From Acidobacteriaceae bacterium (GTDB lineage: Bacteria > Acidobacteriota > Terriglobia > Terriglobales > Acidobacteriaceae): a stretch of 64,000 nucleotides of DNA. Location of the stretch: positions 1 through 64,000 of the forward strand of contig JASHOC010000165.1 in the NCBI GenBank assembly GCA_030041305.1, given 5' to 3'. How positions within the stretch are numbered: position 1 is the stretch's first letter; every line of letters begins with the position of its first letter. Positions 1 through 64,000 of the stretch are shown piece after piece. Below the pieces are notes generated by a model, which was not told where the DNA came from, did no database searches, and saw only the letters and a list, made by a program, of their open reading frames with translations. Made by a program: the position numbers and the translations under genes.

Positions 1-2
1 AA

Positions 3-863
<861 letters not shown>

Positions 864-925
864 AGGCGGCTTTCAGCTCTCAGCTATCAGCCCAAGGGCT
901 AAGGCGCTGAAGGCTGAGAGCTAAG
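864..925. repeat. CAGCTCTCAGC-type degenerate words between atpD and atpC
   Basis: TCAGCTCTCAGCTATCAGCC followed by an imperfect inverted version GGCTGAGAGCTAAGGGC. It is the atp-operon example of the CAG-type word tracts found beside stop codons in this window. Confidence 0.45.
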
Positions 926-945
926 GGCTTGGAAGCAGAGAGATC

Positions 946-1383
946 ATGGCACAAGACACAAACCAACTTCGCGTGCGGCTTGTGACTCCCGAGCGCACGC
1001 TCTTCGATCAGCGGGCGGAGGCTGTGGAGCTGCCCTCGAAGTCCGGCTACATGGAGGTGCTTTACGGCCACGCGCCGCTGCTGGCTGAGCTGGGCGCCGG
1101 CGACGTGACCATCCACAGCGGCGGCGAGCCTGGCGGCGCGGAGGGCGCACTGCGCTACAACGTGAGCTGGGGCTTTGTGGAAGTGTTGCCGGACCGCGTG
1201 ACCATTCTGGCCAGCGACGCCCTCAAGCCCGAGGAGATCGACGTGCAGCGCGCCGAGGAGCAGCGCCAGCGCGGCGAGAAGATGTGGACCCAGGCCGGCG
1301 AAAGCGAGGAAGCCTACGCCGAAGCGCTTCGCGTGATTGCGGAAGCCGACGCCAAGATCGCTTCGGCGGCGGAAAAACACTGA
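946..1383 (+). CDS. atpC: ATP synthase F1 subunit epsilon
   Basis: Epsilon subunit of the F1 central stalk, which couples rotation and can restrain ATP hydrolysis. The 145-aa length is normal. It begins with the beta-sandwich domain (RLVTPERTLFDQRAEAVELPSKSGYMEVLYGHAPLLAEL) and ends in an Ala/Glu-rich helical hairpin (KPEEIDVQRAEEQRQRGEKMW). The start is the ATG at 946, 82 bases after atpD. Those 82 bases are an imperfect run of CAGCTCTCAGC-like words with no clear terminator, so both genes are probably co-transcribed. The stop overlaps the leader of the next gene. Confidence 0.96.
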   Translation: MAQDTNQLRVRLVTPERTLFDQRAEAVELPSKSGYMEVLYGHAPLLAELGAGDVTIHSGGEPGGAEGALRYNVSWGFVEVLPDRVTILASDALKPEEIDVQRAEEQRQRGEKMWTQAGESEEAYAEALRVIAEADAKIASAAEKH

Positions 1384-1391
1384 GGCTGGGT

Positions 1392-3434
1392 TTGGCCGGT
1401 TCGCGGTGGTTGTTTGGCGGCGCGGTTTTTCTGGCTGCCTTTCTGCTTTTCCTGGTGGAACCCGTCGCCGCCAAGCAGTTGCTGCCCTATCTGGGCGGAT
1501 CGGCGGCGGTTTGGATTACCTGCCTGGTGTTTTTTCAAACTGCGCTACTCTGCGCCTATCTGTACGCCCACTGGCTCACCCGCCATCCGCAATGGAAGCT
1601 GCATTTTCTTCTTCTGCTGGCCGCCTTGGCGCTGGCGATTGACTGGGTTGCCGGCGGCATCGACTTGAGCAGCGGCTCCGAGCACCCGGTCTCGACCATT
1701 TTTCTGGCCCTTGGTGTCTGGATCGGGCTGCCCTTTCTGATGCTCGGCGCCACCAGCCCGCTCTTGCAGATCTGGTGGTCGCAGATTGAACGCGGCCCGA
1801 TCCCATGGCGGCTTTTCGCCCTCTCGAATTTGGCGTCTCTGATGGCCTTGGGAATCTATCCCACGCTCATCGAGCCATTTTTGAGCCTGCACACCCAACG
1901 CGCCGTGTGGTGCTGCGGATTCGCGGCCTTTGCGCTGCTGGCCGCGGTTTTGACGGCCCGGGCGCGATCGGCTGCGGCCCTGCCTTCGCCGGCCAAGACC
2001 GCAGACGAGTCGGGCTTGCCCGCATCGCCGCTCAGCCACAAGCTACTCTGGCTGTCGCTGGCCATGGCGGCGTCGATGCAGTTGTGCGCCGTCACCAGCT
2101 ATCTGACCGCCAACATCGCCCCCTTTCCGCTGCTCTGGATTTTGCCCCTCGGCGTGTATCTCATCACGCTGATCCTGGCCTTCGAGTTTCCCCGCCTTTT
2201 GCCGGCGAGCATTGTCACGCGCTTTCTCGCCGTGATGCTGGCCGGCCTCGCCTACATGTTGGCGCACGTGGATGTAACGCTGCCGGTGGGCGTTGGCGTG
2301 GTTTTTTTTCTCTTCGAGCTTCTCGTCTCGTGCCTGTTCTGCCACAACCAGGCGTATGCTCTGCGGCCTCAACGCAGGTCGGAATCCACGGTTTTCTATT
2401 TGCTCTTTGCCGCCGGCGGCGCGCTGGGCGCTTTCCTCGTCGGCATCGCCTCGCCGCTGCTCTTCGCGTTCAATTACGATCTCGCCCTCACCTTTTGGAT
2501 CACTGCCGTGCTGGCGCTTGCGGTCACATTGGTTCCCCATACATCGATGCGGGGGTGGGGACAGCGCCTGCTGTGGTCCGCAGCCAGCGTCATGCTGCTG
2601 GTGCTGGTTTTCTGGCTGCACATCGCCTATCAGCGCGAAACCCTGGTGGCGGTGCGCAATTTCTATGGCGCTTTGCGGGTGAAACAAGACTTCGGCTATC
2701 CGGGCACCATTCTGCGCACGCTCACCAACGGTTCCATTCAACATGGAACGCAGATCTTCGGGTCCGATGCGTTGCGCAAAACGCCCACCACGTACTATGC
2801 GCTGGACTCCGGGGTGGGCCTGGCCCTGCGCTTCTGCTGCCAGGGCCAGCCCCGCACCATCGGCGTAATCGGCCTGGGCGCGGGGACCCTGGCTGCCTAT
2901 GGCCGCCCCGGCGATCGCATCCGCTTTTACGAAATCAATCCGGCGGTCGAGCCCATCGCCCGGAACGTGTTCAGCTACATCCGCGATTCCGGCGCTCGCA
3001 TCGATATTGTCGAAGGGGACGGGCGCACCTTGCTGGCCCACGAACCCCTGCAACATTTCGACGTGCTGGTGGTCGACGCCTTTTCAGGCGACGCGATTCC
3101 CCTGCATCTGCTCACCACCGAGGCGGTCGCGCTCTACCGGCGCCATCTGGCTCCGGGCGGCATTCTGGCCTTTCACATTTCGAACCAGCGCGTCGATCTC
3201 GAGCCCGCCATCGCTCTGCTGGCGCGGAAAGCGGGCATGAAGGCGGTGCGCGTCACCAGCCCGCCCAATGACGAGCGCGGCGAATTCAGCGCCACCTGGA
3301 TGCTCTTAAGTGACAATGCCGCCTTCTTTGCCCAGCCTGAGGTCGCAGCGCACGCCAGGCCGCCCGAGTATAAACCGGGCCTGCGGGTCTGGACCGATGA
3401 CTACTCCAGCCTTTTGCCGCTGCTGCGGTGGTGA
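1392..3434 (+). CDS. Fused membrane / spermidine synthase-like protein
   Basis: An approximately 680-aa protein with many hydrophobic helices in the first ~430 residues (for example FGGAVFLAAFLLFLVEPVAA) and a soluble Rossmann methyltransferase-like C-terminus related to spermidine synthases. The latter shows GVIGLGAGTLAAYG, the acidic FYEIN strand end and VLVVDAFSGDAIPLHLL. This architecture matches the 'fused MFS/spermidine synthase' family, whose reaction is mostly untested; aminopropyl transfer should not be assumed. The ORF track starts at 1284 inside atpC. A TTG at 1392, six bases after a GAGG that overlaps the atpC stop, fits better and places the first helix at the N-terminus. It probably belongs to the atp transcript by position only. 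Confidence 0.85.
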   Translation: MAGSRWLFGGAVFLAAFLLFLVEPVAAKQLLPYLGGSAAVWITCLVFFQTALLCAYLYAHWLTRHPQWKLHFLLLLAALALAIDWVAGGIDLSSGSEHPVSTIFLALGVWIGLPFLMLGATSPLLQIWWSQIERGPIPWRLFALSNLASLMALGIYPTLIEPFLSLHTQRAVWCCGFAAFALLAAVLTARARSAAALPSPAKTADESGLPASPLSHKLLWLSLAMAASMQLCAVTSYLTANIAPFPLLWILPLGVYLITLILAFEFPRLLPASIVTRFLAVMLAGLAYMLAHVDVTLPVGVGVVFFLFELLVSCLFCHNQAYALRPQRRSESTVFYLLFAAGGALGAFLVGIASPLLFAFNYDLALTFWITAVLALAVTLVPHTSMRGWGQRLLWSAASVMLLVLVFWLHIAYQRETLVAVRNFYGALRVKQDFGYPGTILRTLTNGSIQHGTQIFGSDALRKTPTTYYALDSGVGLALRFCCQGQPRTIGVIGLGAGTLAAYGRPGDRIRFYEINPAVEPIARNVFSYIRDSGARIDIVEGDGRTLLAHEPLQHFDVLVVDAFSGDAIPLHLLTTEAVALYRRHLAPGGILAFHISNQRVDLEPAIALLARKAGMKAVRVTSPPNDERGEFSATWMLLSDNAAFFAQPEVAAHARPPEYKPGLRVWTDDYSSLLPLLRW

Positions 3435-3600
3435 GCTGGAGGCGCACTGCGGCTGCTTGCAACGGGTATGCCGAGCCGCTCTTCACTTGCCGTCCATGCA
3501 TCCGGCCCGGTAAAGTGACTCCGAGCGGCGGTTTTGCGACGCAGAATTGCTCTCTGCGCGCTGCGGAGCGCCTGGAACCTACTTTTCTAAAGGAATGTAT
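3435..3600. other. Intergenic leader upstream of acs
   Basis: These 166 bases hold no convincing ORF or terminator. An AAAGGA Shine-Dalgarno-like run lies at about 3589-3594, directly before the acs start region, and supports the second of two close ATGs. Confidence 0.4.
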
Positions 3601-5577
3601 ATGTCTTCCCTGCCTGTCGCCGCACTCTCCAATCAGGACATTGACTCGATTTTGCATGAGGATCGGGTTTTTCCGCCGTCGCCCGAATTCGCCGCCCAGG
3701 CGCACATCGGCAGCCTCGCGCAGTACGAGGCGACGTATAAGGAATCGATCGAAAATCCGGAAAAATTCTGGGCGGCGGCGGCCCGCCAGCTCGACTGGTT
3801 CAAGCCCTGGGACAAAGTGCTGGAGTGGGACTTGCCTTGGGCGAAATGGTTTGTGGGCGGCAAGCTGAACCTGTGCCACAACTGCGTGGACCGGCACGCC
3901 AAGGGCGAGCGGGCGGCGAAAACGGCGCTGATCTGGGAGGGCGAGCCGGGCGAAATTCGCCGATTGACGTATGAGGATCTGCATGTGGAAGTGCAGCGCT
4001 TCGCCAACGCCCTCAAGGACCTCGGCATTCGCAAAGGCGATCGCGTGGGCATATACATGGGCATGACGCCCGAACTGGCCATCGCTTTGCTGGCGTGCGC
4101 GCGCATCGGCGCCATCCACTCGGTGATCTTCGGCGGCTTTGCGGCCAACGCCATTGCCGACCGCGTGAATGACGCCGGCTGCGTGGCCATTCTTACCCAG
4201 GACACCAGCTACCGGCGGGGCGGCGAAGTCCAGCTCAAGCGCACCGTGGATGAAGCCCTGGGCGGCTGCCCCACGGTGGAGCACGTGGTGGTCTATCGCC
4301 GCACGGGGTCGCCGGTTTCGATGGTCGAGGGCCGCGACCACTGGTGGCACGAGCTCACCGCCAAAGCGGCGCCCGAGTGCCCGGCCGAGGAGCAGGATGC
4401 CGAAGATCCGCTGTACATCCTTTACACCTCCGGCACCACGGGCAAGCCCAAGGGGCTGGTGCACACCACCGGCGGCTACGCTGTGCAGACCTACCTGACC
4501 ACGAAATATGTTTTCGACCTGCGCGAGGACGATATTTATTGGTGCACGGCCGATATTGGCTGGGTCACTGGCCACTCGTATGTTGTGTATGGCCCGCTGC
4601 AATGCGGGGCTACCGTGCTGATGTACGAAGGCGCCCCCAACTATCCCGATTTCTCGCGCTTCTGGAAAATTGTGGACGACCATCGCGTGACCGTGTTCTA
4701 CACCGCGCCTACGGCCATCCGCGCGTTTATCAAGTGGGGCGACGAACACGTGGAGAAGTACGATCTGGGCTCGCTGAGGCTTCTGGGAACCGTGGGTGAG
4801 CCCATTAATCCGGAAGCGTGGATGTGGTATCGCGAAAAGATCGGCCACAACCGCTGCCCTATCGTGGACACGTGGTGGCAGACCGAGACCGGGGCCGTTT
4901 TGATCACGCCGCTGCCCGGGGCCATCGCCACCAAGCCCGGCTCGGCGACGCGGCCGTTTTTCGGCATCCAGGCGGAGGTGGTGACCCGGACGGGCGAGCC
5001 GGTTCCGGCGGGGCACGGCGGTCTGCTGGTTATACGCAAGCCGTGGCCCTCGATGGCGCGCACGGTGTATGGCGACCCCGAACGCTATGTCAAGACCTAT
5101 TGGTCGGATGTTCCCGGCTGCTACTTCACGGGCGACGGCGCACGCCAGGATGCCGACGGCTACTACTGGCTCATGGGCCGCGTGGATGACGTGATCAATG
5201 TCAGCGGCCATCGGCTGGGCACGATGGAGGTGGAATCGGCGCTGGTGGCGCACCCCAAAGTGGCCGAGGCTGCGGTGGTGGGCCGTCCCGACGAGCTCAA
5301 GGGCCAGGCAATTGCGGCGTTTGTTTCGCTCGAAAGCGGCAACCAGCCCTCGAAGGAGCTCAAGGACGAGCTGCGCAAGTGGGTGACGAAAGAGATCGGC
5401 GCGCTGGCCCGGCCGGACGATATCCGGTTCACCGAGACTCTGCCCAAGACGCGCTCCGGCAAAATCATGCGGCGACTGCTGCGCGAGCTGGCCACGCATG
5501 GAGAAGTGAAAGGCGACGTGACCACGCTCGAAGATTTCACGGTGATCGCCAAGCTGCGCGAGGCGGAGGAGGGCTGA
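3601..5577 (+). CDS. acs: Acetyl-CoA synthetase (AMP-forming)
   Basis: Activates acetate to acetyl-AMP and then acetyl-CoA in the cytoplasm, feeding acetate into central carbon metabolism. The 658-aa length is typical. Motifs in order: the AMP-binding loop [19 protein letters not shown] near residue 272, [36 protein letters not shown] near 510, and the C-terminal [14 protein letters not shown] with the catalytic, acetylation-regulated lysine near 620. The start is the ATG at 3601, with AAAGGA six bases upstream; the track start at 3547 and the ATG at 3595 sit too close to that site. A decayed copy of the gene's last ~50 bases lies at 6142-6212, beyond the next gene. Confidence 0.97.
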
Positions 5578-5625
5578 GAGGCTCGGGATCTGCCGAGCGT
5601 AAAATGAGCTTCACGGGGGTTCGGT

Positions 5626-6138
5626 ATGGTTGTGCAGCCTTCCCTCATCACGGTGGAGGAGTATCTGAGGACGACCTCAGAACCCGACTGTGAGTACGTG
5701 GCCGGGGTCATTGAGGAGCGTGCCGTGGGCGAGTACGACCATGCAACGTGGCAGACCATTCTGGCAGCGTTTTTCACTATCCGACAGAAGGAACTCGGGA
5801 TTGAAGCACGCACTGAATTGAGAGTGCAAGTCGCCCCCGACCGCTACCGCGTGCCCGACGTGACCATCCTCAGCCGCTCGGCTCCGCGCGAACAGATCGT
5901 CACGCATGCGCCGTTAGCCGTATTCGAGATTCTGTCGCCGGAAGACTCAATGGCCCGGACGCTTGAAAAACTTGCCGATTACGAGCGCATGGGCATTGGC
6001 GCTATCTGGATGATCGAGCCGAAGAGGCAGATCTTCTTCCGCTATCACTCCGGACAACTCACGCCCGGAACAGTTTTCGAGTTGCCGGGCAGCGACTTCA
6101 GTGTTCCCTTCGCAGAAATTGCCGCACTGGCGGATTAA
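5626..6138 (+). CDS. Uma2 family (DUF820) putative restriction-like endonuclease
   Basis: A 170-aa protein with the PD-(D/E)XK-like Uma2 signature: PDVTILSRSAP, then an AVFEILSPEDSMARTLEKLADYERMGIGAIWMIEP core with the acidic residue and YERMG helix typical of the family, and a final strand ending in an SVPFAEI-type motif. Uma2 proteins are numerous in cyanobacteria and Acidobacteriota and often lie in mobile or repeated contexts; their substrate is largely unknown. It starts 48 bases after acs. The DNA just downstream resembles the acs 3' end, suggesting this gene arrived by an insertion or duplication event at the acs tail. Confidence 0.85.
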   Translation: MVVQPSLITVEEYLRTTSEPDCEYVAGVIEERAVGEYDHATWQTILAAFFTIRQKELGIEARTELRVQVAPDRYRVPDVTILSRSAPREQIVTHAPLAVFEILSPEDSMARTLEKLADYERMGIGAIWMIEPKRQIFFRYHSGQLTPGTVFELPGSDFSVPFAEIAALAD

Positions 6139-6141
6139 GAG

Positions 6142-6212
6142 TGCTCGAAGATTTCGCCGTGCTTGAAGACTTCGCCGGAATCGCCAGGTGACGCGAGGCG
6201 GAGGAGCGATAG
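6142..6212 (+). pseudogene. Decayed copy of the acs 3' end
   Basis: Read in frame this gives VLEDFAVLEDFAGIAR, a stop, then REAEER and a stop, against the acs C-terminus [17 protein letters not shown]. At DNA level CTCGAAGATTTC and GCGAGGCGGAGGAG are shared. The LEDF segment appears twice. It lies directly after the Uma2 stop, so the Uma2 gene is flanked by the real acs tail and this remnant. It is too short to be expressed as a meaningful protein. Confidence 0.6.
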
Positions 6213-6274
6213 ACCGGGCCCGGGAAAGTCGCCGCGGGCGAAGGCTGCCGAGGGCGTTCAGATCGGGCTCGGTT

Positions 6275-6391
6275 TACGGCGGTTCTCCAATTCCCGTGGA
6301 GTTTTGAGGGGCGTGCCAGGTGGCGTTTTCTTGGGAAAAACGCCACTCAACGTTCGAGGTTCTGCTCTACACCAATTGGAGAACCGCTATA
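6275..6391. repeat. 117-bp hairpin element, subfamily A, copy 1 (yqeY stop codon)
   Basis: Outer arms GCGGTTCTCCAATT and AATTGGAGAACCGC pair perfectly. An inner hairpin GTGGCGTTTTC/GAAAAACGCCAC sits in the middle, and TA lies at both ends (6275-6276 and 6390-6391). Near-identical copies occur at 8975, 22687, 23795 and 63479. It overlaps the 3' end of yqeY on the minus strand and supplies that protein's last ~13 residues. Removing it with one TA gives GGC TAA, a normal stop. Confidence 0.93.
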
Positions 6392-6871
6392 GCCCGCCAG
6401 CGCCTTCTTCACTATCTCGCTGACCGTCTTGCCTTCGGCGCGGGCGCCGGCGGCTTGCAGCTTGGCCTGGACCGCCTTCATGGCTGCTCCCATGTCTTTG
6501 GGGCCGGGTTTGTGGCCGGTGGCCGCGGTCAGTTCGGCGATGGCTTCGTTGACCAGCGCCGCGAGGCCGGCTTCATCGAGCTGCTTGGGCAGAAACTCCT
6601 CGATCACCACGATTTCGGCAGCTTCTTTGGCGGCCAGCTCCGGCCGGTTGCCCCGGGTAAACTGCTCAATCGAGTCGCGACGCTGCTTGATCATGGAAGC
6701 CAGGGTCTGCTCGCTGTCGGCCTGCGACAGCGGGCCGCGCTTCTCAATGGCTTTGTTTTTGAGCGCGGTCTTGATGAGGCGCAGCGTGCCGGTGCGCTCC
6801 GGGTCGCGGGCTTTCATGGAGGTGACAATCTGCTGGCTGATGAGAGTTTCGAGCGCGCCTGCTTCGGTCAT
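6347..6871 (-). CDS. yqeY: GatB/YqeY domain protein with element-derived tail
   Basis: A small all-helical YqeY protein related to the tail domain of GatB, the amidotransferase subunit that converts Glu-tRNAGln; the role of stand-alone YqeY is not firmly known. Family features are the N-terminal SMKARDPERTGTLRLIKTALKNKAIEKR, the EAAEIVVIEEFLPKQL segment and GPKDMGAAMKAVQAKL near the C-terminus. The length is 174 aa, but the last ~13 residues (SGSPIGVEQNLER) are encoded by the hairpin element at 6275-6391. The ancestral protein probably ended at KKALAG, about 160 aa. A degenerate element of the same family lies about 28 bases upstream of the start, so both gene ends are bounded by such elements. 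Confidence 0.9.
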   Translation of the reverse strand: MTEAGALETLISQQIVTSMKARDPERTGTLRLIKTALKNKAIEKRGPLSQADSEQTLASMIKQRRDSIEQFTRGNRPELAAKEAAEIVVIEEFLPKQLDEAGLAALVNEAIAELTAATGHKPGPKDMGAAMKAVQAKLQAAGARAEGKTVSEIVKKALAGYSGSPIGVEQNLER

Positions 6872-6899
6872 GCGATTCCCTTCCCTGAACTCTTCATTT

Positions 6900-6999
6900 T
6901 AAGGCAGTTCCAGGAGTTCATGCGCCCGTTCCAGGATTGCGTAGGGCCGCATCTTCTTGAGAAAGAAGTTGCTTACGGCCAGGGCTGGATACTGCTTTC
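6900..6999. repeat. Degenerate hairpin element, subfamily B-like
   Basis: GGCAGTTCCAGGAGTTCATG at the left resembles the start of the element at 11515, and CTGGATACTGC at the right approximates the opposite arm. An inner hairpin CTTCTTGAGAAAGAAG bracketed by GGCC words keeps the same plan. The outer arms no longer pair fully and the right TA is lost, so this looks like an old decayed copy. It lies between the start of yqeY and the FecR gene. Confidence 0.6.
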
Positions 7000-7091
7000 C
7001 CACGGCGTTCTTTGATCGGATACAAACGACTCTTCGGCGGGCGGAAACTTTCCCGTTCTCTTCGCATTGAATAGGAGTGAGGTATAAAAAC

Positions 7092-7889
7092 ATGAGGTTA
7101 ACAGGGTCAAGAGTGAAATCGACGGTGCGAGCCTGGAGGTTCGCGGTTGCACTGCTTGGCGCCGCTGCTCTTAGCGTTTGCGTGCCGGCCTTCGGCGCGG
7201 ATGTGCCGACTCTGGGGACGAACAACGCTCAGCCGGCGGCCCCAGGTACGTTGAACTACATCCAGGGGACGGTTCTGCTGGATGGAAACCAGATGAACAA
7301 CTTCAATATAGGAAGCACGGAGGTCGCCCCGGGGCAGGTGCTGAAGACGAGGACAGGTAAGGCTGAAGTGCTGCTCGACCCGGGCATCTACCTGCGGCTC
7401 GACGACTACAGTCAAGTAAAAATGCTGTCGACGGGGATTACGCCTACCCAGGTGGAAGTGGAGCATGGGCGGGTTGGCGTGGAAGTCGACCAACTTTTTA
7501 AGCAAAACGTCTTACTGGTGGTCGATAACGGCGTGACGACGCAGCTGGTCAAAACCGGCTATTACGAGTTCAACGCCAACAGCCCTATGGTGAAGGTGTT
7601 CTCGGGTCAGGCCGAGGTCCAGATGAGCAACGGCGCGTGGAAGCAGGTGAACGGACGGCATGAAATGGCTCTGGCCGGGGTTGCGCAGGCCAAGGCCACC
7701 AAGTTCCAGCCGAATCCGACTGAAGATACGTTGATGGACTGGAGCAAGCTGCGGTCGCAGTATCTGGCTGAAGCCAATCGCCAGAACAACCCGTACTACT
7801 ATGGCTACGGCCCGGGCTGGGGTCCGTGGTACGGCGGCCCGTTCGGCTGGGGCTGGGGCCCTGGTTGGGGTTGGCGCTGGGGCTGGTAA
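7092..7889 (+). CDS. FecR domain-containing secreted protein
   Basis: About 265 aa with an N-terminal signal peptide (WRFAVALLGAAALSVCVPAFGA) and a FecR-like beta domain: the PGQVLKTRTGKAEVLLDPGIYLRLDDYSQVKML segment is the usual 'allowed by threshold' FecR pattern. The last ~30 residues are an unusual Gly/Trp/Tyr-rich tail (YYYGYGPGWGPWYGG and WGWGPGWGWRWGW). FecR domains occur in periplasmic regulators and in exported structural proteins. No partner sigma factor is adjacent, so a regulatory role is not supported. The ATG at 7092 has a GAGGT eight bases upstream and is preferred to the GTG at 7077. Confidence 0.82.
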   Translation: MRLTGSRVKSTVRAWRFAVALLGAAALSVCVPAFGADVPTLGTNNAQPAAPGTLNYIQGTVLLDGNQMNNFNIGSTEVAPGQVLKTRTGKAEVLLDPGIYLRLDDYSQVKMLSTGITPTQVEVEHGRVGVEVDQLFKQNVLLVVDNGVTTQLVKTGYYEFNANSPMVKVFSGQAEVQMSNGAWKQVNGRHEMALAGVAQAKATKFQPNPTEDTLMDWSKLRSQYLAEANRQNNPYYYGYGPGWGPWYGGPFGWGWGPGWGWRWGW

Positions 7890-7972
7890 CCCGGCTCTGA
7901 GCCGCTGCGATTTCGAACGCAAGCCCGCGCGACCTTAGCCGGGGGCAGAAAAAGGTGAGGTTATAGCCCGAT

Positions 7973-8013
7973 AGCCCTGGAGGAGCGAAACGGTTCCTTC
8001 AGGGCTTTTGTTT
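7973..8013 (+). terminator. Rho-independent terminator after the FecR gene
   Basis: AGCCCTG pairs with CAGGGCT across a GA-rich loop with additional G-U and A-U pairing, followed by TTTTGTTT. It lies about 85 bases after the FecR stop on the same strand. Confidence 0.75.
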
Positions 8014-8150
8014 GCCGGCCGGCGGCGGGTGAGTCTTCCCGAGCCTTGTAGGAGCTTCGCCGCGGCTTTGCGAAGATGGGAACGGGATTTCGCGATTGGG
8101 AGCCGTGGGCGCAGGACCGGCGGTCTTTTATTCTGGGGCTGGTTTGAAGC

Positions 8151-8266
8151 TCCGGCATTTTCAGAGATACTGTGGCCTTTCCAGCAGCGCACAAGGCCGT
8201 CACTCCTTGGGATCGGGCCGACTCAGCATCCCGGCTTCGGACTACACCTTCTCTGAAAATGTTTTA
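8151..8266. repeat. 116-bp hairpin element, subfamily C (upstream of engB)
   Basis: Arms CATTTTCAGAGA and TCTCTGAAAATG pair perfectly. The interior keeps the family plan (TTTCCAGCAGCGCACAAGG, then CTCCTTGGGATC, then CGGCTTCGGACTACACC). The right end is TA (8265-8266) and the left end is TC. It ends 11 bases before the engB ATG and therefore occupies the place where a ribosome-binding site would be expected. Confidence 0.85.
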
Positions 8267-8277
8267 GCCAATGCTCT

Positions 8278-8880
8278 ATGCGGTCCACGACGCAATTCCT
8301 TCTTTCGGCTCTCTCGCCGGCGCAATTTCCCGAGGCGCGGTTGCCGGAAATTGCGTTTCTGGGCCGCTCGAATGTGGGCAAGTCGAGCTTGTTGAACGCG
8401 CTGGTGGGGGCGAAAGCGGCGAAGGTTTCTTCGACGCCGGGACGCACGCGGGCGATCAATTTTTTTCTGGTCTCGGACGAGCGCGGGGGAAAGAAAATCG
8501 TTTTTGCCGACTTGCCCGGCTATGGCTACGCAAAGATTTCGAAGTCAATCTCCGCCCAGTGGCCCCACTTCGTCGAGCCGTATTTGGCTGAGCGCGACAC
8601 GCTGGCGCTGTGTGTCTGCTTGGTGGACGCGAACGTTCCTCCGCGGCCGTCGGATGCGCAGTTGCTGGAGTGGCTGCGTGCGGCGGGGCGGCGCTTTGTG
8701 GCGGCGGCCACCAAAGTCGACCGCCTGAGCGGAAATGAGCGCGCAAGGAATCTGGCGGCGCTCAAGAAGGGGCTGGCGCTCGACGAAATACTGCCTGTTT
8801 CCGCAAAGACCGGCTACGGCATGAAAGAACTGTGGGCCCGGATTGAAGCGGCTGCGGGCGAACCCGGCCCAACTTCGTAA
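8278..8880 (+). CDS. engB: Ribosome biogenesis GTPase YihA/YsxC/EngB
   Basis: GTPase needed for 50S subunit assembly. The 200-aa sequence shows all G motifs: G1 GRSNVGKSSLLNAL near residue 29, G2 threonine in STPGRTRAINFF, G3 DLPGYGYAK, G4 TKVDRLS and G5 VSAKTGYGM. The ATG at 8278 has no recognisable Shine-Dalgarno sequence because the preceding sequence is the end of the hairpin element at 8151-8266. Translation may therefore use that structure or be leaderless-like. It stands alone between element copies. Confidence 0.96.
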   Translation: MRSTTQFLLSALSPAQFPEARLPEIAFLGRSNVGKSSLLNALVGAKAAKVSSTPGRTRAINFFLVSDERGGKKIVFADLPGYGYAKISKSISAQWPHFVEPYLAERDTLALCVCLVDANVPPRPSDAQLLEWLRAAGRRFVAAATKVDRLSGNERARNLAALKKGLALDEILPVSAKTGYGMKELWARIEAAAGEPGPTS

Positions 8881-8974
8881 AAGGCGCGGCCGGCGGGTAA
8901 AAGCGGTTTCACCCCCCTTGCGGAAAAACCAATACGCCGCAAGAATGGGCCGCCATCGCTTGTTGACTCAGTTT

Positions 8975-9091
8975 TACGGCGGTTCTCCAATTCCCGTGAA
9001 GTTTTGAGGGGCGTGCCGGGTGGCGTTTTCTTGGGAAAAACGCCACTCAACGTTCGAGGTTCTGTTCTACACCAATTGGAGAACCGCTATA
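8975..9091. repeat. 117-bp hairpin element, subfamily A, copy 2
   Basis: Same orientation and nearly the same sequence as the copy at 6275, with a few substitutions (CCCGTGAAG, TTCTGTTCTAC). TA is present at both ends. It lies between engB and the 735-aa gene, 95 bases after the engB stop. Confidence 0.93.
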
Positions 9092-9309
9092 AGCTCATCG
9101 AGACAGGGCGGCAGCGGCCATTTTTGACCGCGATGAAACGCTCGGTTGATTGTCTTCACTATTCCCCTGTACGCCAGAACAAGACTGGTTTGATCCAGAC
9201 CAGAAAGCTTGGCGATGGATGGTTCGAAGACGCGGTTGGCGTTACCTTGGGCCGCACGCGGAGGAATGCGTCTTGTTGCGCGGGCCGTCACGGAATGTGA
9301 GGAAATTGT

Positions 9310-11517
9310 ATGAGCTCTTCCCCGGGAACACCCGTTCCCCCTTCTCCACAACCGGCGCTGGAGCTGATCTCTCTGGCCAAGATGTCACCCGAACAGGCGC
9401 GGCAGAATTTGCGCGCGCTTTTGCTCGCCAACCCCAACTATTTTGGCAACATTACCGGAAGCTCGTTTAAGGCCGTCCTGAACATCGAGGGAAACACCGA
9501 TTACGAGAGTATTGGATGCGTGGGTTATAACCCGCAGCTGCAACAGCTCCGGGCCACGATCGACATCAAGCAGACCAGCGGCTATTCCGGAGGTGTATGC
9601 ACCAGCGGCTCGGAAGAGTACGTGCGGTTTTATTTGTCGTATGACGGCGGCTCGACCTGGCAGGATCAGGGATTGCGCGCGGTGAACGTGTTCGACGTCC
9701 CCGGGCCCAAGCCGCTGGATTTCGCGGTGAATTTGCCTATCAGCCCGACCGAAGAGTTTTGTTTCACGCAGAACCTGCCTACAGTGCGCGCGATTCTGTC
9801 ATGGAATACGCCGCCTCCGCCGACTACGCCGGCCTGGACGCCGGTGTGGGGCAATGTGGTCGATGCGCGCATTCAGATTGAGGGCTTCGAAATCATCATT
9901 TTGGAAACGCTGCTGGCCGACGCCAAAGTGCAGTTACCCGAGGAAATTGCACAGGCGATCAATTTGAATCAGCCGATACACGCGGCGGCTCCGCAGCCGA
10001 TGAACGCGACAGATTTGCATCAGTTGTACAGCAGCACGAAGGTAGCGCCGCAGCGGTATCTGTCGGGCTTGCTGGCCGCTTCTACCGGGGCCTCGGTCTT
10101 TGCGAACCAGCTGGCGGCCCGGCCGGCCGCGACTTCCGCGCTTGCCGCGACGGCCAAGGCTGCGCCCGCGGCCTCCTTCGGCGGGATTACGGACATCGAC
10201 CTGAATGCCGTGGTGGAAGCCTGGCTGAACACCAACGGCGACACCTCCTATGAGCAGATGGAGTGCGTGGGCCTGGACCCAAACGCCAGCCAGTTAGCCG
10301 GCGTGCTCGAAATCAAACAGGGCAGCGGCTATGGCGGAGGGCCGTGCACGGCTGGAAGCACAGAGTTTGTGGCGTTCTGGGTAGATTGGGGATCGGGCTG
10401 GGAATATGCGGGCACAACGTCAGTAGGCGTACATGACTTCAGCTCGATCCCGGCCGGCGGATTGCAGTACAACGTTTTTCTGCCGGTGAATCTTCTCGCG
10501 CATCAACAGCCGTGCGCAAAAGGCCCGCAAACGGCCAAAGTGCGCGCGGTGCTCTCATGGAACACGCCGCCGTCGACCACCAATCCCAACGCCCCGGTGG
10601 TTTGGGGCAACAGCGTGGATGGACTGATCCTGATCCCGCCCGGCCAGGCCATTGGCGAGGGCCAGCAGGTTCCGTTCCTGAGCGCAGTGGGTGACGTGGA
10701 CACGACGCTGATTGGCGGGGACGGCCTGATCACGAGCGCGACGACGATCACCACCGGAGCATATTACGCGGATGCTCCCTTCGGTGGAAGGATTACGCTG
10801 GCGGGGCAGATCTCGAACCCGGCGCCGGGCATGCTGTATCGCATCATGAAGGCGCCGCACGGGTCATCGGCTTTTGCGCCCGTGGTGAATGAGCCTGCCG
10901 GACTCACGCTGACCCTGAACGTGTTCAGCGGCGGGGTGTGGACGGAGAGCGAGCAGACGTTCCACGCCAATGCGGAGGGCTATTACCCGTACCAGGACTA
11001 CTCGCCGGACCACACCGTGGTGGGACATTTGCTGGGGGTGTGGTACTCCACGGTGGCCGACACCGGCTACGCCTACGACGTGCGCGTGGATTTGTACAAT
11101 GCGCCGAATCCCGATATCGAGAGCAACGTGGTGACGGTGCTGGTGAACAACGCGACGCCGGTGGCCACGCTGACGCCGACCTTTGGCGAATGCGGAAAGG
11201 TGGCGCCGGGCGACACGATCACGGGGACGTTTACGGCGACGGCCACGGATTTTGGCTCCTTCGGGTTTACCATCCTGCCTCCAGGACCCGCGAACGGCGT
11301 ACTGCCGTCGCCGGCTTCCGGAGTCTCGAACGAACTCGGAGGGACGATTTCCGATCCGGGCGTGACCAGCGAAGCATTCACGCTCAACACCACGGGCATG
11401 GATCCTTGCGGCTACTCCCTGACTGTCGGGGTGTGGGACCGCACTAACGTCAACAGCGGCGAAACCAGCAATTACAACCAGGCGTCGGCCGGCTTCTGCC
11501 TGCAAACGGGAAGTTAG
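9310..11517 (+). CDS. 735-aa protein with a duplicated GYSGG-type domain, unknown function
   Basis: I do not recognise a named function. The N-terminal ~40 residues form a predicted helical segment with LARMSPEQ-like character (SLAKMSPEQARQNLRALLLANPNYFGN). Two homologous domains of ~150 aa follow, roughly residues 50-205 and 295-445. Both contain YE-cysteine-VG, IKQ-SGY-GG-C, EYVRF/EFVAF, a GW/STW-type segment, CFTQ/CAKG, and KVRAVLSWNTPP followed by VWGN. The remaining ~280 residues are beta-rich and Gly/Thr-rich with Ig-like features. There is no signal peptide. The start at 9310 has GAGGA six bases upstream. The stop codon is formed by the boundary of a hairpin element. It heads the cluster that contains the CHAT protease. 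Confidence 0.72.
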   Translation: MSSSPGTPVPPSPQPALELISLAKMSPEQARQNLRALLLANPNYFGNITGSSFKAVLNIEGNTDYESIGCVGYNPQLQQLRATIDIKQTSGYSGGVCTSGSEEYVRFYLSYDGGSTWQDQGLRAVNVFDVPGPKPLDFAVNLPISPTEEFCFTQNLPTVRAILSWNTPPPPTTPAWTPVWGNVVDARIQIEGFEIIILETLLADAKVQLPEEIAQAINLNQPIHAAAPQPMNATDLHQLYSSTKVAPQRYLSGLLAASTGASVFANQLAARPAATSALAATAKAAPAASFGGITDIDLNAVVEAWLNTNGDTSYEQMECVGLDPNASQLAGVLEIKQGSGYGGGPCTAGSTEFVAFWVDWGSGWEYAGTTSVGVHDFSSIPAGGLQYNVFLPVNLLAHQQPCAKGPQTAKVRAVLSWNTPPSTTNPNAPVVWGNSVDGLILIPPGQAIGEGQQVPFLSAVGDVDTTLIGGDGLITSATTITTGAYYADAPFGGRITLAGQISNPAPGMLYRIMKAPHGSSAFAPVVNEPAGLTLTLNVFSGGVWTESEQTFHANAEGYYPYQDYSPDHTVVGHLLGVWYSTVADTGYAYDVRVDLYNAPNPDIESNVVTVLVNNATPVATLTPTFGECGKVAPGDTITGTFTATATDFGSFGFTILPPGPANGVLPSPASGVSNELGGTISDPGVTSEAFTLNTTGMDPCGYSLTVGVWDRTNVNSGETSNYNQASAGFCLQTGS

Positions 11518-11630
11518 AGCAGTTCCAGAGTTCATGTGCATTTTCCGAGATCGTGCAAGGTGGCTTTTTCTTAAGAAAAAGCCACTTGGCCTCCACGGCT
11601 CCGAGACGTAGCAACTCTGGAACTGCTGTA
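11515..11630. repeat. 116-bp hairpin element, subfamily B (stop codon of the 735-aa gene)
   Basis: Arms AGCAGTTCCAGAGTT and AACTCTGGAACTGCT pair perfectly. The inner hairpin is GGTGGCTTTTTC/GAAAAAGCCAC, and TA is present at both ends (11515-11516, 11629-11630). The left TA forms the TAG stop of the upstream gene; removing the element with one TA leaves AGT TAA CCG, also a stop. Confidence 0.9.
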
Positions 11631-11727
11631 ACCGGCTTCCCCCAAAAAGAGCGGACGGAGTTCCTTGTTCCCCTGTATCCCCTCGAGGACCTCTGCCCGC
11701 GCCACCCAACCGCCTAGACGGAGCGCG

Positions 11728-12126
11728 ATGGACGGCTACGGCCCAATATGGCGATTCGTTCTTTCCGCGCTGGCGGTCTGGCGGGTGACTCACCTCCTTG
11801 CCGAGGAGGACGGCCCATGGGATTTGGTGGCGCGTGTGCGTGGAGCACTGGGCGACGGCTTTTGGGGGCGTTTGATGGACTGTTTTTATTGTCTTAGCCT
11901 TTGGATTTCTCTCGCGATTTCCATCTGGCTGGCAAGCGGCTGGATAGGAATCCTTCTCCACTGGCAGGCCCTTTCGGGCGCGGCCTGCTTGTTGGAGAAG
12001 GCGACTAACAGAGCAAAAGGCGAAACGGGATCTGGAGAGATGGCCGCAGCGCAAATTGCGGCTCTCGAGATCGCAGATGACCGGGGAGACACACCATGTG
12101 TTGTGGTCAAAAGAGAAGCGCGATGA
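11728..12126 (+). CDS. DUF1360-like small membrane protein
   Basis: About 132 aa if started at the ATG at 11728 (the track start at 11665 adds an unlikely Arg/Pro-rich leader). The N-terminal half reads VLSALAVWRVTHLLAEEDGPWDLVARVRG, followed by a Cys-containing helix DCFYCLSLWISLAISIWLASGW. This matches the DUF1360 pattern of an R-h-T-h-L-h-x-E segment and a C-x2-C-x-S-x-W membrane motif. The function is unknown. It overlaps the next small gene by 31 bases, suggesting coupled translation. Confidence 0.7.
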   Translation: MDGYGPIWRFVLSALAVWRVTHLLAEEDGPWDLVARVRGALGDGFWGRLMDCFYCLSLWISLAISIWLASGWIGILLHWQALSGAACLLEKATNRAKGETGSGEMAAAQIAALEIADDRGDTPCVVVKREAR

Positions 12127-12317
12127 AGGCGAACGGCGCTCCCCACCCAACGGCAATCAAGCTGCTCTACCGCGGGCAAATTCCGATCGCCGTTCGTGGC
12201 TCGGTGACGGGCCAGGTTTACCAGTTTGCGACGCGCTACTCGGCGCAGCTGGTGAACCCGCTGGACGCAACCGCCATGACGCAAACGAGGTTGTTCAAAC
12301 AAATCCCATGGCGATAG
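12096..12317 (+). CDS. Small MCCGQKR-type protein, unknown function
   Basis: 73 aa beginning MCCGQKRSAMKANG, then LLYRGQIPIAVRGSVTGQVYQFATRYSAQLVNPLDATAMTQTRLFKQI. The VRG-x-TG-x-x-YxF segment and the closing D-A-x-A-x-x-TRLF helix read as a compact folded domain with little low-complexity sequence. I have a vague memory of similar short proteins starting with the same CCGQKR word in other accessory clusters, but cannot name the family. It overlaps the end of the DUF1360 gene. Confidence 0.6.
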   Translation: MCCGQKRSAMKANGAPHPTAIKLLYRGQIPIAVRGSVTGQVYQFATRYSAQLVNPLDATAMTQTRLFKQIPWR

Positions 12318-12421
12318 ATCACCCATCCCCCCACAGCCACGGGGAGCACGGCAACGGCGCCGAACGGCGGATGCGTCCCCCGGCGTGCGGATACACGCAC
12401 GGGTTTGCGTCGCAAAACCCG

Positions 12422-13045
12422 ATGGTATACTTGCGTCCTGGTGAAATTGCGGGGCGCGTTTTGCGATTCCAAGCCTTTGATGCGGATTACGTCGCGAATC
12501 TCTGCGCCGGAGACGTGCGCACGCAGGAGCACTTTGCCAGCTACTTCACGGAGTTGCTGCATCTCAAGCTTCGTTCGCGGCTCAAGTCTCCGCAAGCCAT
12601 CGAGGACGTGCGTCAGGAGACCTTCGCACGCGTATTGGCGTCGCTGCGCAAGGAGGGGACGATCCAACGGCCGGAGCGGCTGGGCGCCTTCGTCAATGCG
12701 GTTTGCAACAACGTTTTGTTTGAACATTACCGCGCTTCGGCGCGCAGCCAGTCCCTGGACGGGGAAGGCCAGCCGGAGTTGCCGGCGGCGGACGCGGATA
12801 TTTTGGCCGCTCTAACCACCAAGCAGCTGCAGAGCAAAATTCGGGAGGTTCTGCTGCAGATGCCCAGCCGCGATCGGGACCTGCTGCAAGCCGTGTTTCT
12901 GGAGGAACGGGACCGGGACGAAGTTTGCCGCGAATTCGGCGTGGACCGGGAATACCTGCGCGTCCTGCTGTTCCGGGCGAAACAAGAGTTCAAGAACGAA
13001 TATCTGAAACGGCTGGGCGCGGGCGCATATGCGGGAAGGAGTTGA
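12422..13045 (+). CDS. Sigma-70 family RNA polymerase sigma factor (ECF-like)
   Basis: Region 2 is visible as LKSPQAIEDVRQETFARVLASLRKEGTIQRPERLGAFVNAVCNNVLFEHYRASAR. Region 4 is LLQMPSRDRDLLQAVFLEERDRDEVCREFGVDREYLRVLLFRAKQEFK, a helix-turn-helix for -35 recognition. The start is uncertain: ATGs at 12308, 12374 and 12422 are in frame and none has a good Shine-Dalgarno sequence. I chose 12422 because residues before it look unstructured. The next gene is a zf-HC2 membrane anti-sigma factor, the standard partner, so this pair probably controls the downstream CHAT protease genes. Confidence 0.85.
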   Translation: MVYLRPGEIAGRVLRFQAFDADYVANLCAGDVRTQEHFASYFTELLHLKLRSRLKSPQAIEDVRQETFARVLASLRKEGTIQRPERLGAFVNAVCNNVLFEHYRASARSQSLDGEGQPELPAADADILAALTTKQLQSKIREVLLQMPSRDRDLLQAVFLEERDRDEVCREFGVDREYLRVLLFRAKQEFKNEYLKRLGAGAYAGRS

Positions 13046-13103
13046 AACGACCGGGCAGGCAAATTCACCATTTCAATAGGTGCAACCACCGGGGATGGAT
13101 GCC

Positions 13104-13787
13104 ATGAATCATAACGAAGCCAAAGAACAAATGGCGGTGGAACGGTACCTGTTGGATGAGCTCACGCCGGAACTCCGCGAGTCCTTTGAAGAGCACTATT
13201 TTGACTGTCCGGAGTGCGCCCTCGATTTGCGCATCGGGGCGGCGCTGGTGGACGAAGCAAAAGCTTTGCCGCGGGAAGCGCCTTCAGCCGCGGCCGCGCC
13301 GCCAACCACGCCGGGCCCCGAGGCCAGGAAGCCAAAGGTGCTTCTGTGGTGGCGGCCGGTTTTCGCCGCACCGGCCTTCGCGTTGTTGGTAGGTGTGATT
13401 GCGTACCAGAACCTGGCCACCTTGCCGGCGCTGCGAGAAGAAGCGGCGCAGCCAAGGCTTCTGCCCTGGACGCTGCTGCATGCGGAAACCAGGGGTGGCG
13501 GACCCCTGGTGGTGCAGGCCGATCGCACCCAAGGCGCAGTGCTGCTGATCGATCTTCCCCAGGACTCGGCCGATACATCTTATGCCTTCGATCTGTACAA
13601 TGCCCATGGCAAACGGATCTGGACGGAAACGGCAGAAACCCTGGGCGAGGGACGGACGGTTTCCATCCTGATTCCCGGCCCCGCGCTCGAGGAGGGGTCG
13701 GATATGCTGGCCATCTCCGGCATTGCCGCCAACGGGGAGCGGACGGAAATCGACCGGCGGAGTCTCGACATCCACTTTGCGAAATAG
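13104..13787 (+). CDS. zf-HC2 transmembrane anti-sigma factor-like protein
   Basis: About 227 aa. The N-terminal zinc-binding anti-sigma domain reads AVERYLLDELTPELRESFEEHYFDCPECALDLR, with the H-x3-C-x2-C motif. After an Ala/Pro-rich linker comes one membrane helix (FAAPAFALLVGVIAYQNLA), and then an extracytoplasmic beta-rich domain (residues ~110-227, DLYNAHGKRIWTETAETLGEG). It should hold the sigma factor encoded just upstream at the membrane and release it on a signal sensed outside. The ATG at 13104 starts exactly at the domain; earlier in-frame ATG at 13095 is an alternative. Confidence 0.85.
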   Translation: MNHNEAKEQMAVERYLLDELTPELRESFEEHYFDCPECALDLRIGAALVDEAKALPREAPSAAAAPPTTPGPEARKPKVLLWWRPVFAAPAFALLVGVIAYQNLATLPALREEAAQPRLLPWTLLHAETRGGGPLVVQADRTQGAVLLIDLPQDSADTSYAFDLYNAHGKRIWTETAETLGEGRTVSILIPGPALEEGSDMLAISGIAANGERTEIDRRSLDIHFAK

Positions 13788-13823
13788 AATCATTCCAGCT
13801 TTTTGAAAGAGGGTGTGCACCCG

Positions 13824-14663
13824 ATGCCAGAAGAAACCGAGAGGGAACATTTTTATTACGCAGAGGCCAGCGCGCTTGCCGGCGAATTGCGGCTGCCGCT
13901 GGTCCAGGAGATCAAGCCCCAACTGTACGCCAAGCTGCCCGAGCGCGGTGGTTATTTGTCGCATCGCGCCTGCGAGTACCAGCTGGAGGGAGTCATTTCC
14001 TTTCGGTCAGCATACACGCAGGTAGCCGGCAACCGCGACCTCAAGCCCGGCCACGGTTGGAGCACGCTGGCGACCTCGTCGATCGAAGACCTGAATGTGC
14101 TGGATGTGGTGACGGCGGACCGGGTGGTGGGGCAGCTCTCCACGGAGCACCCGCTGGTGGGCTATGTGCCCAAGGTCACCTTTCTCGGAACCCGGTTTGA
14201 GAACTTGCGCATCGCCGGACATCCGGTAAAGCTGGATTTGGACCCCAATCTTTTGGGCGAAAAGCTGGAAAACGATGCGGGGTATGGAAGCCACCCGGGC
14301 TTTCTTGAGCGGCTCGCCAGTCAATTTGAACGGATCGGCGCAAATTCCGGTCTTCCGGGAGAAGTATCCGAGCGCTATAATCGACTCCCGTCCAGCACCG
14401 ATGCCCCGGAGTCGATCGAATGCTCATTGGTGAACCAAGCGGAGGGTTCTTTTCCCGGGCGATGCTTTGGCCACGTGATCGACGTGCCGGATTTCGGGAG
14501 AATCTACCTCGCCACTTTGCGTTTGGAGCAGTCGGACTTCCAAAATGGAGTCCCAAAGCGGACGCTGATCAATCTGACGATGATCGAGTTGAAGCTGGGC
14601 TGCGTGGCGAACGGATCGGTCGGAATCGGCAACCCGATCGTCAACGGGCATACAAAGCCGTAG
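13824..14663 (+). CDS. Conserved-looking protein of unknown function in the CHAT cluster
   Basis: About 279 aa, no signal peptide and no membrane helix. It begins MPEETEREHFYYAEASALAG and contains GGYLSHRACEYQLEGVISFRSAYTQVAGNRD, then LNVLDVVTADRVVGQLSTEHP, which looks like a compact alpha/beta or beta-barrel fold. I do not recognise a family. Its position between an anti-sigma factor and a CHAT protease, on the same strand with short gaps, suggests it is a substrate, inhibitor or adaptor of the protease, but that is only context. The gene overlaps the CHAT ORF at its 3' end. Confidence 0.65.
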   Translation: MPEETEREHFYYAEASALAGELRLPLVQEIKPQLYAKLPERGGYLSHRACEYQLEGVISFRSAYTQVAGNRDLKPGHGWSTLATSSIEDLNVLDVVTADRVVGQLSTEHPLVGYVPKVTFLGTRFENLRIAGHPVKLDLDPNLLGEKLENDAGYGSHPGFLERLASQFERIGANSGLPGEVSERYNRLPSSTDAPESIECSLVNQAEGSFPGRCFGHVIDVPDFGRIYLATLRLEQSDFQNGVPKRTLINLTMIELKLGCVANGSVGIGNPIVNGHTKP

Positions 14664-17122
14664 CCTGGCTGGCTGCGGCATGCGTTGCGCTTGTCCCCCT
14701 GCGCGGCGATCGTGCGCCTTCCGCCGCGGCCGATTTCGCCCGGACCTACTTGCTGTTTCAACATGGACAACTGGAGACCAGCCAGAATCTGGCCGCAGGG
14801 TTCGTGAAACGGTTTGGGAGGGCCAGCCCGGAGTGGGCGGCCAGGTTCAGAATCCTCGAGGCGGAATCGGCCGCCTGGCGGGGATTCGACCCGGTGGTGC
14901 TGGCGACGCTTTCCGACCTCTTTCCTGCTCTCGACAATCCTGAGATCCAGATCCGGCGGCTCTCACTTTTGGCCCAGGCGCATGCGCACCTGCATCAGTT
15001 CGACCAGGCCGACGGCGAATTGCGGCAGGCGCTGGACATGTGCTCGGCGCTCAATGCGGCCGAGTGCAGCAAAGCGTTTGAAGCGCAGGCGGGCCTGGCC
15101 ATCGAGCGGGGAAACTATGGGCAAGCCTTCGGCTCCTATGCGCAGAGTTTGACGGTGGCCCGCCAGTTCGGGCAGCCTTTCGACGAAGCGGAAGCGCTGA
15201 TGAACCTGGCGGTGGCCTGCATGCTGGAAGAGCGCTTCGACGAGGCCATCGACTGGCTGCGCGCCTCCAATCTCGTGGCGGAGACGCTGGACGCGGAAGA
15301 CATTCTTCTGAACAACACCGGCAATCTGGGTTGGGCGTATTACCGGCTGGGCGACCGGGTGAAGGCGCTGGGATTGTACGAGGACGCCGAGAAGCGCGCT
15401 ATGGCGCTGGGCGATATCGATGGCGCGATTACCTGGATCACCACCGCGGAATATGTGTACCAGGATTCGCACGACCTGGCGCAGGCGATGAGCTCGTACC
15501 GCGAAGCGCTCAAGCTGGCTTGGACCATCATGAATGAAGACGACATTGTCAACTCGCTGGAGGCCCTGGCGCATGTCTCGGTGGAAGAGGGCAAGCTGAA
15601 CGAAGCCGACGAGTATCTGCGGCAAATTGGCCCTTTGATGCGCGAGAATCCCAATCGTCTTGACGTGCTGGACGTGATGCTGGCGCAGGGGAGAATCGTG
15701 GCGGCGCGGGGCCAGGATGCGCAGGCGGAATCGCTGTTCCGGACGGTGGAAGGCGACCCGGCGAGCCAGACTTCGATGCGCCTGGGAGCGCAACACGAGC
15801 TGGCCAAGCTCTACGAATCCGAGGGCCGCGGCGGTGAGGCGGAACAAATGTACCGGGCTACGCTGACCACCTTCGAGTCGGCGCGGGCGCAGCTCAAAAA
15901 CGAAGACTCCCGGCTGCCGTTTTTGGCCAACGCCGCGGAGATTTACGACGATTACATTGGATTCCTGGTGAAACAAGGCGAAACCGATGAAGCCCTGAAG
16001 GCAGCCGACCAAAGCCGCGCGCGAACCCTGGCGCAGGGGCTGGGGCTGGCGTCGAACAACCAGGCGTTCAAGCCCGCGGTCCTTCACCCGGCGGAGATTG
16101 CGCGGAAAGCGGAGGCAACGCTGCTTTTCTATTGGCTGGGCGAGAAGCAGTCGTATCTTTGGGCGATTACTCCGGCAAAGACGGTTATGTTCCCGCTGCC
16201 GCCGCGGAGCCGAATTGAGCCGCGGGTCGAGCGGTATCGCAAGGCGTTGCTGGGACCGAACGATGCGCTCGATCCGGCCAATCGGGATGGAGTGGCTCTC
16301 TATCGCATGCTGATCGAGCCGGCGCGGAATCTGATCGCGCCGGAGGCGAAGGTCGTGGTCTTCTGCGATGGAGCGTTGAGCGAGCTCAATTTCGAGACCC
16401 TGATTGCGCCGGAGCCCAAGCCGCACTACTGGATTGAGGACGCGACGGTAATCTCCGCTCCGTCGCTCTACCTGCTTGCGGCGGCCAAGCCGCCGGCGGA
16501 GCCGGACCATACTCTGCTTTTGATCGGAGACGCGATTGCGCCGAACCAAGAGTTTCCCGTGCTGCCGAAAGCCAGCTTGGAGATGCGGGAGATCGAGCGG
16601 CACTTCGCGACGGAGAATGCGACCGTCTTTGCGCGTCAACGGGCGAATCCCCGGGCATATCTGGCCAGTTCACCCGGGCAGTACTCGTACATTCACTTCG
16701 TCGCCCATGGCGTGGCCAGCAGCACCGACCCGCTGGACTCGGCCATCATTCTTTCCCGCGCCAACCCGGGAGCGGATTCCTTCAAGCTCTATGCGCGGGA
16801 AATCATTCAGCATCCCATTCATGCGCGCCTGGTGACCATTGCGGCCTGCGATGGCAGCGGGGCGCGCTCCTATGCAGGGGAGGGATTGGTGGGGCTTTCC
16901 TGGGCGTTTTTGCGGGCGGGCGCCCACAATGTGATCGCCGCGTTATGGGAGGTGAGCGACGATTCGACTCCGCGCCTGATGGATGCGCTCTATCAGGGCC
17001 TCGCCGAGGGATTGTCTCCCAGCGCCGCGCTGCGCCGGGCAAAACTTGAGCTGCTGCGCGGGCAAGGCGCTTTTCGCAAGCCGTTTTTCTGGGCGCCGTT
17101 TCAGATTTACACCGGGCTATAG
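14420..17122 (+). CDS. TPR-CHAT domain protein (caspase-like protease)
   Basis: A large protein with helical TPR-like repeats over the middle (for example YYRLGDRVKALGLYEDAEKR and EEGKLNEADEYL) and a C-terminal CHAT domain. The CHAT catalytic pair is present: His in YIHFVAHGVAS and Cys in VTIAACDGSGARSYAGEG, followed by GLSWAFLRAGAHNVIAALWEV. CHAT proteases are caspase/separase relatives, often activated by a partner binding to the TPR part. The N-terminus is unclear. The only ATG with a good Shine-Dalgarno sequence (14420) lies 244 bases inside the previous gene, and the sequence looks like this protein only from about 14640 (AYKAVAWLAAACVALVPL). A TTG near 14750 is another candidate. Confidence 0.9.
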   Translation: MLIGEPSGGFFSRAMLWPRDRRAGFRENLPRHFAFGAVGLPKWSPKADADQSDDDRVEAGLRGERIGRNRQPDRQRAYKAVAWLAAACVALVPLRGDRAPSAAADFARTYLLFQHGQLETSQNLAAGFVKRFGRASPEWAARFRILEAESAAWRGFDPVVLATLSDLFPALDNPEIQIRRLSLLAQAHAHLHQFDQADGELRQALDMCSALNAAECSKAFEAQAGLAIERGNYGQAFGSYAQSLTVARQFGQPFDEAEALMNLAVACMLEERFDEAIDWLRASNLVAETLDAEDILLNNTGNLGWAYYRLGDRVKALGLYEDAEKRAMALGDIDGAITWITTAEYVYQDSHDLAQAMSSYREALKLAWTIMNEDDIVNSLEALAHVSVEEGKLNEADEYLRQIGPLMRENPNRLDVLDVMLAQGRIVAARGQDAQAESLFRTVEGDPASQTSMRLGAQHELAKLYESEGRGGEAEQMYRATLTTFESARAQLKNEDSRLPFLANAAEIYDDYIGFLVKQGETDEALKAADQSRARTLAQGLGLASNNQAFKPAVLHPAEIARKAEATLLFYWLGEKQSYLWAITPAKTVMFPLPPRSRIEPRVERYRKALLGPNDALDPANRDGVALYRMLIEPARNLIAPEAKVVVFCDGALSELNFETLIAPEPKPHYWIEDATVISAPSLYLLAAAKPPAEPDHTLLLIGDAIAPNQEFPVLPKASLEMREIERHFATENATVFARQRANPRAYLASSPGQYSYIHFVAHGVASSTDPLDSAIILSRANPGADSFKLYAREIIQHPIHARLVTIAACDGSGARSYAGEGLVGLSWAFLRAGAHNVIAALWEVSDDSTPRLMDALYQGLAEGLSPSAALRRAKLELLRGQGAFRKPFFWAPFQIYTGL

Positions 17123-17161
17123 AGCGTTTGCCGAACATTCTGCTTCCAAAAAGAAAACCAG

Positions 17162-17501
17162 ATGGCCCTTTATCTGGCAATTGGCGAATATATAGAACCA
17201 GGACCCTTGTTGCCCCCGCAACAAATGGCGCACATGGTTGAGCAAGTGGTGCTGCCGAGTTTTGAGGCGATGGCGAAGCTTCAGGACGAAAAAAAAGATC
17301 GTGGCGGGCGGAGTTTACGCCGGGGAACGGAAGGGTTGCGTCATCCTGGACGTTGCTTCGAATGACGAGGTGAACCGGATACTGCTCGCTCTGCCCTTCT
17401 GGGGTTTGTTGCGTTGGACGGTGATTCCGATGGAGGGTTTCCGCGAGCGGGCGGCCGAAGAGCGGAAAGCCGTCGAGGCAATGAAACGCATGATGAAGTA
17501 G
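17162..17501 (+). pseudogene. Frameshifted YciI/muconolactone isomerase-like protein
   Basis: Two overlapping ORFs together read as one ~113-aa ferredoxin-like-fold protein. Frame 1 gives MALYLAIGEYIEPGPLLPPQ up to KLQDEKK. After a +1 shift, frame 2 gives KIVAGGVYAGERKGCVILDV and NRILLALPFWGLLRWTVIPM. The break falls exactly in a run of eight A (17287-17300 region). The pattern matches YciI/muconolactone delta-isomerase-like proteins. It may be a true pseudogene, a homopolymer sequencing error, or restored by transcriptional slippage. It follows the CHAT gene by 40 bases on the same strand. Confidence 0.7.
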
Positions 17502-17658
17502 CCTTGACGGAAGTTGAAACCCTCGACAATGCTCTCTCAGCGGCCGAGCCCATGTTAATTCATCAACCTTTTCGGCATGGCGCCGCGATCTTTCAAAACT
17601 CAAGCCTCCCATGTCTTTTCACGCAGCCTGTGAAGCTATAACCTTTGGGCGGGATCGA

Positions 17659-18999
17659 CTAATGCGCAAAGAACTCGCCGTGTCCGCCGTTGGCCCAGGG
17701 GTCGTAATGGGCGGCGAAGTTGGCGCGGGTCTGCGTGCTGGGGTGGTCGTACAGCCAGAACTCGATGAAAGGATTGGGGCGCGGGTCTTCGAGCCAGGCT
17801 TCGCCGAGATGGTTGAAGGCGGCGACTGCGGTTTTTTGCGGGTCGGGCACGATGCCGTGAATCGCCTCCTGGCCGTAGATGTCGGCCTGGTGCTCGAAAT
17901 GGCGGCTGAAGGCGTTCGAGGCGGGCTGTAACAGGAAGGCGGCGATGGAGATGACGAAGAGAAGCACCACAAAGCCGGCGCGGGAGGAAAGCTCTTCGAT
18001 ATGCCAGCGGGCGCCGAAGCGGCGAACCAGCCAGGAAGCGCAGGCGGCGCAGCCCCAATAGACAAAAAAGAGGGCGACGGCGTAGCCGGCGAGCATTTTG
18101 GGAATGTGATGGAGGACGTAATGGCCGCTTTCGTGGCCAAAGACGAAGAGGACTTCATCGTCGGGAATGCGGCCGGCGGTGGTGTCCCAGACCACGATGC
18201 GCTTGGTGGCCCCGATGCCGGAGACGTAGGCGTTGAGGCCGTTCGTCTTAAGGCTGGCTTTCATCAGATACATGCGGTTGGGCGGGATGTTGGTTCCGGT
18301 GCGGGCGACGACTTGTTCGAGCTCCTGGACGAGCTGGGGATAGTGTTGGTTGAGGGGCTCGAACTTGTTAAAGATGGGCTCAAGGAGCGGTTCGACAAAG
18401 AGCGTGAGGACCAGAATGGGCAGGGTGGCGATCCACACGCCGAACCAGTAGCGGCGCGGCCAGCGACGCACGATCCAGTTGAAGAGCAGAAGAACCAGCG
18501 TGCCGATGACGAGGGTGAGGCCGAGAGCCTTGGCTTGGTCGCCGAACCAACCGCCCCAACCCTGCACGCTGATGCCGTAACCGCGGCTGACGTGCTGGCC
18601 GTACCAGTCGAAGGGAAGGCTGGCAAGGGTGGTGAGGAGGAAGAAGGCGAAGAAGAAGACGACGCCCTGCACCCAACGGCGCGCGGTGATGCGCTTGGCC
18701 CAGGCTTCGATCCCGGACCAGGCATGGGTGGCGAGCAGAATCCAGAGAAAGACAATGCCCCAGATGGCGCCGGCGATTTCCAGAATGTCGCGAATGCGGC
18801 TGAGGGCGACGGCTTTGGCGAGCTTATCGGGGGAAAGCGTGTAGGCCTGCTGGGTGTTGGCGTTGGCGGGCGGCGCGGCGGCCGTTGACGCCGGAGTGGA
18901 CGGGCTCGCGGGCGCCTGAGCAGATAGGGGCAACGGGGCAAGGCCGGCGAGCAGGAAGGCGCAACAACCCGCGAGCAGCAACGAACGTGCAAATTTCAT
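17659..18999 (-). CDS. M48 family (Ste24-like) integral membrane zinc protease
   Basis: A 446-aa CAAX-prenyl-protease-type enzyme. It has an N-terminal signal/anchor (FARSLLLAGCCAFLLAGLAP), then several membrane helices of the M48 N-terminal domain (for example GVVFFFAFFLLTTLASLPF). The metallopeptidase motif HESGH is near residue 287, and a third zinc ligand candidate is at EHQADIYG. The cytoplasmic or lumenal active site would cleave membrane or misfolded proteins; no prenylated substrates are expected in bacteria. The start at 18999 has GAGGAG seven bases upstream and is preferred to the track start 36 bases earlier. It is transcribed divergently from the TldD-like pair. Confidence 0.93.
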   Translation of the reverse strand: MKFARSLLLAGCCAFLLAGLAPLPLSAQAPASPSTPASTAAAPPANANTQQAYTLSPDKLAKAVALSRIRDILEIAGAIWGIVFLWILLATHAWSGIEAWAKRITARRWVQGVVFFFAFFLLTTLASLPFDWYGQHVSRGYGISVQGWGGWFGDQAKALGLTLVIGTLVLLLFNWIVRRWPRRYWFGVWIATLPILVLTLFVEPLLEPIFNKFEPLNQHYPQLVQELEQVVARTGTNIPPNRMYLMKASLKTNGLNAYVSGIGATKRIVVWDTTAGRIPDDEVLFVFGHESGHYVLHHIPKMLAGYAVALFFVYWGCAACASWLVRRFGARWHIEELSSRAGFVVLLFVISIAAFLLQPASNAFSRHFEHQADIYGQEAIHGIVPDPQKTAVAAFNHLGEAWLEDPRPNPFIEFWLYDHPSTQTRANFAAHYDPWANGGHGEFFAH

Positions 19000-19116
19000 A
19001 GGAAGTCTCCTCTTGTGAGCCAATCTCTGCGACAATCGAGCATACCGATGCTTTTTCCCAAAATTCCAGGATCGATTCCCAAGAATTGTAGTGCGTTCGG
19101 GCAGCGAGGCGCCGCA

Positions 19117-20970
19117 GTGCGCTGGTGTGCGGCCTTCCGGCGAAACCAGAGATTTTGTACCCCGTTAGGACCAGCGAAGGGTCGCCGCTCCTTGAGGTCG
19201 CGTCGACTTGAATGTGCGGCTTCGAGACACACTTTCTCTGGTTTCGCTATAGCAGCCCTCACGGCGGTGTGGGTGTTTCCTGCAGCCGGCGTGACGCAGC
19301 AGCCCGATCCGCTCCTCGATGCAATGACGGCGGAGCTCCACCGGGCGTTTACTTCGCTCGGCAAAAAAGGCGATGGGCAGGGCGACGACAAGCAATTGCC
19401 GCCGTATTTCCTCAGCTACTCCGTGAGCGACGCGAGTTTCGTTTCGATTCGCGCGGAGTATGGCGCGCTGATGGGGAGCAGCGCCAATCACGAGCGCATG
19501 GCCGACGTGCAGGTGCGCGTGGGCAGTCCCAAGCTCGACAACACGCACGGCGACCACCGCAGCTCGGCGGTGAACAGCATGCAGTTGCCGCTGAATGACG
19601 ATCGCGAGGCGCTGGCGCGCTCGCTGTGGCTGGGGACGAATTCCGGCTACGGAAACGCCATTGACAATTACCTGCGCGTGAAGACGGAGGCGCAGGTGCG
19701 CGCCAAGGAGGAGGACACTTCGCCCGACTTCAGCGAGGAGGCGCCGCAGGTGCATATCGGCAAAGCGGCCCCGCCGGTGGAAGTCGACCGGGCGGCCTGG
19801 GAGCAGCGGGTGCGGGCGCTTTCGCGCGTTTTCCGCGATTACCCCGATGTGTACCAGAACATGGTGGCGCTGACGGCGCAGAACGAAACGGATTATTACG
19901 CTTCGTCGGAGGGTTCAAAGGTGGTAACGCCGCACCTCGAGGCGCGGCTGGTGGTGATGGCCGCGACACGCGCCGACGATGGCATGGATTTGTATCGCGA
20001 CCAGACTTTCGAGGCCGAGACGGCGGATGGGCTGCCAAGCCAGAAGGAGCTGGAGTCGGCGGTGGGCAAATTGGGCGAGAGCCTGGAAGCGCTGCGCCAG
20101 GCGCCGGTGACGGAGCCGTTCGACGGCCCGGCGATCTTGTCAGGCCGCGCGGCGGCGGTGTTCTTTCATGAAGTGCTGGGCCACCGGCTGGAGGGCCAGC
20201 GCCAGCGCGGCGAGGAAGAGGGCCAGACGTTTACGAAGGACGTGGGCACGGCGGTGTTGCCCAGCTTCCTTTCCGTGGCCGACGATCCCACCGAGACCAA
20301 ATTCGGCGGCACGTGGCTGAGCGGGAGCTATGAATACGACGATGAGGGAGAAAAGGCGCAGCGGGTCAATCTCATCGACGATGGAGTGCTGAAGACGTTT
20401 CTCATGTCGCGGCTGCCCATCGCCAACTTCAGCTCCTCAAACGGGCACGGGCGCGCGGAGACAGGACATATTCCCACAGGACGGCAGGGAAACTTGATTG
20501 TAACCTCAGCGAAGACGGTTCCCGAGGCCGAGTTGCGCAAGGAGCTGATCGCCGAAGCGAAACGGCAGGGCAAACCATACGGGCTGTATTTCGAGGACAT
20601 CTCTTCGGGCTTCGCGCTCACCACGCGCAGTTCGCCGCAGGCGTTTTCTGTGGTTCCGCTGGTGGTGTGGCGGGTGTATGTGGATGGCCGGCCGGACGAA
20701 CTGGTGCGCGGCGTGAGCATTGTGGGCACGCCGCTGGCAGCGATGAAAAGCATTCTGGCGACCAGCGACCGCAGCGAGGTGTTCAACGGCATTTGCGGAG
20801 CGGAATCGGGGTCGATCCCGGTGAGCGCGGTGGCGCCGGCCATGCTGCTGAGCGAACTGGAGACGCAGAAGGAGGAGCAAGGCACGGCGCGGCCACCGAT
20901 CTTGCCGATTCCGGGGGCGGACGAAAAGCAGGAATCAACGACTGGCAGCGGAACCGGAGGCGCGCGATGA
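19117..20970 (+). CDS. Secreted TldD-like zinc metalloprotease, signal peptide interrupted in frame by a hairpin element
   Basis: PmbA/TldD family peptidase. The C-terminal half shows AAAVFFHEVLGHRLEGQR with the HExxxH motif and the later FSSSNGHGRAETGH and AFSVVPLVVWRVYVDGRP segments. I place the start at the GTG at 19117, seven bases after GAGG. It begins VRWCAAF, then 38 codons derived from the element at 19136-19251, then AALTAVWVFPAAGVTQQ. Without the element the N-terminus would read as a good signal peptide (MRWCAALAALTAVWVFPAAG). The frame stays open through the element, giving 617 aa, but export of the present form is doubtful. The stop overlaps the next start as ATGA, so the two genes are translationally coupled. 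Confidence 0.88.
   Translation: MRWCAAFRRNQRFCTPLGPAKGRRSLRSRRLECAASRHTFSGFAIAALTAVWVFPAAGVTQQPDPLLDAMTAELHRAFTSLGKKGDGQGDDKQLPPYFLSYSVSDASFVSIRAEYGALMGSSANHERMADVQVRVGSPKLDNTHGDHRSSAVNSMQLPLNDDREALARSLWLGTNSGYGNAIDNYLRVKTEAQVRAKEEDTSPDFSEEAPQVHIGKAAPPVEVDRAAWEQRVRALSRVFRDYPDVYQNMVALTAQNETDYYASSEGSKVVTPHLEARLVVMAATRADDGMDLYRDQTFEAETADGLPSQKELESAVGKLGESLEALRQAPVTEPFDGPAILSGRAAAVFFHEVLGHRLEGQRQRGEEEGQTFTKDVGTAVLPSFLSVADDPTETKFGGTWLSGSYEYDDEGEKAQRVNLIDDGVLKTFLMSRLPIANFSSSNGHGRAETGHIPTGRQGNLIVTSAKTVPEAELRKELIAEAKRQGKPYGLYFEDISSGFALTTRSSPQAFSVVPLVVWRVYVDGRPDELVRGVSIVGTPLAAMKSILATSDRSEVFNGICGAESGSIPVSAVAPAMLLSELETQKEEQGTARPPILPIPGADEKQESTTGSGTGGAR
19136..19251. repeat. 116-bp hairpin element, subfamily D (inside a coding region)
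   Basis: Arms GCGAAACCAGAGA and TCTCTGGTTTCGC pair perfectly. The interior aligns with subfamily C (GGACCAGCGAAGGGTCGCC, CTCCTTGAGGTCGC, CGGCTTCGAGACACAC). The right end is TA and the left end TC, exactly as in copy C. The net insertion of 114 bases is 38 codons without an in-frame stop. Confidence 0.87.
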
Positions 20971-22643
20971 GGCGGAACGGCTCAATTTTGTGGGTGGTGG
21001 GGTTGGGATTGCTAAGCTTGAGCCTCAGCGCGCCGCGCTTGGCCGCCGCCCAGCAGACGCGCGCCGAAGCGGAGAAAGACCCCGTGCTCAAAGCCATGCT
21101 CGAGGAGATGGATCGAAGCATGAGCCAGTTGCAGTTGAAGGGCTTCGAGAAGCCGTTCTTCATCCAATACCGCATTGAGGACGTGGACGACTACTCGACG
21201 CGCGCGGAATTCGGAGCGAGCGAAGGCTCAGACCGCGTGCGCCAGCGCGTGGCGCGGGTCACGGTGCGCGTGGGCGATTACAAGACCGACAGCTCCGGTG
21301 GACGCGGCGATGGGTCGCTGGTGATTGCGGCGCTGGACGACGATCCGATTGCGATTCGCTCGGCGTTGTGGGACGCAACGGATCGGGCGTACAAGAGCGC
21401 GCTGGTGGCGTACGCGCAAAAGCAGGCCGCGCTCAAAGAGGTGCAAACGCCGCCGCAGGCCGACGACTTCAGCCATGAGAAGGCGATCGTTTCGCTGGCC
21501 TCGCCGGCAAGCTTAGAGCTGGATGAGGCGGCGTGGGCCAGTCGCGTGGCGCAGGCGAGCGGGATTTACCGGGCGGATGCGAAGGCGAAAGCGGCCGATG
21601 GGGATGTCGAATACTCGACCGCGGATTTTCATGCGCGGGCCACGACGAGCTGGCTGGTGACGAGCGAGGGAACCATTGTGCGCAAGGCGGAGACGGAATA
21701 CCAGGAGAGCCTTGCCGTGGGCGCCCAGGCCGCAGACGGGATGCGGCTGGACCGCTCCTATGCATCGACGGCGAACTCGCTTGAAGGTTTGGATGCGCCC
21801 CAAAAGATGGCGCAGCACGCGGTGGCGCTGATTGCGTCGCTTGAAGATTTGCGCAAGGCGCCGCTGGTCGACGAGGAATATCACGGACCGATCCTGTTGA
21901 GCTCGGACGCGGCGACTGAAGTGGTGCGTTCGCTGCTGGCGGGTGGGGTCGGGGCCACGCGCCCACCGCTCGGCGCCGAGGCGCGGACCAATGGGCCCTT
22001 TGCTTCGAGCTATCAGACGCGGGTGTTGCCTGAGTTCATGGAAGTGGTCGACGATCCGGGATTGAAGAGCTACGACGGCGTGGGCCTGGTGGGCGCGTAC
22101 GACGTGGACGATGAAGGCGTGCCGGCGCAGGCCGTGAAGCTGGTGACGGATGGGCGGCTCGAGAACTATCTTGTATCGCGCGAACCGGTAAAAGATTTTC
22201 CGCAGTCGAACGGGCATGGGCGCTCCGGAATCGCCGGCGCCGCGCGGCCCTCGATGGGCGTTCTGAAGGTCTTGGCGGTGAACGGGCTTTCGGACGAGGA
22301 ATTGAACCGCAAGCTGCTCGCGCTGGGCAAAGACAACGGCCTCCAAAGCGTCTACTACGTGGAAACCATGGGCGGCGCACGCGCGCCGCGACTGCTCTAT
22401 CGCGTAGGCCTGGACGGCAAACGCGAACTGGTGCGCGGAGCGGTGCTCGACGATGTCGACCAGCGAACGATGCGCACGGGCGTAACGGCCGCGGGAAGAG
22501 ATCTGCTGGTGACCAATTATTTCGGCGACGTGCCCACCACGGTGCTCGCTCCGGCGCTGCTGCTCGACGACGTCACGGTGCGGCGGGCGAACGAGAAGAA
22601 TGAGAAGCTGCCGTTTTATCCGCCGCCTGCCAGCGGTCAGTGA
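20967..22643 (+). CDS. Secreted TldE/PmbA-like partner lacking the HExxxH motif
   Basis: 558 aa with a clear signal peptide (SILWVVGLGLLSLSLSAPRLAAA). It is homologous to the upstream protein along its length: FIQYRIEDVDDYSTRAEFGA, VTVRVGDYK, YHGPILLSSDAA, FPQSNGHGRSG and APALLLDDVTVRR all have counterparts. At the place of HEVLGH it has VVRSLLAGG, so the zinc-binding histidines are missing. In the known TldD/TldE pair one subunit carries the metal site and the other does not, and this tandem pair repeats that arrangement in an exported version. The ATG overlaps the preceding TGA. Confidence 0.9.
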   Translation: MRRNGSILWVVGLGLLSLSLSAPRLAAAQQTRAEAEKDPVLKAMLEEMDRSMSQLQLKGFEKPFFIQYRIEDVDDYSTRAEFGASEGSDRVRQRVARVTVRVGDYKTDSSGGRGDGSLVIAALDDDPIAIRSALWDATDRAYKSALVAYAQKQAALKEVQTPPQADDFSHEKAIVSLASPASLELDEAAWASRVAQASGIYRADAKAKAADGDVEYSTADFHARATTSWLVTSEGTIVRKAETEYQESLAVGAQAADGMRLDRSYASTANSLEGLDAPQKMAQHAVALIASLEDLRKAPLVDEEYHGPILLSSDAATEVVRSLLAGGVGATRPPLGAEARTNGPFASSYQTRVLPEFMEVVDDPGLKSYDGVGLVGAYDVDDEGVPAQAVKLVTDGRLENYLVSREPVKDFPQSNGHGRSGIAGAARPSMGVLKVLAVNGLSDEELNRKLLALGKDNGLQSVYYVETMGGARAPRLLYRVGLDGKRELVRGAVLDDVDQRTMRTGVTAAGRDLLVTNYFGDVPTTVLAPALLLDDVTVRRANEKNEKLPFYPPPASGQ

Positions 22644-22686
22644 TCAGAGTTCAGGGGTCAGGGAACAGCGGTCAGGGATCAGAGAC

Positions 22687-22803
22687 TATAGCGGTTCTCC
22701 AATTGGTGTAGAGCAGAACCTCGAACGATGAGTGGCGGTTTTCCCAGGAAAACGCCACCTGGCACGCCCCTCAAAACTTCACGGGAATTGGAGAACCGCC
22801 GTA
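22687..22803. repeat. 117-bp hairpin element, subfamily A, copy 3 (inverted orientation)
   Basis: Reverse orientation relative to the copy at 6275, with TA at both ends. The flanks on both sides (GGTCAGGGATCAGAGAC and GGGGCCAGAGAACAGTGGTC) belong to one CAG/GTCAG-rich tract, so the element has visibly split that tract. Confidence 0.93.
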
Positions 22804-22837
22804 GGGGCCAGAGAACAGTGGTCGGGAAATGTGCGCG

Positions 22838-23356
22838 TCACCCATGGACCCTCGTCTTCCACGCCCCGACAATGATTCCCATGACGATCATGTCCACGAG
22901 CCAGAAGCCGGCGTTGATGGCGTAGAGCGCCCAGGTGCGCACCTCGAAGGCATACTGGGTGGCCAGAATCGTGGCCACCACGCCCAGCCACATCCAAAAC
23001 GCGACCCAAACGCCGCGCAACACCGTCTGCCGGCCGGTGCGTTGCAGGAAATAGGACATGACCGCGGCCATGACGGCCAGCGCGACGAGCGCCGTAACGT
23101 ACTGCAGCGCGGGATTGACGCCGGTGTTCATCAGCCAGTCGCGGGTGCGGCCGATGCCGGCGAGCCAGGGATCGCGGAAATACGCATACCAGCCGATTTC
23201 GAGCAGAAAACACAGGATGGCGGCAAAAACGATGGCCAGAGGATTCAGCCGGAAAGGCGGGGTTGCGGGCGCAGTCGCGGGCATGGAGCGCGGTGTCGAA
23301 GGCGACGTTGAAGGGGGCGTTGAGGGCGGCGTCGAGGGCGGCGTTTTGGGTTCCAT
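22838..23356 (-). CDS. DUF1761-like small membrane protein with a Thr/Pro repeat N-terminus
   Basis: 172 aa. It has four hydrophobic helices (LAIVFAAILCFLLEIGWYAYF, LQYVTALVALAVMAAVMSYF, GVWVAFWMWLGVVATILATQ, NAGFWLVDMIVMGIIVGAW), and the spacing and aromatic content resemble DUF1761 proteins of unknown function. The first ~35 residues are a TPPSTPPST-type repeat encoded by a short tandem DNA repeat, probably a cytoplasmic tail. The ATG at 23356 has AAGGAG close upstream, so the 260-aa track ORF is too long. The gene is isolated, with element copies on either side. Confidence 0.75.
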   Translation of the reverse strand: MEPKTPPSTPPSTPPSTSPSTPRSMPATAPATPPFRLNPLAIVFAAILCFLLEIGWYAYFRDPWLAGIGRTRDWLMNTGVNPALQYVTALVALAVMAAVMSYFLQRTGRQTVLRGVWVAFWMWLGVVATILATQYAFEVRTWALYAINAGFWLVDMIVMGIIVGAWKTRVHG

Positions 23357-23794
23357 TGTTCTCCTTCGCTGGCTGGCCCCTTTGCTGGCCCGTTGCGGAC
23401 TTCTTGCTGGCCGCTTGCTGTTTTTGCAGCGATCTCCCGTTCTCCCCAATTCTGCCACGCAACCCCGCGTCGTGCTGCCGGCAACCTTCGGTTTATGCCT
23501 CCCGGTCCCCTCCAACGCCCACTGCCGGCAGGCGCGGGCGTGATCAGCGTCATCCCCGCCGGAGCCGTGTCCGAGATATTCAGGAGGGGGACAGTCTCCG
23601 CACAGCCGGTGATGCGCCAAGACCCCACGGGCGCTGCATCGGCGGGTTGCGCCCCGTAGGACGGAGGAGGGTCTTCAAAGGTGTGAAGCCCGTTTCCCGA
23701 GGACCTATCCAGCGTCTCCCGCGCAAGCCATTCTCGATGAGTGCTTTGCCCTGCTCTCTTCAATTGAAATTCAACCGGGTGAATCTCGATCGAC
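23357..23794. other. Non-coding stretch between element-flanked genes
   Basis: 438 bases. Overlapping ORFs exist in several frames (for example 23245-23763 minus) but none shows a recognisable domain or a ribosome-binding site with matching codon use. I see no tRNA, riboswitch or clear terminator here. Confidence 0.4.
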
Positions 23795-23911
23795 TAAAGC
23801 GGTTCTCCAATTGGTGTAGAGCAGAACCTCGAACGTTGAGTGGCGTTTTTCCCAAGAAAACGCCACCTGGCACGCCCCTCAAAACTCCACGGGAATTGGA
23901 GAACCGCCGTA
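23795..23911. repeat. 117-bp hairpin element, subfamily A, copy 4 (inverted orientation)
   Basis: Same orientation as the copy at 22687. The left end is TAAAGCGG and the right end CCGCCGTA, so the outer TA is intact on both sides. It lies in the gap before the propeller-like gene, about 110 bases from that gene's stop. Confidence 0.93.
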
Positions 23912-24020
23912 AAAGCCGCCTTCCCATTCCGAAGACCTTCGATAGCGAAGGTCTACCGGAATGGAGGCCGCTGTACATAGCCATTTCCGCAACGTATTTG
24001 CGGCTTGCGGGTGCGATGGA

Positions 24021-25616
24021 TTACGAGAGCCCAATTCCAAACTGCTGGTAGAACTCGCCGTTTGGGTAGGAGGCAGGCAACGCCGAGTAACCCACATTGC
24101 TCCCTTCGCCGGACTCGTCCGCGCTGGCGCTGGCCGTGAGGCTTTCGCCCGCCTGGCAGAGAAAGAGACCCTCTCCTGCAGAGAAGTCCGTGGTGCGGCC
24201 ACCATTCTCCCCCACCATAATTGCCTGGTAATTCAGAATGGTTGCCAGATTGTCAGACGTGACAGTACTTCTGATGCCTTCGAGCGTCAGGGTGGGCGAT
24301 CTGAGAACGGCGCCATCCGGCTGGGTGATGCTCCAGGCAAATCCGGTGAGTTTCTGACTGCTCGAATCGGTCACTAGCGTCGTGGTAAGTTGCCACCCTG
24401 CCGGCAAGCGGTTGTTGGGCATGGACACCACGGCGTAGCTGCCCGACGATTGAATTGACCGGGAATCCCAGTTGACCAGGGGACTGCCTGGAAGATCCTG
24501 CTGCCGGTAACAGTTGACCCAGAAAAACAGCTCGTTGGCGGCGATGCGAAAGCCGAACTGCTGCCAGACGAAGGGATTCGCTCCGGATTTCTGCGCGGGG
24601 CTGTTGCAGTTGATCTGGAACGAGTAGTTCTCGGTCTTGTCCGGGACTATGTCTTCGGCGATGATGATGGTGAGATTAACCCCGGTGACCGCGCTGCCTT
24701 TGCTGGGGGACAGCACGTAGTTGTTGTTGCCGCCGGGCGGCGTCGGCAACAGGGTGGTAAAGGTATCCGGCCCGGTGTTGCCCGGGATGTCGCTCACCTC
24801 CGCCGACCAGCTGGTTCCGTCAAAGGTAGCTTCGTGAAGGCTTGCGTCGCTTCCCTCGCCCTTCCACATCGCGTAGAGTTTTCCGTTGAATTCGGCAATT
24901 GCCGCGCCCATGCTGCTGCCGACGCCAGAGATCTGGGTCTGCGCAGACCAGTTCGTCCCATCGAAGGCGGCGTACCAGAGGTTGTCATCGCTCCCGCCCT
25001 TCCACACCGCGTACAGCTTGCCGCCCATCGTCGCCAGCGATGGGCCGACGCTTGTTCCCACGCCCGAAATCTGGCTCTCGCTCGACCACGAGGATCCGTC
25101 ATACGACGCATACCAGATCTCCTTGTTCGAATCCCTGCCCTGCCAGGCCGCATACAGCTTGCCGTTAAAGCTTGCGAGCGACGGCCCCACGCTGCTTTCT
25201 ACGCCCGAGATCTGGGTTTGCCCGGACCACTTTGCGCCATCAAAGGTTGCGTAATAAAGGTTCTGGTCGAAGAGGTTCTTCCAGACCGCAACCAGCTTTC
25301 CGCTCTGGGTCCCCAACGCCGGGCCGGTATCGCTATAGATGCCGGGAATCTGCTGCTGCGCATCCCATTTGGAACCGTCGAATTTGGAGTAGAAGATGCG
25401 CGGATCGCTCCATTCGCCTTTCCACGCACCGTAGACAGCTCCGCTGAAGACTCCCAGCGACGGGCCGGCGCTGGTGTTACCGCCAAGCTGCCCGGCTGCC
25501 GCCCACTTGCCGCTTCCATTCCACGAGGAATAGAAAATGCGGTCATCGTCAGGCTCGCCTTTCCAGGCAGCGTACAGACTGCTACCGTTTGAAACCAATC
25601 CTTGCAGTTCGCTCAT
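24021..25616 (-). CDS. Propeller-like repeat protein with a C-terminal beta-rich domain
   Basis: 531 aa. Residues 1 to ~290 are six repeats of about 46-47 aa with the pattern GPSLASFNGKLYAAWKG, then IWYASYDGSSWS and QISGVGSS. Such Trp/Asp-rich repeats form a beta-propeller in lectin-like and sialidase-like proteins. The remaining ~240 residues are a separate beta-rich domain (NYSFQINCNSPAQKSG, FRIAANELFFWVNCYRQQ). There is no signal peptide or membrane helix, so it either acts inside the cell or leaves by a route without an N-terminal signal. The start is the ATG at 25616 after AAAGGTGG; the track adds 28 residues. A carbohydrate-binding role is an inference from the repeat type only. Confidence 0.75.
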   Translation of the reverse strand: MSELQGLVSNGSSLYAAWKGEPDDDRIFYSSWNGSGKWAAAGQLGGNTSAGPSLGVFSGAVYGAWKGEWSDPRIFYSKFDGSKWDAQQQIPGIYSDTGPALGTQSGKLVAVWKNLFDQNLYYATFDGAKWSGQTQISGVESSVGPSLASFNGKLYAAWQGRDSNKEIWYASYDGSSWSSESQISGVGTSVGPSLATMGGKLYAVWKGGSDDNLWYAAFDGTNWSAQTQISGVGSSMGAAIAEFNGKLYAMWKGEGSDASLHEATFDGTSWSAEVSDIPGNTGPDTFTTLLPTPPGGNNNYVLSPSKGSAVTGVNLTIIIAEDIVPDKTENYSFQINCNSPAQKSGANPFVWQQFGFRIAANELFFWVNCYRQQDLPGSPLVNWDSRSIQSSGSYAVVSMPNNRLPAGWQLTTTLVTDSSSQKLTGFAWSITQPDGAVLRSPTLTLEGIRSTVTSDNLATILNYQAIMVGENGGRTTDFSAGEGLFLCQAGESLTASASADESGEGSNVGYSALPASYPNGEFYQQFGIGLS

Positions 25617-26687
25617 ATAGAACCACCTTTCCATCGATGTCGGTTGCTGGATTTGACGATTGAGAGAGGAGACACTGGATGCACTGTCTGAGAGGTGCAA
25701 TTGGCCCGCACAGAGTATAGGCGCATCGATGCCACTCGTGGCGCGAAATATTTTCTTCTTCCGGCTTCCGGACGTACAGGCTCCGGCGAACGGCCTTCAC
25801 CCCAGTAATCCGGCCAGTCTTTGTCAATGTGCGCGAAATGCGCTCAACGACGTCGATTACTACCCGGGAACTCGGCGAATGTTGAGAAATCTTCCCCCTC
25901 GACGGGGTCGCGGATGTGTGCTCGTCTGCAAGGAGATTACGCACAAAGAATTCCCACAAAACAGGCGCGAAACGGTCTGATCAGCCATCCAGGCCCTTTC
26001 GCACAGGAGGCTCCTCCTAACCTCGACGACGGCAAACCACGCGCCCCTTCCGCCGGCCCACTCCGTCTGCCAGGCCCATTCCCATCCAGCCACCCCAAAT
26101 AATTCTTCCCGGCCTTACCGGTTATTTCGCGCCTTTCGTCACAATAGAAGTATCCAAGCCGGAAAATCGCCTCGCTTTTCGCGGGAAGTCGGCCCGTCCG
26201 AATCCCCCGGCGAACCCTGCTGGGAAGCAATTCACGCCGCAAAATGGCGCCGGAAACGCCACATGAGGGCAATCCGTAGCAAATCAGAGGCATTCCATGG
26301 AAGATTGCAACCGAAGAAAACCGGCAAAACAGCGGCAAATGCCAAAAGCAGAAGGCGCAAAGCATTTGTTTTCAGATATCTGTGGCTAAAGATATGATTC
26401 TCAAGTACTTACCTGGCAGCCCACGGCGCAAATTGCTGAAAACACGCCACTTGCTCGCGGGCGATGATTTGGTGGGGGGGGTCTTTAGCTACTCTAGCCA
26501 AAATAGCGAATCCGGAGCGCGGACATGACTGCCAAAGCGTCAGCCGAAGCCCGGAACCAGCTTGGCCCGGCCCTTCGGGGGGTGGCGCGCACCGCCCGAC
26601 CCGCATTCGCATTTTGCGACGCGGGGTCGCGCGGCAGGAGTATTCTGCCCCTTCTGAAAGAAATCTCTCCGCAAGCGAGGTTTGAAG
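25617..26687. other. Long intergenic region
   Basis: About 1.07 kb without a convincing gene; ORFs on either strand (25582-25959 minus, 25937-26365 minus, 26525-27094 plus) look like chance frames. The part around 26100-26460 is comparatively AT-rich. It contains the palindrome CAGATATCTG and a weak promoter-like pair TTTTCA, 18 bases, TATGAT near 26370-26400 on the plus strand, plus a G8 run near 26470. These may be regulatory for the ThuA gene. Confidence 0.4.
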
Positions 26688-27668
26688 ATGAGGCGCATGG
26701 GTTGGATGGCGGTGATGATGGGCTTGCTGTGCGCGGGCGCGGCCCCGGGTGCAGGTGGGCCGGCGAACCCGGGCAAGCCGATCCGGGTGATGATCCTGGA
26801 TGGCGAGAGCGGCGGCCCGTACCACAACTGGCGTCTCACCACGCAGGTGCTGAAGAAAGAACTCGAAGACACAGGTCTCTTCGAAGTGACCGTGGTGACC
26901 GCGCCGCCCTCGGATGGGGACTTCAGCCAGTTCAAGCCGGAGTTCGACCGCTATCAGGCGATCGTGATGAATTACGACGGGCCGGACTGGCCCCAGGATC
27001 TGCGCACGGAGTTCGAGCAGTACGTGAGCGGCGGCGGAGGGCTGGTGATCGTGCATGCGGCCGACAACGCGTTCCCGAACTGGCCGGCCTATAACGAAAT
27101 GATCGGGGTGGGCGGCTGGCGCAATCGCGACGAGCATGCGGGACCGCACTGGTACTGGCAGGACGGCAAGATGGTTGCGGATACCTCGCCCGGCCGGGCC
27201 GGCGAGCACGGCTTGCGGCTGCCCTTCGAGTTGACCACGCGCGATCCCGATCATCCCATCATGCGCGGCCTGCCGCCGGAGTGGCTGCACGTGAACGACG
27301 AACTGTATGCGAATCTGCGCGGGCCGGGCAAAAACATGACCGTCCTGGCCACGGCGCACTCGGACCCCAACAACCGGGGCACGGGGCGCGACGAGCCGAT
27401 CCTGATGGCGCTGCGGTATGGCAAGGGGCGGATTTTTCACACCGCCATGGGCCACGACGTGTTTGCGTTGAGCGGGGTGGGGTTTATGACCACCTATCAG
27501 CGCGGCACGGAATGGGCGGCGACGGGCCGCGTAACGCAGAAGGTTCCGGCCACGTTTCCGACGGCGAACACGGTGAGCTATCGCGTGGATCTTGCAGAGA
27601 TGGATCCGGATTATTTGCACGGAGCGTCGCAGATTGTGCGTGAGGGGAAGGGGACAGGTTTCAGGTAA
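26688..27668 (+). CDS. ThuA-like domain protein, secreted
   Basis: 326 aa with a short signal peptide (MGWMAVMMGLLCAGAAPGAG). The ThuA-like glutamine-amidotransferase fold is visible: IRVMILDGESGGPYHNWRLTTQVLKKELE, then FDRYQAIVMNYDGPDWP, GGGLVIVHAADNAFPNW, DPDHPIMRGLPPEWLHVNDELY and YGKGRIFHTAMGHD. ThuA-family proteins occur near sugar catabolism genes and their reaction is not well established. The ATG at 26688 follows GAGG by seven bases. No sugar genes are adjacent. Confidence 0.85.
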   Translation: MRRMGWMAVMMGLLCAGAAPGAGGPANPGKPIRVMILDGESGGPYHNWRLTTQVLKKELEDTGLFEVTVVTAPPSDGDFSQFKPEFDRYQAIVMNYDGPDWPQDLRTEFEQYVSGGGGLVIVHAADNAFPNWPAYNEMIGVGGWRNRDEHAGPHWYWQDGKMVADTSPGRAGEHGLRLPFELTTRDPDHPIMRGLPPEWLHVNDELYANLRGPGKNMTVLATAHSDPNNRGTGRDEPILMALRYGKGRIFHTAMGHDVFALSGVGFMTTYQRGTEWAATGRVTQKVPATFPTANTVSYRVDLAEMDPDYLHGASQIVREGKGTGFR

Positions 27669-27696
27669 TCAGGGTTCAGAGACGAAAATTCCGGGG

Positions 27697-27739
27697 CAAA
27701 AAAATGGGCGGCAGAGCTTGTCGCCCGTGCCGCCGCCCG
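27697..27739 (-). terminator. Rho-independent terminator downstream of flagellin
   Basis: On the minus strand GGGCGGC pairs with GCCGCCC and is followed by ATTTTTTTG. It lies about 130 bases past the flagellin stop. Read on the plus strand, the same hairpin follows the ThuA gene by about 30 bases but there lacks a T-tail. Confidence 0.7.
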
Positions 27740-27837
27740 TCCCTGGGTTGTCTTGAAGGTGTTGCAGTCTTGCGAAAACTTTTGCCGATCCCCAATGCGG
27801 AGGGATTCCCGCCGCCCGAACTCCTGGCCTCCAGTTA

Positions 27838-27869
27838 CCAACCACTGATCACTGACCACTGACCACTGT
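27838..27869. repeat. CACTGATCACTGACCACTG degenerate tandem words
   Basis: A run of 7-8-base words (ACTGATC, ACTGACC, ACTGACC, ACTGTTT) immediately after the flagellin stop. Similar CAG/GTCAG runs occur at 864-925, 22640-22826 and 36150-36196, always next to stop codons. Confidence 0.5.
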
Positions 27870-29150
27870 TTACTGCAGCAGCTTGGTCACTTCCTGTTGC
27901 ACGCTGTTAGCCTGCGCCAGGGCCGCGATGCCGGTCTGGCTGAGGATTTCATACTTCGACATATTCGTGGTGGCCGCGGCATAGTCCGTGGCCTGCACGG
28001 CGTTCTGGGCCGAAAGGATGTTCTCCTGCTGGGTGCTCATGACGTTACTGATCGAGTTCAGGGTGTTGATCTGCGCGCCGATGTAGCCGTCCTGCGCGGA
28101 CACGTCGCTGATGGCCTGGTTCAGCAGGCCCAGCGCGGTCTCGGCGTCCGTGGTGCTCAGCAGGTCGGTGTCGCTGAGGTTGACGGAAGTGTCGCCGCCG
28201 CTGGCAATCTCGTAGCTGATGGTCTTGGTCGCGGCGGTGTTGGCGTTCAGGGTGGTCGTAGCGCCCGTCGGAGTATCCGCGAGAGCCGTGGTGCTCAGGC
28301 TGATCGTCACATTGGAGTTGGTGTTCGTGAGCTGAATTCCGGTGTCGTCGGCGGAAATCGAGTCGCTCGAATCGCCCACCGCTCCCGCCGTCGTGAAACT
28401 GGCTGTCACGCCGGGAATACCCATCGAGTTAATCTCTGTAATCAGCCCACCCACCGTGGTCGCCGACGTCGAATATGTGCTCTGCGTGCCGTTGGCCGTG
28501 GTGACGGTGAAGGTCAGTCCGCCCGTGACGGCGTCGTTTTCTGTCGCGGCCGTGGTCAAATCGCCGCCGGTGTCCTCTGAAAGATCGACGAATTCCCCCG
28601 CGCTGCTTTGCACCACAGAGCCACCGGCATCGCCCAAGCTGGCAGAGCTCAACTGGGCGAAGAACAAGCTGTCGATCGACGAGCCCGTTGCCGACGAATC
28701 GCCCGTATAGATCGATACGCCTGACTGCGAGCCGGTGAACACCTGGTTCTGGTTATACGTGGTTGTCGATCCAATGTTGTTGATCTCGGAAAGAATCGAC
28801 TGGTACTCCTGGTTGGCCGCCGACTCCTGCGAGCTGTCCAGCGTGCCGTTCGAAGCTTCCGTGGCCAGCGTGACGGCGCGATTGAGCAGGCTGGTCACTT
28901 GCGACAGCGCGCCGTCGGCCACCTGCAACAAACCCACGCCTTCGGTCGCGTTGGTTTCGGACTGCGTGAGGGCTGCTGAGTTGGCCCCCAGGCCATTCAC
29001 GAGTGAGAGGCCCGCGGGATCGTCCGCGCCCGAGTTGATTTGCGAACCCGACGACAACTGCTGCAGAACCGTCTGCAGGCTGTTGTTCGTATTGTTCAGA
29101 TTGTTCTCTGCGTAGATCGCCGAGAGGTTGTTCAAAACACCGAGGGCCAT
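27870..29150 (-). CDS. fliC: Flagellin
   Basis: 426-aa filament subunit. The conserved N-terminal D0/D1 region (LNNLSAIYAENNLNNTNNSLQTVLQQLSSGSQINSGADDPAGLSL) and C-terminal D0/D1 (AQINTLNSISNVMSTQQENI, then ATTNMSKYEILSQTGIAALAQANSVQQEVTKLL) flank a variable Ser/Thr-rich middle. The start at 29150 has AAGGAG nine bases upstream; the 462-aa track ORF adds a non-flagellin leader. A good sigma-28 promoter lies ~110 bases upstream. No other flagellar gene is in the window, so the filament gene is unlinked from the basal-body genes here. Confidence 0.97.
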   Translation of the reverse strand: MALGVLNNLSAIYAENNLNNTNNSLQTVLQQLSSGSQINSGADDPAGLSLVNGLGANSAALTQSETNATEGVGLLQVADGALSQVTSLLNRAVTLATEASNGTLDSSQESAANQEYQSILSEINNIGSTTTYNQNQVFTGSQSGVSIYTGDSSATGSSIDSLFFAQLSSASLGDAGGSVVQSSAGEFVDLSEDTGGDLTTAATENDAVTGGLTFTVTTANGTQSTYSTSATTVGGLITEINSMGIPGVTASFTTAGAVGDSSDSISADDTGIQLTNTNSNVTISLSTTALADTPTGATTTLNANTAATKTISYEIASGGDTSVNLSDTDLLSTTDAETALGLLNQAISDVSAQDGYIGAQINTLNSISNVMSTQQENILSAQNAVQATDYAAATTNMSKYEILSQTGIAALAQANSVQQEVTKLLQ

Positions 29151-29258
29151 GGGACTGAACTCCTTCTTGGGATGGCTTGATGCGCGCCCATCGGCCGGCG
29201 CCTCTGCTTGTCTGCCGGCGTCGCTGTTTCCGGATGAGCCTTTTTGCATCCACCCCAT

Positions 29259-29285
29259 TCATCGGATGGGGCGGAAATAACTTTA
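29259..29285 (-). promoter_or_regulatory. Sigma-28 (FliA) type promoter for flagellin
   Basis: On the minus strand TAAAGTTA, 11 bases, TCCGATGA. This matches the FliA consensus TAAAGTTT-N11-GCCGATAA at all but three positions with the exact spacing. Transcription would start about 100 bases before the flagellin ATG. Confidence 0.85.
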
Positions 29286-29510
29286 GTCATAATTTTCCCG
29301 GCGTCCGCGGCCCGCCTTGTTGCGCTCCGAAACAGGGTTGTCGCGCTTCGCTTCACGGCCTGTCCCGATGCGCGCCAATCGCTGTCTCGATGCGCGGCGC
29401 CGGTTTGTCCCGATTCGCGTCAGGCTGGGCGTCTCGAGGGCGCACGGAACTACCCGGCGCTCCGTGCGAATGAGGTGGTCAACGCCAGGTCTTAAGAGGG
29501 AATGCCGCAC
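29286..29510. other. Non-coding stretch upstream of flagellin
   Basis: No gene seen. It contains three degenerate direct repeats of TGTCCCGATGCGCG (about 29360-29420), which create overlapping chance ORFs in several frames. Confidence 0.4.
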
Positions 29511-29548
29511 AAAAGAACGGCGGCAAGGAGCATGGCTCCCTGCCGCCG
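29511..29548 (-). terminator. Terminator of the sigma/anti-sigma/Spy-like operon
   Basis: CGGCGGCAGGGAGC pairs with GCTCCTTGCCGCCG around an ATG loop; on the minus strand it is followed by TTCTTTTG. It is about 105 bases beyond the last gene of the operon. Confidence 0.7.
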
Positions 29549-29652
29549 ACGGTCTGGACTACGACCTCATTTGCTCTCTGCCTGAGAATTTGCGCCAGCG
29601 CTGCTCTTGTCGAGGAAAGCCATTGCGCGGCTGAATTCCGGCAGGATTTCCG

Positions 29653-30303
29653 TTATTGGTTCACGCCGGGCGCGGGGGCCTGCGGATTGTTCACCGGAGG
29701 CGGAGGAGGAGGAGGATTTTCCGGCTGCACGCCCGGACCCCGCCTTTGCCTTTGCTCGCCTGGACGCCTCTCCATGCGGCCCTCCATGTGCTCGGCGCGG
29801 AAGCTCTGCACCTGCTTCCACTGATCCGGGGTCAGCTTCATACGGATGGCCAGAAGGAAACGCGCATTGGCTCGTTCCAAATCGGCCCGCGCCGCGACCA
29901 CTTTGTCGATCTGGGCGTCGATTGACCCCTCGTTGGGCTCGTCGGCGCTCATCAGCGGCTGCATGGCCAGCTCGGCTTTTTCCAGATTTGCCTGCAGGTC
30001 GATAAGCTTTTCACGATGATCGTAGAGAATGCTGTCCATCGCCTTCTGCTGATCCGGAGTAAGTTTCAGTTGCGCGGCGATGCGGGGATTGTCCCACCAC
30101 CGGGCCATTCTGCCCTCGGGCCCGAACGCGCGCTCGAACGGAGGCTGATGATGCATGATGACGGGGCCCGGTCCCATGGGGCCTGGTTGCTGCGCGATGA
30201 TGGCGGGTCCCATCGGACCCGGATCCTGCGCTCCCGCGAAGACGCCACCCGCCAAGGCTCCCGCCAATGCCAGTACAGCATGTCGTACAAATGTTTTTTT
30301 CAT
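29653..30303 (-). CDS. Spy/CpxP-like periplasmic LTxxQ protein
   Basis: 216 aa with a signal peptide (HAVLALAGALAGGVFAGAQ). It has two LTxxQ helices, AAQLKLTPDQQKAMDSIL and IRMKLTPDQWKQVQSF, which define the CpxP/Spy family of periplasmic chaperones and stress sensors. The helical core is bracketed by Pro/Gly/Met-rich segments (GPMGPAIIAQQPGPMGPG) and a poly-Pro tail (PPPPPPPV). It is the last gene of a three-gene operon behind an ECF sigma factor and a membrane protein, so it probably senses or buffers envelope stress for that sigma factor. Confidence 0.85.
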   Translation of the reverse strand: MKKTFVRHAVLALAGALAGGVFAGAQDPGPMGPAIIAQQPGPMGPGPVIMHHQPPFERAFGPEGRMARWWDNPRIAAQLKLTPDQQKAMDSILYDHREKLIDLQANLEKAELAMQPLMSADEPNEGSIDAQIDKVVAARADLERANARFLLAIRMKLTPDQWKQVQSFRAEHMEGRMERRPGEQRQRRGPGVQPENPPPPPPPVNNPQAPAPGVNQ

Positions 30304-30364
30304 TCCTGTTCCCCTTGATTCTTCGCGCCGGGCCGCAGTTTTTTCTCTGTTTCCGCGCCTGGCG

Positions 30365-30778
30365 CTACTGGTTTGTGTTCCCTTCCATTAACTGGGCCAA
30401 CGGCTCCATCGCACTAGGAACCTCTTGCGACACGTCCTGATCCACGGTGGCCATGAAATTCGCGTCCTCGATGCGGGCGCGCTGGGCAGCCGCCAACTGC
30501 CGCTGCCGGGCCGCCTGTATGGCCGCGATCTTGGCCAGTTCGCGGCGATGATGGCGGTCATAGAGGCCGCCGGCCAGACTGCCCGCCGCCAGAACGCAGC
30601 CCAATGCCCAGGCAGCGGCCAGCCGCCAATTTCCCCGCGGCGCCGCAACCGCAGCCGTGCGCGGCAGGCTGTACGCCGCCTCGCTCCAGGCATGAACGCT
30701 CAGCCGAAAATCTTCGAGAGCCTGGTCCAATTCCCGGTCTCCCGCTTCCCCGCTCAAATCCTTCCCGCCAGAATTCAT
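30365..30778 (-). CDS. Putative single-pass anti-sigma factor
   Basis: 137 aa. A cytoplasmic N-terminus (DRELDQALEDFRLSVHAWSEAAYS) is followed by one membrane helix (LAAAWALGCVLAAGSLAGGLY) and a basic, Gln/Ala-rich helical part. There is no zinc motif and no strong family match. Its ATG overlaps the stop of the upstream sigma factor (ATGA), the usual arrangement for a sigma/anti-sigma pair, which is the basis for the call. The track ORF (start 31018) extends it into the sigma gene and is not believed. Confidence 0.65.
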   Translation of the reverse strand: MNSGGKDLSGEAGDRELDQALEDFRLSVHAWSEAAYSLPRTAAVAAPRGNWRLAAAWALGCVLAAGSLAGGLYDRHHRRELAKIAAIQAARQRQLAAAQRARIEDANFMATVDQDVSQEVPSAMEPLAQLMEGNTNQ

Positions 30779-31353
30779 CGTTTGCCTCCCAGTTCCTCCC
30801 GCACTTTTCCGAGAGCGCGGGAAAGGTGCGCCTTGACCGTGCCTTCGCTTAAGCCAGTGGCCCGCGCGATGTCTGCTAACTCCTGCTCTTCGACAAAGCG
30901 CAGCAAAAACACGGTGCGCTGCCGCTCGCTGAGGCCGGCGACGATTTTCCAAACCTTGGCCACGCGCTCCCGCGCCAACAACTGCTGTTCCGCGGTGCGC
31001 TCGCCGCTGGGCAGCCATTCGCTGGCTTCGTCCAGGTCCACAGCGTTATTGCGCGTCTGCCGCCAGAACTGCATGCGGCGATTGCGCCAGTGGTCCTTTT
31101 CCAGGTTGATGGCGATGCGCATCAGCCAGGTCATGGGGCTCGAGTCGCCGCGAAAATGCGCCCAATTCCGATAGGCTTTCAGAAAACATTCCTGGGTGAG
31201 CGTCTCAGCCAGATCAAGATCGCGCGTCGAGGCGAGGAGAAAACGAAAAATCTGCGGACGGTGCGTTTCGACAACGCGCGCAAACTCTTGCGCAGCAAGT
31301 TCTTCCGCCGCTTCAACGCTCATGGCATCGATCGCTGTTCCGGCCGCCATCAC
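30775..31353 (-). CDS. RpoE-like ECF sigma factor
   Basis: 192 aa. Region 2: FRFLLASTRDLDLAETLTQECFLKAYRNWAHFRGDSSPMTWLMRIAINLEKDHWRNRR. Region 4: LSERQRTVFLLRFVEEQELADIARATGLSEGTVKAHLSRALGKVREEL, a clear helix-turn-helix. The start could also be the internal Met at 31323 (MSVEAAEEL). It is the first gene of an operon with the overlapping anti-sigma candidate and the Spy-like protein, a composition that suggests envelope stress control. No obvious self-type promoter was identified upstream. Confidence 0.93.
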   Translation of the reverse strand: MMAAGTAIDAMSVEAAEELAAQEFARVVETHRPQIFRFLLASTRDLDLAETLTQECFLKAYRNWAHFRGDSSPMTWLMRIAINLEKDHWRNRRMQFWRQTRNNAVDLDEASEWLPSGERTAEQQLLARERVAKVWKIVAGLSERQRTVFLLRFVEEQELADIARATGLSEGTVKAHLSRALGKVREELGGKR

Positions 31354-31565
31354 TTTGGTAGACGCTCATGTCCGGCGCGAGTTTACAGCCCCCCATTTTC
31401 ATTTCAACCCGGGATACTGACGATTGGATGCGCTCGCTTGGCAGCGCCTCGACGGCGGCTGACGGCGCGAAGGGTGCGCACGAACCGGGGTTTCAAGAAA
31501 GCATCGCTGCGCATGAGACAGGACTTTCCCCCGGGGCGGGCCGGGACGCGGCCCTGCGGCGCCCC

Positions 31566-31598
31566 GGTCTCCACGTGACCGGAACGGGCGTGGAGACC
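31566..31598. terminator. Perfect 10-bp stem hairpin after a membrane-protein gene
   Basis: GGTCTCCACG pairs with CGTGGAGACC around a 13-base loop. It lies just past the stop of the minus-strand gene at 31606. There is no T-run, so termination is only likely, not certain. Confidence 0.45.
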
Positions 31599-31605
31599 GC
31601 GATTT

Positions 31606-32085
31606 CTACGCTTGCGCCGCCTGCCCCATTTTCGCGGCGGCAGCCGGAGCCGGGGCTGCTTGCGGCTCCTGGTAAAGCGCGGCGCCTGCGATGGTCCCCA
31701 CAATCATTTCAACCAAAGCTCCGAGCGTGGTGTAGAGCGTAAGGCGCCGCCCAAACAGGCCCATAGCCCACATCATGCTGAGGTTGGGCAGGAGCGCGCT
31801 GGCGATCCACATGGCCACGGCGGCGCAGGTTGCCGTCTTTACCCCGGCGCCGAACCGCGGCCGGATCGCCGCGTAAACCCAGACCGCGACAATCCCGATC
31901 GCGATTCCCAAAAGGTTGAACCAGACCATTTGTCTGGTGGAGAAGCCGGGATGGCCGAGAGTTTTCATGGCCGCAGCCCAGCGCGGGGCCAGCCACATGC
32001 CATCCACCAGAAAACCCAGAATGTCCATCACGATCCCCGCCACGACGCCGCCGAGGATTACGCGGCCCATGTTCATCTTTGCCAT
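31606..32085 (-). CDS. Small membrane protein, unknown function
   Basis: 159 aa with four hydrophobic helices: VILGGVVAGIVMDILGFLV, FNLLGIAIGIVAVWVYAAI, TCAAVAMWIASALLPN and LGALVEMIVGTIAGAALY. The pattern of a glycine-rich first helix and a Trp-rich loop recalls small uncharacterised integral membrane proteins common in Acidobacteriota, and I cannot name a function. The start has AGGAGG close upstream. It is separate from the sigma operon, with the hairpin at 31566 in between, and is divergent from the next gene. Confidence 0.75.
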   Translation of the reverse strand: MAKMNMGRVILGGVVAGIVMDILGFLVDGMWLAPRWAAAMKTLGHPGFSTRQMVWFNLLGIAIGIVAVWVYAAIRPRFGAGVKTATCAAVAMWIASALLPNLSMMWAMGLFGRRLTLYTTLGALVEMIVGTIAGAALYQEPQAAPAPAAAAKMGQAAQA

Positions 32086-32262
32086 AACTCCTCCTTGGGG
32101 GACGGCGGGAGTATACGCAGGGAGGAATCCGCGCGCAAGGTAAAATTCCGCAAATGGACTTTTTTTGTGGAAATTCTCGCTGTCCGTGTATTCCCCGACC
32201 GCGCGTTTCCGTCCATCGATCCACGGGAGGGTGTTTCAGTCCAACCACAGGAGGGTGTCGCA

Positions 32263-33039
32263 ATGAAGTCAGGGAAAATTGTGCTCGGCATCGGGAGTCT
32301 GGTTCTTATGTTGGCGGCGGGGCCGGCGCTCTGGGCGCAGGCCGACGGCTGGCCCGCCATGGGCAGGGGTTTTAGGGCTGGCGGGGGGTTCGGTGGTTTC
32401 CGGATGGCTTCTTCGGTGACCGGCGCGCCGTATTCCGCGGTCCGCACTATCACACACGTGGAGAAGCTGGCGAACGGCACAACCATCACTCACCAGACCG
32501 TCATCCAGGAGGCTCGCGACTCAAATGGCAGAACTTACACCGAGACGCAGATGCAAAGCGCATCGGGGACGGCGCGTATTCTGTACCGCGTCTTCGACCC
32601 GGTGAATCGCGAGTCCATCAATTGGTCCTCCAGCGCCAAGACCGCGAGCGTTATGCATCTGCCCGACCCGAGCCAGACGGGGAGCCGGCCCAGGAGCGGG
32701 GCTTGGCGCGCTTCCGGAGCGCGTCGAAACGCCCAATTGAAGCCGACCGTGCAATCGCTGGGCTCCAAGACCATCGACGGCGTGGTGGCCGACGGCACGC
32801 TCACTACAATCGTTATTCCGGCAGGCCGGGACGGCAACGATCAGGCGATCACGGTCACGCATGAATCGTGGGTCGCCTCCGACCTGAAAGTCACGGTTCA
32901 GCGCATCGACACCGATCCGCGCTCCGGCACCACGACCACCGAGGTGACGAACATCAGTCGCGCCGAGCCGAGCGCAGCGCTTTTCCAGGCGCCGGCGGGT
33001 TACACGGTCCAGGACCGGTATCCAGGTCAGCGTCCCTGA
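32263..33039 (+). CDS. Secreted protein of an Acidobacteriota-type family, unknown function
   Basis: 258 aa with a signal peptide (IVLGIGSLVLMLAAGPALWAQ) and the motif series VEKLANGTTITHQTVIQEARDSNGRTYTE, then YRVFDPVNRESINWSS, LGSKTIDGVVADGTLTTIVIPAG, ITVTHESWVASDLKVTVQ and a closing ALFQAPAGYTVQD. I recognise this as a secreted family seen repeatedly in Acidobacteriota, without known activity. The ATG at 32263 has AGGAGG eight bases upstream. The leader carries a duplicated CCAC-GGAGGGTGT unit (32221 and ~32246), so two Shine-Dalgarno-like sites are present. Confidence 0.8.
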   Translation: MKSGKIVLGIGSLVLMLAAGPALWAQADGWPAMGRGFRAGGGFGGFRMASSVTGAPYSAVRTITHVEKLANGTTITHQTVIQEARDSNGRTYTETQMQSASGTARILYRVFDPVNRESINWSSSAKTASVMHLPDPSQTGSRPRSGAWRASGARRNAQLKPTVQSLGSKTIDGVVADGTLTTIVIPAGRDGNDQAITVTHESWVASDLKVTVQRIDTDPRSGTTTTEVTNISRAEPSAALFQAPAGYTVQDRYPGQRP

Positions 33040-33082
33040 GCCCGGCCCTGAAGTGCTCTGCGACGTCATGCGCGTGCTTGGT

Positions 33083-33943
33083 TTAGCGCGCGGGAAAGAG
33101 GAAGCGCAACATGGGCCGGACGCGGCGGGCCCAACTGGCTTCGTCGTGGGCGCCGCCGGCGACGCGCTCGAAGTGGAGGTCTTTGCCGGGCCTCCAGCCG
33201 CCCGCCTGGAGCCGGAGCGACAGTTCCTCGGCGTCCTCTGCGGTGCGCCCGCCCTCATTCGCGCCGACGTCGAGCCAGATGCGCGGCTTAGGCGCGATGC
33301 GGGGCGCGCACAGATCGACATAACGGAGAATGCTTTTGTTGTTCCACCAAACGCTGGGCGAGAGCACGGCCAGTTTGCCGAATTGCTCCGCATAGCGCAG
33401 GCCCAGATATAGAGTGACCAGCCCGCCGAGCGAAGAACCGCCCATTCCGGTCCCGTCGCGCTCGGGACGGACGCGATAGCGTCCTGCCACCCAGGGCATC
33501 AGTTCACGCGTTAAGAGGAGACCGTATTGCTCCGCCTCGCCGCCCATGCGGCCATCGTGCTGGTGCGTATACTCGGCCAGCCTCCGCTCGCCGGCGTGGT
33601 AGACGCCCACAATCAGCAGCGGCTCGGCTTCCCTGCATTGAATGGCGGCGTCGGCGTGTTCGCGCACCTGCCAGGTGACTCCGGGTTGGAACGAAGTCTG
33701 GAGATCGAAGGGGTTTTGCCCATCGTGGAGATAGAGCACCGGATAAAGGCGCGCGGGATGCTGGTCGTATCCGGGCGGCATGTAGACCGCAATATCGCGG
33801 GCGCCGGGCAAGTAACGGCTGGTGAAGCCGCGATGGAGAAGGACGCGAGGATGAATGGCCTCCGCGCCGGCCACAGGCAAGCCGCCGACGTCGTTCCACG
33901 ATGGTGTTTCCGGCGTCAAAGTGCGCCCCCATTTGCTGGACAC
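33083..33943 (-). CDS. Alpha/beta-hydrolase esterase (esterase D / enterochelin esterase-like)
   Basis: 286 aa. The N-terminal core RDIAVYMPPGYDQHPARLYPVLYLHDGQNPFD leads to the nucleophile elbow GMGGSSLGGLVTLYLGLRYAEQFGKLAVLSPSVWW (Ser in GSSLGG). The late AGGAHDEASWARRV segment provides the histidine, and WLDVGANEGGRT a candidate acid. This is the Fes/esterase D-like family. No signal peptide is seen. The start is a GTG at 33943 with weak ribosome-binding context. It stands alone and convergent with the secreted-protein gene. Confidence 0.88.
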   Translation of the reverse strand: MSSKWGRTLTPETPSWNDVGGLPVAGAEAIHPRVLLHRGFTSRYLPGARDIAVYMPPGYDQHPARLYPVLYLHDGQNPFDLQTSFQPGVTWQVREHADAAIQCREAEPLLIVGVYHAGERRLAEYTHQHDGRMGGEAEQYGLLLTRELMPWVAGRYRVRPERDGTGMGGSSLGGLVTLYLGLRYAEQFGKLAVLSPSVWWNNKSILRYVDLCAPRIAPKPRIWLDVGANEGGRTAEDAEELSLRLQAGGWRPGKDLHFERVAGGAHDEASWARRVRPMLRFLFPAR

Positions 33944-34155
33944 ACTTCATTCTGCCATGTGGACCAATCCGACCCTGCGTTTGATTGCCTGACATGGAGG
34001 TCGACATCCTGCGGCCATAGGGTTCCCTTGCCTGTTGCGCAGAGCGGTTCCAAGCCGAGAACGAACGTCGTCCGCCTGATGGAAGAGTCATGTATGAATT
34101 CGACCTGCTCGCGGCAGCCAGGCTATGCGAGTGGGGCCCTACCCCTCCTGTTCAG

Positions 34156-34584
34156 CTAACGGGCCATACCGTCGACGGCGAAGAGAGGGCCGGGCGATTT
34201 GCCCTCGGCAACGCCCTTGAGCCGGAACATCAGTTCGCCCCAGACGGTATTGCACGAGACAAAGTAGTCAGTTGGCGCCTCCCAGCCGCCATGCGTGAAG
34301 CGCAGAAGAGTTCCGGATATGGTCTCCGCGAGACGGAACGTGATCCGTGTTCCTGCCCATTCCTGGCCGGTCTCGCAGCGCCACTCAAACTCCAAGGGCG
34401 GGGTAGCGATCAGGCGCCGCAGCCGGTAGACCGTTGTCCGCAGGAAGAAGCCCAATTCCAAAGCGCCGTCTGCCTCCGTAACGTCCTCAGCCCACCAACT
34501 GCGCAAACCATCGGCGGTCGAAATCAGCGGATAGATTGTTTCCGGCTTGGCTCCAACTTGCAAAGAGTGCTGAATATCAGACAT
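34156..34584 (-). CDS. SRPBCC/AHSA1-like domain protein
   Basis: 142 aa. SLQVGAKPETIYPLISTADGLRSWWAEDVTE is the classic START-like opening, followed by beta strands (RLRRLIATPPLEFEWRC) and a late helix around CNTVWGELMFRLKGVAEG. These bind small hydrophobic ligands or partner proteins, and this one has no assigned ligand. The ATG at 34584 removes the 52-residue non-homologous track extension. Confidence 0.85.
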   Translation of the reverse strand: MSDIQHSLQVGAKPETIYPLISTADGLRSWWAEDVTEADGALELGFFLRTTVYRLRRLIATPPLEFEWRCETGQEWAGTRITFRLAETISGTLLRFTHGGWEAPTDYFVSCNTVWGELMFRLKGVAEGKSPGPLFAVDGMAR

Positions 34585-34957
34585 GGGTTGAGCCTTTCTC
34601 TTGGCGGCGACACATTCGCGCAGCTGGATGCGCATCGGCTCGCCAAGACCAACCGATCTGTGGGAATACGCTGACCGGTTCGAAACAGGCGGCAGCCAAG
34701 CAAAGTCGCGAGTGACGGCAAACCACGGAATCCGGCACATCCCCGGCGGGCGGCGTTGTTGCTTCCATTATGCTTCCTACTCCTCTTGAAATCGCGTCCC
34801 ATCGGCGCCGGCTGCTAGGAGAAAGGCGAGAGTGCGCATAGGAGCCCCGGCTTGCGCTCAGTGCGGTAAGCTGGACCGGACCAGCCAGAGGCGAGCGGAT
34901 GCTTCGCGTAGGCGAGACGGACGACTGCTGTGGGCGAATTCTCCAGTCTTTCGCGGG
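34585..34957. other. Divergent intergenic region
   Basis: About 370 bases between the SRPBCC gene (minus) and the GH105 gene (plus). No ORF or recognised element was found; it probably holds both promoters. Confidence 0.4.
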
Positions 34958-36151
34958 ATGGCAGCGATGAAAATGTGTTCACTTTTAGGACAAATGAGAC
35001 TTGCCAAGTGGGTCTGCGCTCTTGTTTTTGCCGGCGTGTTCCTGTCTGCGGCTGGATTGGCCGCGCAAACGGCTTCGGAACAGCCCGCGCCGGTTGCGCC
35101 GCCGGGAGATTCGCCGGCCACGGCCGGGACGCCGGCGAGTCTTGCGGCGAAGCTGACACGGCGCGACCTGGCCAAAGCGATGAAGCTGGTGGCCGATTGG
35201 CAACTCGGGCGGCTGCCCGCCGAGCCGCAAGTGGACTGGACGTGGGCCGCGCTCTACGACGGTTTCATGGCCGTTCCACCGCAGGTAGCCGGCGACCGCT
35301 ACCGGCAGGCGATGTTGCGCATCGGCGAAGAGCTCCATTGGCAGCCAGGACCGCGGGTCATGGTGGCGGACGACCAGGCCGTTGGCCAGATGTACATGGA
35401 GCAGTATTTTTTGCACAAAGATCCGAAGATGATGGAGCCCGTGCGCGCGCGCCTCGATGTTGAAATCGCGACGCCTGAGTCGGCGTATCCCAAACAGCCA
35501 CTCTGGTGGTGGTGCGATGCGCTCTTCATGGCCCCGCCCGTCTTTGCCGACATGTTTGCGGCCACCGGAGACGCGAAGTATCTCGACTTCATGGACCGCC
35601 AATGGACCATCACCACCAACCTGCTTTACGACCGGACGAAGCAACTCTACTCGCGCGACGCAACCTACCTTGACAAGCACGAAATGAACGGAGAAAAGAT
35701 TTTCTGGTCGCGTGGGAACGGCTGGGTCATGGGCGGGATAGTGCGCGTGCTCAAGGAATTGCCGGTGGACTCACCCCTGCGGCCGAAGTTCGTGGAACAG
35801 CTCAAGGAGATGTCGGCCGAGATGCTCTCGATTCAGGGCAAGGACGGCCTTTGGCGCCCCGGCCTGCTCGATCCCGGCGCTTATCCGCTGCCTGAGATTT
35901 CCGGCAGCGCCTTCATTACGTATGCGATGGCTTACGGCGTGAACGAGGGCATCCTGGACCGCGCGACGTACGGGCCCGCGGTGGAGAGAGCCTGGATCGG
36001 CATGTTGAAGCATGTGTTCGCGGATGGCCGCCTGGGCTCGATCCAGCCGGTTGGGGCCGCTCCCGGCGCATTTACTGAGACAACCAGCTACGTGTACGGG
36101 GTGGGCGCGTATCTGCTGGCCGGATCGGAGATTTATCGGGCGGCGAAGTGA
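34958..36151 (+). CDS. GH105-like unsaturated rhamnogalacturonyl hydrolase, secreted
   Basis: About 397 aa. An N-terminal signal peptide (WVCALVFAGVFLSAAGLAAQ) precedes an (alpha/alpha)6 barrel typical of GH88/GH105: VDWTWAALYDGFMAV, VADDQAVGQMYMEQYFL, WWWCDALFMAPPVFADM, IFWSRGNGWVMGGIVRVLKELP, GLWRPGLLDPGAYPLPEISGSAFITYAM. The WCDALFM and SRGNGW motifs belong to the catalytic region acting on unsaturated uronic residues of pectin fragments. The start is one of ATGs at 34958, 34967, 34973 or 34994; the last leaves a minimal signal peptide. Confidence 0.88.
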   Translation: MAAMKMCSLLGQMRLAKWVCALVFAGVFLSAAGLAAQTASEQPAPVAPPGDSPATAGTPASLAAKLTRRDLAKAMKLVADWQLGRLPAEPQVDWTWAALYDGFMAVPPQVAGDRYRQAMLRIGEELHWQPGPRVMVADDQAVGQMYMEQYFLHKDPKMMEPVRARLDVEIATPESAYPKQPLWWWCDALFMAPPVFADMFAATGDAKYLDFMDRQWTITTNLLYDRTKQLYSRDATYLDKHEMNGEKIFWSRGNGWVMGGIVRVLKELPVDSPLRPKFVEQLKEMSAEMLSIQGKDGLWRPGLLDPGAYPLPEISGSAFITYAMAYGVNEGILDRATYGPAVERAWIGMLKHVFADGRLGSIQPVGAAPGAFTETTSYVYGVGAYLLAGSEIYRAAK

Positions 36152-36196
36152 GTGGGCCCGGGAACAGAGAACAGAGAGCAGAGCAGGGATAAGGGA
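36150..36196. repeat. GAACAGAGAACAGAGAGCAGAG degenerate tandem words
   Basis: A purine-rich run of 7-8-base words just after the GH105 stop, of the same character as the CAG/GTCAG tracts elsewhere in the window. Confidence 0.45.
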
Positions 36197-36236
36197 TGGG
36201 GATGCGTCGGTTATGCGAGCCCCTTCAGACTTGCGA

Positions 36237-37676
36237 TCACTCCCACACGCCGGTTTGGAGGTACTCATCCATGGCTTTTGCGGCTTTGCGGCCGGCGCCC
36301 ATGGCGAGAATCACGGTGGCGCTGCCGGTAACGATGTCGCCGCCAGCAAAGACGCCGCGCTTCGACGTGCGGAGGGTTTCGGGGTCGGCGACGATGTAAT
36401 TGCGGGCGTTTGTCTTGAGATCAGGCGTAGCGCTCTGCACGATGGGGTTAGCGTGCGTGCCCACGCCGATGATGACGACGCTGGCCGCGAGCACGTGCTC
36501 GGAGCCGCGGACGGGAATGGGACGGCGGCGGCCGCTCGCGTCCGGTTCGCCCAGCTCCATGCGCACGCAACGCGCGCCGGTAAGCCAACCGCCCTCGCCG
36601 CCTAGGAACTCGACGGGATCGGTCAACATCTGGAACCGGATGCCTTCTTCGCGCGCGTGGCGCACCTCTTCAGCGCGGGCGGGCATTTCAGCTTCCGAGC
36701 GCCGGTAGACCAGCGTCGCGGTGCGCGCGCCGAGGTGGCGGGCGGTGCGCACAGCGTCCATGGCGGTGTTGCCGCCGCCAACCACGATCACGTCACGATC
36801 CCGGCAATCGTAAATGGGTTCGTCGAAGCGGGGGTACTGCCAGGCGCGCATGAGGTTGGTGCGGGTAAGGAATTCGTTGGCGGAGTAGACGCCGTTGAGG
36901 TGCTCACCGGGTATGCCGAGAAACTGGGGCAGTCCCGCGCCCGTGGCGACGAAGATGGCGTCGTAGCCTTCGACGCGCATGAGTTCGTCAAGGGTGACGG
37001 TTTTGCCGACGACGACATTGGTTTCGAACTCGACGCCCATGCGGCGGAGGTTATCGATTTCGCGCTTGACGATGGGCTTGGGCAGGCGGAATTCGGGGAT
37101 GCCGTAGACGAGGACTCCACCCGGCTCGTGAAGGGCCTCGAAGACGCGCACACGATGGCCTTTTTGCACCAGGTCGCCGGCGGCGGAGAGGCCGGCCGGT
37201 CCGCTGCCGACAATGGCCACGCTCTTGCCCGTAGGCGGGGCAATAGCGGGAAGACCAAGACTGCCGCTTTCGCGCTCGAAATCGGCGATGAAGCGCTCGA
37301 GGTTGCCGATGGCCAGCGGGTCGCCTTTGCGGCCGAGCACACAGCCGCCCTCGCATTGGTTTTCCTGCGGGCAGACGCGGCCGGTGATGGCGGGCAGGGC
37401 GTTGTCTTCGCGCATTTTGGCCGCGGCGGCGAGGAACTGGCCGGCGCAGATGAGCGCGACGACTTGCTTGATTTTGACGCCAACCGGACAGTTGACCTGA
37501 CAGGTTGGGCGGGCGCAGGCGAGGCAGCGCGTGGCTTCGGTGATTGCATCGGTCTCATGGAGACCGAGGTTCACTTCTTCGAAGCAATGGGACCGGGCTT
37601 CCGGATCGATAGCCGGCATCGCGACGCGCGGAATCCTCATGCGCGCCTTGAGCGGGAGCGGATTGGCTTCAATCAT
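36237..37676 (-). CDS. gltA: NADPH-dependent glutamate synthase small-chain-like / NfnB-like flavoprotein
   Basis: 479 aa. The N-terminus carries two [4Fe-4S] motifs, CLACARPTCQVNCP and CPQENQCEGGCVLG. These are followed by an FAD site VAIVGSGPAGLSAAGDL near residue 150 and a NADPH site VIVVGGGNTAMDAVRTARHLGAR. This organisation is shared by the GOGAT small chain and by the large subunit of NfnAB/sulfide dehydrogenase. The neighbour encodes the FNR-like small subunit, ending 8 bases inside this gene, so the pair fits NfnAB, which couples ferredoxin, NADH and NADP(H). No GOGAT large chain is present. GAGGAGG lies before the ATG. Confidence 0.88.
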   Translation of the reverse strand: MIEANPLPLKARMRIPRVAMPAIDPEARSHCFEEVNLGLHETDAITEATRCLACARPTCQVNCPVGVKIKQVVALICAGQFLAAAAKMREDNALPAITGRVCPQENQCEGGCVLGRKGDPLAIGNLERFIADFERESGSLGLPAIAPPTGKSVAIVGSGPAGLSAAGDLVQKGHRVRVFEALHEPGGVLVYGIPEFRLPKPIVKREIDNLRRMGVEFETNVVVGKTVTLDELMRVEGYDAIFVATGAGLPQFLGIPGEHLNGVYSANEFLTRTNLMRAWQYPRFDEPIYDCRDRDVIVVGGGNTAMDAVRTARHLGARTATLVYRRSEAEMPARAEEVRHAREEGIRFQMLTDPVEFLGGEGGWLTGARCVRMELGEPDASGRRRPIPVRGSEHVLAASVVIIGVGTHANPIVQSATPDLKTNARNYIVADPETLRTSKRGVFAGGDIVTGSATVILAMGAGRKAAKAMDEYLQTGVWE

Positions 37677-38595
37677 TGCGCCCCTCCTCGTCCGCCAACT
37701 CGGCCCGCAGCCGCGCCAGTTCGTCCTCCTTGGCCGCCAGTTCAGCGCGGAGCTGCGCCAGCTCTTTGGCCTTGTCCGCCTCGAACTGCTTCAGCGACGC
37801 GCACTCCTTGTCGCGGTACATGGCGTTGCGTTGCATGAGTACGTCGAAATTGACTTCGGCGGCGTCGAACTCGGGACCGTCGACGCACGCAAACTTGCTC
37901 TGGTTGCCAATCAGCACGCGGCAACCACCGCACATGCCGGTGCCGTCGACCATGATGGAATTGAGGCTGACCACGGTTTGAATGCCGAGCGGCGTGGTGA
38001 GCTGGGCCACGGCGCGCATCATGGGCACAGGGCCTACGGCGAGGACGAAGTTGATGGCGCGGCCCGAGTCAAGCAGTTCCTTGAGCTTTTTCGTCACCAA
38101 GCCGGACTCACCGTAACTGCCGTCGTCGGTCATGATGTAGGTTTCGGAGCTGGCGGCGCGGATTTCGTCCTCGAAGACCACCATTTCGCGGGTGCGTGCG
38201 CCTTCAATGAAGATGACGTGGTTATCGGCGTCTTTGAGAGCCTTGGCAGTGGGCAGCGCCATGGCTGTGCCCACACTGCCAGCCACCACCGCGACCGTGC
38301 CGTAGCGCTTGATTGCAGAGGGGTGGCCGAGGGGGCCGACGATGTCGAGAATGCAGTCGCCGGCTTCGAGGCAATTGAGCAGCGACGTAGTCTTGCCGAC
38401 GGCCTGCACGGCGAGGGTCACGGTTCCTGCGGAGGGGTCGGAGCTTTTGATGGTGAGGGGAATGCGCTCCCCACGCTCGCGCAGGCGAACAATGACGAAC
38501 TGCCCGGGGCGCTGCTTGCGGGCGATGCGCGGCGCCTCGATGGTAAACTGCCTGATTTTGAAACCGACGTCGCGGGCTTCGATAATCCTGTACAT
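37669..38595 (-). CDS. NfnA-like ferredoxin-NADP reductase / sulfide dehydrogenase small subunit
   Basis: 308 aa. The FNR-type FAD domain shows QRPGQFVIVRLRERGERIPLTI, then the NAD domain VAVVAGSVGTAMALPTAKAL and LAVGPVPMMRAVAQLT. The C-terminal iron-sulfur motif DGTGMCGGCRVLIGNQSKFACVDGPEFD matches the NfnA/pyrimidine-type [2Fe-2S] region. An added C-terminal segment of ~35 residues (ELAQLRAELAAKEDELARLR) is a heptad-like coiled coil not usual for the family. The start at 38595 replaces the track's 41-residue extension. Its stop overlaps the gltA-like start, so translation is coupled. Confidence 0.87.
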   Translation of the reverse strand: MYRIIEARDVGFKIRQFTIEAPRIARKQRPGQFVIVRLRERGERIPLTIKSSDPSAGTVTLAVQAVGKTTSLLNCLEAGDCILDIVGPLGHPSAIKRYGTVAVVAGSVGTAMALPTAKALKDADNHVIFIEGARTREMVVFEDEIRAASSETYIMTDDGSYGESGLVTKKLKELLDSGRAINFVLAVGPVPMMRAVAQLTTPLGIQTVVSLNSIMVDGTGMCGGCRVLIGNQSKFACVDGPEFDAAEVNFDVLMQRNAMYRDKECASLKQFEADKAKELAQLRAELAAKEDELARLRAELADEEGRND

Positions 38596-38973
38596 CGGCG
38601 CCGGACTCCCGATCCGGTGAAAGGCCCCCCAGGGTGAATGGACGATCTCGCATGGACGCGCTGCGGGAAACGAGAAGGGGCGTCCGATCCTCGGGGCAGG
38701 CCGTGGCCCATCCTGCAACTCGATTATTCAGGCAAGTGGCGGAAGGATGGTGTGATGCGAGTCACGGGGGTGCTACGGGCAGCCGGCGGCGCGGCCGCGC
38801 AAATTATCGCGGCGTTCACAAATTTGTAACCAGATGTGCATACTGACCCGCTATTGCTCGAATGAGCCGGGCTCTTCGAGCTTTGGGAATGGATATTGCA
38901 ATCCCCACGACATGACCTACAAGTCAGGCGCCCCAAATCGCCAGAGGACACACCCCGGCATGGAGGATCATCG
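38596..38973. other. Divergent intergenic region
   Basis: About 380 bases between the NfnA-like gene (minus) and the phosphoesterase gene (plus). No gene or known element is visible apart from a small palindrome-like ACAAATTTGT near 38818. Confidence 0.4.
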
Positions 38974-40587
38974 ATGCAAAAACCCCCTGCGTTCCGGGTC
39001 GCTCTCTTACTGTCCGCCGGCTGCATGGCGAATCCGCTTGCAGCCCGCGCACAGGCCGATTTCAGCCAAACCGCAACTCCCATCAAGCACGTGGTGGTGA
39101 TCTTCGGGGAAAACATCTCGTTCGATCACTACTGGGGGACCTACCCTTACGCCACGAATCCCGCCGGCGAGCCGCGTTTTACCCCCGCTCCCGGCACTCC
39201 CAGCGTGAACGGATTCACAGCCGCTCTGCTGACCGCCAATCCCAACTTCCTCAATACCGCCGGCAACGGGGCCGGAGCGTCCAACCCCTTACGGCTGGAC
39301 CGCTCCCAGGCCGCAACCGCCGATCAGGATCACGACTACACCCCGGAACAGGAAGCCTTCCATGCCGGGCTCATGGACTCCTTTCCGGAATTCACGGGAA
39401 CCCCGGGACCTCCACCCTCGGCTGACACCACCAGCGGACTGGTGATGGGCTATTACGACGGCAATACCGTCACTGCGCTGTGGAACTACGCTCAGCGCTA
39501 CGCTCTGAATGACAACGCCTACGGGACCACCTTCGGTCCGTCGTCGGTGGGGGCGATTAACCTGATCTCCGGCCAAACCAATAACGTGACGGACGAGATA
39601 AACGCCAGCGGCGATATCGTCGGCGACGGCAGCGGCGGTTATACCCTCATCAGCGACGCCAATCCCATTGGCGACAAGTGCACCGGCACCACGAGCGGCC
39701 AGGTCAGCATGGGCGGCACGAATATCGGCGATCTGCTCGACCAGGCCGGCATCACTTGGGGATGGTTCGAGGGGGGCTTCGACCTTACGATCACCAACCC
39801 CAACGGAACCACGGGATGCGCCCGTTCTCACACCTCAACGGTGACAGGCGTGACGGAGACGGACTATATCGAACATCACGAGCCGTTCCAGTACTACACT
39901 TCCACGTCGAATCTCGTGCACGTTCGCCCCTCCTCGGTGGCGATGATCGGTCACGACGACGGGGCCGTGCACCATCAATACGACACCCACGACTTCTTCG
40001 ACACAGTGAGAGCGGGGAACATGCCCGCAGTGAGCTTCCTCAAAGCTCCTGGCTACCAGGACGCCCACGCCGGCTACTCCGATCCGCTCGATGAACAGAC
40101 TTTCGTGGTCAACGTGATCAACTTCCTCATGAGCTCGCCGTATTGGTCCTCGACGGCGGTAATCATCAATTACGACGACTCCGACGGATGGTACGATCAT
40201 CAGCTCGGCCAAATCGTAAACCAGTCCACGACTGCGGACGACATGCTGACCGGAGATGGCCATTGCGGCAATGGAACCGACACCGCGCTTCCCGGACCCA
40301 GCGGCGCCGCTCACGCGCAGGGCCGCTGCGGCTACGGTCCGCGCATTCCCATGATGGTGATCTCTCCCTGGGCGAAATCGAACTTTGTCGACCACACGCT
40401 GACCGATCAGAGTTCGATCATCCGCTTTATCGAAGACAACTGGCTGGGCGGACAACGCATCGGCGACGGGTCGTTCGACGCCATTGCCGGCTCCCTAGAC
40501 AACATGTTCGACTTCAGCCACTTCAACATGCGCGCACCGTACATGCTCAGCCCCTCGACGGGCGAGCCGATCGGCAGCATACACTGA
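38974..40587 (+). CDS. Phospholipase C / acid phosphatase AcpA-family phosphoesterase, secreted
   Basis: 537 aa of the phosphoesterase (PF04185-type) family. After a signal peptide (VALLLSAGCMANPLAARAQA) comes IKHVVVIFGENISFDHYWGTYP, the conserved metal-binding Glu-Asn opening. It is followed by TFGPSSVGAINLISGQT, HHQYDTHDFFDTVRAGNMPAVSFLKAPGYQDAHAGYSDPLDEQ, AVIINYDDSDGWYDH and GYGPRIPMMVISPWAK. These residues form the phosphatase/phospholipase C active site. The ATG at 38974 has GGAGG eight bases upstream; the track start is too early. It is likely periplasmic or extracellular and scavenges phosphate or attacks phospholipids. A Cys near the signal cleavage site (SAGC) could make it a lipoprotein. 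Confidence 0.92.
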   Translation: MQKPPAFRVALLLSAGCMANPLAARAQADFSQTATPIKHVVVIFGENISFDHYWGTYPYATNPAGEPRFTPAPGTPSVNGFTAALLTANPNFLNTAGNGAGASNPLRLDRSQAATADQDHDYTPEQEAFHAGLMDSFPEFTGTPGPPPSADTTSGLVMGYYDGNTVTALWNYAQRYALNDNAYGTTFGPSSVGAINLISGQTNNVTDEINASGDIVGDGSGGYTLISDANPIGDKCTGTTSGQVSMGGTNIGDLLDQAGITWGWFEGGFDLTITNPNGTTGCARSHTSTVTGVTETDYIEHHEPFQYYTSTSNLVHVRPSSVAMIGHDDGAVHHQYDTHDFFDTVRAGNMPAVSFLKAPGYQDAHAGYSDPLDEQTFVVNVINFLMSSPYWSSTAVIINYDDSDGWYDHQLGQIVNQSTTADDMLTGDGHCGNGTDTALPGPSGAAHAQGRCGYGPRIPMMVISPWAKSNFVDHTLTDQSSIIRFIEDNWLGGQRIGDGSFDAIAGSLDNMFDFSHFNMRAPYMLSPSTGEPIGSIH

Positions 40588-40600
40588 TAGTTCCTCGGCG

Positions 40601-40634
40601 GTCCGGCTCTTTGCAAAACTGCGAAGGGCCGGAC
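40601..40634 (+). terminator. Hairpin after the phosphoesterase gene
   Basis: GTCCGGC pairs with GCCGGAC, extended by TCTT/AAG. It lacks a T-run, so it is only a weak terminator candidate. Confidence 0.4.
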
Positions 40635-40677
40635 GGCTTGCACGACGATACCGCCCTCCTTCAAGCGACAATACGGA

Positions 40678-42333
40678 ATGCCTGGTCGATTTCATTCATC
40701 CCGCCGCGTTTTTCTGCGTAATGCCGGCTTCGCCTTCGCCGGATTTCAACTGAAACCGCCGGGCGAGACCCCGGATCAAGCCCCGGTCCCGGGAAGGCGT
40801 CCGGTCAAAACCCGCCACGAGTCGGCGGCTCTCGATCCTTCCACTCTGGCGCCCTTTGTCGATCCGTTGCCCCTGCCGCAGGTTGCTCGGCCCCTGGGAA
40901 CACGCGTGCATCCTGAGAAGCCCGGCGAAAGCCTTCCCTGCTACCACATGGCGATGCGCGAGGCTCTCATCAAAATTCATCGCGATGTACCGCCGACGCG
41001 GATGTGGTGCTTTGGAGATCGCTTTCCGGGCCCGACTATTGAGACCGAGAGCGGTCAGGCGGTGATGGTGGACTGGGAAAATCGGCTTCCCCCGCGCCAT
41101 TTTCTGCCCATCGACCACTCTCTGGAGGGCGCCGGAATTTCTTTGCCCGAGGTGCGCACCGTCGTGCACCTTCACGGCGGGCGTACGCCTCCCGAAAGTG
41201 ACGGATACCCGGAAAAATGGATCGTGCCCGGGCAGACGCAGTCCTGTTTCTATCCCTCGGGTCAGCGCGCGGCGCTGCTTTTTTACCATGATCACGCCAT
41301 GGGCATTAACCGCCTGAACATCTACGCCGGCTTGCAGGGGTTTTTTATCGTGCGCGATGCGCGCGAGGACTCCTTGCGTCTTCCCGCCGGCCGATACGAA
41401 ATTCCCTTGATGATCAGCGACCGGCAGTTTACCCGGGACGGTCAACTTTTCTACCCGGTTTCTCCGGATCCTGACCGGCCGTGGGTGCCAGAGGTTTTTG
41501 GGAACGCCATTCTGGTGAACGGCAAGCTGCTGCCTTACCACGAAGTGGAACCGCGAAGGTATCGTCTGCGCCTGATGAACGGCTCCAACGGGCGCTTCTA
41601 CCGCTTTGCGCTGTCGAACCGGGCTCCTTTTCACGTGATCGCCAACGATCAGGGCTTGCTGCCCGCCCCGGTTGCGGCGCGCCGCCTGCCCTTGGCACCC
41701 GCCGAACGCGCCGAGATCGTGGTGGATTTTGCGCCCTTTGCCGGCTCGAACCTCCGCCTGGTCAGCGATTCTTTCGACATTCTCCAGTTCCGGGTCGCCA
41801 AAGAGGGGGTTCACGACGACAGCGATCTGCCTTCTGTGTTCGACGAACCGCGCGAAGAAGTAAGCGAGACAGTGGCGGTGGGCAGCCGCAGGCTCACGCT
41901 CGATGAGCGGCTGGACAAGGTGCAGCGGTCCATGGGCATGCTGCTGAACAACACCCCCTGGAGCGCGCCGGTGACGGAGACTCCCAAGCTGCATTCTGCG
42001 GAGATTTGGGAATTGGTGAATCTGACCGACGACTCCCACCCCATTCATCTACACCTGGTCCGGTTCAAAATTCTCGATCGCCGTGCATTCGACACATTCG
42101 AATTCATGAACAGGGGCGCTTTGCGCTATACCGGGCCGGCGCAACCGCCAGAATCGTTTGAATCCGGATGGAAAGACACCGCGCGCGCGGACCCGGGCAT
42201 GGTGACGCGCATTCTTGTGCCCTTTGAAGATTACGCCGGCCGTTACGTCTGGCATTGTCACATACTCGAACATGAAGACAACGAGATGATGCGTCCTTAC
42301 GAGATTTTGCCGTCAGACAAAACGCCCGCATAG
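40678..42333 (+). CDS. Tat-exported multicopper oxidase (CotA/bilirubin-oxidase-like)
   Basis: 551 aa. It opens with a twin-arginine signal, SSRRVFLRNAGFAFAG. All four copper-binding blocks are present: HLHGG (~164), FYHDHAMG (~205), HPIHLHLVRF (~455) and the combined T1/T3 block WHCHILEHEDNEMM (~526), whose Met is the likely axial T1 ligand. The enzyme oxidises phenolic, bilirubin-like or metal substrates with oxygen in the periplasm, and the exact substrate cannot be read from sequence. It follows the phosphoesterase by 90 bases on the same strand. Confidence 0.93.
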   Translation: MPGRFHSSRRVFLRNAGFAFAGFQLKPPGETPDQAPVPGRRPVKTRHESAALDPSTLAPFVDPLPLPQVARPLGTRVHPEKPGESLPCYHMAMREALIKIHRDVPPTRMWCFGDRFPGPTIETESGQAVMVDWENRLPPRHFLPIDHSLEGAGISLPEVRTVVHLHGGRTPPESDGYPEKWIVPGQTQSCFYPSGQRAALLFYHDHAMGINRLNIYAGLQGFFIVRDAREDSLRLPAGRYEIPLMISDRQFTRDGQLFYPVSPDPDRPWVPEVFGNAILVNGKLLPYHEVEPRRYRLRLMNGSNGRFYRFALSNRAPFHVIANDQGLLPAPVAARRLPLAPAERAEIVVDFAPFAGSNLRLVSDSFDILQFRVAKEGVHDDSDLPSVFDEPREEVSETVAVGSRRLTLDERLDKVQRSMGMLLNNTPWSAPVTETPKLHSAEIWELVNLTDDSHPIHLHLVRFKILDRRAFDTFEFMNRGALRYTGPAQPPESFESGWKDTARADPGMVTRILVPFEDYAGRYVWHCHILEHEDNEMMRPYEILPSDKTPA

Positions 42334-42533
42334 GCATTCCGGCGCACGGTTCGGGCGCATCGAATCGCGACCTGCCGCGCCCCACGAGCCAGCGGCTGTT
42401 CGCGCAGTTTGGAAGCGCTTTCCGGTATACTGAAGATTCGGCTGGGCAAAGGCGGGGAGGATAGAGACGCCCCGGAGATGCCGGCGCGGCGCCGCGATGG
42501 GCCGCAATTTTGGAAATTTTCCGGAGTGGGACG
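42334..42533. other. Leader region of rpmB
   Basis: About 200 bases without an ORF. A GGAG lies eight bases before the rpmB ATG. Confidence 0.4.
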
Positions 42534-42722
42534 ATGGCAAAGGTATGCGACATTTGCGGCAAAGCGCCGCAGTTCGGCAACAATATTTCGCACGCGCACA
42601 ACGTGACGCGGCGGCGCTGGAACCCGAACCTGCAAGTGGTGAAAGCGCTGGTAAACGGCGCGCCCAAGCGGCTGCGGGTGTGCGCAAGCTGCATCAAGAG
42701 CGGCAGGGTCGCCAAGGCGTAA
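42534..42722 (+). CDS. rpmB: 50S ribosomal protein L28
   Basis: 62 aa, the normal length. It begins [34 protein letters not shown] and ends in [16 protein letters not shown]. Four cysteines in two CxxC pairs (C5, C8, C50, C53) make this the zinc-binding (C+) form. It is a single gene with its own terminator just downstream; L33 is not adjacent. Confidence 0.97.
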
Positions 42723-42742
42723 GGTAAAGTTCGGGAATCCCG

Positions 42743-42775
42743 AAAACCCGTCCCTTGCGGACGGGTTTTCTGTTT
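42743..42775 (+). terminator. Rho-independent terminator after rpmB
   Basis: AAAACCCGTCC pairs with GGACGGGTTTT around CTTGC, followed by TTCTGTTT. Strong stem 20 bases after the stop. Confidence 0.9.
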
Positions 42776-42869
42776 CCGGACAGATTTCTCCAGGTCCAGG
42801 CCTCAAAAACCCTAGCAGGGCTTTCCGCATCCCATTGCTTAAGCGCTAATAGAGGCGAGCATGGCGTGT

Positions 42870-42910
42870 GGGGGGGGGTAACTGAGCGGGGTTTGGCAAG
42901 GGGGGTGGGG
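42870..42910 (+). other. Four-tract G-run (possible G-quadruplex)
   Basis: G9, then 9 bases, GGGG, 8 bases, GGGGGG, T, GGGG on the plus strand, about 40 bases before the methyltransferase start. In the leader it could form an RNA G-quadruplex. Confidence 0.5.
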
Positions 42911-42949
42911 ATAAGCGCATTTTTGAGGTATTGTGCCGTGGTCGGAATT

Positions 42950-43906
42950 ATGCGGAGCAGTTGGGTCAGGACGACCGTTTCCTCTGTTTTTCAGTTTGTC
43001 CAGGACAGGTTGGGCGTCAGCGTGACGCCTTCGCACTATTATTTCCCGGTTCCGAAACTGCGGACCCTGCAAAATAAAGACTGGCGCGCCCGCCAGCCGT
43101 GTGCGGCCATCGATTTCCGTTTTGAGGATCAGCTCGACCGGCTAAACACGGAACTGCGTCCGTTCGCTCCGGAATGGCGTTTCGCCGATCACCAGAACGG
43201 GAGCAAAAGCGAGTTTCATTTCAACAATGGGTTTTTTGAGCATATCGACGCCGAGGTGGCGTACTCGTTTGTGCGCCAGCGCAAGCCCCGGCGGATTGTC
43301 GAGGTTGGGTGCGGGAATACGACCCTGCTGCTAGCTGCGGCGGTAAGGAGAAACGCCGAAGAGGGATTTGCCTGCGAACTGCATGGGATCGACCCCCATC
43401 CTTCGCTGTTTTTGAAAGAGGGCGTTCCGGGCCTGACGCAGTTGATCGAAGAACCGGTCCAGCGCGCGCCCGTCGAGCTGTTCCGTGCGCTCGAGGAAAA
43501 CGACATCCTGTTTATTGATTCGAGTCATGTGGTTTCGATCGACAGCGATGTCGTGTACGAACTTCTGAACATTCTGCCCGACCTGAAGCCGGGCGTCCTG
43601 GTGCATTTTCATGACATTTTCGCTCCCCTGGATTACCCGGAAAAATTCGTGAAGAAGAATCTCTGCTTCTGGGGCGAGCAGTATCTGCTGGAAGCCTTTC
43701 TCTCGTTTAATTCGGAGTTCAAGGTGCTATGGGCGGGAAGCGCGATGCAGCATCACCACGCGGATGTTCTGCGGGATGCATTTCCGGGGTGGGAAGGCAG
43801 CTTTGAGCGGATGCCGTCGCCACTGAAGATGTTTGTTCCCAGCCTGGACGGGGTGAACGTGTGGCCCTGCAGCTTCTGGGTCGCCAAAAATGGATTGAAC
43901 CACTGA
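42950..43906 (+). CDS. Class I SAM-dependent methyltransferase
   Basis: 318 aa. The SAM site is RRIVEVGCGNTTLLLAAAVRR with the acidic loop at LHGIDPHPS, followed by ENDILFIDSSHVVSIDSDVVYELLNILPDLKPGVLVHFHDIFAPLDYP, the pattern of Methyltransf_24-type enzymes often linked to glycan or secondary metabolism. A likely substrate is unknown. The start at 42950 has a GGA word upstream; the track ORF (42755) runs back through the terminator and the G-rich tract and is rejected. The gene is isolated between rpmB and msrB. Confidence 0.85.
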   Translation: MRSSWVRTTVSSVFQFVQDRLGVSVTPSHYYFPVPKLRTLQNKDWRARQPCAAIDFRFEDQLDRLNTELRPFAPEWRFADHQNGSKSEFHFNNGFFEHIDAEVAYSFVRQRKPRRIVEVGCGNTTLLLAAAVRRNAEEGFACELHGIDPHPSLFLKEGVPGLTQLIEEPVQRAPVELFRALEENDILFIDSSHVVSIDSDVVYELLNILPDLKPGVLVHFHDIFAPLDYPEKFVKKNLCFWGEQYLLEAFLSFNSEFKVLWAGSAMQHHHADVLRDAFPGWEGSFERMPSPLKMFVPSLDGVNVWPCSFWVAKNGLNH

Positions 43907-44050
43907 TTCGGGCGGGATGTATGCCCCGAAGATTGACCGCGCCACCCCCCGGGTAACCGGAAAGCCCCGTTTGCCTTTTAATTCCTGTTCCACAGCCGGG
44001 CGCCCCTGAATGAACAATTTGCCGCAGGGCAAACCGGCAAAAACCTCCCC

Positions 44051-44467
44051 CTATCGGTCCTCGTGAGTGAAGGTGAGCGAGGCGGAGTTGATGCAGTAGC
44101 GCAGACCGGTGGGGCGTGGTCCGTCTGGGAAGACATGGCCCAGGTGGCCGCCGCAACGGGCGCAGGTGACCTCGATGCGGCGCATGCCGTAGCTGCGGTC
44201 CTCATGCTCCGCGACAGATTTGGAATCGGCGGGGATGGTGAAGCTGGGCCAGCCGCACTCGGAGTCGAATTTGGCTCCGCTCAAAAACAGCAGGGCTCCG
44301 CAGCCGGCGCAGTGGTAGGCGCCGGTTTCATGATTTTCAGTCAGCGCGCCGGTGAACGGCCGCTCAGTGCCTTTTTCGCGCAGGACGTGGTACTGCTCGG
44401 GCGAGAGCAGCTTGCGCCACTCAGCTTCGCTGTGCACGACGGTTCCGGATGTTTCGGGCACGGGCAC
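44051..44467 (-). CDS. msrB: Peptide-methionine (R)-S-oxide reductase
   Basis: 138-aa MsrB that repairs methionine R-sulfoxide. Zinc cysteines are C53/C56 (CAGC) and C102/C105 (CARC). The catalytic cysteine is C125 in [11 protein letters not shown], and GWPSF and [12 protein letters not shown] are intact. C71 (SECGW) is a possible resolving cysteine. There is no signal peptide, so it is cytoplasmic. It lies near ridA on the same strand (70-base gap), a small stress/repair pair that may be co-transcribed. Confidence 0.97.
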
Positions 44468-44536
44468 CTCCGGTGAAGTGAGGGTTGGCCAACGATGGGA
44501 TGCGCCAGGAAGCGGAAAAGGCTCGGCAGGCGGCGA

Positions 44537-44926
44537 TCAGACTTCGGCGACGACCTCGATTTCGAGAAGAACATTTTTGGGCAGACGCGCGACCTCCACG
44601 GTGGTGCGCGCGGCCGGCTCGTCCCCGTCGCGGCCCAGATATTGATCGTAGACGGCGTTCATGGCCGCGAAATCATTCATGTCTTTGAGAAAGACGGTGG
44701 CTTTGACCACGCGGTCGAGGCTGCTGCCGGCTTCTTCGAGAATGGCCTTAAGGTTTTCGAACACGCGCGTGGCCTGCTCCGCAATCCCGCCGGAGACGAC
44801 TTGCTGCGTGGCCGGGTCGAGCGGGATCTGACCGGCGGTGAAGATGAGGTTACCCACACGCACGCCTTGCGAGTAGGGACCGATGGCGGCAGGCGCGCCG
44901 TCCGTGGCGATGGCTGATCTGGTCAT
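44537..44926 (-). CDS. ridA: RidA family reactive intermediate/imine deaminase
   Basis: 129 aa. Hydrolyses 2-aminoacrylate-type imines produced by PLP enzymes. The family signature is complete: GPYSQG (Tyr18), [60 protein letters not shown] with the carboxylate-binding Arg107 and catalytic Glu near 122. The ATG is the first in the ORF. It is upstream of msrB. Confidence 0.95.
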
Positions 44927-45226
44927 GGCTCCGATTGTAATGGCGCCGGACGGCGAAACCGCTCCTCCGGGGCTAAATGGGCCGGCGGAAAAACGCGTCC
45001 AAAGTCGCGCCCTTTTCAGAACCCAGTTTTCGAATGTGTGTTTCCGCGGCGTGTTGAGCCCGAGGCGGGCCCCAGCGGGTCTATGGCAAGGCGCCCGGCG
45101 AGCTTCCGGGCGTAGGCCGGCAGCGATGCGAATTGGACCGGATCAATCTCCTCAAGAGGAGTGTAAGTGTTTGAAAATAAGGCATCTGCCTTTTGAAGCC
45201 TGCGTAAGTGTTTGAAAACAGATAAC
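44927..45226. other. Non-coding stretch with 41-bp-periodic repeats
   Basis: Mostly non-coding. The far end carries three exact copies of GTAAGTGTTTGAAAA at 45163, 45204 and 45245, spaced 41 bases apart (see the repeat entry). Minus-strand ORF 45016-45375 reads through all three and is probably chance. Confidence 0.5.
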
Positions 45227-45259
45227 TTATCTTTGGATTTGGAGGTAAGTGTTTGAAAA
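45163..45259. repeat. Three GTAAGTGTTTGAAAA repeats at exact 41-base spacing
   Basis: Repeats at 45163-45177, 45204-45218 and 45245-45259 are identical over 15 bases. Each spacer contains a short palindrome: AAGGCATCTGCCTT, AGATAACTTATCT and, after the third, TTCGGCCGAA. The third repeat overlaps the 3' coding end of the small minus-strand gene at 45227-45406. Confidence 0.8.
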
Positions 45260-45406
45260 GAGGGCGGATGTTCGGCCGAATGGCGCGGGTTTGCGTTGCG
45301 CCTGGCGCTTGCGCTGCTGGTTCTGGAAACAGAGGTCGTGGCGGTTGAGGGCGGGCATGGCGCAGCGGGCGCCATTGATGCCGGTGTAGCGACAGCGGGA
45401 TTCCAT
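45227..45406 (-). CDS. 59-aa cysteine-rich small protein (CxY...C...C...C type), missed by the ORF track
   Basis: Begins MESRCRYTGINGARCAMPAL, continues NRHDLCFQNQQ, and ends RTSALFSNTYLQIQR. The pattern C-x9-C-x10-C-x2-N resembles a zinc-ribbon-like family of short proteins that I recall as common in Acidobacteriota (CxY...G...C...PAL...C...H), where the last ligand is usually His; here it is Asn. The ending FSNTY is encoded by the repeat at 45245. It may be an active small protein or a truncated member of a longer family. Below 60 aa, so absent from the track. Confidence 0.6.
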   Translation of the reverse strand: MESRCRYTGINGARCAMPALNRHDLCFQNQQRKRQAQRKPAPFGRTSALFSNTYLQIQR

Positions 45407-45797
45407 GAAGCGCCCCTTTGAAAATCGATTCCTGCCGTCAGGAGTTTTCGAGACGGAGGCTGTTGGCTTTGAGCGAGTTAGCGCCGCTAGGCGGCGTAGC
45501 GAGTTAGCAAGTTAGCGGCATCGGTCCAATTTTCGTGCCGCATTGTGAGGCGAAGCCCAATGAGCGATTCCTAGGACGCTTTTGAGCGTAGCGGAGAACG
45601 GGGAAATGACCGGCAAGGGAATTCGTGGTGGAAGTGCTTGGGAATGAGGGAGAACACTTCGGTAACGAGTTGACCGCAGGTCTGGGCGCGGCGCGGCGGG
45701 TGGTTTGGCCGATTCGATACAATCGGGGCTGTCGCGTGCGCGACGATTCCCCAACGCGCCGATCGACATTCCAGGAAAAGGAAGGAAACCACCGCCG
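45407..45797. other. Intergenic region upstream of an esterase gene
   Basis: About 390 bases. Contains GCGAGTTAGC words around 45474-45512 next to a GCCGCTAGGCGGC hairpin. No gene seen; divergent region between the small cysteine protein and the esterase. Confidence 0.4.
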
Positions 45798-46919
45798 ATG
45801 ATGAACTGTCTTGGTTTTGCGATTCCCTTTGCCTTTTTGGCCGGCCTGGCGCCGGCGTTTGGCCAGGCTGGCGCGGCGCAGCATCCGACGCGCCCTACGC
45901 CGCCGACGCGCGACCCGCACACGGCTGGATATGTGCAGGCCACCGAGCTGCCCGATGGCCAGCTTCCTCCGGCGAATGCGGACGGAAACTTTATCATCGG
46001 GCCCACGCATGCGCCGGCTGCGGAGTTGGAAGCGAATCCCAATGCGCCGCAGGGCGAGGTGTACGAGTTCGCCATGAGCTCGGCGGACAGCAAGTTCTAC
46101 CCAGGAATTGCGCGGGAGCTGGGGACGTTTGGGACGCCGGACCCGGAGAATCCCGCAAAGCTGATTGTGACCACCAGCCATCCTGCGCCGTATACGCGGC
46201 GGGTTGAGGTGTATGTGCCCAAACAGTATGTGCCGGGAACGCCGGCGCCCTTTATTGTGGGCGCGGATGGGCCGGACACGCTGCTGTTCGCAGCGCTCAA
46301 CAACCTGATCGCTGAGCATCGCGCGCCAGTGATGATCGCTATCTCCATCGGCAACGGCAGCGGCGACGCGCAGGGTAGCGAGCGGGGCTTGGAATATGAC
46401 ACCATGTCCGGCAAGTACGCGGAGTTTGTGGAACACGAAGTGTTGCCCGAGGTGGAAGCGCGATATCACGTGCAGTTGACGAAGGATCCGGATGGCCGGG
46501 CCACGATGGGCGGCAGCTCGGGCGCGGCGTGCGCGCTGATTATGGCCTGGTATCACCCGGAGCTTTATCATCGCGTGCTGTCGTATTCAGGCACGTTCGT
46601 CAATCAACAATGGCCGTATAATCCGAAAATTCCGCATGGCGCCTGGGAGTTCCACGAGAAGCTGATTCCCCATAGTCCGCGGAAGCCGATCCGGATCTGG
46701 ATGGAGGTGGGCGACCGGGACCTCGACAACCCCAATGTGATGCGCGACGGCATGCACGACTGGGTGGTCGCCAACGAAGACATGGCCAAAGTGCTGGCGG
46801 CCAAGGGCTATCATTACCAGTTTGTGTTCGCGCGCAACGCCGGACACACCGACCGCGCCGTAAAGGCTCAAACGCTGGCCGCGGCGCTCGAGTATCTGTG
46901 GCAGGGTTATCCGCGCTAG
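45798..46919 (+). CDS. Secreted esterase (esterase D / Fes-like)
   Basis: 373 aa with a signal peptide (CLGFAIPFAFLAGLAPAFGQ). A substrate-side segment (YTRRVEVYVPKQYVPGTPAPFIVGADG) precedes the nucleophile elbow ATMGGSSGAACALIMAWYHPELYHRVLSYSGTF (Ser in GGSSG). WMEVGDRDLDN and the late FARNAGHTDRA supply acid and histidine candidates. It is the exported counterpart of the esterase at 33083 and of enterochelin-esterase-like feruloyl esterases. AAGGAAGG lies before the ATGATG; either ATG may be used. Confidence 0.87.
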   Translation: MMNCLGFAIPFAFLAGLAPAFGQAGAAQHPTRPTPPTRDPHTAGYVQATELPDGQLPPANADGNFIIGPTHAPAAELEANPNAPQGEVYEFAMSSADSKFYPGIARELGTFGTPDPENPAKLIVTTSHPAPYTRRVEVYVPKQYVPGTPAPFIVGADGPDTLLFAALNNLIAEHRAPVMIAISIGNGSGDAQGSERGLEYDTMSGKYAEFVEHEVLPEVEARYHVQLTKDPDGRATMGGSSGAACALIMAWYHPELYHRVLSYSGTFVNQQWPYNPKIPHGAWEFHEKLIPHSPRKPIRIWMEVGDRDLDNPNVMRDGMHDWVVANEDMAKVLAAKGYHYQFVFARNAGHTDRAVKAQTLAAALEYLWQGYPR

Positions 46920-47129
46920 CGGGATCCCGGAACGCTTCTTCAGGGCGAGCTTGAGCGGTTCGATCGGATCGGAACGCCAGAGAAACTTGTGCTACTATCC
47001 CTGCAAGCGAATCGCGGCACTGCTTGAATCCATCGATTTTGGCGGTCAGCTCGACGTGCGGTTGCGAGCGCCGCGCTGGATGTCTCGGAGGCCAAGGCCT
47101 GCGGCGAGTCGCACGCGACGAGGCCTTCC

Positions 47130-48158
47130 ATGATCAATCAGCTACGCCCCTTGAGTTTGGGTGAAATCCTCGACCGGACGGCGCAGCTTTACCGGCGCAA
47201 TTTCTGGCTGTTTGCCGGAGTTTCCGCGGCGCCCACGGGCGTGATCGTGGGATTGTCGGCGGGGCTTGGAGCGGTTCTTGCCGCCACGGTCATCACCCGG
47301 CATGGAATCGGGCAAATGGGCGCCGCGGCTGGGCTGGCGGGCGGGCTGTTATTGGTTGTGGCGGCTCCGCTGCTCGTGGCTGCGCTGGTGTTTTCGCAAG
47401 CCGGACTGACGCGGGCGGCGTTGAGCGCGCACAATGGCCAAACCCTCAGCATCCGCGCCGCGCTTGGGGGCGTGCGGCCGCGCTTCGGGCGATATCTGTG
47501 GCTGCTGGTGTTACAAGGGCTGCTGGCGGCTGGAATTCCGGGCGTGATCGCCGCGGGCGCGATTGCGGGTCTCGCGGCGTTGTTGCGGTTGGCCGGCGGA
47601 GGCTCCGGCGCCGGGTTCGGGTTTCTGATTTTTCTGATCCTGGCCGCGGCGATCGCAGCAGCCGTTTGGCGGGCGCTCGGCTATGCGATGAGCCTGGCCG
47701 CGTGCGTGGTGGAGGAAAAGACCGCATGGGAGTCGATTCAGCGCGCAATGAAGTTAAGCCAGGCGGCGCGTGGACGAATTTTCGTCATGTTTCTGCTGGT
47801 GTGGGCGCTTTCGCTGGTGTTGTCGATGGTGGTCTACATTCCGGTGGCGATTATGGCGGGGATTGTGGGAGCCATGGGGCACGGGGCGCAATACGCGGCG
47901 GTGGTGCTGATTTCGGCAGAAGCCCTGAATGTTCTAGGAAACTTCGCCCTGCAAACGCTCATTGCGCCGGTATATCTGATCGCGCTGCTGCTTTTCTATT
48001 TCGACCAGCGGGTGCGCACCGAGGGGTACGACATCGAGCGCATGATGGAAGAAGCCGGATTAAGTCAATGGGCGAGAGCGGAAGCCTCACCCGGCTTGCC
48101 GAACGGCGACGCGCCTTCTGCGCCGGCGATGACCCCTGATACCGTGAAAGAGCTATGA
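47130..48158 (+). CDS. Multi-pass membrane protein of the MoxR-DUF58 operon
   Basis: 342 aa with about six hydrophobic helices (FWLFAGVSAAPTGVIVGLSAG, AAGLAGGLLLVVAAPLLVAALVF, IPGVIAAGAIAGLAALL, FLIFLILAAAIAAAVW and others). The opening RPLSLGEILDRTAQLYRRNFW resembles glycerophosphodiester-phosphodiesterase membrane-domain and DUF7544-like proteins, which often begin these operons. The function is unknown. Its stop overlaps the next start as ATGA, showing translational coupling across the whole five-gene operon. Confidence 0.8.
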   Translation: MINQLRPLSLGEILDRTAQLYRRNFWLFAGVSAAPTGVIVGLSAGLGAVLAATVITRHGIGQMGAAAGLAGGLLLVVAAPLLVAALVFSQAGLTRAALSAHNGQTLSIRAALGGVRPRFGRYLWLLVLQGLLAAGIPGVIAAGAIAGLAALLRLAGGGSGAGFGFLIFLILAAAIAAAVWRALGYAMSLAACVVEEKTAWESIQRAMKLSQAARGRIFVMFLLVWALSLVLSMVVYIPVAIMAGIVGAMGHGAQYAAVVLISAEALNVLGNFALQTLIAPVYLIALLLFYFDQRVRTEGYDIERMMEEAGLSQWARAEASPGLPNGDAPSAPAMTPDTVKEL

Positions 48159-49228
48159 ATCCTCCGCGGGCGAATTCATTCCGGCGCCGGCGGGCGCTGG
48201 CCACACTTGCCGCAGCACTGCTTGCCGCCGCGCCGGGCGAGTGCGCGATGGCAGGCAAACTGGAGGCGGGACGGGCGAACGGCAGCGTGGCGCATTACCA
48301 AAAACACCTGGCGCAACTCGACGCTGTGGTGGCTGCTTGCGCGAAGATGCGCACAGCAGCGGCCTGCAATCCAGCGCTGATCGGCCCGGACGATGAAGTC
48401 GCCTTGGCAGCGGGCGGAGGCGTGGAGCAGCGGCGGATTGGTTACGACTGGCTGCGTGCTCTGCTGGCGCGGGCGGGAGGCAAGGGAGCAAAATCGCAGC
48501 CAAACACTGGGCCAGTCCCGGCGCCCGTGGTGAAGACGCGCATCCTGGAGATGGGTGAACTGCTCAACCTGGCGCGGCAACGGCTGGCGGAGGACGCGCA
48601 GGAGGCCGCCGCGCCGCCGGCCGGGCCCAGCTACGCATCGCAGCGCGCCGCGCTCAAGACGATTCTCGCGCAACGGGAGTTTCGCGCGGTGGGCGAGGAA
48701 ACCGCCCGCGAGCGCTTTGTGGAGTGGCTGGATGCCGCCCTGAACGAGATGCTCGGCCGACTGGTGCGCCTGGGAGAACGCGAGCCGTGGATCGCTGTTG
48801 CGTTTCGCGCGCTGTTTTTGGGTGGGGTGTGCCTAGGGCTGGTGTGGGCGCTGGTGCGCGTCGAACGGCGGGCGCGGATTCGCCTGGTTCCCGATGCGCC
48901 GCCGGCCGCAGGAACCCAGCGGCTGCGCGAGTGGCAACTGTGGCTCAAGGACGCGCGCGCCATGGCGGCCACGAATCATTGGCGCGAAGCGATTCATTTC
49001 GTGTACTGGGCGGCGGTGGCGCGGCTGGAGTCGCAGCATCTGTGGCCGGCCGACCGGGCGCGCACGCCGCGCGAAGTTGTGCGCCTGCTGGCGGGCGGCG
49101 ATCCGCGACGGCAGAGCCTGGCCGCGCTGACCAGCAGTTTTGAACGGACCTGGTACGGGGGAAACGCGGCGGACGCAGCCGATTACGAAACGGCGCTGGT
49201 GCTGGCCGCCGCGCTGGGAGTGGAATGA
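48155..49228 (+). CDS. DUF4129 domain protein
   Basis: 357 aa. A signal-like N-terminus (ALATLAAALLAAAPGECAMA) is followed by a periplasmic helical region, one membrane helix (FRALFLGGVCLGLVWALV) and a C-terminal DUF4129 domain (DARAMAATNHWREAIHFVYWAAVARLE, ending in SFERTWYGGNAADAADYETAL). DUF4129 proteins sit in MoxR/DUF58 operons with unresolved roles, sometimes fused to transglutaminase-like parts. ATGA overlaps on both sides tie it to its neighbours. Confidence 0.87.
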   Translation: MNPPRANSFRRRRALATLAAALLAAAPGECAMAGKLEAGRANGSVAHYQKHLAQLDAVVAACAKMRTAAACNPALIGPDDEVALAAGGGVEQRRIGYDWLRALLARAGGKGAKSQPNTGPVPAPVVKTRILEMGELLNLARQRLAEDAQEAAAPPAGPSYASQRAALKTILAQREFRAVGEETARERFVEWLDAALNEMLGRLVRLGEREPWIAVAFRALFLGGVCLGLVWALVRVERRARIRLVPDAPPAAGTQRLREWQLWLKDARAMAATNHWREAIHFVYWAAVARLESQHLWPADRARTPREVVRLLAGGDPRRQSLAALTSSFERTWYGGNAADAADYETALVLAAALGVE

Positions 49229-50430
49229 AGCTGCCGGACTCACTGGACGCGCGTGACCGCAAGCTGCTGCTGACATGCCTGGCGGCGGTGATGGCGCTGG
49301 CATTGATAATGGGGGTTCTGGCACGCAATCAGAATCGCGATGACAATCCACTGCCCAGCAGCTATTTAACGGGTCGTCACGGAGCGCGCGCGGCCTACGA
49401 TCTGCTGGCGGCGAGCGGATATCACGTCAGGCGGTGGGAGCAGCCCCTGGGCGATCTGGCGCATATGGCGAACGCGCAAACAGTGGTGATCTTCGCCGAT
49501 CCGTTTCCGAACAGCCCTGCGGATTTTAAGGCAGTCCAGGAGATTGTTCATCGCGGAGGACGTGTGCTGGTGACGGGCGCGACTGGAGGTGAGCTGGCCC
49601 CGGGCGGGGCCGTGCGGCCGGCGACGGAGTTTCGGATGGCGGCGTGCCGGCTGACGCCGGAGGGCCTGGATGAGCTGGCCGGCTCTGGCCAGGTGTGGAT
49701 GGCTCCGGCCGCGGAGTGGACTCTGGGCAACCCGCTCTACCGCATCGAATACGACTGCGCCGGGGAGCCGGCAGTGGTGGAGTACGACCAGGGCGCGGGA
49801 CACGTGGTGTGGTGGGCCAGTGCAACGCCGCTCGAGAACGGCTCGATTGGCCGCGACGGCAACCTGGCGCTGTTTCTGAATGCGCTGGGACCGCACGCCG
49901 AACACCGCTTCTATTGGGACGAGTCGTTGCATGGCGAAACGCGCTCGGAGTGGTTTTATGCGCGGGGCGCGGCCATGAACCTGCTGTTGGCGGGGTTGGC
50001 CGCAATCGGGATGCTGGTGGTTTTCAGCTTCAGCCGGCGGAGCGGACCCGTACGCGATATGCCGGCGCCGACGCGCGCCACACCGGTGGAATTTCTGGAG
50101 GCACTGGGTTCGTTGTACGCCAAGGCAGGTGCGGCGGCGACGGCGGTCGCGCTGGCTTATGAGCGGTTCCGGCGGCGGATGAGCGAGCTGAGCGGATGCA
50201 AGGGCCAACAGATGAGCGCTGACGAGCTTGGAGCGCTGTTGAGACGGCGGTTTCCGCAGGCGGGAACGGAACTCGAAGAGGATTTGGCAGCATGCGAGGA
50301 GGCGGCGAATGAAGAGCGCCTGGCGCCGAAACGGGCGCTGGCGCTGGTGCAGGCGCTCGATCGGCACGGCGCGCTATTGGCCGCCTTGGCGCTGGGGAGA
50401 GGGACAACGAAGGCAAGGAGAGCTCGATGA
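49225..50430 (+). CDS. DUF4350 domain membrane protein
   Basis: 401 aa. An N-terminal membrane helix (KLLLTCLAAVMALALIMGVLA), then a soluble Rossmann-like segment (YDLLAASGYHVRRWEQPLGDL, VVIFADPFPNSP, GGRVLVTGATGGEL), then a second helix near residue 255 (MNLLLAGLAAIGMLVVFSF) and a helical C-terminal tail. This is the DUF4350 arrangement found beside MoxR ATPases. Function is unknown. Starts in the ATGA overlap with the DUF4129 gene. Confidence 0.85.
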   Translation: MKLPDSLDARDRKLLLTCLAAVMALALIMGVLARNQNRDDNPLPSSYLTGRHGARAAYDLLAASGYHVRRWEQPLGDLAHMANAQTVVIFADPFPNSPADFKAVQEIVHRGGRVLVTGATGGELAPGGAVRPATEFRMAACRLTPEGLDELAGSGQVWMAPAAEWTLGNPLYRIEYDCAGEPAVVEYDQGAGHVVWWASATPLENGSIGRDGNLALFLNALGPHAEHRFYWDESLHGETRSEWFYARGAAMNLLLAGLAAIGMLVVFSFSRRSGPVRDMPAPTRATPVEFLEALGSLYAKAGAAATAVALAYERFRRRMSELSGCKGQQMSADELGALLRRRFPQAGTELEEDLAACEEAANEERLAPKRALALVQALDRHGALLAALALGRGTTKARRAR

Positions 50431-51434
50431 GCGAGGAGGAGGTTTTGGAACCGGAGACGCAACGCCCAGAAGCGCCTGCAGCGCTAGCGGCGACGCGGCA
50501 GTTGGTCGCGCAGGCGCGTACGGGGTTGGGGCGCGTGATCGCCGGACAGGAAAATGCGATTGGCGAAGTGCTGGCGGTGGTGCTGGCGCAGGGGCACGGA
50601 TTGCTCGAGGGCGTGCCGGGAGTTGCGAAGACCCTGATGGTGAAAGCGGTGGGGCGGCTGCTGGGACTCGAGTTCCAACGCGTACAGGCCACTCCGGATC
50701 TGATGCCTGCCGACATTCTGGGGACTTCGATTCTGACCCCGGGAGCGGATGCGTTTACGTTTCACAAGGGACCGGTGTTTACCGATCTGCTCCTGGTGGA
50801 CGAGATCAACCGCATGCCGCCGCGGACGCAGGCGGCGCTGCTCGAGTGCATGGAAGAGCGGCAGGTGACGAGCGACGGCGTGCGGCGGACGTTACCGGCT
50901 TGGTTTACGGTCTTCGCCACGCAGAATCCTATCGAGTTTGAGGGCACCTATCCGTTGCCCGAGGCGCAGCTTGACCGTTTCCTGCTCAAGATCAAAGTGA
51001 ATTATCCGACGCCGGCCGAAGAGCGGGCGATGCTGGAGCGGCATCATGGCGCGAGCGCCGCGGGAATCTTGGAAGATGCGGCAATTGAGCCGGTGGCCGC
51101 CGATCTGCTGACGGCGGCGCGCGATGAGATTCGCGCTGTCCGCGTTGCATCCGATCTCTACGACTACATTCTCGAGCTGGTGCGGCGCACGCGCGAGTGG
51201 CCGATGTTGGGGTTGGGCGCGAGCCCGCGCGCGGCCATTTGCCTATTGCGCGTGGCGCAGGTCCTTGCGGCTTTCGAAGACCGCGATTACCTGGTCCCCG
51301 ACGACGTGAAACGGGCCGTTCTACCGACGCTGCGCCATCGGATTCTGATCAAGCCGGAGGCGGAGCTGGAAGGTTATGACGCCGATCGCGTATTGAGCGA
51401 TGTGCTGGCCGCGGCGGCAGTGCCGAGAGGGTGA
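50427..51434 (+). CDS. MoxR family AAA+ ATPase
   Basis: 335 aa. Walker A GVPGVAKT (residues 62-69), Walker B LLLVDEINR, sensor-1 region VFATQNPIEFEGTYPLPEAQLDRFLLKI with the MoxR insertion, and a C-terminal lid. MoxR ATPases act as chaperones that mature or activate client proteins, usually the VWA/DUF58 protein of the same operon. Overlaps DUF4350 (ATGA) and DUF58 (GTGATG). Cytoplasmic. Confidence 0.95.
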   Translation: MSEEEVLEPETQRPEAPAALAATRQLVAQARTGLGRVIAGQENAIGEVLAVVLAQGHGLLEGVPGVAKTLMVKAVGRLLGLEFQRVQATPDLMPADILGTSILTPGADAFTFHKGPVFTDLLLVDEINRMPPRTQAALLECMEERQVTSDGVRRTLPAWFTVFATQNPIEFEGTYPLPEAQLDRFLLKIKVNYPTPAEERAMLERHHGASAAGILEDAAIEPVAADLLTAARDEIRAVRVASDLYDYILELVRRTREWPMLGLGASPRAAICLLRVAQVLAAFEDRDYLVPDDVKRAVLPTLRHRILIKPEAELEGYDADRVLSDVLAAAAVPRG

Positions 51435-52852
51435 TGGCGGGGTCGCTCCAACCCGAGCGGGTGCGCGCGGTTTGTCGGGCGCGGGGACGGTTTGCATTTG
51501 GCCTCACGGCGCGGACGATCTGGTTATTGGTGGCCGGGCTGGCGCTGGCGCTGCCGGGGTTCTTTGATGCGCGTCTTGCCTATGGGATGTTGGCGTGGGA
51601 TGCCTTGGTGATGACCGCCGCGCTTTGGGATGGTTGGCGGCTGCCCGCGCCAGCCGCGATCACGATGGAACGCTCGTGGAGCAACGCGCCCTCGCTCGAT
51701 AGTGAAACCGAGATCGAACTGGCCGTTGAGCAACAGAGCGGAATAGCGCTCGAATGCCGAATAACGGATGATTTGCCGGAGGCGCTGGCGCCCGCGCCGG
51801 CCACGGACAAGCTGCTAGCGCTCTCCGGCAGGCGCGCGACGCTATGCTCCAAGATCGAGCCGCGCGAACGCGGGGACGCGCGCGCGGGCAGTGTTTATCT
51901 CCGCTACGCCTCGCCGCTCGGGCTGGTGGAGCGGTGGGCCGTGGCGGGGCTGGAGCAGACGGTGCGTGTCTACCCGGCGCTGCGCCGCGGCGAAGACCAG
52001 AAAATCTATCTCGCCCGCGGCCGCCAGGTTGACTTGCAGCTTCGCCAGGCGCAACAGCGGGGCTTGGGCCGGGATTTCGAAAGCCTGCGAGACTATCTGG
52101 AGGGCGACGACCTGCGCGATGTGTGCTGGACGGCGACGGCGCGGCGCGGCCAGCTCATCACGCGCCGCTACCGGACCGAGCGCAGCCAGGCGGTGTGGAC
52201 GGTGATCGACGCGGGCAGGCTGCTGCGCGCCAGGATTGTGCCGCAGGCCGGTGGGGCGGGTGGACAACCGGAGGCGCGGCGCGTGGCGCACTCGAAGCTC
52301 GACCACGCCTGCTCGACGGCCGTGGCGCTGGCGCAACTGGCCCTGTTCTCAGGCGATCGCGCGGCATTGCTGGTTTACGGACAGAATGTGCAACAGCGGG
52401 TGTTGCCCGGCCGCGGAGCAGCGCATCTACGGCTGATTGTGGAGGCCCTTGCGCAGGCGCGGGCCGAGTTGAGCGAAGCCGACCATCTGCGCGCCACGGC
52501 GGTGCTGAACCGGCTGCAGCCGCGCCGCGCGCTGATTTTGTGGATCACCGATTTGGCGGAGACGGCGATGCGGCCTGAAGTGGTGGATGGCGCGCTGCAG
52601 TTGTTGCGCCGGCATGTGCTGCTCTTTGTCGCCATGGCTCAGCCGGACGTGACGGCAATCGCCAATCAGCGGCCGAAGAATATCGACGAGATGTTCCGGG
52701 CCGCCGCCGCGCAGGAGCTGGCGGGACGGCGCGAACTTCTGCTCGCCCGTTTGCGCGAACAGGGCGCGCTGACGCTCGATCTCGATCCGGGGCACTTGAC
52801 CTCAGCGGTATTGAATGAGTATTTGAGAGTGAAAGAGCGGGCGATGGTGTGA
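51431..52852 (+). CDS. DUF58 domain protein (MoxR client)
   Basis: 473 aa. Two N-terminal membrane helices (LTARTIWLLVAGLALALPGFF and following) precede a beta-rich stretch and the DUF58 core GRDFESLRDYLEGDDLRDVCWTATARRGQLITRRYRTERSQAVWTVIDAG, a VWA-like fold with a D-x-G metal site near the end of this motif. Starts at the GTG at 51431 or the ATG at 51434, both in frame in the MoxR stop overlap. It probably forms the membrane-side client of the MoxR ATPase. Confidence 0.88.
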   Translation: MMAGSLQPERVRAVCRARGRFAFGLTARTIWLLVAGLALALPGFFDARLAYGMLAWDALVMTAALWDGWRLPAPAAITMERSWSNAPSLDSETEIELAVEQQSGIALECRITDDLPEALAPAPATDKLLALSGRRATLCSKIEPRERGDARAGSVYLRYASPLGLVERWAVAGLEQTVRVYPALRRGEDQKIYLARGRQVDLQLRQAQQRGLGRDFESLRDYLEGDDLRDVCWTATARRGQLITRRYRTERSQAVWTVIDAGRLLRARIVPQAGGAGGQPEARRVAHSKLDHACSTAVALAQLALFSGDRAALLVYGQNVQQRVLPGRGAAHLRLIVEALAQARAELSEADHLRATAVLNRLQPRRALILWITDLAETAMRPEVVDGALQLLRRHVLLFVAMAQPDVTAIANQRPKNIDEMFRAAAAQELAGRRELLLARLREQGALTLDLDPGHLTSAVLNEYLRVKERAMV

Positions 52853-52908
52853 AGGGGCAGAGATCGGGGTCAGTGTGGACGCCGATCAGGGGCAACGATG
52901 CGCTTGTT

Positions 52909-54456
52909 TTATGGCAACTGGGTGACGTCCCAGCCGCCACCCAGGGAGCGGACCAGGCCGACGCTGGCGGCGAACTGGCGGGTTTGGAGGTTGATGGCGG
53001 TGAATTGATCCTGGAGCAGGGTTTGTTCGGCGGTGAGGACTTCGAGGTAGCTCGTGACTCCGCCGCGGTAGCGCTGGTTGGAAAGATTGAAGGAGCGTTG
53101 CGCGGAGGCGACGGCGGTCTGTTCTACGTTCGCTTCCTGTTCGAGAATGCGCAGAGACGAGAGCTGGTCTTCGACATCTTCGAAGGCCGAGAAGACGGTG
53201 TTGCGATAACCGGCGACCTGGGCTTCGTAGGTGTGGCGGGCCTGATCGGTGAGGGCGTGGCGCTGACCGGCGTCGAAGAGAAGCTCTGTGGCCTGGGCGC
53301 CCAGACTCCAAAGCGAGCTTGGGCCTTGAATCCACGTTCCTGGACTGGTGCTTTGAAAGCCGCCGGTTGCACCCAGGGAGATGCTGGGATAAAAAGCGCT
53401 GACGGCGATGCCGATTTGCGCGTTGGCGGCGTCGGTAAGGCGCTCCTGAATCGCGATATCAGGCCGGCGTTCGAGCAGTTGCGATGGGACTCCGGTGGGG
53501 ATTTTGGGCAGAGGCAGGTTCAGGGGCGAAAAGGGAATGCTGAAGCTGGGCAAGCTGTAATTGGCGATGGTCCCGATGGCGTGCTCGAACTGGGCGCGGG
53601 CCACGCCGGCGTCGACCAATTGGGCGCGGACGGTTTCGAGCTCGGTTTCGGCCTGGGCCACGTCGACCGCCGTGGCCACGCCGCCGGCCAGCCGCTGCTG
53701 AGTCAATTGAAGCTGGTGTTCGAGGTCGGCGACCGTGTCGCGCAGGAACTGGATTTGCGAATCGAGGCCACGCAGCTCGAAGTAGTCGCTGGCCATTTCG
53801 GCTTGCAGGCCCAGGTCCACGTTGGCCGCTTGGGCGGCAGTGGCCTGAGCGTTGGCGCGGGCCTGCTCAACGGTGCGCCGGATGCGGCCGAAGAAGTCCG
53901 GTTCCCAGCTGGCCTGACCCTGGAGAACCAGGTCGCTGTAGATGGTGGGATCTGCCTTGTTGAAGAGCGGCTCGTTTGCCGAGTACTTCAACTCCGTTGG
54001 AGAAACCTGAGCGGAGACGGTGGGATAGAAATTGGCGCGCGCCGCGGCCACCTGGTCGCGTGCGGCGTAATAGGTTTCCAGCGCCTGGCGCAATTGCACG
54101 TTGGTGGTGGCGATGCGGTCCTCAAGCCGGTTCAGCGCCGGATCGCCGTAGATCTCCCACCAGTTGCCTTTTAACATGCCGTCAGAGGGGTTGGCCGGCG
54201 TCCAAGTCCCGCCGGGCGGATTGGGTGGAGGGACGACCGATGAGGCTCCCATCTCCTTATAGGCTGGCGGAGCATTGAAGCTCGGGCGCTGGTAATTGGG
54301 CCCGACGGGTTTGCATCCGGTGAGTAAGGCGAGTGCGATCAAACCGAGCAGGCAAACGCCCGTTGGCCACGGCCACGGATAACGCTGGCGGTGAGCTTTG
54401 GCGGTGCGGAATGACGGGATGGGTTGGCGATGTTCCCTGGCGCCCGAAAGCCGCAT
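52909..54456 (-). CDS. RND efflux outer-membrane factor (NodT/OprM-like lipoprotein)
   Basis: 515 aa. A lipobox after the hydrophobic start (LIALALLTGC) implies an outer-membrane lipoprotein, followed by the TolC-fold repeats (LETYYAARDQVAAARANFYPTVSAQ, LLERRPDIAIQERLTDAANAQIG, and a second matching half). It forms the exit duct of the RND pump encoded upstream. The ATG at 54456 has GGAGG eight bases upstream and follows the MFP stop by one base. Confidence 0.93.
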   Translation of the reverse strand: MRLSGAREHRQPIPSFRTAKAHRQRYPWPWPTGVCLLGLIALALLTGCKPVGPNYQRPSFNAPPAYKEMGASSVVPPPNPPGGTWTPANPSDGMLKGNWWEIYGDPALNRLEDRIATTNVQLRQALETYYAARDQVAAARANFYPTVSAQVSPTELKYSANEPLFNKADPTIYSDLVLQGQASWEPDFFGRIRRTVEQARANAQATAAQAANVDLGLQAEMASDYFELRGLDSQIQFLRDTVADLEHQLQLTQQRLAGGVATAVDVAQAETELETVRAQLVDAGVARAQFEHAIGTIANYSLPSFSIPFSPLNLPLPKIPTGVPSQLLERRPDIAIQERLTDAANAQIGIAVSAFYPSISLGATGGFQSTSPGTWIQGPSSLWSLGAQATELLFDAGQRHALTDQARHTYEAQVAGYRNTVFSAFEDVEDQLSSLRILEQEANVEQTAVASAQRSFNLSNQRYRGGVTSYLEVLTAEQTLLQDQFTAINLQTRQFAASVGLVRSLGGGWDVTQLP

Positions 54457-54457
54457 C

Positions 54458-55675
54458 TTACAGGCCTCCGTCGGTCGAAGCGGCCGGGCCGGGATGGACG
54501 ACGGTGACGCGTTCGCCGTCGATGAGCGAATCCGGAGGATCCTGAATGACCTGGTCGCCGGGGTTGAGGCCGCTGACAATCTGCACCGTAGCGCCGTCAT
54601 CTTCGCCGATGATCACCGGAACCAGGTGAGCCGTGTTGCCGTTGACGACGATGCCCACGCGCAGGCCTTCCTTGCGGAAGATCAACGCGGCGACCGGCAC
54701 TACAAAAGTGGGGCTGCTGGGCGGGGTCTTGAAATGCACCTGAGCCAGCGAACCGGGCATCAATTCTCCGGAACGGTTGTCCACGTCGATTTCGACCAGC
54801 AGCGTGCGGGTGGCGGGATCGATGGCGTCGGCGGTGCGCACCAGGGCGCCCGAGAAGGTCTTGCCGGGGTGCTCGGGGAAGGTCAACGGAATCTTCATTC
54901 CGCGCTTGACGGATTGCGAGTAGACCTGGGGAACGTTGGTGTAAACGCGCAGCGTCTCGAGGGCCTGCATGTGGAATAGCTCCGTCCCGGCGCCCTGGTT
55001 AATGAGTTGGCCGGTATCCACGTTACGCGCGGTCACCACGCCATCGAAAGGCGCATAGACCTGCTCGAAAGACTGCAGCTCCTTGAGTCGCTGCACGTTG
55101 GCCTGCGCGGAACGAACCGCTGCCGCAGTGGCCGCGGCCTGATTGACGAAAGTGTCGGTATCCTGCTGGCTTACCGCGTCCGACTTCACCAGGTCGGTGT
55201 AGCGCTTGGCCTGGATCTGCGCGATATTGGCATTGGCTTGCGACGTCGCCAGGTCTTGCTGCGCCTGGCGAAGCTGCTGGTCCAGCTCAGGGGTGGCGAT
55301 CACGGCCAGCAAGGCGCCTTTCTTCACCTTCGCGCCGATGTCGAAATACCAGTGGAGCAGGTAGCCGTTGGTGCGCGCATAGATGGGCGAATCAGTGTAC
55401 GCGGTGACGTTGCCGGGAAGCACGAAATTATCAGTGGGAGCGCCCTGTATGGCGGAGGCTACGCTGACAGTGGGCGCGGCCATCGCCTCGGTGCGGTCGG
55501 CCAGCACGGTGTCGGCATGCGTGCGGTGCACGATGCCGATCCCGGCCAGCAAGCCCAGAATAGCCAGCACCACGGCAACACCAGCGATGGTCCTGCGGCC
55601 CGAGATGGGCTTCGCCTCGGGCGGGGCGTGATGACTGTCGGCTGGTGGTGTCTGCGAATGGGATGCTTCGTTCAT
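54458..55675 (-). CDS. RND efflux periplasmic adaptor (membrane fusion protein)
   Basis: 405 aa. One N-terminal helix (TIAGVAVVLAILGLLAGIGIV), the lipoyl/hairpin half-motif GYLLHWYFDIGAKVKKGALLAVIATPELDQQLRQAQQDLATSQAN, a coiled-coil hairpin, the second half APFDGVVTARNVDTGQLINQGAG, and the beta-barrel and membrane-proximal domains. It links the inner-membrane pump to the outer-membrane duct. Five bases from the pump gene stop, so a single operon. Confidence 0.95.
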   Translation of the reverse strand: MNEASHSQTPPADSHHAPPEAKPISGRRTIAGVAVVLAILGLLAGIGIVHRTHADTVLADRTEAMAAPTVSVASAIQGAPTDNFVLPGNVTAYTDSPIYARTNGYLLHWYFDIGAKVKKGALLAVIATPELDQQLRQAQQDLATSQANANIAQIQAKRYTDLVKSDAVSQQDTDTFVNQAAATAAAVRSAQANVQRLKELQSFEQVYAPFDGVVTARNVDTGQLINQGAGTELFHMQALETLRVYTNVPQVYSQSVKRGMKIPLTFPEHPGKTFSGALVRTADAIDPATRTLLVEIDVDNRSGELMPGSLAQVHFKTPPSSPTFVVPVAALIFRKEGLRVGIVVNGNTAHLVPVIIGEDDGATVQIVSGLNPGDQVIQDPPDSLIDGERVTVVHPGPAASTDGGL

Positions 55676-55680
55676 GAGGG

Positions 55681-58600
55681 CTACTCCCGAGTCTCGTCGA
55701 AATCATCGAACGCGGCGCCGCCCGCCGCGAGCTGCGCGGCTTTTCGGCGGCGCTGAAGATGACCGTGAATGAAGGAAAAGAAGGCAGGCACAAAAAAGAG
55801 CGTAGCCACCGTGGCCAGCGTCAGGCCGCCGATGACGGCGCGGCCCAGCGGCGCGTTCTGCTCGCCGCCGTCCCCGAGGCCCAGCGCCATGGGCACCATG
55901 CCAATAATCATGGCCAGCGCGGTCATGATGACCGGGCGAATGCGCACAAAACCCGCATTCAGCGCTGCGGTGCGCGCATCGCCCACCAGAGCCTCCATCT
56001 GCTCGCGGGCAAAGCTCACCACCAGAATGGAGTTGGCCGTGGCCACGCCCATGCACATGATGGCGCCGGTCAGCGCGGGCACGCTGAGCCGCGTACCGGT
56101 CAAGAACAGTATCCAGACGATCCCAGACAACGCCGCCGGCAGCGCGGAGATGATCAGGAAGGGGTCCAGCCACGACTGGAAATTGACCACGATGAGCAGG
56201 TAGACGAGCAGAATCGAAAACGCCAGCCCCGCCAGCAAGCCAAAGTACGACTTGGACATTGTCTCGCTCTGCCCGCGCAGAATGATGTGCGAACCACGAG
56301 GAAGATATTTCTGGTTTTCGGCCACAATCCGTTCCACGGCGCGCGTCACGCTGCCCAGATCGGCGCCGTCCACATTGGCAAAAATGTCGATGACCGGCTC
56401 GATGTCGTAGTGGCTGATTTCGGCTTCCTCAGCGCCGGGATCCACCTGGGCAAGATTGCCGAGGACTTCGACCGGCCGGGGTGCGCCCGGACCCATGGAA
56501 GCAGAACCGGGGGCCATGGTCGAGGCCGCCCCGGGCGAGCCGGCCGGAACGGCGCCGGGCGCAGTGGTGCTGACCGGGTCCCCTTCCTGCAAAACCGCGC
56601 CAGCGCCGGTAATAGGCATGCTCTTCAGATCCGCCATGGTATCCAGCCGATACTGCGGCGATTGCACGGCGATGTTATAAGAAACGCCGTTGCGCGGATC
56701 GAGGAAGTAGTTCGGGTTGGTCTGGAAGCTGCCGCTCAGGGCCACCAGCAGGCTCTGCGTCACGTTCTGATCCGTCAGCCCGGTGTCCTCAGCCAGGGTG
56801 CGATCAACGTTGATCGTCAGGTTCGGATCATTGAACGGCTGCTGGATGCGCGCATCCACCGCGCCCGGCACGTGGCGCACTTCCTCGAGGATGCGCTCGG
56901 CGAGCTCGCGATTGTTATCGATGTTGAAGCCCACGATCTGCAGATCAATGGGCGCGGCCAGTCCGAAGTTCAGAATCTGGGTCACGATATCCACCGGGGT
57001 GTCGTAGAACATCACGCCGGGATAATCGCGGTTCAGAACTTCGCGCAGCCGCCGCACGTACGTGGCGGTGGGATGATGGTTGGGCGCGAGCTGCACCTGA
57101 ATATCGGCGTCCGAAGGTCCCACCGGCGCGGAGGTCGAGTAGGAGAGATTCAGCGAGGAGTTGGGCAACCCGATGTTGTCCATGATGGTCACCAGCTCTT
57201 TGGCGGGAATCTGCGAGCGGATGGTGGCTTCAATGCGATCGCAGAGCGCCGCCGTCTCCTCAATGCGCGTGCCGGTATGAGCGCGCACATGAATCTTGAA
57301 CTGTCCGGCATCGACAGAGGGGAAGAAGTCCTGGCCCAGCCACGGGGTAAGCAGCGCAATCGATCCCACCATGACGGCGAGAAAAAGGAGCAGAAAAACT
57401 CCGGCGTGATGAACGCACAAGGTCAGCAGGCGCAGGTAGCCGCGGCGCATGTTTTCAAAGCCCGTCTCGAAGGCGGTCTGAAACTGCACCAGGGGGTTGC
57501 GGCTGGCGCGCTTGCGCTGGACCTGGGCGTCGTCATGCTCGCGGAGCATGTATTTGGCCATGGTGGGCACCAGGGTCCGCGAGAGCACGTAACTGGCCAG
57601 CATGGCAAAGACCACCGCTTCAGCCATGGGCACAAACAGGTAATGGGCCACGCCGGTGAGGAAAAACATGGGCACGAAGACGATGCAGATGGCGAGCGTG
57701 GAGACCAGAGCCGGCGTGGCGATCTGCGCCGAACCGTCAAGAATGGACTGCTCCAGCTCCTTGCCTTGTTCGAGATTGCGGTTAATATTCTCGATGGCGA
57801 CGGTGGCGTCGTCGACAAGAATGCCGACAGCGAGCGCCATGCCGCCCAGCGTCATGATGTTGATGGTCTCGTGCAAAGCGTCGAGCAGGACGAGCGAGCA
57901 GAGAATCGAAAGCGGAATGGAAACCGCGATGATCAGCGTGGAGCGCCAGCTCCCGAGGAAGATCAGAATCATCACCGCGGTGAGGCAGGCGGCGATGATG
58001 GCCTCACGGACCACGCCGCTTACCGCGGCGCGCACGAAGAGCGACTGGTCGGAGATAGCGGCAATGCGCAGCCTGGAGGGCAACTCGCCCCGAACGAAGG
58101 CCAGGCGGTCGCGTACGCCCTTAATGATGTCGAGCGTCGAGGTCGAGCCGGTCTTCAGAATGTTCATCAGCACAGCGCGGCGCCCGTCCACGCGGACGAT
58201 ATTGGTCTGCGGAGGAAACCCATCGCGCACGTGCGCCACATCGTGGATATAGACGACGGCTCCATTCGCCGCCTTGATGGGCATATTGTTCAGTTCCGAG
58301 ATCAGGCTGGGCGCGGAGTTGGTCTCGACCTGATACTCGAAGCGGTTGATCTTGATGGTGCCCGAAGGCGCGATGATGTTTTGCGCGCTGACGGCGTTGA
58401 CCACGTCCGACGGCGATAGTCCCCTGGCCTGCAGCGCGGGCATGTTCAGGTCAACCTGGATCTGGCGCACCTTGCCCCCATAGGGAAAGGGAATCTGCGC
58501 CCCCTCGATGGTGGCCAGTTGCACGCGGATGTCGTTCATGGCCAGGTCGTTCAACTGCTGCTCGTTCAATCCCTGGCCGGAAAGGCCGAGCTGGAGCACG

Positions 58601-59016
58601 GGAACGCTGGCGGCGTCGTACTGAATGACGAAAGGAGGAAATGTGCCCGGGGGCAACTGCCGCGTGATCGCCCCGCTGACTGCGGTCACCTGGGCGATGG
58701 CCTCGCCGATGTTCACGTGGGGCTGAAAAAAGATCTTGATGATGCCTACCCCGACCAGAGACTGCGATTCAATGTGCTCGATGTCGTTGACCGCCGTGGT
58801 GAGGACGCGCTCGCTGTTATACACGATGCGGTTGGCCATCTGATACGGAGAAAGCCCCTGGAACTGCCAGACCACCGTCACGACTGGGATATCGATATTG
58901 GGAAAGATATCCGTCGGCATCGTCTCGATGCTGAGCACGCCAAGGATCAGGATCAAAAACGCAAAGACGACAAAGGTGTAGGGCCGCCTGAGCGCAAGCC
59001 GGACAAACCACATCAT
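55681..59016 (-). CDS. RND efflux inner-membrane transporter (HAE1/CusA-like)
   Basis: 1111 aa with twelve membrane helices and two large periplasmic loops. It begins RLALRRPYTFVVFAFLILILGVLSIETMPTDIFPNIDIPVVTVVWQF. TM4 carries GILVDDATVAIENINRNLEQG, the proton-relay motif with paired Asp. An unusual Pro/Ala/Gly/Ser-rich stretch (VSTTAPGAVPAGSPGAAST and onward) of ~40 residues is inserted in the second periplasmic loop. Substrates are unknown; the family includes drug and metal exporters. First gene of the operon and transcribed leftward, ending 5 bases before the adaptor. Confidence 0.95.
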   Translation of the reverse strand: MMWFVRLALRRPYTFVVFAFLILILGVLSIETMPTDIFPNIDIPVVTVVWQFQGLSPYQMANRIVYNSERVLTTAVNDIEHIESQSLVGVGIIKIFFQPHVNIGEAIAQVTAVSGAITRQLPPGTFPPFVIQYDAASVPVLQLGLSGQGLNEQQLNDLAMNDIRVQLATIEGAQIPFPYGGKVRQIQVDLNMPALQARGLSPSDVVNAVSAQNIIAPSGTIKINRFEYQVETNSAPSLISELNNMPIKAANGAVVYIHDVAHVRDGFPPQTNIVRVDGRRAVLMNILKTGSTSTLDIIKGVRDRLAFVRGELPSRLRIAAISDQSLFVRAAVSGVVREAIIAACLTAVMILIFLGSWRSTLIIAVSIPLSILCSLVLLDALHETINIMTLGGMALAVGILVDDATVAIENINRNLEQGKELEQSILDGSAQIATPALVSTLAICIVFVPMFFLTGVAHYLFVPMAEAVVFAMLASYVLSRTLVPTMAKYMLREHDDAQVQRKRASRNPLVQFQTAFETGFENMRRGYLRLLTLCVHHAGVFLLLFLAVMVGSIALLTPWLGQDFFPSVDAGQFKIHVRAHTGTRIEETAALCDRIEATIRSQIPAKELVTIMDNIGLPNSSLNLSYSTSAPVGPSDADIQVQLAPNHHPTATYVRRLREVLNRDYPGVMFYDTPVDIVTQILNFGLAAPIDLQIVGFNIDNNRELAERILEEVRHVPGAVDARIQQPFNDPNLTINVDRTLAEDTGLTDQNVTQSLLVALSGSFQTNPNYFLDPRNGVSYNIAVQSPQYRLDTMADLKSMPITGAGAVLQEGDPVSTTAPGAVPAGSPGAASTMAPGSASMGPGAPRPVEVLGNLAQVDPGAEEAEISHYDIEPVIDIFANVDGADLGSVTRAVERIVAENQKYLPRGSHIILRGQSETMSKSYFGLLAGLAFSILLVYLLIVVNFQSWLDPFLIISALPAALSGIVWILFLTGTRLSVPALTGAIMCMGVATANSILVVSFAREQMEALVGDARTAALNAGFVRIRPVIMTALAMIIGMVPMALGLGDGGEQNAPLGRAVIGGLTLATVATLFFVPAFFSFIHGHLQRRRKAAQLAAGGAAFDDFDETRE

Positions 59017-59427
59017 AAATTTGGCACTCGCTCCCGCCGGCGTCCTGGCGTCGTTTTACCTTGACCGGAGCGCCCCACCTCCCGGAAGGGCGTTGGCGGC
59101 AGCTCTGGTCCGGCTCGCGCCGGCTTTTCGGATTCCCGGACCCGTAGCGCGCCTGCCGCTTCCCGGTCCAAATATCCACTTGAAAGAACTATGTTAATCG
59201 AAAGATAAAGACAAAGGGAAAGAACGAAAACTGCCCCTACGTACTTGGGACGCTTGGGAGGGTGGAAAGGATACAATTTTCGGGCGGCGCGGCCATTTGC
59301 GCTCTATTGTGTCCGGCATCGAGACCCACCGCGGTCCGAGGGCCACCCTCCGATTTGACCGCGTGAGCAGGATATTGCTTCCGGGCCATGGTCAGCAAGC
59401 ATCGGGGAAATGACCTGAACGGGAGGG
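59017..59427. other. Intergenic region upstream of the RND operon
   Basis: About 410 bases. It includes an AT-rich stretch (59185-59240) that probably holds the RND operon promoter. No operator or element was identified. Confidence 0.4.
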
Positions 59428-59937
59428 TCATTCACCATCGAGCAGGCGCTCGATAACGGGGGCGAGGGTTTCGGGTCTCCTCGACGGGTTGTAGCGCGCG
59501 ACGACTTCTCCCTCGCGGCCGACGAGAAATTTGGTGAAATTCCAGTGGATTCGCCCGGCGGTGAAGAAGCCGAGGGCGCCCGGCCTTTTTTCCTTCAGAA
59601 AGCGGTAAAGGGGATGTGCGTGGGGCCCGTTGACCTCGATTTTGGTGAAGAGGGGAAAGCTGACGGAGTAGTTTCTTTCGCAGAACGCGGTAATTTCATC
59701 AGGAGGTCCCGGTTCCTGCCCGGCGAACTGATTGCAGGGAAAGCCAAGCACCGCGAAGCCGCGCTGGCGATAGGCGCGATAGAGGGTCTGAAGCCCCGCA
59801 TACTGCGGCGTGAAACCGCATTGGCTGGCGGTGTTGACGATGAGCAGCACCTGGCTGCGGAAATCTTCCAGGCTCACCTCGCGCCCGTCGAGCAGCTGCG
59901 CCGAGAAGGAATAGACGGTCTGTGCGGACTCCTCCAT
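59428..59937 (-). CDS. Glutathione/thioredoxin peroxidase
   Basis: 169 aa, Cys-type GPx. The active-site Cys40 is in NTASQCGFTPQY, the resolving-type Cys68 and Gln74 in LGFPCNQFAGQEPG, and the Trp-Asn pair in IHWNFTKFLVG near residue 131, so the catalytic tetrad is intact. Bacterial enzymes of this type usually use thioredoxin and reduce hydroperoxides. Cytoplasmic, monocistronic by spacing. Confidence 0.96.
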   Translation of the reverse strand: MEESAQTVYSFSAQLLDGREVSLEDFRSQVLLIVNTASQCGFTPQYAGLQTLYRAYRQRGFAVLGFPCNQFAGQEPGPPDEITAFCERNYSVSFPLFTKIEVNGPHAHPLYRFLKEKRPGALGFFTAGRIHWNFTKFLVGREGEVVARYNPSRRPETLAPVIERLLDGE

Positions 59938-60271
59938 GGGCGAAAACCTCGCTGCGGAACGATGTCCTGCGCTCTCGGTCCGCGTCTAATGCATTTTAAG
60001 AAAAATCCCTGCATGGGATGTTCGATGGCACAGCAACTGTCGAAGGGCGGCAACCCGCTCGGCTCCGGTAGACTGTGGACTGGGTCCCGAAAATGCGGGA
60101 GCACACGGCGGCTGGCGATGCTCGCCGCGATCAGATGAAACAACCTTCCGGGAAAGCAAGTTTTGTTTCGGAGCGGAAACGAGAGGAGCGGCGCTGGCTG
60201 GTTGCAGGCGTCAGGCGGCGACGAGTTGGTGGAAGTGACAAGAGGTTCAAGCCGAACACTCAACCGCAGGT

Positions 60272-60301
60272 TTGGGCGGGGTGACCGCGGTCCAATATAA
60301 T
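60272..60301 (+). promoter_or_regulatory. Sigma-70-type promoter of bamA
   Basis: TTGGGC, 18 bases, TATAAT. The -10 is a perfect consensus and lies 44 bases before the earliest in-frame start (GTG 60346) and ~150 before the preferred one. Confidence 0.75.
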
Positions 60302-60450
60302 CAATCTTTCCTCGATGAAGGAACGATTTTTCAGCAATTGAGGGTGTGCATATTTTTCCCGTGAAGCCGAACCATGGACCGCACCAGCACATTTGTTTGC
60401 CGCAGGGCCCCGGCCCGGTGAAGATCAGGCGCATCCTCTTCCGCGAAGCG

Positions 60451-63357
60451 ATGTGGCGCGCGGGTTCAGCGCGCATCCTCTCGGGCATCCTGGTGATGAT
60501 GACCTTGGGGCTCGCCGCCGCTTCTGGGAAGGCGCAGCAGCCGGTTCCCACGACGCAGAATCAGACACCGAATGCGATCGATGAGATTCGCGTGATCGGC
60601 AACCGGCGCATTCCCAAAGAGACGATCCTCGCCCGACTTTTCACCCACCCCGGGGACACCTACGATCCAATCTCGATCGAGCGCGACTTCAACTCGCTTT
60701 GGAATACCGGATATTTCGACAATCTGCGCATCGACCGCGAAGACACGGAGAAGGGCGTCATCCTGAACATCTACGTGGTCGAAAAACCCGATATCCGCGA
60801 AATCAATTACAAGGGCAACAACTCGATCACCCAGTCCGACATTCTCGATCGCTTCAAGAAGGAGAAAGTGGGCCTGTCGGTCGACAGCCAGTACGACGCC
60901 ACCAAGATCAAGCAGGCCGAAACGGTCATCAAAGAGATGGAGGCCGAGCACGGCCACCAGTTCTCCACGGTCCGCGAGGACGTCAAGACGATTCCGCCGG
61001 CCTCGGTTCAGATCACCTTCAATATCAAGGAAGGGCCGGTGGTGAAGGTGGGCAAAATTCGGTTCACCGGCAACCCGCACCTGGGCGCGCTCTACCTGCG
61101 ACGCTCGATGAAGAATCTGAAGCCGATCGGCATTCCCTACTCGATTGTTTTCGAGGATCTTTTCCCGCAGACCTATGATTCCTCGAAGCTCGAAGAGGAC
61201 ACGGAGCGGGTGCGGCAGGCGTACCGGGATAAGGGCTACGCCAACGCGGCGGTGGAGGAGCCGCGCACCACGATTCGCGACGAGGGCGGGCTGAACTGGT
61301 TCACTTTCCGGCCGCGCACGGGCAAGCGCATCGACATCACTTTGCCGATCGAGGAGGGCGATCGCTACCGGCTGGGGACGATTACTTTCACAGGGAACAA
61401 GGCGGTGACCAACGTCAAGGCGTTGCGGGCGACGTTTCCCCTCAAGGACGGCGAATGGTTTAACGCCACGGACATCGGCAAGGGCCTAGACAACCTGAAG
61501 AAGGCGTACGGGCAGCTCGGCTACATCAACTTCGGCGCCATTCCGCGGGTGAGTTACGACGACCAGAAGCATACGGTTTCGATCGACGTCGACATCGACG
61601 AGGGCAAGGTGTTCTACGTGTCGCGCATCGAGTTCCAGGGCAACACGATCACGCGTGACCGCGTCATCCGCCGCGAGCTGCTGCTGGACGAAGGATCGGT
61701 GTACAACTCCCAACTATGGGAGTACAGCATCCTGCGCCTGAATCAGCTCGAATATTTCGAACCGCTGAAGGTGGATACGGATTCGGAAGCCCACCAGGAC
61801 CCGGACAATGGCACGGTCGAACTGCTGCTGAAGGTGAAAGAAAAGGGCAAGAACTCGATCGGCTTGAACGGCGGGGTCAGCGGCCTGCAGGGCGCATTCC
61901 TCGGCCTCAACTACCAGACCAACAATTTCTTCGGTCTGGGCGAAACGCTGAGTCTGCAGGCCAACCTGGGCTCGATCCAACGGCAGTTCCTGTTCGGGTT
62001 CACGCAGCCCTACATCCGAAACCGGCCGATCAACGTGGGCTTCACGGTCTTCAACAACAAGCAGGATTACAACGCCAGCAAGACCATCCAGGCCAGCACC
62101 GGCGCATCGGTCAACCTGTCCACCGCGGAAAAATCGCTGACGCAGAACTACAACCAGGCGTCGGACGGAGTCACCTTCTCGATCAGCTACCCTTTGCGGC
62201 GGCACGCATTTCAGCGCGTGGGATTCACGTACTCGCTCACCCGATCGACGATTACCGCCTTCAGCGCGGCGTCGCAATCTTTCTTCGACACCATCGCCTT
62301 CCGCTCGGGCATCCAAGGATCGAATCCGCTCGCCGGCATCGTCAACAGCCTGGTTTCGCTCAGCTACATGTACAACACGGTGAGCAATCCGCTGCGGCCG
62401 CGGACGGGGAAGGAAATCACGGCGCTCATCCAAACCTCCGGCCTGTGGGGCAGCGTGCGGTACATCGCGCCCCTGGTGGCCTACGAGCGATTCATGCCAG
62501 TGCACATCCTGAGGCTTACGCCGGAGGGTAGGAACGTGCTGGCTTACCGCGTGCAATTGAGTTATGTGCGCGGGTACGGCGGAGACGTCGCGCCGCCGAA
62601 CAATCGCTTTTACACCGGCGGCGAGCAAGACCTGCGCGGGTTCGACGTGCGCGGCGCGACTCCCTACGGCTACGTGCCGACCCGGGTGAATTTCCAACTC
62701 ACCAATCCCGACGGAAGCTGTGTGCCGCGCGACGCCAACAATCCCGAAGACAACCAGTGCATCCAAGTGCCCCTGCCGGTGTACGGCGTGGCGTCGATTG
62801 GCGGCGACGCCAACCTGACCAGCAACCTGGAGTACCGGATCCCCGTTGTCGGGCCTTTCACCTGGTCGTTCTTCGACGACTTCGGCATCGACTCGGCCGT
62901 GAGCCACAGTCAATTGAAGCAGAGTCCGGAAGGCTTCGCTTCGCTCACCGCGCCGCTGTACGGATGTCCGGTTTTCAATAACGGCTCCTGCCAGGACGGC
63001 ATTCCGGGCGACGAGGTCGGCTTTCTAAAAGACATCAAACCCGTGGCCGGGACCAACTTCGTTCCCCGCATGTCGGCGGGCACCGAGCTGGGCGTGATCA
63101 TGCCGGTGATTAACGCGCCTCTGCGGTTCTATTTCGCCTACAACCCGTTGCGCCTCTACGAGCGGCCCTACTGCGACGAACCGGGGTCCGGGTACCACCA
63201 GTTGAGCTGCTCCGCCTCTTTGATCACCCGCTCGATGTTCCCGCCAGGCGGCGCGGGCGATTACACCTACCAGGAGGCCATCGAATCCTACGGATCGCAG
63301 TATGTCTTCCGGGAGCCGAGGAAAACCTTCCGGCTGGATATTTCGACGACGTTCTGA
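60451..63357 (+). CDS. bamA: BamA outer-membrane assembly protein
   Basis: About 968 aa (1003 in the track). Signal peptide ARILSGILVMMTLGLAAASG, then five POTRA-like repeats, for example IDEIRVIGNRRIPKETILARLF, IREINYKGNNSITQSDILDRF, and VFYVSRIEFQGNTITRDRVIRRELLLDEGSVYN as the last. The barrel follows, with the L6-type motif GGEQDLRGFDVRG and a terminal FRLDISTTF ending in Phe. It inserts beta-barrel proteins into the outer membrane. The start is unclear: GTG 60346, GTG 60418 and ATG 60451 are in frame; the last gives the best signal peptide. Confidence 0.95.
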   Translation: MWRAGSARILSGILVMMTLGLAAASGKAQQPVPTTQNQTPNAIDEIRVIGNRRIPKETILARLFTHPGDTYDPISIERDFNSLWNTGYFDNLRIDREDTEKGVILNIYVVEKPDIREINYKGNNSITQSDILDRFKKEKVGLSVDSQYDATKIKQAETVIKEMEAEHGHQFSTVREDVKTIPPASVQITFNIKEGPVVKVGKIRFTGNPHLGALYLRRSMKNLKPIGIPYSIVFEDLFPQTYDSSKLEEDTERVRQAYRDKGYANAAVEEPRTTIRDEGGLNWFTFRPRTGKRIDITLPIEEGDRYRLGTITFTGNKAVTNVKALRATFPLKDGEWFNATDIGKGLDNLKKAYGQLGYINFGAIPRVSYDDQKHTVSIDVDIDEGKVFYVSRIEFQGNTITRDRVIRRELLLDEGSVYNSQLWEYSILRLNQLEYFEPLKVDTDSEAHQDPDNGTVELLLKVKEKGKNSIGLNGGVSGLQGAFLGLNYQTNNFFGLGETLSLQANLGSIQRQFLFGFTQPYIRNRPINVGFTVFNNKQDYNASKTIQASTGASVNLSTAEKSLTQNYNQASDGVTFSISYPLRRHAFQRVGFTYSLTRSTITAFSAASQSFFDTIAFRSGIQGSNPLAGIVNSLVSLSYMYNTVSNPLRPRTGKEITALIQTSGLWGSVRYIAPLVAYERFMPVHILRLTPEGRNVLAYRVQLSYVRGYGGDVAPPNNRFYTGGEQDLRGFDVRGATPYGYVPTRVNFQLTNPDGSCVPRDANNPEDNQCIQVPLPVYGVASIGGDANLTSNLEYRIPVVGPFTWSFFDDFGIDSAVSHSQLKQSPEGFASLTAPLYGCPVFNNGSCQDGIPGDEVGFLKDIKPVAGTNFVPRMSAGTELGVIMPVINAPLRFYFAYNPLRLYERPYCDEPGSGYHQLSCSASLITRSMFPPGGAGDYTYQEAIESYGSQYVFREPRKTFRLDISTTF

Positions 63358-63478
63358 GCCGGGATGTCGACTTGTTGCGGGCCGGCTGAGTCCGCCTGAG
63401 GGCGCGATGCGTCCCCGTGCAGGATGTCAGGCTGGCGCCTGGTCTGCGCGCTTCCGGCTCCAAAGTAGCTAAAATAGC

Positions 63479-63595
63479 TACGGCGGTTCTCCAATTCCCG
63501 TGGAGTTTTGAGGGGCGTGCCAGGTGGCGTTTTTTTGGGAAAAACGCCACTCAACGTTCGAGGTTCTGCTCTACACCAATTGGAGAACCGCTTTA
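63479..63595. repeat. 117-bp hairpin element, subfamily A, copy 5
   Basis: Orientation as at 6275. TA at both ends (63479-63480, 63594-63595). Preceded by AAAGTAGCTAAAATAGCTA, itself a short direct repeat. Located 120 bases after bamA. Confidence 0.93.
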
Positions 63596-63831
63596 ATCCC
63601 CGTCCCGCCCCCACCCCTGCATTTTTGTCTGCGCGCAAGTGCCTCATTTTCAGCAACTTGCCCGTAAATATATGAAAATACGCCATTTGATTGCAAGCAT
63701 AAGAAAACAAAGAAATAAACTCGATTTTTTCGAGGATTTGCACCGGAAAATGTGCTGTTTTTCGGATCTGAAAGTGCTGTGATTTTCGATGGATTGGCTC
63801 TCCTTGAGCACTTCTGCTTCGGTGCGTCGCT

Positions 63832-63926
63832 TGCCATTTCCCGTGTGGCCGTTGCAATTTCCGGTGCAGCCCCTGCCACTTTCATGCAATTTCCAGTGCA
63901 GCGCTTGCAATTTCAATCGGACGGAG
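63832..63926. repeat. Degenerate 21-bp tandem repeat
   Basis: Units start at 63832, 63853, 63885 and 63906 with the pattern TGCAATTTCC-GTGCAGC; an 11-base partial unit (TGCCACTTTCA) sits at 63874. The repeat makes a seven-residue periodicity in the antisense ORF, which is an artefact. Confidence 0.65.
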
Positions 63927-64000
63927 CGCATTTCAGTGCCGGACCGCGGATGGCGCATGCGGCGCATTTATTCTCGACTCCCTCAAAGATTAAAGATAGC

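Follow-up and report, generated by a model that had tools for sequence, protein, structure and literature searches.

In-frame insertion of a short palindromic element into the signal-peptide region of a TldD-like gene of an Acidobacteriaceae bacterium, with further such insertions in the same genus

Rickettsia palindromic elements (RPE) are short palindromic repeats of 105-146 bp that occur in spacers and, in frame, in conserved protein genes, where they are tolerated; an active guanylate kinase carries one such insert (PMC2229807, PMC10969869). The ERIC/RU-1 and YAPL/RU-2 MITEs described by Delihas provide reading frames that are fused to genes. In the Yersinia fusion YPO1552 the element forms part of the signal peptide, and the ERIC and YAPL/RU-2 fusions have been proposed to create new exported proteins (PMC2229807). 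Duplication of a TA dinucleotide on insertion is the mark of IS630/Tc1-mariner transposition, for example that of ISY100 (PMC2170065), and a preference of IS630 for CTAG is announced by the title of Tenzen and Ohtsubo (1991), as cited in PMC2170065.

The locus described here lies in a stretch of 64,000 nucleotides (the window) on contig C277 of a draft Acidobacteriaceae genome of 6.4 Mb in 361 contigs. A TldD-like gene in this window carries, close to its 5' end, a 112-bp element referred to as element D. The features of the locus are as follows:

17659-18999, - strand: M48 peptidase gene, divergent (Pfam PF01435, PF16491)
19117-20970, + strand: TldD-like gene (PmbA/TldD C-terminal domain, Pfam PF19289, E=1.1e-28; HEVLGH motif read in the ORF), counted from GTG 19117; carries the insertion
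19136-19137, + strand: TC, probably the left target TA in altered form, as judged by comparison with TA-flanked copies
19138-19249, + strand: element D, 112 bp, putative IS630-type MITE; frame 0 without stops (RRNQRFC...FSGFA)
19138-19152, + strand: left terminal inverted repeat, CGGCGAAACCAGAGA
19235-19249, - strand: right terminal inverted repeat, TAGCGAAACCAGAGA
19250-19251, + strand: probable right copy of the duplicated target TA, giving ATA (Ile)
19252-19287, + strand: preserved part of the signal peptide, comprising hydrophobic core and cleavage region (AALTAVWVFPAAG); 104 of 108 orthologue records have a hydrophobic core at this position, and the sister species reads AALLAAWVFPAAG
20967-22643, + strand: adjacent paralogue, a second TldD/PmbA-like protein with its own signal peptide (Pfam PF19289)

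The product of the TldD-like gene matches the NCBIfam TldD model weakly, far under the cut-off, and keeps the TldD-type HEVLGH motif. Translation from GTG 19117, which lies seven bases after a GAGG at 19106-19109 just as an earlier sequence-only reading had placed it, gives MRWCAAF-RRNQRFCTPLGPAKGRRSLRSRRLECAASRHTFSGFA-IAALTAVWVFPAAGVTQQ, where RRNQRFCTPLGPAKGRRSLRSRRLECAASRHTFSGFA is the inserted segment. Between the divergent M48 and TldD-like genes, the block TGCGACAATCGAGCATACCGATG (about 19020-19060) is conserved genus-wide and is possibly a shared promoter.

The same reading had proposed that a mobile element sits in frame inside the signal-peptide region, with a net insertion of 114 bases, or 38 codons, and no in-frame stop, and comparison with relatives bears this out. 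The closest relative available, sister species G029 (JASHUH010000641.1; 93-94% protein identity), aligns with the window on both sides of element D and has almost nothing in between, which is an empty site. G029 reads ATG CGC CGG TGT GCG GCG TCT GCG GCG CTG CTG GCG GCC TGG GTG TTT at this point. From GCGGCC, ending at 19134, to GCAGCC, starting at 19252, the window has 117 nt against 3 (TCT) in G029, a net gain of 114 nt, or exactly 38 codons, with no stop in frame. The orthologue alignment that had been suggested as a means of refutation favors insertion as well: the 38-residue segment appears in a single one of the 108 records that include the N-terminus (some contigs being counted twice), the window's own, and is absent from the other approximately 107. 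Element D is thereby confirmed as an in-frame insertion in the signal-peptide region of the TldD-like gene.

Element D has the marks of a MITE, namely exact 13-nt terminal inverted repeats (GCGAAACCAGAGA at 19140-19152 on the + strand and 19235-19247 on the - strand), a length of 112 bp and no transposase gene. It folds as a long hairpin (-49.3 kcal/mol, z = -3.7 versus shuffled sequences), and its family is found in 56 of the 80 genomes of the genus. Because the family recurs both in this genome and across the genus, and because the hairpin beats the shuffles, the element at 19138-19249 is not a chance sequence. This particular copy is unique in its own genome, where the next best match is 85% over 62 nt. 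Two other identities were considered and rejected: a known RNA family, since Rfam gave no match at the gathering threshold, and a conserved coding unit, since frame 0 is open in just 27 of the 68 full-length copies, no more often than the other frames. Certain D copies (L002, L006, L009, L014 and L269) contain at least one nested hairpin module (CCACCCCAACGACGAA...TCGTTGGGGACCCCGG) at the same internal position, at times in tandem, and at L218:1312-1348 an NfeD-like gene owes its C-terminal codons to the left half of a D element, present there on its own.

The mode of transposition can be read from the flanks of related elements. Approximately 35 copies of the related family E were compared, and in nearly all the left flank is YTA and the right flank TAR; many D copies are flanked likewise, and TA...TA flanks are present in most copies of both families. 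An empty site is also available for a family F element of 112 bp at 11517-11628, which ends in GAGCAGTTCCAGAG. The sister reads AGC TAA CCGG where the window reads AGT TA[G...]TAA CCGG (AGCTAACC against AGTTA...TAACC), so TA was duplicated when that element inserted. The family F element sits in the stop codon of a 735-aa gene (window 9310-11517), which ends AGC TAA in the sister and AGT TAG in the window, the new stop consisting of TA and the first G of the element. At element D itself the left TA is TC, as in two other copies, and a TA duplication there is likely from comparison with the TA-flanked copies. A third element type, at 8150-8267 (CCGGCATTTTCAGAGA...TCTCTGAAAATGTTTTA), has a sister empty site and, like the element at 19138, a left flank of TC and not TA. 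Near-identical family E copies (TACGGCGGTTCTCCAATT...) lie at 6273-6392, 8973-9096, 22684-22803, 23792-23911 and 63477-63598 of the window; the genome holds at least 40 copies with a net length of 115 bp, and their spread is apparently recent.

IS630 transposase genes are present in the genome, one of them with loosely similar ends that start GAGCRGTTT after TA, and a check of D-family copies for a matching transposase between the ends found none. On contig C34, two D ends separated by 1.8 kb were considered as the borders of an autonomous element, an idea that was rejected because the genes in between look ordinary (NfeD-like, SPFH-type membrane protein and SPOR-like, named by reading). A looser terminal-repeat pattern ('Dl') returned mostly false hits. 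Element D is best interpreted as a non-autonomous MITE, probably mobilized by an enzyme of the IS630/Tc1-mariner type.

Further cases were sought by scanning D-family copies for open frames that pass through the element. Besides the TldD-like gene, no fewer than four genes in the genus carry in-frame insertions of the family, mostly in export signals. In the same genome, the signal peptide of an fn3-domain lipoprotein reads MRSVNKGRQAGRWL[RRNQKYC...TLSGFA]IALAAALTGGIGLAGC, relatives without the insertion reading ...RWLALTATLAGGMALAGC or ...RWLAFAAALAGG, and the empty site in genome G107 is CTAG. A ModA-like binding protein of G107 has an in-frame insertion in its signal peptide, the segment being absent in the 21 other orthologues listed. 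A PSD-domain protein (PSD3/4/5; DUF1587/1592/1595; DUF1592-type) carries a diverged signal-peptide insertion in two genomes, G000 and G029, whereas G107 lacks it (MRFWGKLIAGIAATAAM); the event is most simply older than the G000/G029 split, the frame having stayed open since. These two species are about 0.5 synonymous substitutions per site apart, and in this gene dN/dS is 0.56 over the 38 inserted codons versus 0.12 in the mature part. An ImuA/RecA-like protein in G084 is longer by exactly 38 residues, which lie in a loop of variable make-up among relatives. An Hsp15-like S4 protein and an RluB-like protein of G107 are probable in-frame cases in the opposite orientation, judged from the protein reading and not from an empty site. 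An AraC-like regulator gene (L319, G042) is apparently broken by a frameshift through a D copy, a call made by reading; a Pfam search of it gave no match. Copies before GHMP kinase (L137), HemG (L135), SAICAR synthase (L237), TypA (L217) and EamA (L195) were set aside because in each case the real start seems to come after the element, their open frames being fortuitous. That the TldD-like insertion is one of a series in the genus had escaped the sequence-only reading.

The target of D-type elements is YTAR. A TA on codon positions 1-2 gives a TAR stop, which leaves coding sequence with TA either at positions 2-3 (NTA, for Leu, Ile or Val) or divided between two codons. In the NTA frame the + strand of D reads NTA CGG CGA AAC ... 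(frame 0, open), and the - strand in the same frame normally meets TAG at once. The rule proposed for + strand insertions is that the target TA occupies codon positions 2-3, with the neighboring frame reading a stop. The five + strand cases are consistent with this rule, with TTA, CTA or ATA or codons one change away. The net length of 114 keeps the frame, whereas family E was rejected as an in-frame inserter because its 115 bp shift it. Four of the six or seven in-frame cases are signal peptides, a share that would be far from chance if signal peptides make up at most 3% of codons (a binomial estimate, with a crude count of 0.35% and a sample collected with bias). The hydrophobic nature of NTA codons, together with tolerance of longer n-regions, would account for this share. 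A general statement can be offered tentatively: D-type MITEs may repeatedly land in and lengthen the signal peptides of conserved exported proteins by a codon rule (YTAR target, + strand TA at positions 2-3, and a 114-bp net insertion whose 3' end encodes the hydrophobic SGFAI), and so be a natural source of new n-regions.

The explanation preferred for the TldD-like gene, held with good confidence, is that a 112-bp, TA-duplicating MITE inserted where the n-region of an exported protein meets its hydrophobic core, into a Leu codon whose ancestral form was presumably TTA, part of a YTAR target. The element and the TA duplication together make 114 bp, a multiple of three, and with + strand frame 0 free of stops the gene has stayed open and gained 38 residues. 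The signal peptide most likely still functions, its own core and cleavage site now following a lengthened, Arg-rich n-region. Numerous copies have gone elsewhere, and the intragenic ones seen would be mostly those that are frame-compatible and tolerated, which amounts to a survival filter. Signal peptides would be favored because the usable + frame places TA on NTA codons and because N-terminal lengthening is tolerated.

The effect on export is where this explanation meets its main rival, in which the gene is a young pseudogene that has yet to acquire a stop: the inserted codons would leave the protein inactive or misrouted, with export or translation blocked by the long basic n-region or by the hairpin in the RNA. 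The n-region has grown from 6 to 44 residues with 11 Arg/Lys, which is unusual and could slow export; translation might be lowered by the strong hairpin, which begins some 22 nt downstream of GTG 19117; and the AraC-like gene is seemingly frameshifted by the same family. Against this, neither the hydrophobic core IAALTAVWVF nor the cleavage region FPAAG-VTQQ is disrupted, with a core hydrophobicity of 2.33 with the element, 2.26 without it and 2.01 in the sister. Judged by sequence and hydrophobicity, the protein has the basic n-region, hydrophobic core and small residues before cleavage of a Sec signal peptide. Since core and cleavage region are unchanged behind the longer basic n-region, export is probably kept. 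The gene also runs for 1.85 kb without a stop or frameshift, and its dN/dS of 0.13 versus G029 indicates purifying selection overall, most of which may predate the insertion. The insertion in the PSD-domain protein has remained open in two species despite their synonymous divergence. The sequence-only reading had offered either an altered N-terminus or inactivated export; the second is weakened by these observations and by the retained HEVLGH motif. A disabled protein is accordingly rated as unlikely.

The start codon admits a different rival. Translation could begin inside the element at an in-frame TTG in CTCCTTGAGG, giving MRSRRLECAASRHTFSGFAIAALTAVWVFPAAG, so that the element would supply both a new start and a new n-region and the upstream GTG and ATG would go unused. 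GAAGGG lies about 10 nt upstream of this TTG, the resulting peptide would start with a normal n-region (19 residues, 4 of them Arg), and the PSD-domain insertion likewise has an internal TTG. This start is nevertheless quite unlikely, as the ATG of G029 aligns with GTG 19117 and the TTG sits in a part of the element that is conserved in many non-coding copies. The ATG of the sister supports GTG 19117 as the probable start; an in-frame ATG at 19048 is a further possible one, many orthologues having candidate starts further upstream. That the junction is a metagenome-assembly artefact, with a repeat copy joined into the gene, would suit the 361-contig draft source, but it is highly improbable given that the copy is unique in the genome, that the element lies within an 87.8-kb contig, and that the junction is clean versus the sister with the frame preserved at both sides.

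Compared with the known systems, element D works like an RPE, inserting in frame in conserved genes at several loci, and is not classed as one. The host is an Acidobacteriaceae bacterium and not Rickettsia, the distinction being drawn by lineage. RPE insertions lie mostly in mature cytoplasmic enzymes, whereas signal peptides predominate in the present series, in which TA duplication and empty sites are visible. In contrast to ERIC and YAPL, the element extends signal peptides that conserved proteins already possessed. TA duplication is common to the present elements and to IS630/Tc1-mariner insertion sequences and MITEs such as ISY100, and the CTAG preference of IS630 agrees with the YTAR targets; element D differs in having no transposase inside, and no insertion sequence with the same ends was identified. 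A limited literature search found no report of in-frame palindromic insertions in Acidobacteriota. Such insertions have so far been discussed mainly for Rickettsia, and here they occur in a free-living soil lineage, where clean empty sites in close relatives make it possible to trace through evolution how well proteins tolerate a defined insertion of 38 residues. The apparent signal-peptide bias provides a simple, testable rule that ties target-site sequence, reading frame and protein region together. In-frame MITE insertions were already known and the TldD-like case is not a new principle; what looks new is the repeated targeting of established signal peptides with empty-site proof.
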